Source: Mycobacterium sp.
GTDB taxonomy: Bacteria > Actinomycetota > Actinomycetes > Mycobacteriales > Mycobacteriaceae
Length of the DNA: 39,824 nucleotides
NCBI GenBank assembly: GCA_020438845.1
Contig: JAGQTV010000101.1
Coordinates: forward strand, 1 to 39,824
Reading direction: 5' to 3'
Positions within the stretch are counted from its first letter, which is position 1. Each line of letters begins with the position of its first letter. Position numbers and translations under genes: made by a program. The notes under the pieces were generated by a model. That model worked only from the letters and a program-made list of their open reading frames with translations. It did no database searches and was not told the DNA's origin. Positions 1 to 39,824 of this stretch are shown here, in pieces.

Positions 1-280
1 CGGCTGCACCGCACCGGGCTACCTCTGCGAAGTCCACCACGTCGAAGAATGGGCCGACGGCGGCCACACCAACATCGACACCCTCACCTTCGCCTGCGGC
101 CAACACCACAAACTCCTCAAACCCGGCAGCTGGCGAACCCGCAAACACAACAACGGCACCACCGAATGGCTCCCCCCACCACACAGCCCCCTTCATGGCG
201 GCACCAACACCTACCACCACCCCGAACGACTACTCGAGGGCTTCGGCGAAGGTGACGCCAGGGGAAGCAGCGCCGCCTAG
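1..280 (+). CDS. 3' end of 13E12-repeat / DUF222-HNH endonuclease family protein (partial)
   Basis: Only the last 92 codons are in the window (frame starting at base 2, stop TAG at 278-280). The reading frame shows an HNH nuclease core: GYLCEVHHVEEW, then HTNIDTLTFAC, then GQHHKLL. This is the C-terminal domain of the mycobacterial 13E12 repeat proteins (DUF222 plus HNH). These are multicopy, often linked to repeats, and their nuclease activity in the cell is mostly untested. The tail after the HNH motif is His/Pro-rich, which is usual for the family. The N-terminal DUF222 part must lie upstream of the window. Identification rests on the HNH signature and family resemblance. Confidence 0.8.
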   Translation, partial: GCTAPGYLCEVHHVEEWADGGHTNIDTLTFACGQHHKLLKPGSWRTRKHNNGTTEWLPPPHSPLHGGTNTYHHPERLLEGFGEGDARGSSAA

Positions 281-291
281 CTCAGGGCCGC

Positions 292-654
292 CTAGATCAC
301 ACTCCGGATAAGTGCATTAAGCGGAATATTGCAGCGATTTCGCAAATCAACGGCAGGCTGACGGATTGCGTCGATTTCGCCTTTAATTACCGGATTCGCT
401 GCCAGGTAATTGCCAGTTTGGTTAAACGCCTCCTGCTTCGGCAGTCCCTGGATGCCGGTGAAGAAGTTGTTGACATCTGGATGGGTGAACAGATAACCCG
501 CCATCGATCCGGCGACACCGGTCTCGACGCTGGCGACGTCGGCGGCGCTGCATCCCGGAGGAACGTCGGCAGCCGCCGTCGCTGCAAAGCCGAAAATCGA
601 GGCTCCGGCACCGAGGACGGCCGCGGCCGCGCTAAAACGTAGTACGGAAAACAT
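292..654 (-). CDS. Secreted hemophore-related protein (Rv0203/Rv1174c-like)
   Basis: 120 aa. The ATG at 654 is chosen because it follows AGGGAG and opens directly with a signal peptide (hydrophobic stretch to about residue 29, cleavage near ATAAA/D). The same frame stays open far upstream, but that part has no coding character. The mature protein has Cys35 and Cys108, which probably form one disulphide, and the YLFTHPDVNNFF element typical of the small mycobacterial heme-binding family to which Rv0203 belongs. The inferred role is binding heme outside the membrane and passing it to MmpL-type importers. Heme binding by this copy is inferred from family resemblance only. It is transcribed divergently from the gene at 830. 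Confidence 0.75.
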   Translation of the reverse strand: MFSVLRFSAAAAVLGAGASIFGFAATAAADVPPGCSAADVASVETGVAGSMAGYLFTHPDVNNFFTGIQGLPKQEAFNQTGNYLAANPVIKGEIDAIRQPAVDLRNRCNIPLNALIRSVI

Positions 655-671
655 GGGGCTCCCTGCTCTCG

Positions 672-677
672 ACGGTA
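672..677 (-). promoter_or_regulatory. Probable -10 box of the hemophore-like gene
   Basis: TACCGT on the minus strand fits TANNNT. It would start RNA near 665, giving a leader of about 11 bases that includes the AGGGAG ribosome site of the gene starting at 654. No clear -35 was recognised. The rest of the 175-base gap to the divergent gene at 830 shows no other feature I can support. Confidence 0.4.
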
Positions 678-829
678 TTACCGGTAGATTTGTAGTTAGC
701 TCTTTCAGATAGCTTAGGACACGACGGATCGCACGCAACTGGGTACGCTCTGTCCGTCTGGAACCTGTGTTACCGGAAGCTTGTGCCACTGGAACGCTGT
801 ACCACCCGAATGTAAAAGGACACGCGCTA

Positions 830-1087
830 ATGCAACGGAAACGAAATTCTCTGGTTCTCCTCGTCGCCGGAGCGGGAGTTGCTGCCGCTCTCGGCGCAGC
901 GCCGTTGGCGGCTGCCCAGCCGCAGGATCCGCAGCTGCCTTCCTGTGAGGAAACCGGCGGTAGCTCAGTCCTGGGTGGACAGACCACCGACTGCGCCAGC
1001 CCCGGCAACATCCAGATCGATGCGACTCCGGAGTTCATCCCCGGCGACGATTACGGCGGTTTCTACGGCTTCCCCGGCTACTTCTGA
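830..1087 (+). CDS. Small secreted protein of unknown function
   Basis: 85 aa. The ATG at 830 is chosen because AAAAGGA lies 9 bases upstream and the product then starts with a positively charged, hydrophobic signal peptide (residues 1-30, cleavage after LAAA). The frame also opens upstream at 767, but that extension would place 21 non-hydrophobic residues before the signal. The mature part has two cysteines (SCEETGG and TDCASPG) and an acidic, Gly/Tyr/Phe-rich tail ending in FYGFPGYF. It resembles the many small exported proteins of mycobacteria. I do not recognise a functional domain. The gene at 1101 follows after 13 bases, so the two may be cotranscribed. Confidence 0.6.
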   Translation: MQRKRNSLVLLVAGAGVAAALGAAPLAAAQPQDPQLPSCEETGGSSVLGGQTTDCASPGNIQIDATPEFIPGDDYGGFYGFPGYF

Positions 1088-1100
1088 GCCGCCACAGAAA

Positions 1101-1304
1101 ATGCCCGGTAAGGAGCTTGATCCTCAGCGAGCACGCGCCGCCCGCGATGTCGTCCGGCAGCATCCCGGGATGGTGCTCTTCGTAGCGTCACCGGTGCTTA
1201 TCGCGACGGCGGCGGTCTGGTACTTCGTCGGAGCGGGGTGGGCGATCATCCTGTTGATCGCCGCAGCGATAATCGCCGGCCGGGCTGTCCTCTCCAAGCG
1301 TTGA
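1101..1304 (+). CDS. Small two-helix membrane protein, unknown function
   Basis: 67 aa. A basic, soluble N terminus (residues 1-22, rich in Arg) is followed by two hydrophobic segments at about 24-42 and 45-60, ending AVLSKR. ATG 1101 is the first start after the stop of the preceding small secreted gene. Its last 117 bases overlap, on the opposite strand, the C-terminal tail of the adenylyl cyclase gene (ending at 1188). Both ends look codable, but the cyclase catalytic domain is finished before the overlap, so the cyclase tail is the less constrained partner. No named family recognised. Confidence 0.5.
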   Translation: MPGKELDPQRARAARDVVRQHPGMVLFVASPVLIATAAVWYFVGAGWAIILLIAAAIIAGRAVLSKR

Positions 1305-2417
1305 GGGCTCCGGCGCGACTCGGACCCGGAGCAACCCGACCTGCTCTTTGATCCCTTTCAGCCGCCGGCCGCCGATCGTAGACCACACGAAATGACCGCT
1401 GCCCCCGACTATTTCGCGCACGGACTCGGCAGCCACCACCGAGCCGGGTAATGCTACCGAGGTTATCCGGCTGGCCAGGTTAACCGGGCTTCCGAACCAG
1501 TCCCCGGAGCGGCTCACAGCCGCGCCGTAGGCCACCCCCGCCCGCAATTGCGGCAGCAGAGCGTCGGTTTCGGCGGTGTCCACCAACGCTATGACTGCAT
1601 CGAGCAGCGCCGAGGTATCGGTGGACACCAGCATCACCGCGTCGCCGATCGATTTGATGAACCGGACCGGCGGCTCAGCGACGTCATGGGCGTACTCCGA
1701 CAGGCGGTTGGCCAATTGCTCGAGTTCCTCCGGTGAAACCAGTTCGCCCAACGGCGTGAAGCCCACCAGATCCGCGAACGCCACGGCGATCTGACGGGCT
1801 CCTGGCATCGGTTGCCCGCTGGCTAGCTCAGCTGCGGTTACCGCCTCGGTCTCGATACCGTGCCGAAGCTCGAGCTTCAACAGGTGCTCGACCATCGGGC
1901 CCACCAAGGGCGCGACCGCGGATGCAAACGCCTGGTTCTCCTGGGCAAGCTCTATTTCGGCCATACCTGGACGTTTGACGGCCATGGAAAACGCAGTCCC
2001 ACGCATCGCTCCCGCCGCACCGGACAGTCCGTCGGCCAGTACCCGGACCACACGGAGAAGCTGGTCGACATCAATCCCGGCATCGATGAACCGCATCACA
2101 TGCAGAGCAAGGTCACCGTCGGAGCGCATGTAGGACGTTGCGTCGACGTCCGCAGCGGTAGGCAGCCCCGCCGCCCGCATGAAACGGACGACCAGGTCGA
2201 CGTCCAGCCCGGAACGTTCGCTGATCTGCCTAGCCGACTCGAAAACGCCGTCATGGCCCATGCTGCGTTGAGCCGGAAGCGTCCACGGGGAGAACGACCC
2301 GCGAATCTCCTCGACCGTGATGCCCTGTTCCAGCAGGTAAGGAATCAACTCGGCCCGTTCGGCCCGGGCCGATCCGGTCAACCCGTTCAGCAGACCGCTG
2401 GCTTCGATGTCATCCAT
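1188..2417 (-). CDS. Class III adenylyl cyclase, Rv1264-like (pH-sensing type)
   Basis: About 409 aa. It converts ATP to cAMP. The layout follows Rv1264: an N-terminal autoinhibitory/pH-sensing helical domain (about residues 1-200) and a C-terminal cyclase homology domain. Catalytic residues are visible in order (numbered from the Met at 2432): first metal Asp221 in FADLVGF, purine-selecting Lys260 in RFIKSIGD, second metal Asp264, Asp311 in GDWFGSPVN, Asn318 and Arg322. All sit one position before the known Rv1264 residues, so the enzyme should be active. ATG 2417 has AGGGA about 5 bases upstream; the in-frame ATGs at 2432 and 2423 are poorer. It lies a few tens of bases downstream of amiB2 and is probably in its operon, as in M. 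tuberculosis. The last 40 or so residues are low-complexity and charged, and are antisense to the small gene at 1101-1304. Confidence 0.92.
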   Translation of the reverse strand: MDDIEASGLLNGLTGSARAERAELIPYLLEQGITVEEIRGSFSPWTLPAQRSMGHDGVFESARQISERSGLDVDLVVRFMRAAGLPTAADVDATSYMRSDGDLALHVMRFIDAGIDVDQLLRVVRVLADGLSGAAGAMRGTAFSMAVKRPGMAEIELAQENQAFASAVAPLVGPMVEHLLKLELRHGIETEAVTAAELASGQPMPGARQIAVAFADLVGFTPLGELVSPEELEQLANRLSEYAHDVAEPPVRFIKSIGDAVMLVSTDTSALLDAVIALVDTAETDALLPQLRAGVAYGAAVSRSGDWFGSPVNLASRITSVALPGSVVAAESVREIVGGSGHFVWSTIGGRRLKGIKEQVGLLRVRVAPEPSTLGEDSPAGDYRCGDQQDDRPPRSDEVPDRRRRDKHR

Positions 2418-2452
2418 GGACATCCCTGTCATCGCACTAGGACGTCATCGCA

Positions 2453-3844
2453 CTACGACACCGGGGGGCGTACCCGCGCCCAGGGGCGAGCGGCCTCGAT
2501 CTGGCTGCTCAACGCCAGCAGCGTCGCCTCATCGGAGGGTCGCCCCACGAGTTGCACTGATACTGGAAGCGATTCACCGTCGAGGAACCAGGGCACAACG
2601 GCGGCGGGCTGACCGGTCGCATTGAAGATCACGTTGAACGGCACCCGGGAGGAGACCAACGCGAGGGTACTCACTCCCCCACGGTGCTGATACTGCCCGA
2701 TCCGTGACGGGCCGGTCGCGGTTCCCGGGGTGATCAGCACGTCGACGTGATCGAAAATCGACTGCACCCTGGCGGCCAATGCCGGTTCGGCGGCACGGAC
2801 CTTTTCGATCTGACGCGGCGAGATCAGTCCCCCGATGCGGGCGATCGTGCGGGTACGCGGCTCCAGCCGATCCGGGTAATGCAAGGTCTGCACCTGCTGG
2901 TAGACGCCGTGCCACATCCGCGGCAGGACGTGGCCGTACATCGCCCAGGCCGGGTAGTCGGGATCCCGCCAGAACACCTCGTGGCCCAAGTCCCGCAGCA
3001 CCTTCTCGACTCCGTCCAGTGCACGCTGCTGGGCGCGTCCGACCCTGCCGACCATCGTGGGGGGAAGCTTGGCGCTCAACGCAATCCGCAGCCGACCCGG
3101 ATTACGCCCGGCAGCACGGACGAAACCGCCACGGGGCGGCTGGTGAGTGGCGGTCACGTCCAGGAACAGTGCGGCGTCCTCGACCGTGCGGGCCATCGGC
3201 CCGTTGACGCTCAAACCGCACCACGGGTCCTCAACCGGACTGATGGGAACGCGATCGCGTTGCGGCTTGAGTCCGTAAAGCCCGCACCATGTCGACGGGA
3301 TACGAATCGACCCGGCGCCGTCGGAGCCCAGTGCGATTGGCGCCAGGCCTGCGGCCACCGCGGCGCCGCTCCCGCCGCTGCTGCCTCCCGGCGTGTAGGC
3401 CAGGTCCCATGGGTTGTGCGTGGCGCCGAACGACACCGTTTCGGTAAACGGCCACAGCATCATCTCCGGAACCGCGGTCTTGCCGAGGATCACCGCACCG
3501 GCCGCGCGCAGCCTGCTCACCACCTCGGAATCGGCGGTGGCTTCCAGGTCATAAGCGGTACTGCCATAGCAGGTGAACTCGCCTGCGACGTCGGAGTCGT
3601 CCTTAATCGCCACCGGGACTCCGAGCAGGGGCAAACGCTCTCCGGAGTCAAGCAACTGCTGTGCGGCGGCCGCCTCGCGCCGCGCGCTGTTCGTGAGCAC
3701 GACCCGGTAGGCGCGCAGTTCCCGGTCGACCCGCGCGATGCGATCCAGATATAACTCGAGCAGCGCAGGAGCCGTGATAGCCCCGGCCGCGAGCATTCGG
3801 GCCTGTTCGGCGGCCCCTGCGAAGGCGATGTCTGTAGCGTCCAC
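2453..3844 (-). CDS. amiB2: Amidase signature family protein AmiB2
   Basis: 463 aa, start GTG 3844. Amidase signature enzymes hydrolyse carboxamides to the acid and ammonia through a Ser-cisSer-Lys triad. Here Lys81 (VAIKDD), Ser155 in TPGGSSGGSG and Ser179 in GAGSIRIPS have the expected spacing. The synteny (adenylyl cyclase downstream, HIT gene divergent) matches Rv1263 amiB2. The physiological amide is not known. A TACGCT box at 3852-3857 puts the RNA start at about 3845, so the transcript should be essentially leaderless. The cyclase gene follows closely, so the two are likely coexpressed. Confidence 0.9.
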   Translation of the reverse strand: MDATDIAFAGAAEQARMLAAGAITAPALLELYLDRIARVDRELRAYRVVLTNSARREAAAAQQLLDSGERLPLLGVPVAIKDDSDVAGEFTCYGSTAYDLEATADSEVVSRLRAAGAVILGKTAVPEMMLWPFTETVSFGATHNPWDLAYTPGGSSGGSGAAVAAGLAPIALGSDGAGSIRIPSTWCGLYGLKPQRDRVPISPVEDPWCGLSVNGPMARTVEDAALFLDVTATHQPPRGGFVRAAGRNPGRLRIALSAKLPPTMVGRVGRAQQRALDGVEKVLRDLGHEVFWRDPDYPAWAMYGHVLPRMWHGVYQQVQTLHYPDRLEPRTRTIARIGGLISPRQIEKVRAAEPALAARVQSIFDHVDVLITPGTATGPSRIGQYQHRGGVSTLALVSSRVPFNVIFNATGQPAAVVPWFLDGESLPVSVQLVGRPSDEATLLALSSQIEAARPWARVRPPVS

Positions 3845-3851
3845 TCAGCGC

Positions 3852-3857
3852 AGCGTA
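3852..3857 (-). promoter_or_regulatory. -10 box for leaderless amiB2 mRNA
   Basis: TACGCT on the minus strand fits TANNNT; +1 is predicted at 3844-3845, on or one base before the GTG start. No Shine-Dalgarno is present between box and start. Confidence 0.6.
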
Positions 3858-3884
3858 ACCGCCAAACCCGCTGCGCCAACCCGC

Positions 3885-3890
3885 TACGGT
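3885..3890 (+). promoter_or_regulatory. -10 box for leaderless HIT-protein mRNA
   Basis: TACGGT occupies exactly -12 to -7 relative to the A of ATG 3897, the signature of a leaderless mycobacterial transcript. It stands back to back with the amiB2 box, so the two divergent starts are only 52 bases apart. Confidence 0.65.
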
Positions 3891-3896
3891 GAACCA

Positions 3897-4319
3897 ATGG
3901 CATGTGTCTTCTGCGAGATCGTCGCCGGGGCAGCCCCGGCGGTGCGTGTCTACGAGGATGACGACTACCTCGGCCTTCTGGACATCCGCCCGTTCACCCG
4001 CGGCCACACTCTGGTGATTCCCAAGGAGCACACCGTCGACCTCACCGATACACCTGCACCCAAGCTGGCCGGCCTGCTCACCATCGGCCAGCGGATCGCC
4101 CATGCGGCCCGAGCGTCGGGGCTTGGCGCCACTGGTACCAACATCGCCATCAATGACGGCAAAGCCGCCTTCCAGACCGTGTTCCACATCCACCTGCACG
4201 TAATTCCGCGCCGCGACGGCGACAAGGTGTCCTTTGTCAAAGGCATGCTGGTACGACGCGACCCCGATCGGGAGGCCACTGGCCAGATATTGCGCGAAGC
4301 CCTGGCGGCGCTGCCATGA
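3897..4319 (+). CDS. HIT family nucleotide hydrolase/transferase (Rv1262c-like)
   Basis: 140 aa, the usual length for a HINT-type HIT protein. Near the C terminus it shows the histidine triad, HIHLHV at residues 97-102, in which the middle His acts as nucleophile on the alpha-phosphate of nucleotides. Cys3 and Cys6 at the N terminus (CVFC), with a later His, are typical of the zinc site of this subgroup. The likely role is hydrolysis of AMP-linked compounds such as nucleoside phosphoramidates; the true substrate is unknown. The start at ATG 3897 is fixed by the leaderless promoter and the conserved N terminus. The stop overlaps the start of the next gene (ATGA at 4316-4319), so the two are translationally coupled. 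Confidence 0.92.
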   Translation: MACVFCEIVAGAAPAVRVYEDDDYLGLLDIRPFTRGHTLVIPKEHTVDLTDTPAPKLAGLLTIGQRIAHAARASGLGATGTNIAINDGKAAFQTVFHIHLHVIPRRDGDKVSFVKGMLVRRDPDREATGQILREALAALP

Positions 4320-4783
4320 GCGGGCACCGATCCCTGAACGACCTCGCAGTAACCGCATTCGTTCGCGTCCACGACCGCATCTATCAGGGAAGCCGCGGCT
4401 GGATCGGACACCGGATTCCCTGCGCGCCCAACAGCTTGCTGCTGCACACCGTCGGCGCAAAGACCGCCCTTCCGCGGACCAGCAGCCTTTCCTATGCTCG
4501 CGACGGCTCCGACAAGGACGCCGACTATTTGGTGGTGGCCTCCAACGGCGGCGACCCCCGCGCACCCGGTTGGTACCACAACCTGAAGGCCAACCCGCAT
4601 GTCGACATCAACGTCGGACGGCGCAGACTGGCCGTCACCGCGGTGCCGGTCCTGCCGAACGACCCGGACTATGACCGGCTGTGGCGAATCGTGAACTCCA
4701 ACAACGGGAACCGCTATACCGCATACCAGGCCAAGACCCGCAGGCCTATACCGGTAGTCCGGCTCGTCTCGCAGCATCGGTGA
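4316..4783 (+). CDS. Deazaflavin (F420)-dependent nitroreductase family protein, DUF385 (Rv1261c-like)
   Basis: 155 aa. It belongs to the Ddn/DUF385 split-barrel family that uses coenzyme F420 in actinobacteria. Visible family marks are [20 protein letters not shown] near residues 41-60, [20 protein letters not shown] near 71-90 and NPHVDINV. F420H2-dependent reduction of quinones or small xenobiotics is the general activity; the substrate of this member is unknown. It starts within the stop codon of the HIT gene and corresponds in position to Rv1261c. Its last 38 bases overlap the end of the convergent udgB gene. Confidence 0.88.
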
Positions 4784-5576
4784 ACACCTCGTCGAGCATC
4801 TCCGGCGTCAACCGCCCGGTGAACATGTTCTGCTGACTCGGGTGGTAGCAACCGAGCAGCGTGCGGCCTGACATCTCGGCGACGACCCCGTGGCCGAACT
4901 TCGGCCTCAGGGTAGATGATTGGCGACCCGACTCACCCAACAGCCGCAAGGCGGCACGCCACGCGAAGCCTCCCAGCGCCACGACGACGTGCACCCCGGC
5001 ACCGACCATTCGCCACTCGGCGTTCAGCCACGGCTCACATGCCGACCGCTCATCCGGGGTCGGCGCATTCTCGGGCGGAGCGCAGCGGACCGCCGCGACC
5101 ACCCGAATGTGCTTGGTGCTCAACCCATCAGCGGAATCCACGCTGATCGGGGAGTTGACCAGCCCGACCCGGTGCAGGGAGGCGAACAACTGGTCCCCGG
5201 AACGGTCACCGGTGAACACCCGGCCGGTGCGGTTACCGCCGTGTGCGGCCGGGGCCAACCCGAGCACAAGTATCCGCGGCCGACCCGAACCCCACCCGGT
5301 CACCGGACGGCCCCAGTACGGCTGCTCCGCAAATGCCCTGCGCTTGACGACAGCCACTTCCTCCCGCCAGGCCACCAGGCGCGGGCAGGCCCGGCAGACA
5401 CTGACCGCCGCGTCCAGCGCATGGATGTCCCCGGCTGCCTCCGCCAGTTCGACAACCTGCCGGGCATCCCGCGCAACCGGGGTCTCGGGCAGCGCCGGGT
5501 CGCCGGGCCACCCAGCGCCGGGCGGCACCGGGGAGGGGAATCCGACAGCGGTTCTGGGGTGAGGCCAGTGGGTCAC
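4746..5576 (-). CDS. udgB: Family 5 uracil-DNA glycosylase UdgB
   Basis: 276 aa. It removes uracil (and other deaminated bases such as hypoxanthine) from DNA as the first step of base excision repair. Family-5 motifs are clear: [19 protein letters not shown] (motif A, without the polar catalytic residue of family 1) and CYHPSQQN (motif B). Cysteines in [17 protein letters not shown] and SACEPW match the four iron-sulfur ligands. GTG 5576 is chosen because the protein then begins like M. tuberculosis UdgB (HPRT near the N terminus, then PGAGWPGDP). The frame stays open to 5762, but that region is the start of the divergent tap gene. Only 17 bases separate the two divergent starts. Confidence 0.93.
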
Positions 5577-5581
5577 GAATC

Positions 5582-5587
5582 TATGCT
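5582..5587 (+). promoter_or_regulatory. -10 box for leaderless tap mRNA
   Basis: TATGCT lies at -12 to -7 relative to GTG 5594. This supports a leaderless start at 5594 rather than the GTG one codon upstream at 5591. The same bases read on the minus strand give CAGCAT at the matching place for udgB (5576), keeping only the A and the final T of the box. Confidence 0.55.
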
Positions 5588-5593
5588 GCCGTG

Positions 5594-6841
5594 GTGAGCA
5601 CCGCGCGAGGGACCACCACGCGCGGTCCCGTGCTGCTGATTCTGTCGTCGGCCTTTCTGGCGGCAGCGGCCAACGGTATCTCGATGGTTGCCTTCCCCTG
5701 GCTGGTGTTGCAGCGAACCGGTAGCGCCACCGACGCCTCGATCGTGGCGGCCGCAGCCACATTGCCCCTGCTGTTCGCCACGCTGGTGGCCGGCACCGCG
5801 GTGGACTTCCTGGGGCGGCGCCCGGTGGCGATGCTCTCCGACACCATGTCGGCTCTCTCGGTGGCGGCCATCCCCGCGCTGGTGCTGTCTTTCGGGGACC
5901 GCGCTCTCACCACCGTCGTACTGGCCGCATTGGCCGCCGCCGGCTCGTTCTTCGACCCCGGTGGGATGACGGCTCGTCAATCGATGCTGCCGGAGGCGGC
6001 GACGCGGGCCGGGTGGACGTTCGACCACACCAACAGCATGTATGAGGCGGCGTTCAACCTCGCCTACATCACCGGGCCCGGGATCGGCGGCCTGTTGATC
6101 GCCACCATCGGCGGGGTCAACACCATGTGGGTGACCGCGGCGACGTTCGTCTGCTCGATTGCGGCGATGGCGGTCCTGCAGCTGCCCGGTGCACACAAGC
6201 CGAACCCCGACAGCAGGCCCGATAACGTGATTTCCGGTGTCGTCGAAGGCTTGAAATTCGTCTGGCACAACCAGGTGCTGCGAACGCTCGGCCTGATCGA
6301 CCTGGCGGTCACCGGCCTGTACCTGCCGATGGAGAGCGTCCTGTTCCCGAAATACTTCACCGACCGCAACGAACCAGCCGAACTGGGCTGGGTACTCATG
6401 GCGTTGTCCATCGGTGGACTGGTCGGAGCGCTGAGTTGGTCGGTGCTGTCACGGCATTTCACCAAGCGCGCGACGGTGCTGACGGCGGTCCTGACGTTCG
6501 GGGCCGCCTCGGTGGTAATCGCCCGGTTGCCACCGCTGCCGGTGATCCTGGTGCTGGCCGCCCTGATCGGCCTGGTATACGGGCCGATCGGACCCATCTA
6601 CAACTCGGTGATGCAGACCCGGACGCCGGAGAACCTCCGCGGCCGAGTTGTCGGGGTAATGACATCGATGGCCTACACCGCCGGCCCGGTGGGTTTCATG
6701 CTGGCCGGGCCGCTCGTCGATTCGTTCGGTCTGCGGGCCGCGTTCCTGGGATTGGCGATACCGATCCTGGCGATCGCTCTGCTGTGCCCGTGGATCCCGG
6801 CGCTGCGTGACCTCGACCACGAGCCGACGACCCCCTCATAG
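5594..6841 (+). CDS. tap: Tap-family multidrug efflux pump (MFS)
   Basis: 415 aa with about 12 membrane segments. It is very similar to Rv1258c (Tap), for example [53 protein letters not shown] and [20 protein letters not shown]. Tap pumps export tetracycline, aminoglycosides and spectinomycin using the proton gradient, and in mycobacteria tap is under the WhiB7 regulator. I see no clear WhiB7 AT-rich site in the very short upstream gap, so any such control would have to lie inside udgB. The FAD oxidoreductase gene follows with little spacing and is likely cotranscribed, as in M. tuberculosis. Confidence 0.92.
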
Positions 6842-6851
6842 GATGGCGTTC

Positions 6852-8213
6852 ATGGCTGATCTGGCGAGTCTGGCCGCCGAACTCGGCGACGGCGCCCTGG
6901 TGACCGATCCCGACATCGTGGCCTCCTACCGGCAGGACCGTGCAATGGATCCCGCAGCCGGCACCCCGATGGCGGTTGCGAGACCCACCACTACCGGGGA
7001 AGTTCAAGCCGTGCTGCGGTGGGCCACCGCCCACCGGGTTCCGGTGGTACCGCGCGGTGCGGGCACCGGGCTGTCTGGCGGCGCCACCGCTGTTGACAGC
7101 GGCATCGTGCTGACCACGGAAAGGATGCGGCATATCACCGTCGACCCGGTGACTCGAACCGCTGTCGCACAACCGGGTCTGCTCAATGCCGAGGTGAAGC
7201 AGGCGGTCGCCGAACACGGTCTCTGGTACCCACCGGACCCGTCGTCATTCGAAATCTGCAGCATCGGCGGCAACATCGCCACCAACGCAGGCGGCCTGTG
7301 CTGCGTAAAGTACGGTGTGACAACCGATTACGTGCTCGGGCTGCAGGTGGTACTGGCCGACGGGACGGCAGTGCGACTTGGCGGGCCCCGCCTGAAGGAC
7401 GTAGCCGGACTAAGCCTGGTGAAACTCTTCGTCGGCAGCGAAGGAACACTCGGGGTGATCACCGAAGCGACACTGCGCCTGCTGCCGCCGCAAGCGACGT
7501 CGGCGACCGTCGTCGCCACATTCGACTCGGTGGAAGCCGCAGCGGCCTCGGTGGTCACCATCACCGGCCGAATCCGCCCGTCGATGCTGGAGTTCATGGA
7601 TGCCGTGGCCATCAATGCCGTGGAGGACAAGTTGCGTATGGGGTTGGACCGGCGCGCTGCGGCGATGATGGTCGCCGCCTCCGACGACCGCGGGGAGGCC
7701 GGCGCTCAGGACGCCGATTTCATGGCTCAAGTCTTCACCGAAGCCGGTGCAACGGAATGCTTTTCGACCGCTGACCCAGCTGAGGGCGAGGCTTTCGTGG
7801 CGGCTCGCCGCTTTGCGATCCCGGCGGTGGAGGCCAAAGGGTCACTACTCCTCGAAGACGTCGGCGTACCGCTCCCGGCTCTGGCCGACCTGGTCGGCGG
7901 CGTAGCGACGATCGCCGCCGAGGCCGACCTGATGATCTCGGTGATCGCTCATGCCGGCGACGGCAACACCCACCCGCTGATCGTGTACGACCCCGCTGAC
8001 CCGGCGATGACGGCCCGGGCCGAGAAAGCGTTCGGCGACATCATGGACCTTGCCGTGTCGCTGGGGGGCACAATCACAGGTGAGCACGGGGTGGGGCGAC
8101 TCAAGAAGCCCTGGCTGGCCGGCCAACTCGGACCGGAGGCGATGGAACTCAACCGGCGCATCAAAGCCGCGCTGGACCCCGACGGTATCCTCAACCCGGG
8201 AGCCCTCATCTGA
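6852..8213 (+). CDS. FAD-linked oxidoreductase, GlcD/D-lactate dehydrogenase type (Rv1257c-like)
   Basis: About 453 aa. An N-terminal FAD-binding (PCMH/VAO) domain has the loop VPRGAGTGLSGGA and the GGNIATNAGG segment; the C-terminal FAD-oxidase domain includes HAGDGNTHPL and EHGVGRLKKPW. Such enzymes oxidise D-2-hydroxy acids (glycolate, lactate, 2-hydroxyglutarate) and pass electrons to quinone or another acceptor; the substrate here is unknown. ATG 6852 has AGGATGG at a good distance; ATG 6843, inside that ribosome site, is the alternative. The gene lies directly behind tap. The M. tuberculosis neighbours cyp130 and a TetR gene are absent after it. Confidence 0.88.
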   Translation: MADLASLAAELGDGALVTDPDIVASYRQDRAMDPAAGTPMAVARPTTTGEVQAVLRWATAHRVPVVPRGAGTGLSGGATAVDSGIVLTTERMRHITVDPVTRTAVAQPGLLNAEVKQAVAEHGLWYPPDPSSFEICSIGGNIATNAGGLCCVKYGVTTDYVLGLQVVLADGTAVRLGGPRLKDVAGLSLVKLFVGSEGTLGVITEATLRLLPPQATSATVVATFDSVEAAAASVVTITGRIRPSMLEFMDAVAINAVEDKLRMGLDRRAAAMMVAASDDRGEAGAQDADFMAQVFTEAGATECFSTADPAEGEAFVAARRFAIPAVEAKGSLLLEDVGVPLPALADLVGGVATIAAEADLMISVIAHAGDGNTHPLIVYDPADPAMTARAEKAFGDIMDLAVSLGGTITGEHGVGRLKKPWLAGQLGPEAMELNRRIKAALDPDGILNPGALI

Positions 8214-8217
8214 TCGT

Positions 8218-8223
8218 TACGCT
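8218..8223 (+). promoter_or_regulatory. -10 box for leaderless small gene at 8230
   Basis: TACGCT sits exactly at -12 to -7 relative to the G of GTG 8230, just after the stop of the FAD oxidoreductase (8213). It is the main support that the following short frame is expressed. Confidence 0.55.
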
Positions 8224-8229
8224 GGCAAC

Positions 8230-8535
8230 GTGGACCGGGTGACACTGCACGACGAATCCTGGTCGTGGACTCTCGAGCGGATTCCCGAGGGTCTCCTGCT
8301 GACCGTGCTGTGCGGATCGGTCGGCCTCTACGAGCGGTCGCTCATGCTGGAGCCCGACGAGGTCAGGCTGTGGGAGCACGGAGGTCCGGCTGCGCTGGAG
8401 CCGCTCGTCGAAGGAATGCGAAACGACTCCCGCGGCAATCGGTTCGGAGAGCGCTACCTGTCAGGACCGCACCCTGGTGAGCCGATGCAGCAGCCAGGCC
8501 GCCGGGATGGACAGCGCCAGGGTCACGACGAATAG
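8230..8535 (+). CDS. Hypothetical protein, about 101 aa, leaderless
   Basis: GTG 8230 begins VDRVTLHDESWSWTL and stays open to TAG at 8533-8535. The first 75 residues have the composition of a real mycobacterial protein (balanced, acidic, with one hydrophobic strand GLLLTVLCGSVGLYE). The last 25, which overlap the convergent acyltransferase gene by 75 bases, are Gln/Arg/Pro-rich and look unconstrained. No domain recognised. A correctly spaced leaderless promoter box precedes the start. It occupies the place where M. tuberculosis carries a cytochrome P450 and a TetR gene. Confidence 0.5.
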   Translation: MDRVTLHDESWSWTLERIPEGLLLTVLCGSVGLYERSLMLEPDEVRLWEHGGPAALEPLVEGMRNDSRGNRFGERYLSGPHPGEPMQQPGRRDGQRQGHDE

Positions 8536-9597
8536 CACCGGCATCGAACCGGTGTAGACCCGCCAATGCAACACCTCGACCATGGCGATCTCCATCAGCA
8601 CCAGGTGCACCAGAAAGATTTCGTAGGAGATCTCCCCCAGCCACACCATCGGCCGGCTGGCCAGAAACCTTTCGTACCAGCCTTGGTCGCCCAACGCCGG
8701 CGGGGCCACCACCAGCGTCGCGATCGCCATGTAGAAAAGCGTCTTGACCACCGCCTGGGCCAATCCGCTCGGTGATGTCGTCGGCTCGCCGGCTACCGGC
8801 GTGGAGGCAATGAAGTAGCAAACCACCGCCAGTGGCGCCGCGATGAACCAGTAGCAGCGCACCCCCATGGCGGCCAGCACGGTGAGGATCATCCCGCCGG
8901 TGAACCAGGCCAGGTAGCCCGGCAGCCAAAGCCGTGCACCGTCGGGCAGGTGGGTTGCCGTGTGCACGTACACCATCCACGCCGGGCTGATCAGCGTGAG
9001 CCCGACGAGGCCGGCAAGCAACGGCACCGGTCGCCAACGTCTTCGGCACACCACCACCAGCAGCAGGTAGGCCATGATCGGCAGGGCCACGTAGAACGCC
9101 ACCTCCACCGCCAGGCTCCACATCTGGGTCAGACCCTGATGGAGGTAGGAGAACATGTAGGCGTCGGTGTAGATCTGGGTGAGCGTGAGGTTGCGAAACA
9201 GCCCGTACCAACCGTGTCCGGGATTGGGGCCGGCCTCGCGGAAGTGATAGATCAGGTAGGCCACCAGCACCGTGATGACGTAGGCCGGCATGATGCGCCG
9301 CACCCGATGCCAGGCATAGCGGCGCACTGACGGCCACGGTGCCCCGGCGGCCACGGCCTTCACCCACGGGCCGAACAGCAGGTACCCGGACAGCACGAAG
9401 AAGATCGGCACGCCCATCTCCATCCGGGAGAAAAGCAACCCCGCATATCCGTGGGTGTACTTGCCTGTGGTGTAGGCGGCGTGAGTAGCGACGACCAGCA
9501 GTGCGGCCACAGCGCGAACCCCGGTGAGAGAGGGCACCCTATCGACGGTCGAGACGGCTTCCAGGCCACCTTGGTCGACCTCACGGGGGGCGGTCAT
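8461..9597 (-). CDS. Acyltransferase 3 family membrane protein (Rv1254-like)
   Basis: 378 aa with about ten hydrophobic segments. The family moves acyl groups (acetyl, succinyl and others) onto sugars or lipids at the membrane. It opens with the typical SLTGVRAVAALLVVATHAAY, in which the His is the predicted active-site residue, followed by MEMGVPIFFVLSGYLLF. The ATG at 9597 overlaps the stop of deaD (shared 9594-9597), so translation is probably coupled to the helicase gene. The acceptor molecule is unknown; in mycobacteria such enzymes decorate envelope glycolipids. Position and orientation match Rv1254. Confidence 0.9.
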   Translation of the reverse strand: MTAPREVDQGGLEAVSTVDRVPSLTGVRAVAALLVVATHAAYTTGKYTHGYAGLLFSRMEMGVPIFFVLSGYLLFGPWVKAVAAGAPWPSVRRYAWHRVRRIMPAYVITVLVAYLIYHFREAGPNPGHGWYGLFRNLTLTQIYTDAYMFSYLHQGLTQMWSLAVEVAFYVALPIMAYLLLVVVCRRRWRPVPLLAGLVGLTLISPAWMVYVHTATHLPDGARLWLPGYLAWFTGGMILTVLAAMGVRCYWFIAAPLAVVCYFIASTPVAGEPTTSPSGLAQAVVKTLFYMAIATLVVAPPALGDQGWYERFLASRPMVWLGEISYEIFLVHLVLMEIAMVEVLHWRVYTGSMPVLFVVTLALSIPAAWLLHRLTRVRS

Positions 9598-11306
9598 TGC
9601 TTGTCGCGCCGCGGCTTCCTGGCCGGCGGCCGCGAGTCATGGGAGGGCCGTCCGCGGTCGGGCCGCAGGTCGATCAACACACCCGAAATACGAGTATTCT
9701 CAAGAGCTTTCAACGTCGCTCTGGGTAGCTTCGCCGGAAGCTCGACCAGCGAGAAGTCACTCTTTATCGTGATGTGCCCGAAGTCGCTGCGGTGCAGACG
9801 GCCTTCGTTGGCGATAGCACCGACGATGGAACCCGGACCGACCTTGTGCTTCTTGCCGACCGAGATCCGGTAGGTGGCAAGGTCATCGCGGATCTTCCGC
9901 TCCGGCCGTTCCCGCTCTGGGCGATCCGGGCGATCACGACGCCTGTCGGGGGGAGGCTCGGTCATCAGGAACTCCGCGCCGTCGCGGGACTGCAATGCCA
10001 GCGCCGCCGCGATGTCGGCCATCGGGACGTCGTTCTCGCGTTCGTAATCCTCGATCAGCCGTCGGAACATGTCGAAGCCCGGGGCGCCGAGAGCCTCGGT
10101 GATCGAGTCCCGGAACTTGGCCACCCGTTGGGCGTTGACGTCTTCGACGGTGGGTAGGGCGATCTCCTCGACCGGCTGGCGAGTGACCTTCTCAATCGCC
10201 TTGAGCAAGTGGCGCTCCCGAGGCGATACGAACAGCAGGGCAGTCCCCGATCGCCCAGCACGGCCGGTGCGGCCGATCCGGTGCACGTAGGACTCCGGGT
10301 CGTGCGGGATGTCGTAGTTCAGCACGTGCGAAATACGTTCCACGTCGAGGCCTCGAGCGGCGACGTCGGTGGCCACCAGAATGTCGATACTGCCGTCTTT
10401 GAGCGCAGCGATAGTCCGTTCACGCTGGGCCTGGGCGATATCGCCGTTGATTGCGGCGGCGGAAAACCCCCGCGCCCGTAGCTTTTCGGCCACTTCCTCG
10501 GTTGCCTGCTTAGTCCTGACGAAGATGATCATCGCCTCGAAGGGCTCGACCTCCAACACCCTGGTCAGCGCGTCCATCTTTCGGGGACCGGCAACCTGGA
10601 TGTAGCGCTGGGTGATGTTCTCCGCCGTGACGGTCTTGGCCTCGACAGCGACCTCGACCGGATCGTGCAGGTACTTCTTGGTGATCTTGCGGATGGCGGG
10701 AGGCATGGTGGCCGAAAACAGAGCCACCTGCTTGTATTCCGGCGTGTCGGCCAGAATCCTTTCGACATCCTCCGCAAAGCCCATCTGCAGCATCTCGTCG
10801 GCCTCGTCGAGCACCAGGTAGTCCAGATGGGACAGATCCAGAGTGCCGCGCTCAAGGTGGTCGATTACGCGACCGGGCGTACCGACCACAACCTGCGCGC
10901 CACGCCGCAAGCCGGCCAACTGCACGGTGTAGGACTGCCCACCGTAGATCGGGAGCACAGTGATCCTGGGCAGGTGAGCGGCATAGCGGCTGAAGGCTTC
11001 GGCTACCTGAATCGCCAGTTCCCGGGTGGGCGCCAACACCAGTGCCTGGGTCCGGGAACTGGTGGTGTCGATCCGAGACAGGATCGGAATGGCGAAGGCG
11101 GCGGTTTTCCCGGTGCCGGTCTGAGCCAGTCCGACCACGTCGGAACCGGCAAGTAGCGCGGGGATCGTCGCCGCCTGGATCGCCGAGGGCGATTCGTATC
11201 CAACGTCGGTGACGGCCCGCAGCACCTCGGGGTGAATCTGCAGGTCAGCGAAGCTCCCGGTGGGGGAAACCGGCGAGTCTTCCGGGCGATCGTCAGGGAA
11301 TGTCAT
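9594..11306 (-). CDS. deaD: DEAD-box RNA helicase DeaD/CsdA
   Basis: 570 aa. It unwinds short RNA duplexes with ATP in ribosome assembly and mRNA turnover, especially in the cold. Motifs in order: Walker A AQTGTGKT, PTRELA, GTPGR, DEAD in LDEADEML, SAT, then the C-terminal helicase lobe ending HRIGRTGRAGRSG. After an Arg/Asp-rich linker comes a DbpA-type RNA-binding domain (GPGSIVGAIANEG to RISGVLIDLR). ATG 11306 (MTFPDDRPED) is chosen because it has a TACACT box just upstream and matches the M. tuberculosis start; the open frame to 11396 overlaps the H-NOX promoter region. Confidence 0.95.
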   Translation of the reverse strand: MTFPDDRPEDSPVSPTGSFADLQIHPEVLRAVTDVGYESPSAIQAATIPALLAGSDVVGLAQTGTGKTAAFAIPILSRIDTTSSRTQALVLAPTRELAIQVAEAFSRYAAHLPRITVLPIYGGQSYTVQLAGLRRGAQVVVGTPGRVIDHLERGTLDLSHLDYLVLDEADEMLQMGFAEDVERILADTPEYKQVALFSATMPPAIRKITKKYLHDPVEVAVEAKTVTAENITQRYIQVAGPRKMDALTRVLEVEPFEAMIIFVRTKQATEEVAEKLRARGFSAAAINGDIAQAQRERTIAALKDGSIDILVATDVAARGLDVERISHVLNYDIPHDPESYVHRIGRTGRAGRSGTALLFVSPRERHLLKAIEKVTRQPVEEIALPTVEDVNAQRVAKFRDSITEALGAPGFDMFRRLIEDYERENDVPMADIAAALALQSRDGAEFLMTEPPPDRRRDRPDRPERERPERKIRDDLATYRISVGKKHKVGPGSIVGAIANEGRLHRSDFGHITIKSDFSLVELPAKLPRATLKALENTRISGVLIDLRPDRGRPSHDSRPPARKPRRDKQ

Positions 11307-11315
11307 TGCGCTGCG

Positions 11316-11321
11316 AGTGTA
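11316..11321 (-). promoter_or_regulatory. -10 box for deaD (near-leaderless)
   Basis: TACACT on the minus strand predicts +1 near 11309, leaving a leader of about 3 bases before ATG 11306. Confidence 0.55.
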
Positions 11322-11366
11322 GTGGGTATTTGCGACAGACATGGGGGCGATGACGTCGAACTGACG

Positions 11367-11372
11367 TAGGCT
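11367..11372 (+). promoter_or_regulatory. -10 box for the H-NOX / c-di-GMP operon
   Basis: TAGGCT predicts +1 at the A of 11379, giving a 17-base leader that contains GGAGGA (11388-11393) just before ATG 11396. The box lies 45 bases from the divergent deaD box. Confidence 0.5.
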
Positions 11373-11395
11373 GACCTGACTGAATATGGAGGACA

Positions 11396-11932
11396 ATGAA
11401 GGGCGTCATCTTCAACCTGCTGGAAGACGTGGTGACCAACACCTACGGGGATCGAACGTGGGACGAGTTGCTGGAGCAGGCTGACCTCGACGGCGTCTAC
11501 ACCTCGCTGGGCAGCTACGACGACGCGGAGTTGATGGACCTGGTGGCAAAGGCCGGGTCGGCCTTGTCCATGTCCGACGACGATGTACTGCGCTGGTTCG
11601 GGCGTCAGGCGATACCCGAGATGGTAGAGCGCTGGCCGGCCTTTTTCGCCGCGCACCAGTCGACTTTGCCGTTTCTGCTCACCCTCAACAGCGTCATCCA
11701 CCCCGAGGTGCGCAAACTCTATGCGGGAGCCTATTGCCCGCACTTCGACTTCACCTCCCCGCCCGACGGATCGCTGCTGATGGGCTATCGCAGCCCCCGC
11801 AAGCTCTGCGGCCTTGCGCACGGCTTCATCCTCGGCGCCGGTGACCACTACGGCGAGACACTCACAGTGGAACACCTGAAATGCATGCACGAGGGGGCTG
11901 ACCGCTGCCTGATCGCCGTCACGGCGGCGTAG
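11396..11932 (+). CDS. H-NOX heme nitric oxide sensor protein
   Basis: 178 aa, a stand-alone H-NOX domain that binds heme and senses NO in the cytoplasm. Key residues fall at the same numbers as in the Thermoanaerobacter H-NOX: proximal heme ligand His102 (SVIHPEVRKLY), Pro115 that bends the heme (AYCPHF), and the heme-propionate clamp Tyr131-Ser133-Arg135 (GYRSPRKLC). Position 140, which is Tyr in O2-binding members, is Leu here, so an NO sensor that excludes O2 is predicted. Cys163 and Cys171 near the C terminus could carry a redox role, as reported for some H-NOX proteins. The GAF-GGDEF-EAL gene follows after 7 bases, the classic operon partner. The gene is not part of the M. tuberculosis block. 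Confidence 0.92.
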   Translation: MKGVIFNLLEDVVTNTYGDRTWDELLEQADLDGVYTSLGSYDDAELMDLVAKAGSALSMSDDDVLRWFGRQAIPEMVERWPAFFAAHQSTLPFLLTLNSVIHPEVRKLYAGAYCPHFDFTSPPDGSLLMGYRSPRKLCGLAHGFILGAGDHYGETLTVEHLKCMHEGADRCLIAVTAA

Positions 11933-11939
11933 GGCTGAC

Positions 11940-14012
11940 ATGGCGGCAGATCATGGATACCCACCCGATACGCAAGAGCCGGCTCCGGCCGAGGAATCGG
12001 TACCTGAACTGGCGGAGGAGAACAAGCTCCTGCGCCGCCGACTGGAACGGGAGACGCGAATCCGCCGCAAGGCGGAGGAGATCGCCGAACAGGGCCTACG
12101 CGACCTCTATCACAAACAGCGGGAACTCGAATTCCTCTCCCAGATAACAAAAATGGCCAACCAGGCGGGTTCCGCCCGGGAAGTGCTGGCGTCAGCACTC
12201 GAATACATCTGCCGCTTCATCGAATGGCCGGCGGCACACGCCCACATCGTCGGCGGCGAACGCCTGGCACGGCGAATGTGGCCGTCGAACATCTGGTACG
12301 CCGACCCGGCACTCGACGTCGCTCCGCTGCAAACCGCCACGGCGGAGTACGTTTTCACCAAAGGTGAAGGCTTGCCGGGCCAGGTCTGGGATTCGGCCAG
12401 CGCCGTCTGGCTTGACGACCTCAAGGACCGCCCGAATTTCCCCCGCAGCGAAAGCGCCCTGGCCACCGGTCTGCGTTGCGCCTTCGCCGTTCCGCTCCTG
12501 ATCGGATCCGAAGTGGCTGCCGCCCTGGAGTTCTTCGGCCCCAACCCGACTCCGGAAGATCCCGCGCTGCTGGACATGCTGGGCAAAGCAGGCACACAAC
12601 TGGGCCGCGTGATCGAGCGGGATCAGGCCAACGCCCGACTGCTGGATCCCATGCACGATGCCCTCACCGGCTTGCCCAGCCGCCGGTTTTTCCTGCGGAA
12701 TGTCGAACAGGCTCTGCGCGAATACACGATCGACCACGGGAGAAGGTTCTGCGTCCTTTTCATCAACTTGGACCGGTTCAAGTTGGTGAATGACAGCCTG
12801 GGCCATGCGGCGGGCGATGTTCTACTCAGGCAGGTAGGAGCCCGGCTGAAGGCATCACTCGAGGAAGGAGAGCTCGCCGCAACGGTGAGTGAAGACAGCC
12901 TGCCTCAGCTGATGGCGCGGTTGGGCAGTGACGAATTCGCGATGTTACTGCCCGAGGTCGGGCAGGCGGATGAGGCCCTGGCAATCGCCGATCGGATCCA
13001 GGGCTTGCTGTGCAATCCGTTCCGCGTTGAAGGCCACGAGGTGGTGATCAACGCGAGTATCGGTATCGCGATGAGCTCGTCGGACAATCGCTCGGCTGAC
13101 GAAATGGTGCGCCACGCCGACCTGGCGATGCACGCGGCCAAGGCGCGGGGCGCAGCACGGTCCGAGGTCTACGAGGGCTCGCTGCAAGACTTCGCGACGC
13201 GCCGTATGACGTTGCACAACGAACTCCGTGCCGCCGTCAACAACGAGGCATTCGAACTGCACTATCAACCGGTGGTCTCCTTGGCCGACGGCGAAATCCT
13301 CGGAGTCGAGGCCTTGGTGCGTTGGCGGACATCGCCAACCACGTTGCGCTACCCGGACGAATTCATCTTCGCAGCCGAGGAGACGGGGCTCATCGTTCCG
13401 CTCGGTGCATGGGTGCTCCGGGAGGCGTGCCGCGCCGCGAACCGCTGGTCCGCGAGCCGCGGCGAGAAGCATCCCGTGACAGTCGCCGTCAACGTGTCAC
13501 CGCGCCAATTCGCCCAACCGGACTTGGTAGACCAGGTCCGCAGCACCATCGCCGAAACCGGTATCAGGCCGGAGCTACTCACGCTGGAGCTCACTGAGTC
13601 GATGACGATGGGTGACGCCGACCACGCCGCCGAAGTGTTGCACCAGCTTCGCGATCTCGGAGTTCGGATCAGCATCGACGATTTCGGAACGGGCTTCTCC
13701 TGCCTCAGCTACCTGCACCGGTTCCCGCTTCAGGTGCTCAAGATCGATCGGTCATTCATCGCCCGCATGGAGACCCACATGGAGAGCCTGGAGATCGTGA
13801 ACACGATTCTGGTTCTGGCTCGAAGTCTCGGTCTGAAGGTGGTCGCTGAAGGCGCCGAAACCGCCGAAGAGGTCCATCGGCTGCGCTCCTTGGGCTGCGA
13901 TTCCTACCAGGGTTTTTATTTCTCCCCGCCGGTGACCGAAGAGGAGCTGCTGGAGCTTCTCGACGCTTCGGCGGAATCGCGACCGCCCTTGCCGACACCA
14001 CCGCCGGACTGA
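11940..14012 (+). CDS. GAF-GGDEF-EAL c-di-GMP turnover protein, H-NOX partner
   Basis: 690 aa. Order: Pro/Glu-rich start, coiled coil (about 22-70), GAF-like sensor domain (about 72-225), GGDEF domain (about 235-410), EAL domain (about 425-675). The GGDEF site is altered: GSDEF at 329-333, the first metal Asp of the DxD motif is Asn276 (FINLDRFK), and no RxxD inhibitory site precedes it. The EAL site is complete: Glu457 (EALVRW), Asn518, Glu550 (LELTES), Asp580/Asp581 (DDFGTGF), Lys601, Glu638 and Gln657. The protein should therefore mainly hydrolyse c-di-GMP, perhaps with GTP binding to the GGDEF part as an activator. In H-NOX/c-di-GMP systems the H-NOX protein binds this partner and switches its activity on NO binding. 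Confidence 0.93.
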   Translation: MAADHGYPPDTQEPAPAEESVPELAEENKLLRRRLERETRIRRKAEEIAEQGLRDLYHKQRELEFLSQITKMANQAGSAREVLASALEYICRFIEWPAAHAHIVGGERLARRMWPSNIWYADPALDVAPLQTATAEYVFTKGEGLPGQVWDSASAVWLDDLKDRPNFPRSESALATGLRCAFAVPLLIGSEVAAALEFFGPNPTPEDPALLDMLGKAGTQLGRVIERDQANARLLDPMHDALTGLPSRRFFLRNVEQALREYTIDHGRRFCVLFINLDRFKLVNDSLGHAAGDVLLRQVGARLKASLEEGELAATVSEDSLPQLMARLGSDEFAMLLPEVGQADEALAIADRIQGLLCNPFRVEGHEVVINASIGIAMSSSDNRSADEMVRHADLAMHAAKARGAARSEVYEGSLQDFATRRMTLHNELRAAVNNEAFELHYQPVVSLADGEILGVEALVRWRTSPTTLRYPDEFIFAAEETGLIVPLGAWVLREACRAANRWSASRGEKHPVTVAVNVSPRQFAQPDLVDQVRSTIAETGIRPELLTLELTESMTMGDADHAAEVLHQLRDLGVRISIDDFGTGFSCLSYLHRFPLQVLKIDRSFIARMETHMESLEIVNTILVLARSLGLKVVAEGAETAEEVHRLRSLGCDSYQGFYFSPPVTEEELLELLDASAESRPPLPTPPPD

Positions 14013-14015
14013 CGA

Positions 14016-14810
14016 TCAGAGTCCAGGCAGGTTACCCGGCGCAACCGCGCGGTAGAGCGCGCTGCCGGGCTTGCGACACTGCTGCAGAATCCACCACGCC
14101 CCACAGAGATTCGACGACAAGATGGGAACTCGGCCGAGGTGGCCGGCCCGGTAGATGCTGGCAATGCTGACCAGTCCAGTCCCTGAGAGCAGGACGGCCG
14201 AGTCCGGCTCCGGTTCCAGGGATCGCAAGTGCGCGGTCACCTCGTCGGGTCGCGTCTCGTAAGCCCTGAACTGCTCGCCCTCACCAAGGAGATGTTCGAC
14301 TGCGATGACATTGAACCCGGCGCCCGACCAGTACCGCACGGTCTCTTCGGTGAGCCAGTCCGGGTAGGGCGACATCAGGTGGATGCGATCGATTCCCATG
14401 GCCGCCAGGGCGTCGTGGATGGCCAAACTCGCGGTACGAACCGGTGCCCCCAATTGCACCGTCAGGTCGGAGCACAGATCCCGGTCACCGTCGATCCCGA
14501 ATTGGTAGTTCGGGCCGGTCATTGCGATCAGAGCGCACTCCAGATCGAGTCCACAGAGTCCGTCGAGAGCATCGGCGTAGGCCGGGACGTAGCGGTGGTT
14601 TCGCTGCTCCAGGGTGAGCCCGGTGAATCGGGGTAGCCGAGAACCGTAGATCAGAACGTCGTCACCGACCAGAGCATCGACCTCGGGCTCGACAACGGGG
14701 TTGGACGGAGGCACCACGACCCCGACCCGCAAACAATGATCGGCAAGCCAAGCCAACTCGGCGTACTCCCCGAGACCAGCCCTGCCGGTCCCATCAGTCC
14801 CCGAATCCAT
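14016..14810 (-). CDS. Maleate isomerase / arylmalonate decarboxylase-like protein lacking the catalytic cysteines
   Basis: 264 aa from ATG 14810, which has GGAGGAGGG 10 bases upstream; the longer frame to 14864 lacks a ribosome site. The fold is recognised from VGVVVPPSNPVVEPEVDAL, YADALDGLCGLDLECALIAM and VPILSSNLCGAWWIL, typical of the maleate cis-trans isomerase branch of the Asp/Glu racemase superfamily. Family enzymes use two cysteines. Here the first (the ACTS region) reads AMTGP and the second (the SCTQL or SCGGL region) reads SGTGL, so both are missing. A lone Cys in SSNLCGAW is not at a known catalytic place. It is divergent from the monooxygenase gene, with 98 bases between, and is likely part of the same pathway. 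The reaction is unknown. Confidence 0.8.
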   Translation of the reverse strand: MDSGTDGTGRAGLGEYAELAWLADHCLRVGVVVPPSNPVVEPEVDALVGDDVLIYGSRLPRFTGLTLEQRNHRYVPAYADALDGLCGLDLECALIAMTGPNYQFGIDGDRDLCSDLTVQLGAPVRTASLAIHDALAAMGIDRIHLMSPYPDWLTEETVRYWSGAGFNVIAVEHLLGEGEQFRAYETRPDEVTAHLRSLEPEPDSAVLLSGTGLVSIASIYRAGHLGRVPILSSNLCGAWWILQQCRKPGSALYRAVAPGNLPGL

Positions 14811-14895
14811 CGCGACCACCCTCCTCCAGCACCGCCTATCCCGGCGTCCGGTTGAATCCGCCACCGGAACATACTCGCCCGGGGCGCTGATCAGC

Positions 14896-14901
14896 TAACT
14901 T
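14896..14901 (+). promoter_or_regulatory. -10 box of the monooxygenase-HemB-like operon
   Basis: TAACTT predicts +1 at 14908-14909, the A of ATG 14909 (leaderless). It lies in the 98-base gap shared with the divergent gene at 14810. Confidence 0.55.
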
Positions 14902-14908
14902 GCGTCCT

Positions 14909-16126
14909 ATGACCCCGGAGGCGGTGATCGTCGGCGCTGGGCCAGTGGGCGCATTGTCGGCGTTGCTGCTGGCTCGGCGGGGGGTATCGGTGGAGCTCAT
15001 CGAAGCACATGCAACCCTGACCACCGAGTCCCACGCTTCGACGTTTCACCCCTCGACGCTCGACCTTCTCGCGGCAGAGGGCATCGAACTGACAAACCAC
15101 CCCGACGCCGTCCGGGTGAAATCCATCCAGTGGCGCGACAATCGGGGCCAGATCCGGGCAGAGGTGGACTATCGACTGCTTGACGGAATAACCCGGCACC
15201 CGTTCCGGATTCACCTCGAGCAGCAGGCACTGCTCGACCGCCTCGCCATCCTGCTCGCCGCCGAACACCGGATTTCCTTCCGTCCCGGCCTCACCGCGAC
15301 CAACGTCGACCCGACCGGACCCAGTGTCACGGTGTCGTCCGAAGGCGGCCGCGACCACACCCTCACGGCCGGCGTGATCATCGGATGCGACGGCTCCCGT
15401 TCCGCAGTCCGTGCGGCGGCCGGAATCGGCTTCCCCTCATCTGAATACCCGACCGGCGCGATACGAGCCCACATGACGGAGGACCTAGCCGAACTGATGC
15501 CGCCCAACCGCGGCGAACAGTCGTTGTCGGGTCTGTGTTACTTCCGAGGCAAAGGTGACGGTGTCAGTACCTTGCGGATGGCCCGCAGCACCCGGTTGAT
15601 CGTGCGAACCACACACCACGACGATGACTTTCGACGTCTCAGCGAGGCGGTGGCCAACGCAACCCCCTGGTCGATCGACGACTTCTCCATCGATCGAATC
15701 GACAATTACCGCTTGAACCGTGGGGTGGCGGACTGCTATCTCGCCCGCTTGGGCCCAGTGCTCATTCTCGGAGACGCTGCCCACGTGACCTCCACGGCAG
15801 GCGGCCTCAACATGAACGCCGGCCTTCAGGACGCCTTCGCCCTGATGCCCGTTGTCGCCGACTGGCTGCATGGCGAAACCGCGCTTGAATCCATTGCGGA
15901 AGTCGCCGCACTGAGACGCGAATATCTTGAACACCAGGTGATCCCCCGCAGCGAACGGCGCGTGAAGGGCTTGCAGGAACTCGACAGCGCCGCGCTGAAG
16001 GAACACCTGGACGACATCGACCACCTCGCCGCCGACCCGGACGCAGGGCGACGATTCCTGATCGAGGCCTCGCTACTGGACATGCCACTGACCCCGGCTG
16101 GAGCCCAATTGAGGAAGGCCCAATGA
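14909..16126 (+). CDS. FAD-dependent aromatic-ring-type monooxygenase (PheA/TfdB/UbiH family)
   Basis: 405 aa. Group A flavin monooxygenase: it uses NAD(P)H, FAD and O2 to hydroxylate an aromatic or enol-type substrate. Motifs: dinucleotide fold VIVGAGPVGALSALLLARRG at the N terminus, the DG motif GCDGSRSAVRAAAG near residue 155-170, and the GD motif LILGDAAHVTSTAGGLNMN near 285-305. ATG 14909 is chosen over TTG 14900 because of the leaderless promoter. It is the first gene of a four-gene run (monooxygenase, racemase-like, HemB-like, MFS) with gaps of 13, -4 and 15 bases. The C-terminal thioredoxin-like domain of phenol hydroxylases is absent. Substrate unknown. Confidence 0.87.
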   Translation: MTPEAVIVGAGPVGALSALLLARRGVSVELIEAHATLTTESHASTFHPSTLDLLAAEGIELTNHPDAVRVKSIQWRDNRGQIRAEVDYRLLDGITRHPFRIHLEQQALLDRLAILLAAEHRISFRPGLTATNVDPTGPSVTVSSEGGRDHTLTAGVIIGCDGSRSAVRAAAGIGFPSSEYPTGAIRAHMTEDLAELMPPNRGEQSLSGLCYFRGKGDGVSTLRMARSTRLIVRTTHHDDDFRRLSEAVANATPWSIDDFSIDRIDNYRLNRGVADCYLARLGPVLILGDAAHVTSTAGGLNMNAGLQDAFALMPVVADWLHGETALESIAEVAALRREYLEHQVIPRSERRVKGLQELDSAALKEHLDDIDHLAADPDAGRRFLIEASLLDMPLTPAGAQLRKAQ

Positions 16127-16139
16127 AGAGAGAACTCGC

Positions 16140-16958
16140 ATGAGGATCTGGCTGCAGAAGCACGTCATCGAGGACCGTATGCCGGAACTCGACCAGTGGT
16201 ATCGCGCGCACATCGCAACCGTTGTCGACCCCGACACTGAGGTGGTCATCCACACTCTGCCCCGCCGCACCTACGAGACCGACGTCCCCTATCAATACGT
16301 GAGTTACGGCGCCGTCGCCGTGCACTTCAACCACTATTTCGCTCAGACCGCGGTGCAGGCCGAACGCGACGGGTACGACGCGTGGGTGATCGCCGCGGGC
16401 CAGGATCCCGGCCTCCCCGCCGCACGTGCCCTGACCGGAATCCCCGCCCTCGGCTACGGCAATACGGTGTTCCATCACTGTGCCCGCGATGAAATCCGTT
16501 TCGGGATAATCGGATTCGCTGCCGGGCTGCGTGAGCCCATCGTCGACAACGTTCGCCGCTACCGCGCCGAACACCTGTTGACCGGCTACTCGGTGATCCC
16601 CGGGGGCAAGGACGCAGTGGTCGCCGCCATTGCAGGTGACCCCGACCGATTCCTGCACGACTTCGCGGCGGCCGCCGCGAAGGCCGCGGACGCCGGCGCC
16701 CAGGTGATCATCCCCGCTGAAGGATTGCCCACCGAGATTCTCTGGCACTACGACATTCACACGATTGCAGGACTGCCGGTGCTCGATCCGCTGGGCCTGT
16801 TGTTGAAGGCCGCCGAGACCGAGGTCCGACTGCGGACGCTGGGATGCACCGCGAGGCCGACAACAGGATTCTGGTACGCCCGACCGGATGCCGCGATCAC
16901 CTCCCATATCGAGTCCGTCTTCGCCGGTAACGACATCGAACCGGGAACCGAGGTATGA
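16140..16958 (+). CDS. Asp/Glu/hydantoin racemase superfamily protein lacking both catalytic cysteines
   Basis: 272 aa. It resembles hydantoin racemases (YGNTVFHHCARDEIRFGIIG, DAWVIAAGQDPGLPAARALT, AGLPVLDPLGLLLKAAE). The residue pair that racemases use is lost: the first Cys (normally IACFxDPG) is Ala in IAAGQDPG, and the second (normally GCAG) is Ala in IPAEGLP. Classical two-base racemisation is therefore not expected; a lyase, decarboxylase or non-catalytic role is possible. A GAGAGA stretch precedes ATG 16140. Its stop overlaps the start of the HemB-like gene by four bases (ATGA, 16955-16958), so translation is coupled. Together with the gene at 14016 it makes two Cys-less superfamily members in one cluster. 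Confidence 0.8.
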   Translation: MRIWLQKHVIEDRMPELDQWYRAHIATVVDPDTEVVIHTLPRRTYETDVPYQYVSYGAVAVHFNHYFAQTAVQAERDGYDAWVIAAGQDPGLPAARALTGIPALGYGNTVFHHCARDEIRFGIIGFAAGLREPIVDNVRRYRAEHLLTGYSVIPGGKDAVVAAIAGDPDRFLHDFAAAAAKAADAGAQVIIPAEGLPTEILWHYDIHTIAGLPVLDPLGLLLKAAETEVRLRTLGCTARPTTGFWYARPDAAITSHIESVFAGNDIEPGTEV

Positions 16959-17944
16959 AACCGCCCCGCCACCGTCCGCGGCGGTTACGCCGCACCGCCG
17001 CGCTGCGCCGGTTGACCGCCGAGGTTACGGTCGTGCCGTACGGGCTGGTGCAGCCGATCTTCGTCCGCGACGGAATCGACCACCGGCGCGAGATCCCCTC
17101 GATGCCAGGTCAATACCAGCACTCGGTGGCTTCGGCGGTACGGGCCGCCGCCGAGGCGGCTTCGGCAGGTGTTGGCGGTGTCATGTTGTTCGGGATCCCG
17201 TCGAGCAAGGACGAAGCAGGCGCGGAGGCCTCCGATCCAGACGGGATCATGCAACGTGCCCTGCGCGCTGTCGTCGGCGAAGTCGGCGACGATATCGTGG
17301 TCATCGGCGATGTGAACCTCGACGAATACACTACCCACGGACACAGCGGTGTCCTCGGGGCCGACGGCGACGTCGACAATGACCGTAGCATCGCGCGGTT
17401 CGCCGAAGTCGCTGTCGCACAGGCTGATGCCGGCGCACAGGTGGTGGCGCCCAGCGGCATGATGGATGGTCAGGTCGGGAGAATGCGCGACGCACTGGAC
17501 GCTGCGGGACACCAGTCGGTGGCGATCATGGCCTACGCCACCAAATTCGCCTCCAGTTTCTACGGACCCTTCCGCGATGCGGTCGAGTCGTCGCTCGTCG
17601 GCAATCGCAAGACCTACCAACAATTTCCGGGAAACAGCCGGGAAGCCGTACGGGAGGTCCTACTGGATGTCGACCAGGGCGCCGACATCGTGATGGTCAA
17701 GCCTGCGCTGCCCTACCTGGACGTCATCACCCGCGTGACGGACGTTACGCACCTTCCGGTGGCCGCCTATCAGGTCTCCGGCGAGTACATCATGGTGGAG
17801 GCCGCCGCAGCGCAGGGCGGACTGGACCGCTCGGCAGCCATCCGTGAATGCCTGCTGTCGATCCGCCGGGCCGGCGCGGCAATCATCGTGACCTACTGGG
17901 CGACCGAGGCCGCCGGATCGCTTCTTGGCGGGCTCGACTATTGA
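16955..17944 (+). CDS. Porphobilinogen synthase (HemB) paralogue with altered metal site
   Basis: 329 aa, full HemB length. HemB joins two 5-aminolevulinates into the pyrrole porphobilinogen. Both Schiff-base lysines are kept (AYATKFASSFYGPFRDA and MVKPALPYLDVI), as are GPSGMMDGQVGRMRDALD and AAYQVSGEY. The zinc site is not: where zinc enzymes have two or three Cys in the TCLDEFTDHGHCG region, this one reads VNLDEYTTHGHSG, with Asn and Ser in place of Cys. The housekeeping mycobacterial hemB normally lies with hemC and hemD elsewhere, so this copy is probably a specialised enzyme of the local cluster, perhaps using ALA or a related amino ketone. It could also be a zinc-independent backup of HemB. 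It overlaps the racemase-like gene by four bases. Confidence 0.88.
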   Translation: MKPPRHRPRRLRRTAALRRLTAEVTVVPYGLVQPIFVRDGIDHRREIPSMPGQYQHSVASAVRAAAEAASAGVGGVMLFGIPSSKDEAGAEASDPDGIMQRALRAVVGEVGDDIVVIGDVNLDEYTTHGHSGVLGADGDVDNDRSIARFAEVAVAQADAGAQVVAPSGMMDGQVGRMRDALDAAGHQSVAIMAYATKFASSFYGPFRDAVESSLVGNRKTYQQFPGNSREAVREVLLDVDQGADIVMVKPALPYLDVITRVTDVTHLPVAAYQVSGEYIMVEAAAAQGGLDRSAAIRECLLSIRRAGAAIIVTYWATEAAGSLLGGLDY

Positions 17945-17959
17945 GCCCCAGCTGAACTG

Positions 17960-19114
17960 ATGCGCAAGGTTCTGCTGCTTGCGCTGGGCACCTTCGCGCT
18001 GGGCCTGGATGCATTCATCGTCGCGGGTCTGATTCCCGACATCTCCGCCCAGACCGGTGTCACCGAAGCCGATGTCGGCCAGATGGTTACCGTGTTCACC
18101 CTGAGCTACGCCGTCTCCGGACCGTTGCTGTCATCACTGCTCAAGGCCGACGCCAAGACTCTGCTGCTGGCATCGATGCTCGTGTTCACGGTCGGAAACG
18201 TCGCCAGCGCAACAGCGGATTCGTTCGCCGAGTTGCTCGTGTCGCGGGTTGTGGCCGGAGTCGGGGCCGGCCTGTACTCACCGACGGCGGCCGCCAGTGC
18301 GGCACACCTGGCGCCGCCGGAGAAACGCGGACGGGCGCTGTCGGTGATTCTGGCCGGGATGAGTGTCGGCACCGTGATCGGCGTGCCCGTCGGGCTCATG
18401 CTGGCCGCACAACTGGGCTGGCGATCCGCGTTCTGGTGGGTATCCGCGATCGGCGTCCTCGCAACCGCCGCCATCGCCATCTTCGTTCCGCGACTGCACA
18501 TCCCGGCCCCACCGGGCGTCGCGGCTCGACTGGCCACCCTCACCGACCGGCGGGTCACACCCATCATCCTCGTCACGCTGTTGTTCAACATCGCCAGCCT
18601 CGGTCTTTACACCTACATCGCGCCGATCCTGCAGGCCACGGCTGGGATCACCCGCCCCACGATGTTCCTCTGGGTCTGGGGCGTCGGGGGCATCGTCGGG
18701 GCCGTCACGATCGGCGCGCTGGTCGACAGGGCCGCCAGCGCCACCCGGGTCATGCCGTTCGTCCTGAGTTTGTTCATCCTCGCAGCGGCTGCCATCACCC
18801 CGGCCGGCTCTGCGCCGGTGCTGCTGGCGGTGGCTTTGGGCTGCTGGGGTGCGGCAGGGTTCGCCTCACCGCCGCCCCAGCAGCATCTGCTGCTCGAACG
18901 TGCTCCCGACCGCGGAGCGGTTGCCGTCGCGGTCAACGGGTCGGCGATCTATCTGGGCAGCACACTGGGAAGCGCCTTGGCGGGAGTCGCACTGCACGCC
19001 GGTGTAGGGCTGTCGCACCTCCCCCCTCTCGCTGCGGGGATCGCCGGCCTTGCGTTGGTGGCATATGTGACGTTGGTCATCCCGCAGACGGCTGGCGGCC
19101 GCCGAACCCGATAG
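17960..19114 (+). CDS. MFS transporter, DHA1/AraJ type
   Basis: 384 aa with twelve predicted membrane segments. The DHA1 efflux pattern is seen: ALGLDAFIVAGLIPDISAQT in segment 1, VSRVVAGVGAGLYSPTAAAS in segment 4, and the proline-rich motif GVPVGLMLAAQLGWRSAFWW in segment 5. It lies 15 bases after the HemB-like gene, so it is probably the exporter (or importer) of the cluster's product or substrate. ATG 17960 begins directly with the first hydrophobic helix. Transported compound unknown. Confidence 0.87.
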   Translation: MRKVLLLALGTFALGLDAFIVAGLIPDISAQTGVTEADVGQMVTVFTLSYAVSGPLLSSLLKADAKTLLLASMLVFTVGNVASATADSFAELLVSRVVAGVGAGLYSPTAAASAAHLAPPEKRGRALSVILAGMSVGTVIGVPVGLMLAAQLGWRSAFWWVSAIGVLATAAIAIFVPRLHIPAPPGVAARLATLTDRRVTPIILVTLLFNIASLGLYTYIAPILQATAGITRPTMFLWVWGVGGIVGAVTIGALVDRAASATRVMPFVLSLFILAAAAITPAGSAPVLLAVALGCWGAAGFASPPPQQHLLLERAPDRGAVAVAVNGSAIYLGSTLGSALAGVALHAGVGLSHLPPLAAGIAGLALVAYVTLVIPQTAGGRRTR

Positions 19115-19154
19115 CGGCCACCAGCGGAAATTGGCTGGTAGCGGCCATTGCAAA

Positions 19155-19160
19155 TAGCAT
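19155..19160 (+). promoter_or_regulatory. -10 box for prfC (near-leaderless)
   Basis: TAGCAT predicts +1 at about 19167, leaving a 4-base leader before ATG 19171 and no ribosome site. It lies in the 56-base gap after the MFS gene, so prfC has its own promoter. Confidence 0.45.
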
Positions 19161-19170
19161 CGGGGCCGAG

Positions 19171-20823
19171 ATGACGAACAACGAACTGCAAGAACGCCCG
19201 GCATCCGCGCCCCCGAACGGGGCGGCTGCCAACCGGGTCTCGGCCGAAGCCCTCCGCCGAAGGACCTTCGCGGTGATCAGCCATCCCGACGCAGGCAAGT
19301 CGACCCTCACCGAGGCGCTGGTCCTGCACGCCCGGGCGATCACCGAGGCAGGCGCAATCCACGGCAAGGCCGGCCGTCGCGCCACCGTGTCGGACTGGAT
19401 GGAGATGGAACAGGCCAGGGGCATCTCGATCACCTCCACGGCCCTGCAGTTTCCTTATCACGCGGCCGACGGCCAGGACTGCGTCATCAACCTGCTCGAC
19501 ACACCGGGGCACGCCGACTTCTCCGAAGACACCTACCGCGTGCTCAGTGCCGTCGACTGCGCCGTCATGCTCATCGATGCCGCGAAGGGCCTTGAGCCGC
19601 AGACTCTCAAGCTCTTCCAGGTGTGCCGCCATCGCCGCATCCCGATCCTCACCGTGATCAACAAGTGGGACCGTCCGGGCCGTCACGCCCTGGAACTCCT
19701 CGACGAGATCCACGACCGCATCGGCCTGAAACCCACCCCGTTGACCTGGCCGGTCGGTATAGCCGGTGACTTCAAGGGTGTCCTTGATCGCCGCACCGGC
19801 AACTTCATCCGGTTCACCCGCACGGCCGGCGGCGCCACGGCAGCCCCTGAGGAGCACATCGCTCCGGAGCGCGCCGAGGACGCTGCCGGCGTCGACTGGG
19901 TCAACGCGTTCGAAGAATGCGAACTGCTCTCCGCCGACGACGGGGATCACGACCAGGAAGCCTTCCTCGCCGGTGAGACGACGCCGGTCCTGTTCACCTC
20001 GGCCGCGCTCAACTTCGGGGTGAACCAACTCCTGGACAACCTGGTTCGGCTTGCGCCGTCACCCGGTGGGCAGAGCGACGTCGAGGGCAACCTGCGGCCG
20101 GTCGACTCGGCCTTCAGCGCGTTCGTCTTCAAGGTCCAGGCCGGAATGGACTCCGCCCATCGCGATCGCATCGCCTTCGCGCGGGTCTGCTCGGGCACCT
20201 TCGAGCGTGGGGACGTCCTCACCCACGCCGCCACCGGTAAGCCGTTCGTCACCAAGTACGCGCAGTCGGTGTTCGGGCAACAACGGTCGACGTTGGACAA
20301 CGCGTGGCCCGGGGATGTGATCGGCCTGGCCAACGCCGCCGCACTGCGCCCGGGCGACACCCTGTTCCGCGACGTTCCGGTGCACTTCCCGCCGATTCCC
20401 AGCTTCTCCCCCGAGTATTTCTCCGTCGCCAGGGGCACCGACCCCAGTAAGCACAAGCAGTTTCGGCGCGGTATCGAGCAACTGGAGCAGGAAGGTGTGG
20501 TCCAGGTGCTGCGTTCGGATCGACGCGGTGATCAGGCGCCAGTACTCGCCGCTGTCGGCCCGATGCAGTTCGAGGTCGCCAGCCATCGGATGGCAACGGA
20601 GTTCAACTCACCGATTTCGCTGGAATCCCTGCCCTACACCGTCGCACGGGCCGTCGATCCCGAGGACGCCGCATTGTTGGAGAAGCAGGTGTCGATGGAA
20701 GTGCTCACCCGCACCGACGGGGTGATGCTGGCACTGTTCACCACGAAGTGGCGCCTGCAAGGGTTCTGCGAGGACAACCCCGGCGTTCGGTTGCGGTCGC
20801 TGGTCGCCGCGGGCGAAAACTGA
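19171..20823 (+). CDS. prfC: Peptide chain release factor 3 (RF3)
   Basis: 550 aa GTPase that helps RF1/RF2 leave the ribosome after termination and assists quality control after miscoding. G-domain motifs: HPDAGKST (P loop), EMEQARGISIT (switch 1), LLDTPGHADFSEDTYR (switch 2) and VINKWDR (guanine specificity; NKxD kept). The C-terminal domains are typical of RF3 (PEYFSVARGTDPSKHKQFRR and AVGPMQFEV). ATG 19171 gives the standard RF3 N terminus with a short extension; the frame is open to 18436, but that part is antisense-like sequence inside the MFS gene. The ABC-F gene ends 6 bases after it on the other strand. To my knowledge RF3 is patchy among mycobacteria. Confidence 0.93.
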   Translation: MTNNELQERPASAPPNGAAANRVSAEALRRRTFAVISHPDAGKSTLTEALVLHARAITEAGAIHGKAGRRATVSDWMEMEQARGISITSTALQFPYHAADGQDCVINLLDTPGHADFSEDTYRVLSAVDCAVMLIDAAKGLEPQTLKLFQVCRHRRIPILTVINKWDRPGRHALELLDEIHDRIGLKPTPLTWPVGIAGDFKGVLDRRTGNFIRFTRTAGGATAAPEEHIAPERAEDAAGVDWVNAFEECELLSADDGDHDQEAFLAGETTPVLFTSAALNFGVNQLLDNLVRLAPSPGGQSDVEGNLRPVDSAFSAFVFKVQAGMDSAHRDRIAFARVCSGTFERGDVLTHAATGKPFVTKYAQSVFGQQRSTLDNAWPGDVIGLANAAALRPGDTLFRDVPVHFPPIPSFSPEYFSVARGTDPSKHKQFRRGIEQLEQEGVVQVLRSDRRGDQAPVLAAVGPMQFEVASHRMATEFNSPISLESLPYTVARAVDPEDAALLEKQVSMEVLTRTDGVMLALFTTKWRLQGFCEDNPGVRLRSLVAAGEN

Positions 20824-20829
20824 GCCGGT

Positions 20830-22500
20830 CTACAACTGGGTTACCCGCCCGCGGTCAACGACCCACGAACGATCCAGCCTGACGTTCTGCAGCATCCGGC
20901 GGTCGTGCGTGACCAGCAGCAGTGCGCCGTCGTAGGACTCCAGTGCCTGCTCGAGTTGCTCGATGGCGGGCAGGTCGAGATGATTCGTCGGCTCGTCGAG
21001 AACCAGTACGTTCGTACCACATGCCTGCAACAGCGCCAGCCCTGCGCGGGTTCGCTCGCCTGGGGACAGTTCGTCAAGCTCGCGCTCCACGTGGTCGGCG
21101 CGCAGCCCGAATTTCGCGAGCAGGGTCCGTACGTCGGCTGTTGACCAGGACGGCACCCGTCGCTCGAACCGATCCACGAGTCGACCCGGTCCGGTGAAGT
21201 CGGCGCGTGCCTGGTCGATCTCGCCGATGGCGATATTCGCACCCAAACTCGCGCGTCCCTCATCGGGCTGTCGGTGCCCGAGCAGGAGCCGCAACAGCGT
21301 CGACTTTCCCGCCCCGTTGGGACCGGTGATGCCGATCCGCTCGCAGGCATCGATTTGCAGCGAGACCGGGCCCAAGGTGAAATCGCCCTGTCGTACAACG
21401 GCATTGTCGAGCGTGGCGACCACCGAGCTCGACCGCGGCGCGTCCCCAATGGTGAACTGGAGGGTCCACTCCTTGCGGGGCTCGGCGACCTCTTCCAGAC
21501 GGGCGATCCGGCTCTCCATCTGCCGCACCTTCTGTGCCTGTTTCTCGCTGGACTCAGTGGCCGCCGCCCGGCGAATCTTGTCGTTGTCCGGTGACTTGCG
21601 GATGGCGTTGCGGACTCCCTGGCTCGACCACTCCCGTTGTTTGCGGGCACGCGCCACGAGATCGGCCTTCTTTTCGGCGAACTCCTCGTACTGTTCGCGC
21701 TTGTGCCTGCGGTTTATCTCGCGCTCGTCCAGATAGCTCTCATACCCGCCGCCGAAGACGGTGGTGGTGTTCTGGGCGAGGTCCAGTTCCAGGACGCGGG
21801 TCACGCTGCGGGCGAGGAACTCTCGGTCGTGGCTCACCAGTACGACGCCACCGCGAAGGTCCCGGACGAAGTCCTCCAACCGAGCCAGCCCGTCGAGGTC
21901 GAGATCGTTGGTCGGCTCGTCCAGCAGGACGACGTCGAACCGCGACAGCATCAGTGCAGCCAGTCCGACACGCGCCGCCTGCCCTCCGGACAGCGCAGTC
22001 ATCGGCATCGACTCCGGTGACAGGTCGCGCCCCACGTCGGCCAGCCCCAAGTCGGCCAACACAGCAGGCAGTCGCTCGCTCAGGTCCGCTGCGCCGGTGG
22101 CCAGCCAGTGATCCAACGCAGCGGCGTAGACCTCCCCCGGGTCGATGCCCGCCGGGCCGGGAACGGGGTCGGCCAGGGCCTCAGCTGCCTGTTCCATGGC
22201 CTGGGTCGCTGCCGTGCAACCGGTACGTCGCGCCACGTAGGCGGCCACAGTTTCACCGGGAACCCGTTGGTGCTCCTGCGGCAGCCAACCGACGAATGCA
22301 TCAGCCGGAGCGACGCTGACGGTGCCATCGAGCGGCTCCAGGTCACCGGCGAGAATCCGCAGCAACGTGCTCTTGCCCGCACCGTTGGCACCGACCACTC
22401 CGATGACGTCACCCGGCGCCACGGTCAAATCCAGGCCCTGGAAGAGCGCTCGGTGAGCGAACCCACCTGCCAGGTTCTTCGCCACCAGCGTCGCGGTCAT
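20830..22500 (-). CDS. ABC-F family ATPase (Rv1473-like)
   Basis: 556 aa, no membrane segments, with two ABC ATPase domains in one chain joined by a charged helical linker (about residues 255-345, rich in Lys, Arg and Glu). Walker A motifs GANGAGKST and GPNGAGKST; signatures LSGGQAARVGL and LSPGERTRAGL; Walker B LLDEPTNDLD and VLDEPTNHLD. ABC-F proteins act on the ribosome (translation factors or antibiotic-target protection), not as transporters. The sequence looks closer to the Rv1473 type, which has been linked to macrolide tolerance, than to EttA. It converges on prfC, and both concern the ribosome. Start ATG 22500; no strong ribosome site, and GACGAT at 22507-22512 may be a weak leaderless -10. 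Confidence 0.88.
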   Translation of the reverse strand: MTATLVAKNLAGGFAHRALFQGLDLTVAPGDVIGVVGANGAGKSTLLRILAGDLEPLDGTVSVAPADAFVGWLPQEHQRVPGETVAAYVARRTGCTAATQAMEQAAEALADPVPGPAGIDPGEVYAAALDHWLATGAADLSERLPAVLADLGLADVGRDLSPESMPMTALSGGQAARVGLAALMLSRFDVVLLDEPTNDLDLDGLARLEDFVRDLRGGVVLVSHDREFLARSVTRVLELDLAQNTTTVFGGGYESYLDEREINRRHKREQYEEFAEKKADLVARARKQREWSSQGVRNAIRKSPDNDKIRRAAATESSEKQAQKVRQMESRIARLEEVAEPRKEWTLQFTIGDAPRSSSVVATLDNAVVRQGDFTLGPVSLQIDACERIGITGPNGAGKSTLLRLLLGHRQPDEGRASLGANIAIGEIDQARADFTGPGRLVDRFERRVPSWSTADVRTLLAKFGLRADHVERELDELSPGERTRAGLALLQACGTNVLVLDEPTNHLDLPAIEQLEQALESYDGALLLVTHDRRMLQNVRLDRSWVVDRGRVTQL

Positions 22501-22606
22501 GGCTCAATCGTCGCAGGCCAGGATCAGTTCGCTCACGGCCCGGTTCGTCACGGTTGAGGTTTGGCCACTTCGCGCGTCGAAACCGGAAGGCCGCGCCATC
22601 CGCCGG

Positions 22607-22612
22607 TACCGT
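22607..22612 (+). promoter_or_regulatory. -10 box for lprE
   Basis: TACCGT predicts +1 at 22619, two bases before GTG 22621. This favours GTG 22621 over the upstream TTG at 22561 as the start. Confidence 0.45.
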
Positions 22613-22620
22613 GCTGCGAT

Positions 22621-23172
22621 GTGCGGGATCGGCTAGCGATGGCGGCGGCAGCCTTGGCTGTCGCTGCGGGACTGACCGGATGCAGTTCGGGGGATTCAAC
22701 GGTGTCCAAGACGCCGCTGCCCTCGACCAGCGCAGCGCCCACGTCGGCGCCGCCCAGCCAGGCTGCACCACCGCCACCGCCGGAACCACCGCCCCCGGAT
22801 CCGTGCGCGGTGAACCTGGCTGCCCCCGCGATCGCCAAGACGGTCTCGGAATTGCCGCGCGATCCCGCCAGCGACAAGGCCTGGAACCCCGAGCCGATCG
22901 CCGGCAACTACAACGAGTGCGCCCAGCTTTCGGCGGTGATCATCAAGGCCGACACCGACGCCCAGAGCCCCAACACCAGGGCGGTCCTGTTCCACCTGGG
23001 CAAGTTCATTCCGACCGGGGTGCCCGACACCTACGGGTTCAACGGGATCGACCCGGCACAGAGCACCGGCGACACCGTGGCACTGACGTTCAAGGACGGA
23101 CTGGGGCTGCAGAGCGTGGTGAAGTTCCGCTGGAACGGCAACGGCGTAGAGGTGATCGGCAACACCGGCTGA
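22621..23172 (+). CDS. lprE: Lipoprotein LprE
   Basis: 183 aa from GTG 22621. A short type II signal peptide ends in the lipobox LTGC (Cys21 lipidated), followed by a Ser/Thr/Pro-rich spacer with runs of proline and then a conserved globular domain. That domain closely matches Rv1252c LprE (DPCAVNLAAPAIAK, SELPRDPASDKAWNPEPIAG, FHLGKFIPTGVPDTYGFNGI, VVKFRWNGNGVEVIGNT). LprE of M. tuberculosis is a surface lipoprotein implicated in host immune modulation; the molecular role is unknown. The frame is open back to 22561 (TTG), but that extension lacks signal-peptide character. Confidence 0.9.
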   Translation: MRDRLAMAAAALAVAAGLTGCSSGDSTVSKTPLPSTSAAPTSAPPSQAAPPPPPEPPPPDPCAVNLAAPAIAKTVSELPRDPASDKAWNPEPIAGNYNECAQLSAVIIKADTDAQSPNTRAVLFHLGKFIPTGVPDTYGFNGIDPAQSTGDTVALTFKDGLGLQSVVKFRWNGNGVEVIGNTG

Positions 23173-23291
23173 CGACGCTCCGCCCGCCAGTTGGGCCCAA
23201 ACCGTCATTCGGGCGCAGAAAGCCGAGAAGAACCCACCTTTTTGTCGATCTCGGCCCCGGTGTCGACTGTGTCCTGTGATAGACCGGCGCA
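23173..23291. other. Intergenic stretch with a 7-bp inverted repeat
   Basis: GCCGAGA at 23222-23228 pairs with TCTCGGC at 23249-23255, leaving a 20-base loop that contains a run of five T. It could end lprE transcription, but the loop is long and no T-run follows the second arm, so it is not a standard terminator. Confidence 0.25.
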
Positions 23292-24638
23292 ATGAGCGTC
23301 GCGCTGGCCCGGCAATTGGCCGCCATTGTCGGGCCAGGCCATGTCAGCACCGACCCCGATGTGGTGGCAGCGCACGCTGTTGACTGGACCGGCCGCTATC
23401 GCGGGACGGGCAGCGCGCTGGTCCGGCCGGCCAGCACCGGTGAAGTCGCGGCGGTTATGCGCACCTGCCGCGACGCCGGCGCCTTCGTCACGGTGCAGGG
23501 CGGACGGACCTCACTGGTGGCCGGCACGGTTCCCGAACACGACGACGTGCTGTTGTCGACCGAACGGCTGACCGAACTGGGCGCGATCGAGCCGTCCGAG
23601 AAGCGGATCCGGGTCGGGGCGGGAGTGACGCTGTCTGCACTGCAACGGGCGGCGGCGGGGGCCGGAATGCTGTTCGGGGTTGACCTGGCCTCCCGCGATT
23701 CGGCGACCGTGGGCGGGATGGCCGCCACCAACGCCGGCGGGCTGCGGACCGTGCGCTACGGCAACATGGGCCAACAGGTGCTCGGCCTGGAGGTGGCCTT
23801 GCCCGACGGTTCTGTCCTGCAACGCCATTCACTGGTCTGTCGGGACAAATCCGGATACGACCTGACTGCGCTGTTCGTCGGCGCCGAAGGCACTCTGGGC
23901 GTCATCACCAGTCTGGACTTGCGGCTGCATCCGATTCCCCCACACCGGGTGACGGCGCTGTGCGCATTCACCGAGCTGAACCGCCTGATCGCGACCGCCC
24001 GGGTGCTCCGCGATGTCGAGAGCATTGCCGCACTGGAGGTTGTGGACGGTCGGGCCATCGCTCTGGCAGCCGAACGGCTGGGCGCCGACGCCCCCGTGCA
24101 TGGCGACTGGGTATTGCTGGTCGAACTCGCCGCCGGCACCGAGCAGACCGCGCGGTTGGCCGATTTACTGGACGGCCTGAACCCGGAACCGGCCGTCGGG
24201 GTGGACGCTGCCACCCGCCACAGGCTGTGGGAAGTACGAGAATCCGTCGCCGAGGTGGTCGCGATGTTCGGGCCACCACTGAAATTCGATGTCTCGTTAC
24301 CGCTTTCGGCTATAGCCGCGTTCGCCTCCGACTCGGCTGCGCTCGTCGCCCGGCATGCCCCGGAGGCCGTTCCGGTGCTTTTCGGCCACGTGGGCGAAGG
24401 CAACCTGCATCTGAACGTGCTGCGCTGCGACAGCGAACAAGAGGCCGTGATCTACACCGCGATGATGGAGCTCGTTGCAGCCCACGGCGGCAACGTCAGC
24501 TCCGAGCATGGCGTGGGCAGCCGCAAACGCGCCTACCTGAAGATGTCTCGGCAGGAGGCCGACATCGTCGCCATGCGAGCGGTGAAGGCGGCATTCGACC
24601 CAACCGGCTATCTCAACCCAGCGGTCCTGTTCGACTGA
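23292..24638 (+). CDS. FAD-linked D-2-hydroxyacid dehydrogenase (GlcD / D2HGDH type)
   Basis: 448 aa. Two-domain VAO-type flavoenzyme: an FAD-binding half with [40 protein letters not shown] and [12 protein letters not shown], and a C-terminal half with [14 protein letters not shown] and [14 protein letters not shown]. The His residues in the last two motifs match the metal-ligand positions of D-2-hydroxyglutarate and D-lactate dehydrogenases. The likely role is oxidation of a D-2-hydroxyacid to the 2-oxoacid; if the substrate is D-2-hydroxyglutarate it would feed 2-oxoglutarate, the substrate of Kgd encoded 4 kb away. This link is inference. It is a second enzyme of the class in the window (see 6852-8213). 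It overlaps the convergent MFS gene by 26 bases. Confidence 0.87.
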
Positions 24639-26130
24639 TCGGCGCCCGAGCCGGGCCCGACACCGCGATGCGCTGCACCGCAGCGCCGACGAAGAAGATC
24701 GCTGCCACCACACCGGCCAGCGAAACGAAGGCCGGTAGCAGCATCGACTGCGACATCGCGGCAGCGAACGGCTCGTGCAGGAATGTCGGCAGGTGGGTGA
24801 CATCGGCTTCCGCACGCCGGCCGGCAGCCGATGGCGCGGAGGGCAGTTCGGCCTGGATTCGCGAGGACATGAATGCGGCCATGCTGGCGCTACCGAGCAC
24901 CGAACCTACTTGCCGGGTGGTGTTGTAGACCCCCGAACCGGCCCCGGCCAGTCGCGGTGGGAGATTACGGGTCGCCGTCGCGCTCAGCGGGGCGAAGATG
25001 AACGCCAGCCCCGCACCCACGCCGGTCAACGGGATCAGCAGCCGCCAGACCGGTGTGCTCGGGCTCATCTCGACCGACAGCCATAGCAGCGCGACAGCCA
25101 GCGCGGAGAAGCCGAATCCGATGATGTGCCGGGGGTGCGACTGGTCGACGATCCGGCCGACGAATGGTGCCAACACCCCACTCGCGATCGCCATCGGCGC
25201 GGTGAGCAGAGCCGACCGGGTCGGGGTCAGCCCGCACACCGACTGTGCGTAGAACATCAGCGGCAGGATCATCGCAGTCGAGGCGAACCCAATGACCGCA
25301 ATGCCGACGTTGGCCAGGCTGAAATCGCGGTCGCCGAAGATCGCCAGCGGGATCAGTGGTTCGCCCCGATTCACCGACTGCCAATAGACGAACGCGGTCA
25401 TGAACCCGGCCCCCGCCGCCACCAGAACCCAGACCCATGCCTGCCAGTCCTGGGTCTGCCCCTCCTGCAGGCCGAAGACGATCAGGAACAGGCCGATTCC
25501 GGAGAGGAGCACGCCGACGATGTCGAAGCGGTGCGGGTGGGTCGGGAGCACCGGAATGAGCCGAACGGCCATCACCAGGCCGATCACTCCGATCGGAACA
25601 TTGATGAAAAAGATCCATGACCAGCCCAGGTGGTCGACGAGCACGCCGCCGGCCACCGGCCCGGCCAGGGTGGCCAACCCGGCCGTGGCTCCCCACATGC
25701 TCAGGGCTACCCCGCGACCGTCGGCGGGGAAGATTCGGGTGATGGTCGACAGAGTCTGTGGAGTCAACAGCGCGGCTCCGATTCCTTGCACCACCCGGGC
25801 AGCGATCAACATCCCGATCGAAGCGGACAGGCCGCACCACAGCGACGCCGCGGTGAACACCACCAGGCCGGCGATGTAGAGGTTCTTCGGGCCGAAGCGA
25901 TCTCCCAGCCGACCCGCCAGCAGCAGCGGTACGGCGTAAGCCAGGAGATAGGCGCTGGTGACCCAGATGATGTTGTCGTAGTCGGTGATGTTCAGCGCAA
26001 CCATGATGCTGGGGTTGGCCACAGCCACGATGGTCGAGTCGACCAGGATCATGAAGAAGCCGACCAGCATGGCCCACAAAGCGTTCCACGGGTTCTCGGA
26101 CGACTCTGGCGCGTCCCGACTCACGCGCAC
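24613..26130 (-). CDS. MFS drug efflux transporter, DHA2 (14-helix) type, Rv1250-like
   Basis: About 505 aa with fourteen hydrophobic segments. Marks of DHA2 pumps: [20 protein letters not shown] in segment 1, [20 protein letters not shown] (motif A), [20 protein letters not shown] in segment 4 and [20 protein letters not shown] (motif C). Position and sequence match Rv1250. Proton-driven export of drugs or metabolites is expected. The start is a GTG: 26130 or 26124 (VRVSRDAPE); neither has a strong ribosome site. The open frame continues to 26925, but that is antisense to the baeRF2 gene. The gene is divergent from 26209 with a 78-base gap. Confidence 0.9.
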
Positions 26131-26196
26131 CGATGCTGCCAGCACATGCCAGGACCGTATCGGTGGGGTGCGGTGGGGCGAACACGCCGAGTTGGT

Positions 26197-26202
26197 TAGC
26201 TT
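26197..26202 (+). promoter_or_regulatory. -10 box for leaderless baeRF2 mRNA
   Basis: TAGCTT sits exactly at -12 to -7 relative to the A of ATG 26209; no ribosome site is present. Confidence 0.65.
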
Positions 26203-26208
26203 TGAGAC

Positions 26209-27315
26209 ATGCATGCCGAACGTTTCCACCGATTGGTCAACGCGACCGGGCCCTTCGTGTCGATCTACTTCGACGACTCGCATGACACGGCGGACTCGGC
26301 CGCCCAACTCGACGCCCGACTGCGCGACATCCGCAAGCATCTCGAGGAGCAGTCGGTAGGCACCGAGGTCATCGACGCGATCGATGCGGCGGTGCGGGCC
26401 AAGCACCCGCCGGTGGGGCGCAGCGGCCGTCAGGTGATCGCAGCCGGAAGCAGGATCGTGCTCGACGAGCACCTCATTCGCCCGCCCGTCAGCACCGAAC
26501 TGCGGGTTTCCGAGTTGCCCTACCTGGTCCCGGTCATCGAACACGGGTTGCTGCACGACACCTACCTGCTGGTGGCCGTCGACCACACCGGTGCCGACAT
26601 CGCACTGCACGGTCCGGGCCGGACACGAACCGAAGACGTCGAGGGCAGCGGCTATCCGGTGCACAAGGCCCACAAAGCCGAAACCGCCGGCTACGGGGGT
26701 CCGCAGGGGCGGGTGGCAGAAGCCGTCCGGAAGAACATGCGCGAGGTCGGCGATCGTCTCACCCACCTGGTCGACGAAACCGGCGCCGATATCGTTTTCG
26801 TCACCGGCGAAGTGGGCTCCCGCTCCGAGCTGGCGGCCGAACTGCCTGAGCGGGTCACGGCCAAGGTCGTGCAGTTGCAGGGCGGCGGACGCACCGCCGG
26901 CGTCGACGAGATCGAGGTTCACCACGAGATCGGCCAGGAATTCCTCAAGCGGCGCCTAGCCGTCATCGAGGACGCCGCCCAACGGTTCAACGCCGGTCGC
27001 GGTGCCGGACTGGCGGTCGACGGCCTGGCCGAGGTAACGGCGGCCCTGCGTAACGGAGCAGTGGAGACCCTGATCATCGGCGACGTCGGAGAGGCCACCG
27101 TGGTGGCCGACCACGACGAACTAGCTCTGATCGGAACGGACACCGACACCGTCTCGGCTCTGGGCGGATCCCCGGATCGAGTCTTGCGCGCCGACGAGGC
27201 ACTTCCGCTGCTGGCCGTGGCGACCGGAGCGGCCTTGGTGCGTACCGACGAGCGGATCAGCCCAGCCGAGGGCATCGGCGCGGTGCTGCGCTACCCGGAC
27301 ATGGGTCAACACTGA
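26209..27315 (+). CDS. Bacterial archaeo-eukaryotic release factor (baeRF) family 2 protein, Rv2629-like
   Basis: 368 aa. It is clearly related along its length to Rv2629 of the DosR dormancy regulon: [100 protein letters not shown]. The family has the fold of eukaryotic release factor eRF1 and its Vms1/ANKZF1 relatives, and is thought to act at the ribosome, perhaps as a peptidyl-tRNA hydrolase or hibernation factor. This is unproven for the bacterial proteins. The start is fixed by the leaderless box. No DosR palindrome was recognised in the 78-base upstream gap. Confidence 0.85.
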
Positions 27316-27404
27316 GGTTCACCGGGGTCCCCGGGATTTCACGGGGCTCCGCGGGGGTTTCGGCCACACACCACCTTCCGGCACCTTCGCCGGCCGCGAT
27401 TCGT

Positions 27405-27410
27405 TAGCCT
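27405..27410 (+). promoter_or_regulatory. -10 box upstream of the Rv1249c-like gene
   Basis: TAGCCT predicts +1 exactly at 27417, the A of an ATG that is out of frame with the main gene. The leader to ATG 27451 would be 34 bases and contains AGGAAGGGG. Confidence 0.5.
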
Positions 27411-27450
27411 GGCATTATGCCCGAGTTCGGGCCCACAGGAAGGGGCGCCC

Positions 27451-28221
27451 ATGAGGCTCCGCCGAAAGAAGCCAGCGGCCGAGCGGGCCGGGACGGAGGA
27501 TGCCGGGCTGGCCGCGCGCGCACTCTCGCACGCGCTGGAAGCCGGCGGCCGAGCGCAGGCTCCGGCCGTCAAGGCCTACGTCGCCAAGTTGCGCCGCGAC
27601 AACCCGGACGACACGCCCGCTGAGATCGTCACCAAACTGGAGAAGCGCTACCTGGCCGCCGTGATGGCCAGCGGCGCGGCCGTCGGCTCGGCGGCAGCGT
27701 TCCCCGGCATCGGCACGCTGACCGCGCTGTCGGCAGTCGCCGGGGAGACCCTGGTGTTTCTGGAAGCGACGGTGTTGTTCGTTCTGGCCAACGCCGAGGT
27801 GCACGGCATTCCCATCGACCAGCGCGAACGTCGCCGGGCGCTGGTGCTCGGCGTTCTCGTCGGCCACGCGAGCAAGGGTGCGATCAAAGAACTCATCGGA
27901 CCGCACCGCACCAGCGGCGCCTGGCTGGTCGAAGCCGAACTTCTGCCGCTCCCGGTGGTCTCGCAACTCAACTCCAGGCTCATGCACTACTTCGTGAAGA
28001 AGTACACGATCAAGCGCACAGCCATGGCGTTCGGCAAGCTGCTGCCGGTCGGCATCGGTGCCGCGGTCGGCGGGGGCGGGAACCGCATGATGGGCAAGAA
28101 GATCGTCGGTAACGCGCGACAGGCGTTCGGACCGGCTCCCAGCCGTTGGCCGGTGATGCTGCACCTGGTGTCCGGAACCGACGTCGAGCCACCCATGCTG
28201 CCTGCCGCCGAAGAGGGCTGA
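27451..28221 (+). CDS. Conserved mycobacterial membrane protein (Rv1249c-like)
   Basis: 256 aa. A basic N terminus with a short coiled or helical stretch (residues 1-65) is followed by a hydrophobic region (YLAAVMASGAAVGSAAAFPG, then LSAVAGETLVFLEATVLFVL) and a second glycine-rich hydrophobic part near 200-225 (LLPVGIGAAVGGGGNRMMGK). This fits a small integral membrane protein of the Rv1249c family, whose role is unknown; the pattern is somewhat like EcsC-type proteins. ATG 27451 has AGGAAGGGG upstream. It precedes kgd, as in M. tuberculosis. An overlapping ATG frame (27417-27623) starts at the predicted RNA 5' end. Confidence 0.8.
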   Translation: MRLRRKKPAAERAGTEDAGLAARALSHALEAGGRAQAPAVKAYVAKLRRDNPDDTPAEIVTKLEKRYLAAVMASGAAVGSAAAFPGIGTLTALSAVAGETLVFLEATVLFVLANAEVHGIPIDQRERRRALVLGVLVGHASKGAIKELIGPHRTSGAWLVEAELLPLPVVSQLNSRLMHYFVKKYTIKRTAMAFGKLLPVGIGAAVGGGGNRMMGKKIVGNARQAFGPAPSRWPVMLHLVSGTDVEPPMLPAAEEG

Positions 28222-28304
28222 ACCGGCTGTCTCGTCCGTCGCGCGGGAACCGATCCCAGTTTCATCGCTCTCGCGTAACGCTCGGCGCGACACCCCAGAC
28301 GAGA

Positions 28305-28310
28305 TAGCCT
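28305..28310 (+). promoter_or_regulatory. -10 box for kgd
   Basis: TAGCCT predicts +1 at about 28317, giving a leader of about 85 bases that includes the whole 12-bp repeat array (28327-28386). Confidence 0.5.
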
Positions 28311-28326
28311 TGAGAGGTCGTCGGTA

Positions 28327-28386
28327 GGGCATCGAGTACGGCATCAGGTACGGCATCAAGTAGGGCATCAAGTAGGGCACAGAATC
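28327..28386 (+). repeat. 12-bp tandem repeat array in the kgd leader
   Basis: Consensus GGGCATCAAGTA. Units: 28327-28338 (GGGCATCGAGTA), 28339-28350 (CGGCATCAGGTA), 28351-28362 (CGGCATCAAGTA), 28363-28374 (GGGCATCAAGTA) and a decayed fifth, 28375-28386 (GGGCACAGAATC). The array ends 15 bases before GTG 28402 and would be transcribed. It may be a protein-binding or RNA leader element, or a simple slippage repeat. Confidence 0.85.
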
Positions 28387-28401
28387 GAGGCGAGCCATTC
28401 C

Positions 28402-31400
28402 GTGAGTACCAGTTCACCCTTCGGCCAAAACGAGTGGCTCGTCGAGGAGATGTACCGGAAGTTCCGGGAGGATCCCTCGTCGGTGGATTCGAGCTGGCAC
28501 GAGTTCCTCGCCGACTACCACGCCGAGGCCACGCCCGGGGGAACCGCCGCCGTCGGCAATGCCGGAAACGGCCAGCCTGCTGCCGCGCCTCCGGCTCCGG
28601 CCGCCGTCGCACCCGCAGCGCCGGCCCCCGCCGCTCCCCCACCCCCTGCGGCTTCGGCTGCGCCTGCCGCCCAGAAACCGGCAGCCCCGGCGCCCGCCGT
28701 CCAGAAACCTGCGGCCCCGCAGGCAGCCGCCGAGGCCCCCAGCGAGCAGTCGCAGGTGCTCCGGGGAGCCTCGGCAGCCGTCGTCAAGAACATGAACGCC
28801 TCGCTGGCGATTCCCACCGCCACCAGCGTGCGAGCCATACCCGCGACGCTGATGATCGACAACCGGATCGTCATCAACAACCATCTCAAGCGCACCCGCG
28901 GCGGAAAGATCAGCTTCACCCATCTGCTGGGCTACGCGCTGGTGCAGGCGGTCAAGAAGTTCCCGAACATGAACCGGTTCTTCGCCGAGATCGACGGCAA
29001 GCCCAACGTGGTGACGCCGGCCCACACCAATCTCGGCCTGGCGATCGACCTGCCGGGCAAGGACGGCAAGCGATCGCTGGTGGTCGCGGCCATCAAGGGC
29101 TGCGAGACCATGGGCTTCGCTGAATTCGTGGCCGCCTACGAGGACATCGTCCGCAGAGCCCGCGACGGCAAGCTCACCGCCGAAGATTTCGCCGGTGTGA
29201 CGATCTCGCTGACCAATCCGGGCACCATCGGCACCGTGCACTCCGTACCCCGGCTGATGGCCGGACAGGGAGCGATCATCGGCGCCGGTGCGATGGAGTT
29301 CCCGGCGGAGTTCCAGGGCGCCAGCGAAGAGCGCATCGCCGAACTCGGCGTCGGCAAGCTGATCACACTGACGTCGACCTACGACCACCGCATCATCCAG
29401 GGCGCGGAGTCCGGCGACTTCCTGCGTACCGTCCACCACCTGTTGCTCGACGACGACTTCTGGGACGAGATCTTCTTCGGGTTGTCCATCCCGTACGAGC
29501 CGGTGCGCTGGCGTACGGACAACCCGGACTCCATCTTCGACAAGAACGCCCGCGTCATCGAACTCATTGCGGCCTACCGAAACCGTGGCCACCTGATGGC
29601 GGACATCGACCCGCTGCGGCTGGACAAGAACCGCTTCCGAATGCACCCCGATCTCGACGTCAACACGCACGGACTTACCCTGTGGGACCTCGACCGCGAG
29701 TTCAAGGTAAACGGCTTCGCGGGCGCGCAGTACAAGAAGTTGCGCGACGTGCTGTCAGTACTGCGGGACGCCTACTGCCGCCACATCGGCGTGGAGTACA
29801 CCCACATCCTCGAACCCGAACAGCAGAAGTGGCTGCAGGAGCGACTCGAAGTACGCCATGAGAAGCCGACCGTCGCCGAGCAGAAGTACATCCTGTCCAA
29901 ACTCAATGCCGCCGAGGCGTTCGAGACCTTCCTGCAGACGAAATACGTTGGACAAAAACGATTCTCGCTCGAGGGAGCAGAGACGGTCATTCCGATGATG
30001 GACGCGGTGATCGACCAGAGTGCCGAGCACGGCCTCAGCGAGGTGGTCATCGGCATGCCGCATCGCGGTCGGCTCAACGTCCTGGCCAACATCGTCGGTA
30101 AGCCCTACTCGCAGATCTTCAGCGAATTCGAGGGCAACCTGAACCCCGCACAAGCCCAAGGCTCCGGTGACGTCAAGTATCACCTCGGCGCCAGGGGCAC
30201 CTATTTTCAGATGTTCGGCGAGAACGACATCGAAGTATCGCTGGTGGCCAACCCGTCACATCTGGAAGCCGTCGACCCCGTGCTGGAGGGTTTGGTTCGC
30301 GCCAAGCAGGACCTGATCGACGGAGAGGGCTCCCCACCTACCTTCACGGTGGTGCCGTTGATGCTGCACGGCGATGCGGCGTTCGCCGGTCAGGGCGTGG
30401 TGGCCGAGACGCTGAACCTGGCCCTGCTTGAGGGGTATCGCACCGGCGGCACCATCCATATCGTGGTCAACAACCAGATCGGCTTCACCACCGCACCAGA
30501 GTTTTCCAGGTCGGCGGAGTACTGCACCGACGTCGCCAAAATGATTGGGGCACCGATCTTCCACGTCAACGGCGACGACCCGGAGGCGTGCGTGTGGGTG
30601 GCCCGCCTGGCGGTGGACTTCCGACAGCGGTTCCACAAGGACGTCGTCATCGACATGCTGTGCTACCGCCGCCGAGGCCACAATGAGGGCGACGACCCGT
30701 CGATGACCAACCCGGCCATGTACGAGGTGATCGACACCAAGCGCGGTGCCCGCAAGGCCTACACCGAGGCACTGATCGGCCGCGGCGACATCTCGATGAA
30801 AGAAGCCGAAGACGCGCTGCGCGACTTCCAGGGTCAACTCGAGCAAGTATTCAACGAGGTCCGGGAACTGGAAAAGCACGCTGCCGAACCCAGCGAGTCG
30901 GTCGAGTCCGCACAGATGCTGCCGCGTGGAATGACGACCGCGGTGGATAAGTCGCTGCTGGCCCGCATCGGCGACGCGCATTTGGCTGTTCCGGAAGGCT
31001 TCACCGTGCACCCCCGGGTCAAGCCCGTAATGGCAAAGCGTCGTGAGATGGCCTACGAAGGCAAGGTCGACTGGGCGTTCGGCGAGTTGCTGGCGCTGGG
31101 CACGTTCCTGGCCCAGGGCAAGCTGATCCGGTTCACCGGCCAGGACACCCGGCGCGGAACCTTCACCCAGCGCCACGCCGTGGTCATCGATCCGCACACC
31201 GGGGCCGAATTCACCCCACTGGAGCTGCTCACGCTCAACCCGGACGGGACGTCGAACGGCGGCCGATTCCTGATCTACGACTCGCCCCTGTCGGAGTACG
31301 CCGCCGTCGGGTTCGAGTACGGCTACTCGGTGGGCAATCCCAATGCGATCGTGTTGTGGGAAGCCCAGTTCGGCGACTTCGTCAACGGTGCGCAATCGAT

Positions 31401-32124
31401 CATCGACGAGTTCATCAGTTCCGGGGAGGCCAAGTGGGGCCAACTCTCCGACGTCGTGCTGCTCCTGCCTCATGGCCACGAGGGTCAGGGCCCAGACCAC
31501 ACCTCGGGTCGTATCGAGCGCTTCCTGAACCTGTGGGCCGAGGGCTCGATGACGATTGCCATGCCGTCGACCCCGGCGAACTACTTCCATCTGTTGCGCA
31601 GGCACGGCCTCGACGAGCTGCACCGGCCGCTGATCGTGTTCACGCCGAAGTCGATGCTGCGGAACAAGGCGGCAGTCAGCGACATCCGCGACTTCACCGA
31701 GCAGAAGTTCCGGTCGATCATGGAGGAGCCGACCTACACCGACGGCGTGGGCGACCGCTCCAAGGTCACCCGGATCCTGCTGACCAGCGGCAAGATCTAC
31801 TACGAGCTCGAGGCTCGTAAGCAGAAGGACGGCCGCGACGACGTGGCGATCGTCCGGATCGAACAGCTGGCACCGCTGCCCAAGCGGCGACTGGCCAACA
31901 CCCTCGACGAGTACCCGAACGCCCGAGAGTTCTTCTGGGTTCAGGAGGAGCCGGCCAACCAGGGCGCCTGGCCGACCTTCGGCCTGAGCCTGCCGGAGTT
32001 GCTGCCCGACAAGCTGACCGGGATCAAGCGGATCTCGCGCCGCGCGATGTCGGCGCCGTCGTCGGGCTCGTCGAAGGTACATGCCGTCGAGCAGCAAGAG
32101 ATCATCGATGAGGCCTTTACCTGA
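28402..32124 (+). CDS. kgd: Multifunctional 2-oxoglutarate metabolism enzyme (2-oxoglutarate decarboxylase / dehydrogenase E1-E2)
   Basis: 1240 aa. In mycobacteria this protein acts as thiamine-diphosphate 2-oxoglutarate decarboxylase, 2-hydroxy-3-oxoadipate synthase, and E1 of the 2-oxoglutarate dehydrogenase complex. Order: short N-terminal segment ([17 protein letters not shown]), Pro/Ala linker (about 45-115), succinyltransferase-like E2 core without lipoyl domain (about 120-365; [11 protein letters not shown] near 325-335), then the E1 part. E1 marks: [18 protein letters not shown] with active-site His near 554, [35 protein letters not shown] and [10 protein letters not shown]. The family is regulated by the FHA protein GarA and by acetyl-CoA. 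GTG 28402 gives the conserved N terminus. Confidence 0.97.
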
Positions 32125-32134
32125 CAGGTTCCAA

Positions 32135-34150
32135 ATGTCCGCGAGCGTGCGTGCCGCTCGCGGCAGTAGTGCTGCCCTCGCTGCGATCGCTGTCTTGGGG
32201 GCAGGTCCATCTGCGGTGGTTGCATCCGCGGCACCAGCAGACGACGGCACGCCATCGGTTTCGGTAGCCAGGTCCACCAACCACCAGACACGATCGAGGC
32301 AGCCAACGCCGCGCACCAATCCGGCGCGGCCGACCTCAAGCACAAAGCCACGGCGGACCGCTGCGCCGACGGCCCGGTTGCCGGCAGCGAAAGCAAACAG
32401 AGCGAACCCGATCGGCAGAGTGTTTCGCAACCACGCGCCGACGCTGAATCCGACCCAGAGCGCCGCCGGTGCGGACTCGGTCGTGCACGGTGCGCTCAAC
32501 GCCGCCGACGCCGACGGAGACGCCCTCACCTACACGGTGGTCCGCCCTCCCGAACACGGCCAAGTGGTCGTCGAAGGCGACGGCGCCTTCACCTACACCC
32601 CGGTCATCCCGGGACAGCTGACCGACACCTTCACCGTCACCGCCAGCGATGCCGGCAGCGGATTCCACCTGCACGGCCTGCTGGGTCTGGTCAACCTGCT
32701 GACCTTCGGCCTGATCGGCACGGCGGGGCACAGCACCACCCGCACGATCACCGTCAACATCAGCCCAACAATCGACCCGACCGCCTACATCCTGCCGCTG
32801 GCACCCGGGGTCGCGGTGAAAACCGTTCATACGGTGGGTGATTCGCCGGCCAGTGGAACCTACCCCATGGTTGGTGCTCCCGATGGCCTGGGCGTATACG
32901 ACAACAATGACGGCACGTTCACCCTGGTGATGAACCACGAACTCGCCAGCGGATCCGGAGCAATACGGGCGCACGGCGCGACCGGGTCGTTCATCTCCCG
33001 GTATGTCATCGACAAGAGCACGATGGAAGTACTCGGCGGCAGCGACCTCATTCAGCAGGTGTTCGGTTGGAATGCGGTCACCGGAAGCTCGGATCCCGCG
33101 CCCAGCGTCGTGGCCTTCAACCGGTTCTGCTCGGGTGACCTGGCCGCCTCGTCGGCGTATCTCTACAACGGGCTGGGCAGCTCCGCACGGATCTTCCTCA
33201 CCGGCGAGGAGGGCGGCCAGGGCCGCGCCGTGGCAACGATCGTCACCGGCCCCGAGGCCGGAAACAGCTACATCCTGGGCACGTTCGATCCGGCGGCGAA
33301 CGGCTCCGAGATCGTCGGCGTGGGCAGCTGGGAGAACATCCTGGCCAATCCACTCGCGCAGGAGAAGACCGTCGTGATCGGCAACAACGACGGCGGCTCA
33401 GGAGTCATGGCCGGGGCGTTGGCCGTCTACGTCGGCACCAAGCAGAACGCCGGAACCGAGGCCGACAAGGCGGGGCTGACCAACGGCGTCCTCAAGTTCG
33501 TCACCGTGACCGGTAATCCGGCGGAGATCGTCAACTCGACGACCCGGGCCACCAACATCACCAGCGGCACCACGTTCACCCTCAGCGGGGTGGCGTCGAC
33601 GGCGTTCTCCAGGCCCGAGGACGGGGCCTGGAATCCGCTGAACCCAAACGAGTACTACTTCGTCACGACGGACCGACTCGACCAGGTCGCCGACGGCGCC
33701 GGCGGCCAGGTCGGCAACAGCCGCCTCTGGCGGCTCACCTTCGCCGACATCACGAACCCCGACCTGGGCGGCACCATCGACCTGCTGATCGACGGCGACA
33801 CGGTCGGACGTAACAAAGTCAACATGCTCGACAACATCACCGTCGACTCAGCTGGGCGCGTTCTCCTGCAGGAGGACACCGGTGGAGCCGCCCACAATGC
33901 CAAGGTCTGGCAGTACGACATCGCCACGGACACGTTGACGCTGATCGCTCAGCACGACCCGGCGCGCTTCGGCGACGTCGGGGTCGCAGCCACCGCCCCG
34001 TTCACCATCGACGAGGAATCCTCCGGCATCATCGACGCCCGAGACGTCCTCGGTCCCGGCTGGTTCCTTCTCACTGTGATGGCGCATTACCCGCTTGGCG
34101 GGGGTCTGATCGAGGGCGGGCAATTGCTGGCGCTGCACGCCCCAGCCTGA
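32135..34150 (+). CDS. Secreted protein with Ig/cadherin-like domain and PhoX-like phosphatase domain
   Basis: About 671 aa. ATG 32135 lies 10 bases after the kgd stop and opens with a signal peptide (SSAALAAIAVLGAGPSAVVA, cleavage near ASA/AP). Next comes a basic Pro/Arg/Thr linker (about residues 38-95), then an Ig/VCBS-type domain common in mycobacterial exported proteins (ADADGDALTYTVVRPPEHGQ, GAFTYTPV, about 105-185). The large C-terminal part has the NHE motif (FTLVMNHELASGSGAI), SRPEDGAWNPLNPNEYYFVT and a repeated propeller-like pattern resembling PhoX/DUF839 phosphatases. Phosphate release outside the cell is the best guess, but the metal ligands were not traced one by one. The frame is open from 32081 inside kgd; starts at 32081 and 32108 are less likely. 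Confidence 0.75.
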   Translation: MSASVRAARGSSAALAAIAVLGAGPSAVVASAAPADDGTPSVSVARSTNHQTRSRQPTPRTNPARPTSSTKPRRTAAPTARLPAAKANRANPIGRVFRNHAPTLNPTQSAAGADSVVHGALNAADADGDALTYTVVRPPEHGQVVVEGDGAFTYTPVIPGQLTDTFTVTASDAGSGFHLHGLLGLVNLLTFGLIGTAGHSTTRTITVNISPTIDPTAYILPLAPGVAVKTVHTVGDSPASGTYPMVGAPDGLGVYDNNDGTFTLVMNHELASGSGAIRAHGATGSFISRYVIDKSTMEVLGGSDLIQQVFGWNAVTGSSDPAPSVVAFNRFCSGDLAASSAYLYNGLGSSARIFLTGEEGGQGRAVATIVTGPEAGNSYILGTFDPAANGSEIVGVGSWENILANPLAQEKTVVIGNNDGGSGVMAGALAVYVGTKQNAGTEADKAGLTNGVLKFVTVTGNPAEIVNSTTRATNITSGTTFTLSGVASTAFSRPEDGAWNPLNPNEYYFVTTDRLDQVADGAGGQVGNSRLWRLTFADITNPDLGGTIDLLIDGDTVGRNKVNMLDNITVDSAGRVLLQEDTGGAAHNAKVWQYDIATDTLTLIAQHDPARFGDVGVAATAPFTIDEESSGIIDARDVLGPGWFLLTVMAHYPLGGGLIEGGQLLALHAPA

Positions 34151-34164
34151 GGCCACCCCCAGTA

Positions 34165-34536
34165 CTAGCCGAACAGCGGGAGCAGGGGCGCGCCATTACC
34201 CAGTTTGTCGGTGACGTTCTCCAGCGCCTTGGGGCACAGGAACGAGATGGCCGCGCCAGTGAACGCTGTGGACGGCCCCAACGGACGACCGATGACGTCC
34301 GACACCGTGCCGGCGATGTTGGCGGTGTTCTGGCCACGTTCAGCCAGCAGTGGGCACAACGACTGCCCGACGGCGACCGCCTCACCCGGATCCATTCCGG
34401 TGATACCCAGACCGTCCAACGTGGTCAGGAAGTTCTCGACGTTGCCAGCGGTGTCGGCGGTGGCCGGGACCGCAGGCAGCACCAATAGCGAAAGCCCGGC
34501 GACCAACACGGCCCCGGCGGTACGACTCAGGATCAT
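34165..34536 (-). CDS. DUF732 family secreted protein
   Basis: 123 aa with a signal peptide (ILSRTAGAVLVAGLSLLVLP, cleavage near TADT) followed by the DUF732 pattern: NFLTTLDGLGITGMDPGEAV, a first Cys in QSLCPLL, and a second in ISFLCPKALENV. DUF732 is a small helical, mostly mycobacterial, exported family of unknown function. ATG 34536 is chosen because it begins the signal peptide and has a TACGAT box upstream; the longer frame to 34815 is antisense to the SDR gene. It converges on the PhoX-like gene with 14 bases between. Confidence 0.82.
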   Translation of the reverse strand: MILSRTAGAVLVAGLSLLVLPAVPATADTAGNVENFLTTLDGLGITGMDPGEAVAVGQSLCPLLAERGQNTANIAGTVSDVIGRPLGPSTAFTGAAISFLCPKALENVTDKLGNGAPLLPLFG

Positions 34537-34545
34537 GATCCAACC

Positions 34546-34551
34546 ATCGTA
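34546..34551 (-). promoter_or_regulatory. -10 box for the DUF732 gene (near-leaderless)
   Basis: TACGAT on the minus strand predicts +1 at the A of 34539, three bases before ATG 34536. Confidence 0.5.
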
Positions 34552-34581
34552 AGGGCGCAGACCGCCGTTACGCCACGCTGC

Positions 34582-34587
34582 TACCCT
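34582..34587 (+). promoter_or_regulatory. -10 box for the SDR gene
   Basis: TACCCT predicts +1 near 34594, with a leader of about 28 bases that contains AGGAG before ATG 34622. It is divergent from the DUF732 box, 30 bases away. Confidence 0.45.
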
Positions 34588-34621
34588 GAACCAAACTGGA
34601 CACCCGTCAACAGGAGCGTTC

Positions 34622-35449
34622 ATGCAGGGATTCGCCGGCAAAGTGGCAGTGGTGACTGGAGCAGGCTCGGGAATCGGCCAGGCCCTGGCCGTCGAACTGG
34701 CCCGCTCGGGGGCGTCGGTGGCGATCAGCGACGTCGACACCGAGGGCCTGGCGGTCACCGAGGAGCGGATCAGGGCAATCGGCGGCAAGGTCAAGACCGA
34801 CAGGCTCGACGTCACCGAGCGGGAGCGCTTTCTGCTCTATGCCGACGAGGTCAAAGATCACTTCGGCAAGGTCAACCAGATCTACAACAACGCCGGTATC
34901 GCCTTCACCGGTGATGTCGAAGTCACCCCTTTCAAGGACATCGAGCGAGTGATGGACGTCGACTACTGGGGTGTGGTCAACGGCACGAAGGCCTTCCTGC
35001 CCCATCTGATCGCCTCGGGTGACGGCCACGTGATCAACATCTCGAGCGTGTTCGGACTGTTCGCCGTGCCGGGACAGGCGGCCTACAACTCGGCGAAGTT
35101 CGCCGTCCGCGGGTTCACCGAAGCCCTGCGCATGGAGATGACGATCGCCAAGCAGCCGGTAAAGGTCACCACGGTCCACCCCGGCGGCATCAAGACGGCC
35201 ATCGCGCGCAACGCCACCACGGCCGAGGGGTTGGACCAGGCTTCACTGGCCGACGCATTCGACAAGCTGGCCCGGACCTCGCCGGAAACAGCGGCGCAGG
35301 TCATCCTTGCCGGAGTGGCCAAGAACAAGGCCCGGGTACTGGTGGGCGCCGACGCAAAAATCCTCGATGCGATCGTGCGCCTGACCGGTCCCGGCTACTA
35401 CCGGATTCTGGTCAACCTGACCCGCCGGTCCAAGCTGCACACCCGCTGA
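34622..35449 (+). CDS. Short-chain dehydrogenase/reductase (Rv1245c-like)
   Basis: 275 aa classical SDR. NAD(P)-binding TGAGSGIG at 12-19, NNAG at 89-92, and the catalytic set Ser142, Tyr155 and Lys159 (YNSAK) at standard spacing. Asp37 after the second strand (ISDVDT) suggests NAD preference. HPGGIKT follows as usual. Oxidation or reduction of a lipid, alcohol or keto compound is expected, substrate unknown. AGGAG lies 8 bases before ATG 34622. The place in the map matches Rv1245c next to lpqZ; the RelBE toxin genes that sit between it and kgd in M. tuberculosis are absent here. Confidence 0.92.
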   Translation: MQGFAGKVAVVTGAGSGIGQALAVELARSGASVAISDVDTEGLAVTEERIRAIGGKVKTDRLDVTERERFLLYADEVKDHFGKVNQIYNNAGIAFTGDVEVTPFKDIERVMDVDYWGVVNGTKAFLPHLIASGDGHVINISSVFGLFAVPGQAAYNSAKFAVRGFTEALRMEMTIAKQPVKVTTVHPGGIKTAIARNATTAEGLDQASLADAFDKLARTSPETAAQVILAGVAKNKARVLVGADAKILDAIVRLTGPGYYRILVNLTRRSKLHTR

Positions 35450-35450
35450 C

Positions 35451-36302
35451 TCAGCGGCCTAAAGGGTTGGCAGCCAACCAGTTCTCGGCAACGGCATGCG
35501 CGTCGGCGCCGGTCTCGACCTGATGCAGCATGTCCACCAACGAGGCGGTGTCGAGCACTCCGGCGAGTTCGTTGATCGCACGCAATTGCATGGTGTCGAT
35601 CTCGTTACGCGAATAGAGCGCAACGACGTTCTGCGCCTGCAGCAGAGTGGGTTTGCGGTCGACGAGCACCACTGCCCCGGTGGGCACCGACGTGTTCGCG
35701 GTGGACGTCCACGCCGCAGTGATGAACCCAGCTTGCAGCGCATCGAACATCGCTGCAGCAGAACCATATTGACGAACCGAAGGTAGTGCGCACGACCCCA
35801 CCGTCGCTGGCGCGGCACCGCCGGTGACCGAACCGACGGTCACCGCCCCGCAGTGATCGACCAATGCGGAGAGCTCACGGCTGCCCCATGAATCCGCCGT
35901 CGCGGCGGTGACGGCCAGTGCCGATTTGTCCTCCGCAGCCACCGCATAGTCTCCCGCGGCCACGCCCTCCGGCAATGCACCCACCATGGCCCGGTATACC
36001 TGTTCGGCCGAACGTGCTGCCGACCCGGGCGAGAACCGCTCTAACAGCCGACCGGTGAAACCCGGCACGACGGTTACCTCACCGGCGTCCAGCGCTACCA
36101 ACGGGTCTGGTGACGTGCTGACGCGAGCATCGGTTCCGTAATAGCGCAGTGCGGCGGAATAGATGTTCGCCAGCAGCGTGGTCTCGGTATCCCCCGATGT
36201 CCCCACGGTCAGCGAGGGACCGGGGTGCGGCGCGCCGCAGCCGGCCACGGGCAGCGCCAACAGGATCGCCAGCGCGATCACCAACCGGCGCAGTTGCGTC
36301 AC
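35451..36302 (-). CDS. lpqZ: Lipoprotein LpqZ, glycine-betaine/osmoprotectant-type substrate-binding protein
   Basis: 283 aa. A type II signal peptide ends in lipobox PVAGC with Cys22 lipidated. The rest resembles OpuAC/ProX-type substrate-binding proteins for quaternary amines (SLTVGTSGDTETTLLANIYS, DAGEVTVVPGFTGRLLERF, QNVVALYSRNEIDTMQLRAI, ENWLAANPLGR). No permease or ATPase genes are adjacent, so a transporter partner must be elsewhere. The GTG start at 36302 overlaps the stop of the malic enzyme gene (36299-36302), so the two are coupled. The end stands one base from the end of the convergent SDR gene. Confidence 0.88.
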   Translation of the reverse strand: MTQLRRLVIALAILLALPVAGCGAPHPGPSLTVGTSGDTETTLLANIYSAALRYYGTDARVSTSPDPLVALDAGEVTVVPGFTGRLLERFSPGSAARSAEQVYRAMVGALPEGVAAGDYAVAAEDKSALAVTAATADSWGSRELSALVDHCGAVTVGSVTGGAAPATVGSCALPSVRQYGSAAAMFDALQAGFITAAWTSTANTSVPTGAVVLVDRKPTLLQAQNVVALYSRNEIDTMQLRAINELAGVLDTASLVDMLHQVETGADAHAVAENWLAANPLGR

Positions 36303-37513
36303 TCCTTGGAGGCAGCGGCCACCGCAGCCGCCACCGCGGGACCGACCCGCGGGTCGAGCGGGCTGGGCACAATGCAGTCGGGAGCCAAGTCGTCGCCAAC
36401 GACCGAGAAAATCGCTTCGGCGGCAGCAACTTTCATCTTCTCGGTGATGCGCCGGGCACCGGCGTCCAAGGCCCCGCGGAACACACCGGGGAAGGCGAGC
36501 ACATTGTTGATCTGGTTGGGGAAATCGCTACGGCCGGTGGCGACGATGGCGGCATGACGGCTGGCTACATCCGGGTGGATTTCCGGGTCCGGGTTGGAGC
36601 AGGCGAACACGATGCCGTTCGGCGCCATCCCCGCGATGACTTCCTCGGGCACCTTGCCTGCCGATACCCCGAGGAACACGTCGGCGCCGGCCAGTGCCTC
36701 GGCCACCCCGCCGGTACGTCCGTCCGGATTGGTGCGCGTGGCCAACTCGGCCTTGACCGCATTCAGGTCGCCCCGGCCGGAATGCACGATTCCCTTCGAG
36801 TCGACCACGGTGATATCGGTGAGCCCCGCCTCCAACAGAATGTTGGCACACGCCACCCCGGCCGCTCCGGCACCCGAGATGACCATCTTCAGCGAACTGA
36901 TCTTTCGGTCGAGCACGGCGGTAGCACCTAACAGTGCAGCCAGTACCACGATCGCGGTGCCGTGCTGGTCGTCGTGCATCACCGGACAGTCAAGCGCCTC
37001 GATCACTCGGCGTTCGATCTCGAAGCAGCGCGGTGCGGAGATGTCTTCGAGGTTGACCGCGCCGAAGGTCGGACGCAGCCGGATCAGGGTCTCGACGATC
37101 TCGTCGGGGTCCTTGGTGTCCAGGACGATCGGGATCGAGTCAAGGCCGCCGAAGGTCTTGAACAGCGCAGCCTTGCCCTCCATCACCGGCAGCGAGGCCA
37201 ACGGTCCGATATCACCGAGACCGAGCACCGCACTGCCGTCACTGACCACCGCCACCAAGCGGTGGGCCCAGGTGTAGCGTGCCGCCAGCGTGTGGTCGGC
37301 AGCGATGGCACGGCTCACCTGGGCAACCCCGGGGGTGTAGGCGATGGACAGCGCACGCTGCGTGTCGAGCGGTGCCTTCAACTCGACCGAAAGCTTGCCG
37401 CCCTGGTGGGCAGCGAAAATCTCCTCATCGTCGAGGACAAGTTTGGGAGCTGGCACCTTTTCCACGGCCGTCAGGGTACTCGACCGCGAGGTTGGGCCCG
37501 CCGTCACCGCCAC
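36299..37513 (-). CDS. NAD(P)-dependent malic enzyme, short bacterial form
   Basis: About 404 aa. It decarboxylates malate to pyruvate with NAD(P) reduction. Marks: AYTPGVAQVSRAI (catalytic Tyr), MEGKAALFKTFGGLDSIPI (catalytic Lys region), NLEDISAPRCFEIE (metal acids), MHDDQHGTAIVVLAAL, Rossmann motif VISGAGAAGVACANILLEAG and FACSNPDPEI. GTG 37513 is used as the start; GTG 37504 is possible and neither has a good ribosome site. It sits where M. tuberculosis has malate dehydrogenase (mdh, Rv1240) between corA and lpqZ, so a different malate-using enzyme occupies this place. Confidence 0.9.
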   Translation of the reverse strand: MAVTAGPTSRSSTLTAVEKVPAPKLVLDDEEIFAAHQGGKLSVELKAPLDTQRALSIAYTPGVAQVSRAIAADHTLAARYTWAHRLVAVVSDGSAVLGLGDIGPLASLPVMEGKAALFKTFGGLDSIPIVLDTKDPDEIVETLIRLRPTFGAVNLEDISAPRCFEIERRVIEALDCPVMHDDQHGTAIVVLAALLGATAVLDRKISSLKMVISGAGAAGVACANILLEAGLTDITVVDSKGIVHSGRGDLNAVKAELATRTNPDGRTGGVAEALAGADVFLGVSAGKVPEEVIAGMAPNGIVFACSNPDPEIHPDVASRHAAIVATGRSDFPNQINNVLAFPGVFRGALDAGARRITEKMKVAAAEAIFSVVGDDLAPDCIVPSPLDPRVGPAVAAAVAAASKE

Positions 37514-37560
37514 CCGCGTAGCATCTGCGAAGGCTCATTCGGGCGGGAGGAGGTCGGACC

Positions 37561-38667
37561 ATGCCGTCTTTCAAACCCCGACCCCCAACCCTGCTCGGGA
37601 TCGGCCGACCCCGTTCGGTCCCCAAGCCCGTCACCGCCACGACAGCGGTGGCGGCGACCACAGCCGTCGTCGACTGCGCGGTTTACTGCGGTGGCACCCG
37701 GGTCCCCGGAACACTCAACCATGCTGAATCGCTGGCCAAGGTCCGCGAACTGCAGGCCCGCGGCGAGCAAGCTTTCGTCTGGATCGGATTGCACGAGCCC
37801 GACGAGGGGCAGATGTATTCGATTGCCAAGGTGTTCGGCCTGCATCCCCTGGCAGTGGAGGACGCCGTCCACGCCCACCAAAGGCCCAAGGTGGACCGCT
37901 ATGACGACTCGCTGTTCATGGTGCTCAAGACGGTCAATTACGTACCGCACGAGTCGGTCGAACTCGCCCGCGAGATAGTGGAGACCGGCGAGATCATGGT
38001 GTTCGTCGGAGCGGACTTCGTCATCACGGTCCGCCATGGTGACCACACCGGCCTCGCGGTGGTGCGCAGGAAGTTGGAAGAGGCTCCCGAACAACTCGTT
38101 CGGGGACCGTACGCCGTGATGCATGCGATCGCCGACCATATCGTCGACTCCTACCGCTGGGTCGCCGAGTCGATGGAAGCCGACATCGACGCGATCGAGG
38201 AGGCCACGTTCTCGCCGCGGCGCCGGATCGACATCGAACCTATCTACCTACTCAAGCGGGAAGTGGTGGAGCTACGCCGGGCAGTGTGGCCGCTCACCGA
38301 CGCACTGGCGCGAATCACCGGCGAATACCGCGACCTGGTGTCGAAGGAACTCCGCCGGCAGATGAACGACGTCCTGGACCATCAGAGCCTGGCAGCCGAT
38401 CGCATCGCCAGCTACGACGAACTGCTGTCTTCTCTGGTGCAGGCGGCGCTGGCCAAGGTGGGCATGCAGGAGAACCTCGACATGCGCAAGATTTCGGCTT
38501 GGGCGGCCATCGCGGCCGTGCCGACCATGATCGCCGGGATCTACGGGATGAACTTCCATGACATGCCCGAGCTCGACTGGCACTTCGGCTACCCGGCGGT
38601 GCTGGGGTTCATGTTCTGCGTGTGCACTTTTCTGTACATCACGTTTCGCCGCAACCACTGGCTTTAG
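37561..38667 (+). CDS. corA: Magnesium/cobalt transporter CorA
   Basis: 368 aa. A large N-terminal cytoplasmic domain with a long helix (about residues 200-300) is followed by two C-terminal membrane helices (AWAAIAAVPTMIAGIYGMN and YPAVLGFMFCVCTFLYITF). The pore motif YGMN is present at the end of the first. It forms a homopentameric Mg2+ channel at the plasma membrane. GGGAGGAGG precedes ATG 37561. The N terminus has an extra Thr/Ala/Val-rich stretch (residues 15-40) before the conserved core. It matches Rv1239c by position; the trehalose transporter genes would be expected beyond the window edge but are not visible. Confidence 0.94.
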   Translation: MPSFKPRPPTLLGIGRPRSVPKPVTATTAVAATTAVVDCAVYCGGTRVPGTLNHAESLAKVRELQARGEQAFVWIGLHEPDEGQMYSIAKVFGLHPLAVEDAVHAHQRPKVDRYDDSLFMVLKTVNYVPHESVELAREIVETGEIMVFVGADFVITVRHGDHTGLAVVRRKLEEAPEQLVRGPYAVMHAIADHIVDSYRWVAESMEADIDAIEEATFSPRRRIDIEPIYLLKREVVELRRAVWPLTDALARITGEYRDLVSKELRRQMNDVLDHQSLAADRIASYDELLSSLVQAALAKVGMQENLDMRKISAWAAIAAVPTMIAGIYGMNFHDMPELDWHFGYPAVLGFMFCVCTFLYITFRRNHWL

Positions 38668-38675
38668 CCGGGTAG

Positions 38676-38801
38676 GACGATGCGGGCCGCCCACGGCCCG
38701 AGGAGGAGTTGGGCAATCCGACTCCAGCCGGACGACGATGCGGGCCGCCCACGGCCCGAGGAGGAGTTGGGCAATCCGACTCCAGCCGGACGACGATGCG
38801 G
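38676..38801 (+). repeat. 58-bp tandem repeat, two copies plus a partial third
   Basis: Copy 1 is 38676-38733 and copy 2 is 38734-38791, apparently identical; the third begins GACGATGCGG at 38792 and then diverges. Each copy holds two inverted repeats. The first is CGGGCCG / CGGCCCG with a 4-base loop (38683-38700; 38741-38758). The second is GGAGTTGG / CCGACTCC with a 5-base loop (38705-38725; 38763-38783). It begins 9 bases after the corA stop and may act as a transcription end or RNA-stabilising element, or be an interspersed mycobacterial repeat (MIRU-like). Confidence 0.85.
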
Positions 38802-38935
38802 CCCGCGGTGATCTCCCGGTGGGTGCGCATGGAGAAACGGTTGACCTCGCCCGGCCTGAAGACATCACCGTCGTCCTGATAGCGGATAGCGCGCTGAACA
38901 ATGCTGGACTGCAGGAGAATTCATTAAAAACCATA
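38802..38935 (-). pseudogene. Possible decayed 3' end of a coding sequence
   Basis: On the minus strand a frame without start codon or ribosome site reads through IVQRAIRYQDDGDVFRPGEV and then NRFSMRTHREITAGR before running into the 58-bp repeats. Third codon positions are strongly G/C, as in real mycobacterial genes. It opens just after an in-frame TGA, so it cannot be a complete gene. I do not recognise the family. The rest of 38668-38967 holds only the repeats. Confidence 0.3.
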
Positions 38936-38967
38936 CTCCAAGGGCCGCATCCTTGACTGATCGGAGG

Positions 38968-39824
38968 CTATTTGGAAGTGGAGTTTGTGGATTTCGAATT
39001 GGTCTTCTTAATGGCCGCGGGTATCACCGGGAGCGGTCCTTCGCTCGACTCGGCGCCGGTGTCGACCACTCGGGAAGCGGGGTCCTCATGGCGCGCGAAC
39101 CAGGAGATCGACAAACCCAGGAACAACAGCGGGATACCAATGATGAGCGTCAGCCGGCGCTTCTCGCTCTGCCGCGACCCGGTGAAACGGTCGGACGTCT
39201 CGGTCGAGCTGGAGTTCGCGGAAGTGGCAGACATCGTCGCGGTCATGCTTGAACTCGCGCAAGTCAGTTGCACGCGGTCCAATGTCTGACGACGCAGCCA
39301 CGTCGGCGCCGGGATGAATACCGGTGCGCCCCCGAGCAGCGCGACCGGGTTGACCTGCCGGCGCTGATCCTGTTCGCAGGTGTCGCAGGAGTCGATATGG
39401 CGGGCCATGCGTTTACGCATGAGAACGGTGAACTGTCCGTCCCAACCCTTGAGCATCGCGGCCAGCTCAGCGCATGCGTCTGGATTGGCTTGCACGGTGC
39501 GCGCCACCAGCAGGGCGCCCAGACAGCGTTCGACGGTCTGGCGCAGCCGGAACATCATGGTGTTCGCGCTGGTCAGCGTTACGCCAAGAGTTTCCGCTAG
39601 TTCCGGGCCGTCCAGCCCGTGCCGGTAGGACAGATCCAGCAGTTCGCGGTCGCGGTCTGATAGTCCGCCGGCAGCGTCGGCGACCAGACGAGCTAATTCG
39701 CTTTGTCCGGCAAGCGTTTCCGGGCTTGCTTCGTGAGAGACCATGTCAGGCAATTCATCAGAGACCTCCTCGCGGTAGCGGTGCCGAAGACGGCGCATCG
39801 CATGATGGCGGGCGATCGAGTACA
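38968..39824 (-). CDS. ECF sigma factor with C-terminal zinc-motif and membrane tail (5' end outside the window)
   Basis: At least 284 aa are visible; the frame is open to the window edge (YSIARHHAMRRLRHR looks like the end of sigma region 2), so the start lies outside. Region 4 is seen as DRELLDLSYRHGLDGPELAE followed by TLGVTLTSANTMMFRLRQTV (HTH). After it comes MARHIDSCDTCEQ, the H-x3-C-x2-C pattern of zinc anti-sigma factors, then a Ser/Thr-rich spacer, one membrane helix (RLTLIIGIPLLFLGLSISWF) and a Ser/Thr/Lys tail outside. This is a sigma factor carrying its own anti-sigma-like, membrane-anchored extension, as in some actinobacterial ECF groups (ECF52/53 by memory). It probably responds to an envelope or redox signal. 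Internal ATG 39798 is not the true start. Confidence 0.85.
   Translation of the reverse strand, partial: YSIARHHAMRRLRHRYREEVSDELPDMVSHEASPETLAGQSELARLVADAAGGLSDRDRELLDLSYRHGLDGPELAETLGVTLTSANTMMFRLRQTVERCLGALLVARTVQANPDACAELAAMLKGWDGQFTVLMRKRMARHIDSCDTCEQDQRRQVNPVALLGGAPVFIPAPTWLRRQTLDRVQLTCASSSMTATMSATSANSSSTETSDRFTGSRQSEKRRLTLIIGIPLLFLGLSISWFARHEDPASRVVDTGAESSEGPLPVIPAAIKKTNSKSTNSTSK

What the first reader, a model, noticed from the sequence alone, without database searches (positions are those of the whole stretch)
14016..19114. Candidate undescribed metabolic cluster: HemB paralogue, flavin monooxygenase, two Cys-less racemase-fold proteins and an exporter
Five genes are packed as one divergent unit plus a tightly spaced four-gene run (gaps 13, -4 and 15 bases). 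The set contains an enzyme that normally makes a pyrrole from aminolevulinate, an oxygenase, two superfamily relatives of racemases/isomerases, and an MFS pump. The genes interrupt the deaD-lprE synteny known from M. tuberculosis. The combination matches no pathway I can name; a small heterocycle or pyrrole-derived metabolite made and exported, or a ring-opening catabolic route, are both possible.
Basis: partly seen in the sequence, partly recalled or inferred. Interest (0 to 1): 0.78.

Follow-up and report, generated by a model that had tools for sequence, protein, structure and literature searches.

The report
Porphobilinogen-diverting metabolite gene cluster
A small set of neighbouring genes appears to take porphobilinogen, the ring-shaped building block of heme and vitamin B12, and turn it into an unknown small molecule that the cell exports, and a larger version of the same gene set is found in Streptomyces.

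Summary
A and C (racemase folds), B (flavin monooxygenase), D (HemB paralogue) and E (MFS) are intact. The A-B-C-D block recurs in other mycobacterial-type genomes at unrelated places. In Streptomyces it lies in a syntenic 15-gene cluster in 10 of 11 neighbourhoods fetched, with extra GltX, HemA and HemL copies: a private line glutamate -> ALA -> porphobilinogen (PBG). Of 392 genomes of that genus, 17 carry C; 16 of these 17 have B, D and HemA beside it. Cluster HemBs keep the catalytic lysines but replace two zinc cysteines that all 74 other HemBs collected keep. A profile of B finds PnpA and HspB as nearest solved relatives, enzymes that swap a ring substituent for OH. Best reading: D makes PBG, B oxidises its pyrrole, A and C rework the oxidised ring, E exports the product. 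Product and reactions are unproven. No description was found in the open-licence papers searched.

The parts
14016..14864 (-). Gene A: AMDase / maleate isomerase fold protein; the window copy lacks the catalytic cysteines (likely start at 14810)
14811..14908 (.). Short divergent intergenic region (98 bp if A starts at 14810 and B at 14909), expected to hold both promoters; promoters not tested
   Evidence: sequence; start choice by comparison with relatives
14909..16126 (+). Gene B: group A FAD monooxygenase (ORF from TTG 14900), nearest solved relatives by profile PnpA and HspB
   Evidence: PF01494 142.7 bits; profile search PnpA 2.6e-52, HspB 6.8e-52, next best 3.4e-36; alignment A4
16140..16958 (+). 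Gene C: hydantoin/allantoin racemase fold protein without the cysteine pair (Ala86; Ala193 or Glu194)
   Evidence: PF01177 59.2 bits; Foldseek top match allantoin racemase 3qvj, 8.6e-9 (mean pLDDT 70.4); cysteine positions by profile alignment
16955..17944 (+). Gene D: second HemB (porphobilinogen synthase), Lys197 and Lys249 kept, zinc-ligand positions Asn121, Asp123, Ser131
   Evidence: 436.4 bits over cut-off 297; alignment to solved HemBs; residues rechecked; clade and diagnostic residues
17960..19114 (+). Gene E: MFS exporter of the Cmx/CmrA-like drug-efflux type
   Evidence: NF033135 196.7 bits, below its cut-off of 400; 67% identical E directly after D in L203 and 42-48% identical MFS in the Streptomyces loci compared

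Best explanation
This is a small specialised-metabolite cluster that diverts porphobilinogen (PBG). D condenses two 5-aminolevulinate (ALA) molecules to PBG apart from the normal heme route (inferred from sequence). B, a flavin monooxygenase of the PnpA/HspB type, oxidises the electron-rich pyrrole, most likely at the carbon that bears the aminomethyl group with loss of that group, giving a pyrrolinone or maleimide that keeps the acetate and propionate arms (inferred). A and C, carbon-acid-type folds without the usual pair of cysteines, tautomerise or decarboxylate this aconitate-like ring (inferred). E exports the product (inferred). Shown here: the genes, their conserved association, one clade of HemB with an altered metal loop, and in Streptomyces a dedicated GltX-HemA-HemL supply of ALA. 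Not shown: any reaction or the product.
For: Conserved A-B-C-D block at unrelated places: window, L202 (80/63/78/87% identity) and L203 (26/58/64/74%, with E 67%). Streptomyces: 16 of 17 genomes with C have B, D and HemA beside it; 10 of 11 fetched neighbourhoods show the 15-gene order. In five genomes with 20 kb more on each side, no shared ORF was found outside it, except flanks common to G695 and G989 and a YciI-like ORF upstream of GltX in G784 and G739. Equivalog scores: HemB of the window 436.4 over 297; HemA of L157 330.4 over 209.55 (TIGR01035) and HemL of L157 587 over 527.3. Two HemA copies in each of the five Streptomyces genomes tested, one in the window's genome. 18 cluster HemBs are one side of a branch against 35 canonical ones (SH-aLRT 98). 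B profile: PnpA and HspB stand nearly 16 orders of magnitude above the next solved protein. HspB is a FAD enzyme that turns 6-hydroxy-3-succinoylpyridine into 2,5-dihydroxypyridine (PMC6122326, passages). Nine B rows, down to 32% identity to the window's, share invariant Arg79, Arg103, Arg189, Arg232 and Arg236, which fits an acidic substrate. In L037 and L038 an MmgE/PrpD protein (family of cis-aconitate decarboxylase, recalled) is present where C is missing.
Against: No product, expression data or biochemistry. GltX, HemA and HemL copies are not in the mycobacterial-type loci; the window genome has one HemA and one HemL above the family cut-off. The GltX-like protein is below the GluRS cut-off (261.2 of 289.95), and HemA is just below a second, narrower model (422.3 of 429). 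Searched alone, the window's B ranks putative oxygenase 4x4j first (2.2e-21), level with HspB and PnpA; the PnpA/HspB lead appears only with the profile. B differs between loci: a second type at 30-32% identity in L036-L038. E is missing from 4 of 6 mycobacterial-type loci, two of them on short contigs. C has homologues without the cluster (G906/L163, G1278/L204; G407 and G490 are distant and their surroundings were not read). PnpA, HspB and the maleate isomerase nearest A come from catabolic pathways. Glu194 of C is not universal (Thr in L203), and A differs at the N-terminal motif between loci, so A may not do the same chemistry everywhere.
Confidence: 0.66

Rival explanations
1. Catabolic or detoxifying route: the cluster takes up or handles excess ALA/PBG or a related pyrrole, oxidises it with B and degrades it through A and C; E is an efflux or uptake pump.
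For: B resembles HspB and PnpA and A resembles maleate isomerase Iso, enzymes of degradation pathways. A distant C relative in Variovorax lies beside FAD oxidoreductases, an isochorismatase-family hydrolase, a tricarballylate dehydrogenase and MmgE/PrpD.
Against: HemA, HemL and a GluRS-like paralogue inside the Streptomyces cluster make ALA rather than remove it. No ring-opening dioxygenase or amidase is among the annotated or scanned cluster genes. E resembles drug exporters.
Confidence: 0.14
2. Antibiotic cluster with self-resistance: the product is an ALA-like inhibitor of HemB, and D is the resistant target copy (as one would expect for an alaremycin-type compound).
For: Alaremycin from Streptomyces displaces ALA in the HemB active site (PMC12670364, passage). 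D differs from the housekeeping HemB at the metal site, and an exporter is present.
Against: HemA, HemL and GltX-like copies point to precursor supply, not resistance. B, A and C do not look like steps to a simple ALA analogue. The alaremycin cluster paper is not held, so its genes were not compared.
Confidence: 0.09
3. D is a zinc-independent spare HemB for zinc starvation, as described for Zur-regulated HemB2, and the neighbours are incidental.
For: HemB2 paralogues without zinc cysteines under predicted Zur control are described (PMC2770081, passages). Cluster HemBs lack two zinc-ligand cysteines.
Against: The neighbours are conserved between mycobacterial-type loci and Streptomyces, with no zinc-linked gene among those named; a zinc spare would not need HemA, HemL and GltX-like copies or A, B and C. 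Zur sites were not searched.
Confidence: 0.05
4. D makes something other than PBG: a HemB-fold condensation of a different amino ketone, with the pathway built on that product.
For: Fixed changes, for example Asn121 and Gln33 in 18 of 18 cluster HemBs, could shift specificity.
Against: Both lysines and the surrounding motifs match solved HemBs, and ALA supply genes lie beside it in Streptomyces.
Confidence: 0.06

Closest known systems
Housekeeping porphobilinogen synthase HemB and the C5 heme pathway (GltX, HemA, HemL, HemB)
   Same: Same protein families; HemB, HemA and HemL score over a curated equivalog cut-off
   Different: Second copies in a cluster in which no HemC, HemD or later heme gene was seen; two zinc cysteines replaced in HemB; the GltX-like protein is below the GluRS cut-off
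Nicotine degradation enzymes of Pseudomonas putida S16 (HspB; maleate isomerase Iso)
   Same: B is closest by profile to PnpA and HspB, A closest in fold to Iso 4fq7
   Different: No ring-opening dioxygenase or amidase seen; the window's A lacks the catalytic cysteines; HemB present
Urate degradation by FAD urate oxidase HpxO, OHCU decarboxylase and allantoin racemase (recalled)
   Same: Logic of a flavin monooxygenase on an electron-rich ring followed by a decarboxylase and a racemase-fold enzyme; C folds like allantoin racemase
   Different: Relationship of B to HpxO not tested; C has no cysteine pair
Alaremycin (ALA-like HemB inhibitor of Streptomyces)
   Same: Streptomyces product linked to ALA and HemB (PMC12670364, passage)
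   Different: Cluster not compared, paper not held; as recalled it starts from an ALA-synthase-like enzyme, not from the C5 route
Zur-regulated zinc-independent HemB2
   Same: HemB paralogue without zinc cysteines (PMC2770081, passages)
   Different: There placed in predicted Zur regulons; here in a conserved metabolic cluster

Membership tests
Porphobilinogen synthase (HemB), gene D | Score above the curated equivalog cut-off | tested here: met
   436.4 bits versus 297 (NF006762); a second model, NF009923, 357.5 versus 507
Porphobilinogen synthase (HemB), gene D | Two active-site lysines (roles recalled) | tested here: met
   Lys197 and Lys249 align with lysines of solved HemBs 1w1z and 1b4e (alignments; positions rechecked)
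Porphobilinogen synthase (HemB), gene D | Makes PBG from ALA | not testable with these tools
   needs an enzyme assay
Zinc-type HemB | Zinc-binding cysteines | tested here: not met
   Asn121, Asp123, Ser131; cluster loops are N-D-S or N-D-T, while the 74 other HemBs collected have C-D-C
Zur-regulated zinc-independent HemB2 | Zur site upstream | not tested
   no Zur scan was run
Arylmalonate decarboxylase, gene A | Equivalog score and catalytic cysteine | tested here: not met
   45.2 bits versus cut-off 225; Cys aligns with Gly228; no Cys there in 12 of 12 A rows
Maleate isomerase, gene A | Pair of catalytic cysteines | tested here: not met
   C-terminal position without Cys in 12 of 12 rows; N-terminal motif with Cys in 7 of 12 rows but not in the window's. 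The N-terminal alignment is unsure by some residues: the window's Cys110 is set against a Cys of the isomerase
Hydantoin/allantoin racemase, gene C | Fold | tested here: met
   Foldseek 8.6e-9 to 3qvj, model of moderate confidence
Hydantoin/allantoin racemase, gene C | Pair of catalytic cysteines | tested here: not met
   Ala86, and Ala193 or Glu194; 15 of 15 aligned relatives have no Cys in either motif
PnpA/HspB-type FAD monooxygenase, gene B | Closest solved relatives and flavin motifs | tested here: met
   profile search; GAGPVG, DG and GD(A/S)AH motifs in alignment A4; the single-sequence search does not separate them from 4x4j
PnpA/HspB-type FAD monooxygenase, gene B | Replacement of a ring substituent by OH | not testable with these tools
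   needs an assay
Specialised-metabolite biosynthetic cluster | Discrete co-localised gene set kept together in different flanks | tested here: met
Specialised-metabolite biosynthetic cluster | Cluster-dependent product | not testable with these tools
   needs deletion and metabolomics

The most novel reading that the evidence does not exclude
A previously undescribed natural-product family that uses monomeric porphobilinogen as its building block. A private glutamate-to-PBG line (complete in Streptomyces, HemB only in mycobacterial-type genomes) feeds an ipso-hydroxylating flavoenzyme that removes the aminomethyl arm, and two racemase-fold enzymes without the usual cysteine pair turn the oxidised pyrrole into an exported maleimide/itaconimide-like compound. 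It would be a branch of tetrapyrrole metabolism that leaves at PBG.
Probability: 0.4. Interest if true: 0.85.

Novelty: new variant of a known kind. Interest (0 to 1): 0.72.

Why it matters
PBG is, to my knowledge, used only for tetrapyrroles (heme, chlorophyll, vitamin B12). A conserved cluster that makes its own PBG and sends it elsewhere would open a new branch of central metabolism, give a family of unknown exported molecules in Streptomyces and mycobacteria, supply a HemB with altered metal use, and give two racemase-fold proteins without the usual cysteine pair a defined pathway in which to find their reaction. It makes a concrete, cheap test possible: mix the cluster HemB with ALA, then add the flavoenzyme.

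Tried and rejected
A pattern search for C in genome contigs found no relative; the HemB search did (best 80 loci kept of a capped list). C in 301 genomes of the window's family gave 43 with a match at E <= 1e-3, but only the window's own copy is close; the best others are about 30% identical. In 396 genomes of the phylum C rang in 4 at E <= 1e-8: own, G488 (cluster), and two distant ones, G490 and G407, whose surroundings were not read. In plasmids C matched 10 records, one with the cluster; the other nine are under 40% identity, and only two of those were opened. Two weak A hits in the family (L118 and L119, surroundings fetched as L120 and L121) have no B, C or D nearby; L120 has an MFS at 33% identity. 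In-frame stops flagged in C of several Streptomyces are natural 3' ends read past, not pseudogenes. L167 (G1046, 55% complete) is broken into frames and was only described. An empty site was sought through prfC and the GGDEF gene: prfC is in 8 of 21 genomes, own included (E <= 1e-100), and in the five neighbourhoods fetched none of A-E, deaD or the GGDEF gene is beside it, though ABC-F is in one; the GGDEF gene was in no other of the 21 at E <= 1e-200. So no clean empty site was read. Base composition of A-E (GC 0.645-0.681) is like the window's (0.656): no sign of recent transfer. No tRNA or Rfam family in the window; no tRNA in the plasmid stretch. The idea that Glu194 replaces a cysteine in C was weakened: L203 has Thr there. 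The idea that A is Cys-less throughout the cluster was dropped. PMC13107220, which surfaced for arylmalonate decarboxylase, is about fungal alkaloids and cites the enzyme in a reference (outline and passages). The statement that no description was found rests on searches of open-licence PMC papers (listings with title and start of abstract; of those listed only PMC13107220 and PMC12670364 were opened, not for example PMC10548856 on propionate cleavage in tetrapyrroles); subscription journals were not searched, and the alaremycin cluster paper was not held.
Full report
OBSERVATION. A (14016-14864, minus) is an Amdase-family protein, B (14900/14909-16126) a FAD_binding_3 monooxygenase, C (16140-16958) an Asp/Glu racemase-family protein, D (16955-17944) a HemB, E (17960-19114) an MFS pump. 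The spacing in the run B-C-D-E is 13, -4 and 15 bases. The genome (G000, 118 contigs, completeness 99.78) has one other HemB, on contig C23, one HemA and one HemL above the family cut-off, so of these three steps only HemB is doubled. The block lies in a stretch of about 11 kb between deaD and lprE (names recalled) that also holds an H-NOX gene, a GGDEF/EAL gene, prfC and an ABC-F gene. The window's genus is not named by the tools; one of its members (G1073) holds the contig titled 'Mycobacteriaceae bacterium' (L037), and the gene order recalls M. tuberculosis, so I call it mycobacterial-type.

IS IT KEPT TOGETHER? Yes. In 148 genomes of the window's genus a profile of A rings in 5 at E <= 1e-30: the window, G1073 (its contig is L037), G1500 (its contig is L036), G1412 (L202) and G1489 (L203). 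With L038, whose host is titled only 'uncultured actinobacterium', there are six mycobacterial-type loci. D, A and a FAD monooxygenase are in 6 of 6, C in 4 of 6, E in 2 of 6; L037 and L038 instead have an MmgE/PrpD protein. L202 repeats the window's A-B-C-D arrangement (80, 63, 78 and 87% identity) at another place, next to a prolyl-tRNA-synthetase-like ORF (named by eye). L203 has A-B-C-D-E in one direction (26, 58, 64, 74 and 67%) near ribosomal protein genes (named by eye). L036 and L202 are on short contigs, so absences there are weak evidence.

STREPTOMYCES. HemB relatives first led to Streptomyces loci with the same block. An annotated linear plasmid of Streptomyces sp. NBC_00704 showed the whole neighbourhood (YCII/GerE and other domains): glutamate-tRNA ligase family protein, MFS, F420-dependent LLM oxidoreductase, LysR, DMT transporter, YCII/GerE protein, A, B, C, D, glutamyl-tRNA reductase, ADP-forming acyl-CoA synthetase, GSA aminomutase, OsmC/Ohr protein, CaiB CoA-transferase. 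In 392 genomes of that genus, 17 carry C at E <= 1e-30; 16 of these 17 have B, D and HemA next to it (the exception is G906, and G1046 is in fragments). Of 11 twenty-kilobase neighbourhoods fetched, 10 show the 15 genes in the same order and orientation at 40-99% identity (L163 of G906 does not, and L167 of G1046 is broken). Another, G1397/L205, came from a class-wide sample in which C rang in 4 of 384 genomes (own, G488, G1397 and, without the cluster, G1278; Ohr did not score in L205). With 20 kb more on each side in five genomes, no ORF outside GltX-CaiB is shared between lineages, except between G695 and G989, and except a YciI-like ORF upstream of GltX in G784 and G739 (ORFs of at least 80 aa that pass a GC3 filter, identity at least 40%). 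So this is a discrete unit in unrelated chromosomal places and on a plasmid. The five Streptomyces genomes tested have two HemA copies each.

THE HEMB PARALOGUE. Against 74 other actinobacterial HemBs (73 of the 80 best loci plus the window genome's own second copy), the 18 cluster HemBs first collected share fixed differences: Asn121 where 74 of 74 have Cys, Gln33, Ile117 and others. A pattern scan of all loci then held found the metal loop C-D-C 74 times and N-D-S or N-D-T in the cluster copies, with no mixed case (loci overlap, so the cluster counts are not independent), L202 and L203 included. Lys197, Lys249 and the surrounding motifs match solved HemBs. In a tree of 53 rows (18 cluster; 35 canonical: the own copy and 34 drawn at random; quick IQ-TREE search, unrooted) cluster and canonical HemBs are two sides of one branch, SH-aLRT 98. 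[quoted passage not shown] D is therefore expected to make PBG with little need of zinc; this is inference.

THE OXIDASE. A profile of nine B-type proteins finds PnpA (2.6e-52) and HspB (6.8e-52) far ahead of every other solved flavoprotein (next 3.4e-36). With the window's B alone the lead is not seen: 4x4j 2.2e-21, HspB 7.2e-21, PnpA 7.6e-21. [quoted passage not shown] PnpA removes nitro from nitrophenol (recalled). Both put oxygen on a ring carbon that carries a leaving side chain. The aminomethyl arm of PBG is a plausible leaving group of that sort; this is inference. Oxidised PBG products (from 'porphobilinogen oxygenase') are recalled from older literature; in the held papers one has that term once and another 'porphobilinogen-derived' once, neither opened.

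BEST READING. D makes PBG; B oxidises it; A and C rework the oxidised ring; E exports it. In Streptomyces, the GltX-like protein, HemA and HemL feed D, and further genes (acyl-CoA synthetase, CoA-transferase, F420 oxidoreductase) may modify the acid arms. The supply-line argument is the strongest: ALA-forming paralogues and HemB, but no later heme gene, stand in one cluster. The exact chemistry is a proposal.

KNOWN OR NEW. Searches of the held papers listed no description of a PBG-using cluster; subscription literature was not covered. As a kind, it is a specialised-metabolite cluster with precursor-supply paralogues, hence 'new variant of a known kind'. Using monomeric PBG would be new as far as I could find.

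Noticed in passing
window 11396-14012: An H-NOX (haem-NO-binding, PF07700) gene directly followed by a GGDEF/EAL gene, next to A; the GGDEF/EAL gene was found in none of the 20 other genomes searched at E <= 1e-200. Possibly a NO-sensing c-di-GMP pair.
   Followed up: partly
window 19240-22500: prfC (release factor 3) and an ABC-F ribosome-protection-like gene in the same stretch; prfC is present in 8 of 21 genomes searched, own included.
   Followed up: partly
L036 (CALQLM010000111.1): Public record titled Bifidobacterium breve carries a mycobacterial-type locus; its contig equals one of G1500, filed in the window's genus. Probably mislabelled.
   Followed up: partly
L122 4214-25352: On the Streptomyces NBC_00704 plasmid an NRPS-like set (adenylation proteins, carrier proteins, TrpB-like and type III PLP enzymes, glutamate-5-semialdehyde dehydrogenase, acyl-CoA dehydrogenases) lies just before the PBG cluster.
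   Followed up: no
L160 6927-7361 and L162 12339-12758: In G695 and G989 an extra tautomerase-family protein sits inside the cluster just upstream of A.
   Followed up: partly
L123 5995-6813, L204 9299-10099: Distant cysteine-less relatives of C in another setting: with FAD oxidoreductases and an isochorismatase-family hydrolase, in Variovorax (annotated) and in an actinobacterium (by eye).
   Followed up: partly
L163 (G906): A C homologue at 49% identity in a Streptomyces-genus genome without the rest of the cluster.
   Followed up: no
A proteins of L157, L159, L160, L161, L205, L095 and L203: Cysteine at the N-terminal motif and none at the C-terminal one, the mirror image of arylmalonate decarboxylase; recalls the Gly74Cys-Cys188Ser variant solved as 3ixl (title).
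   Followed up: partly
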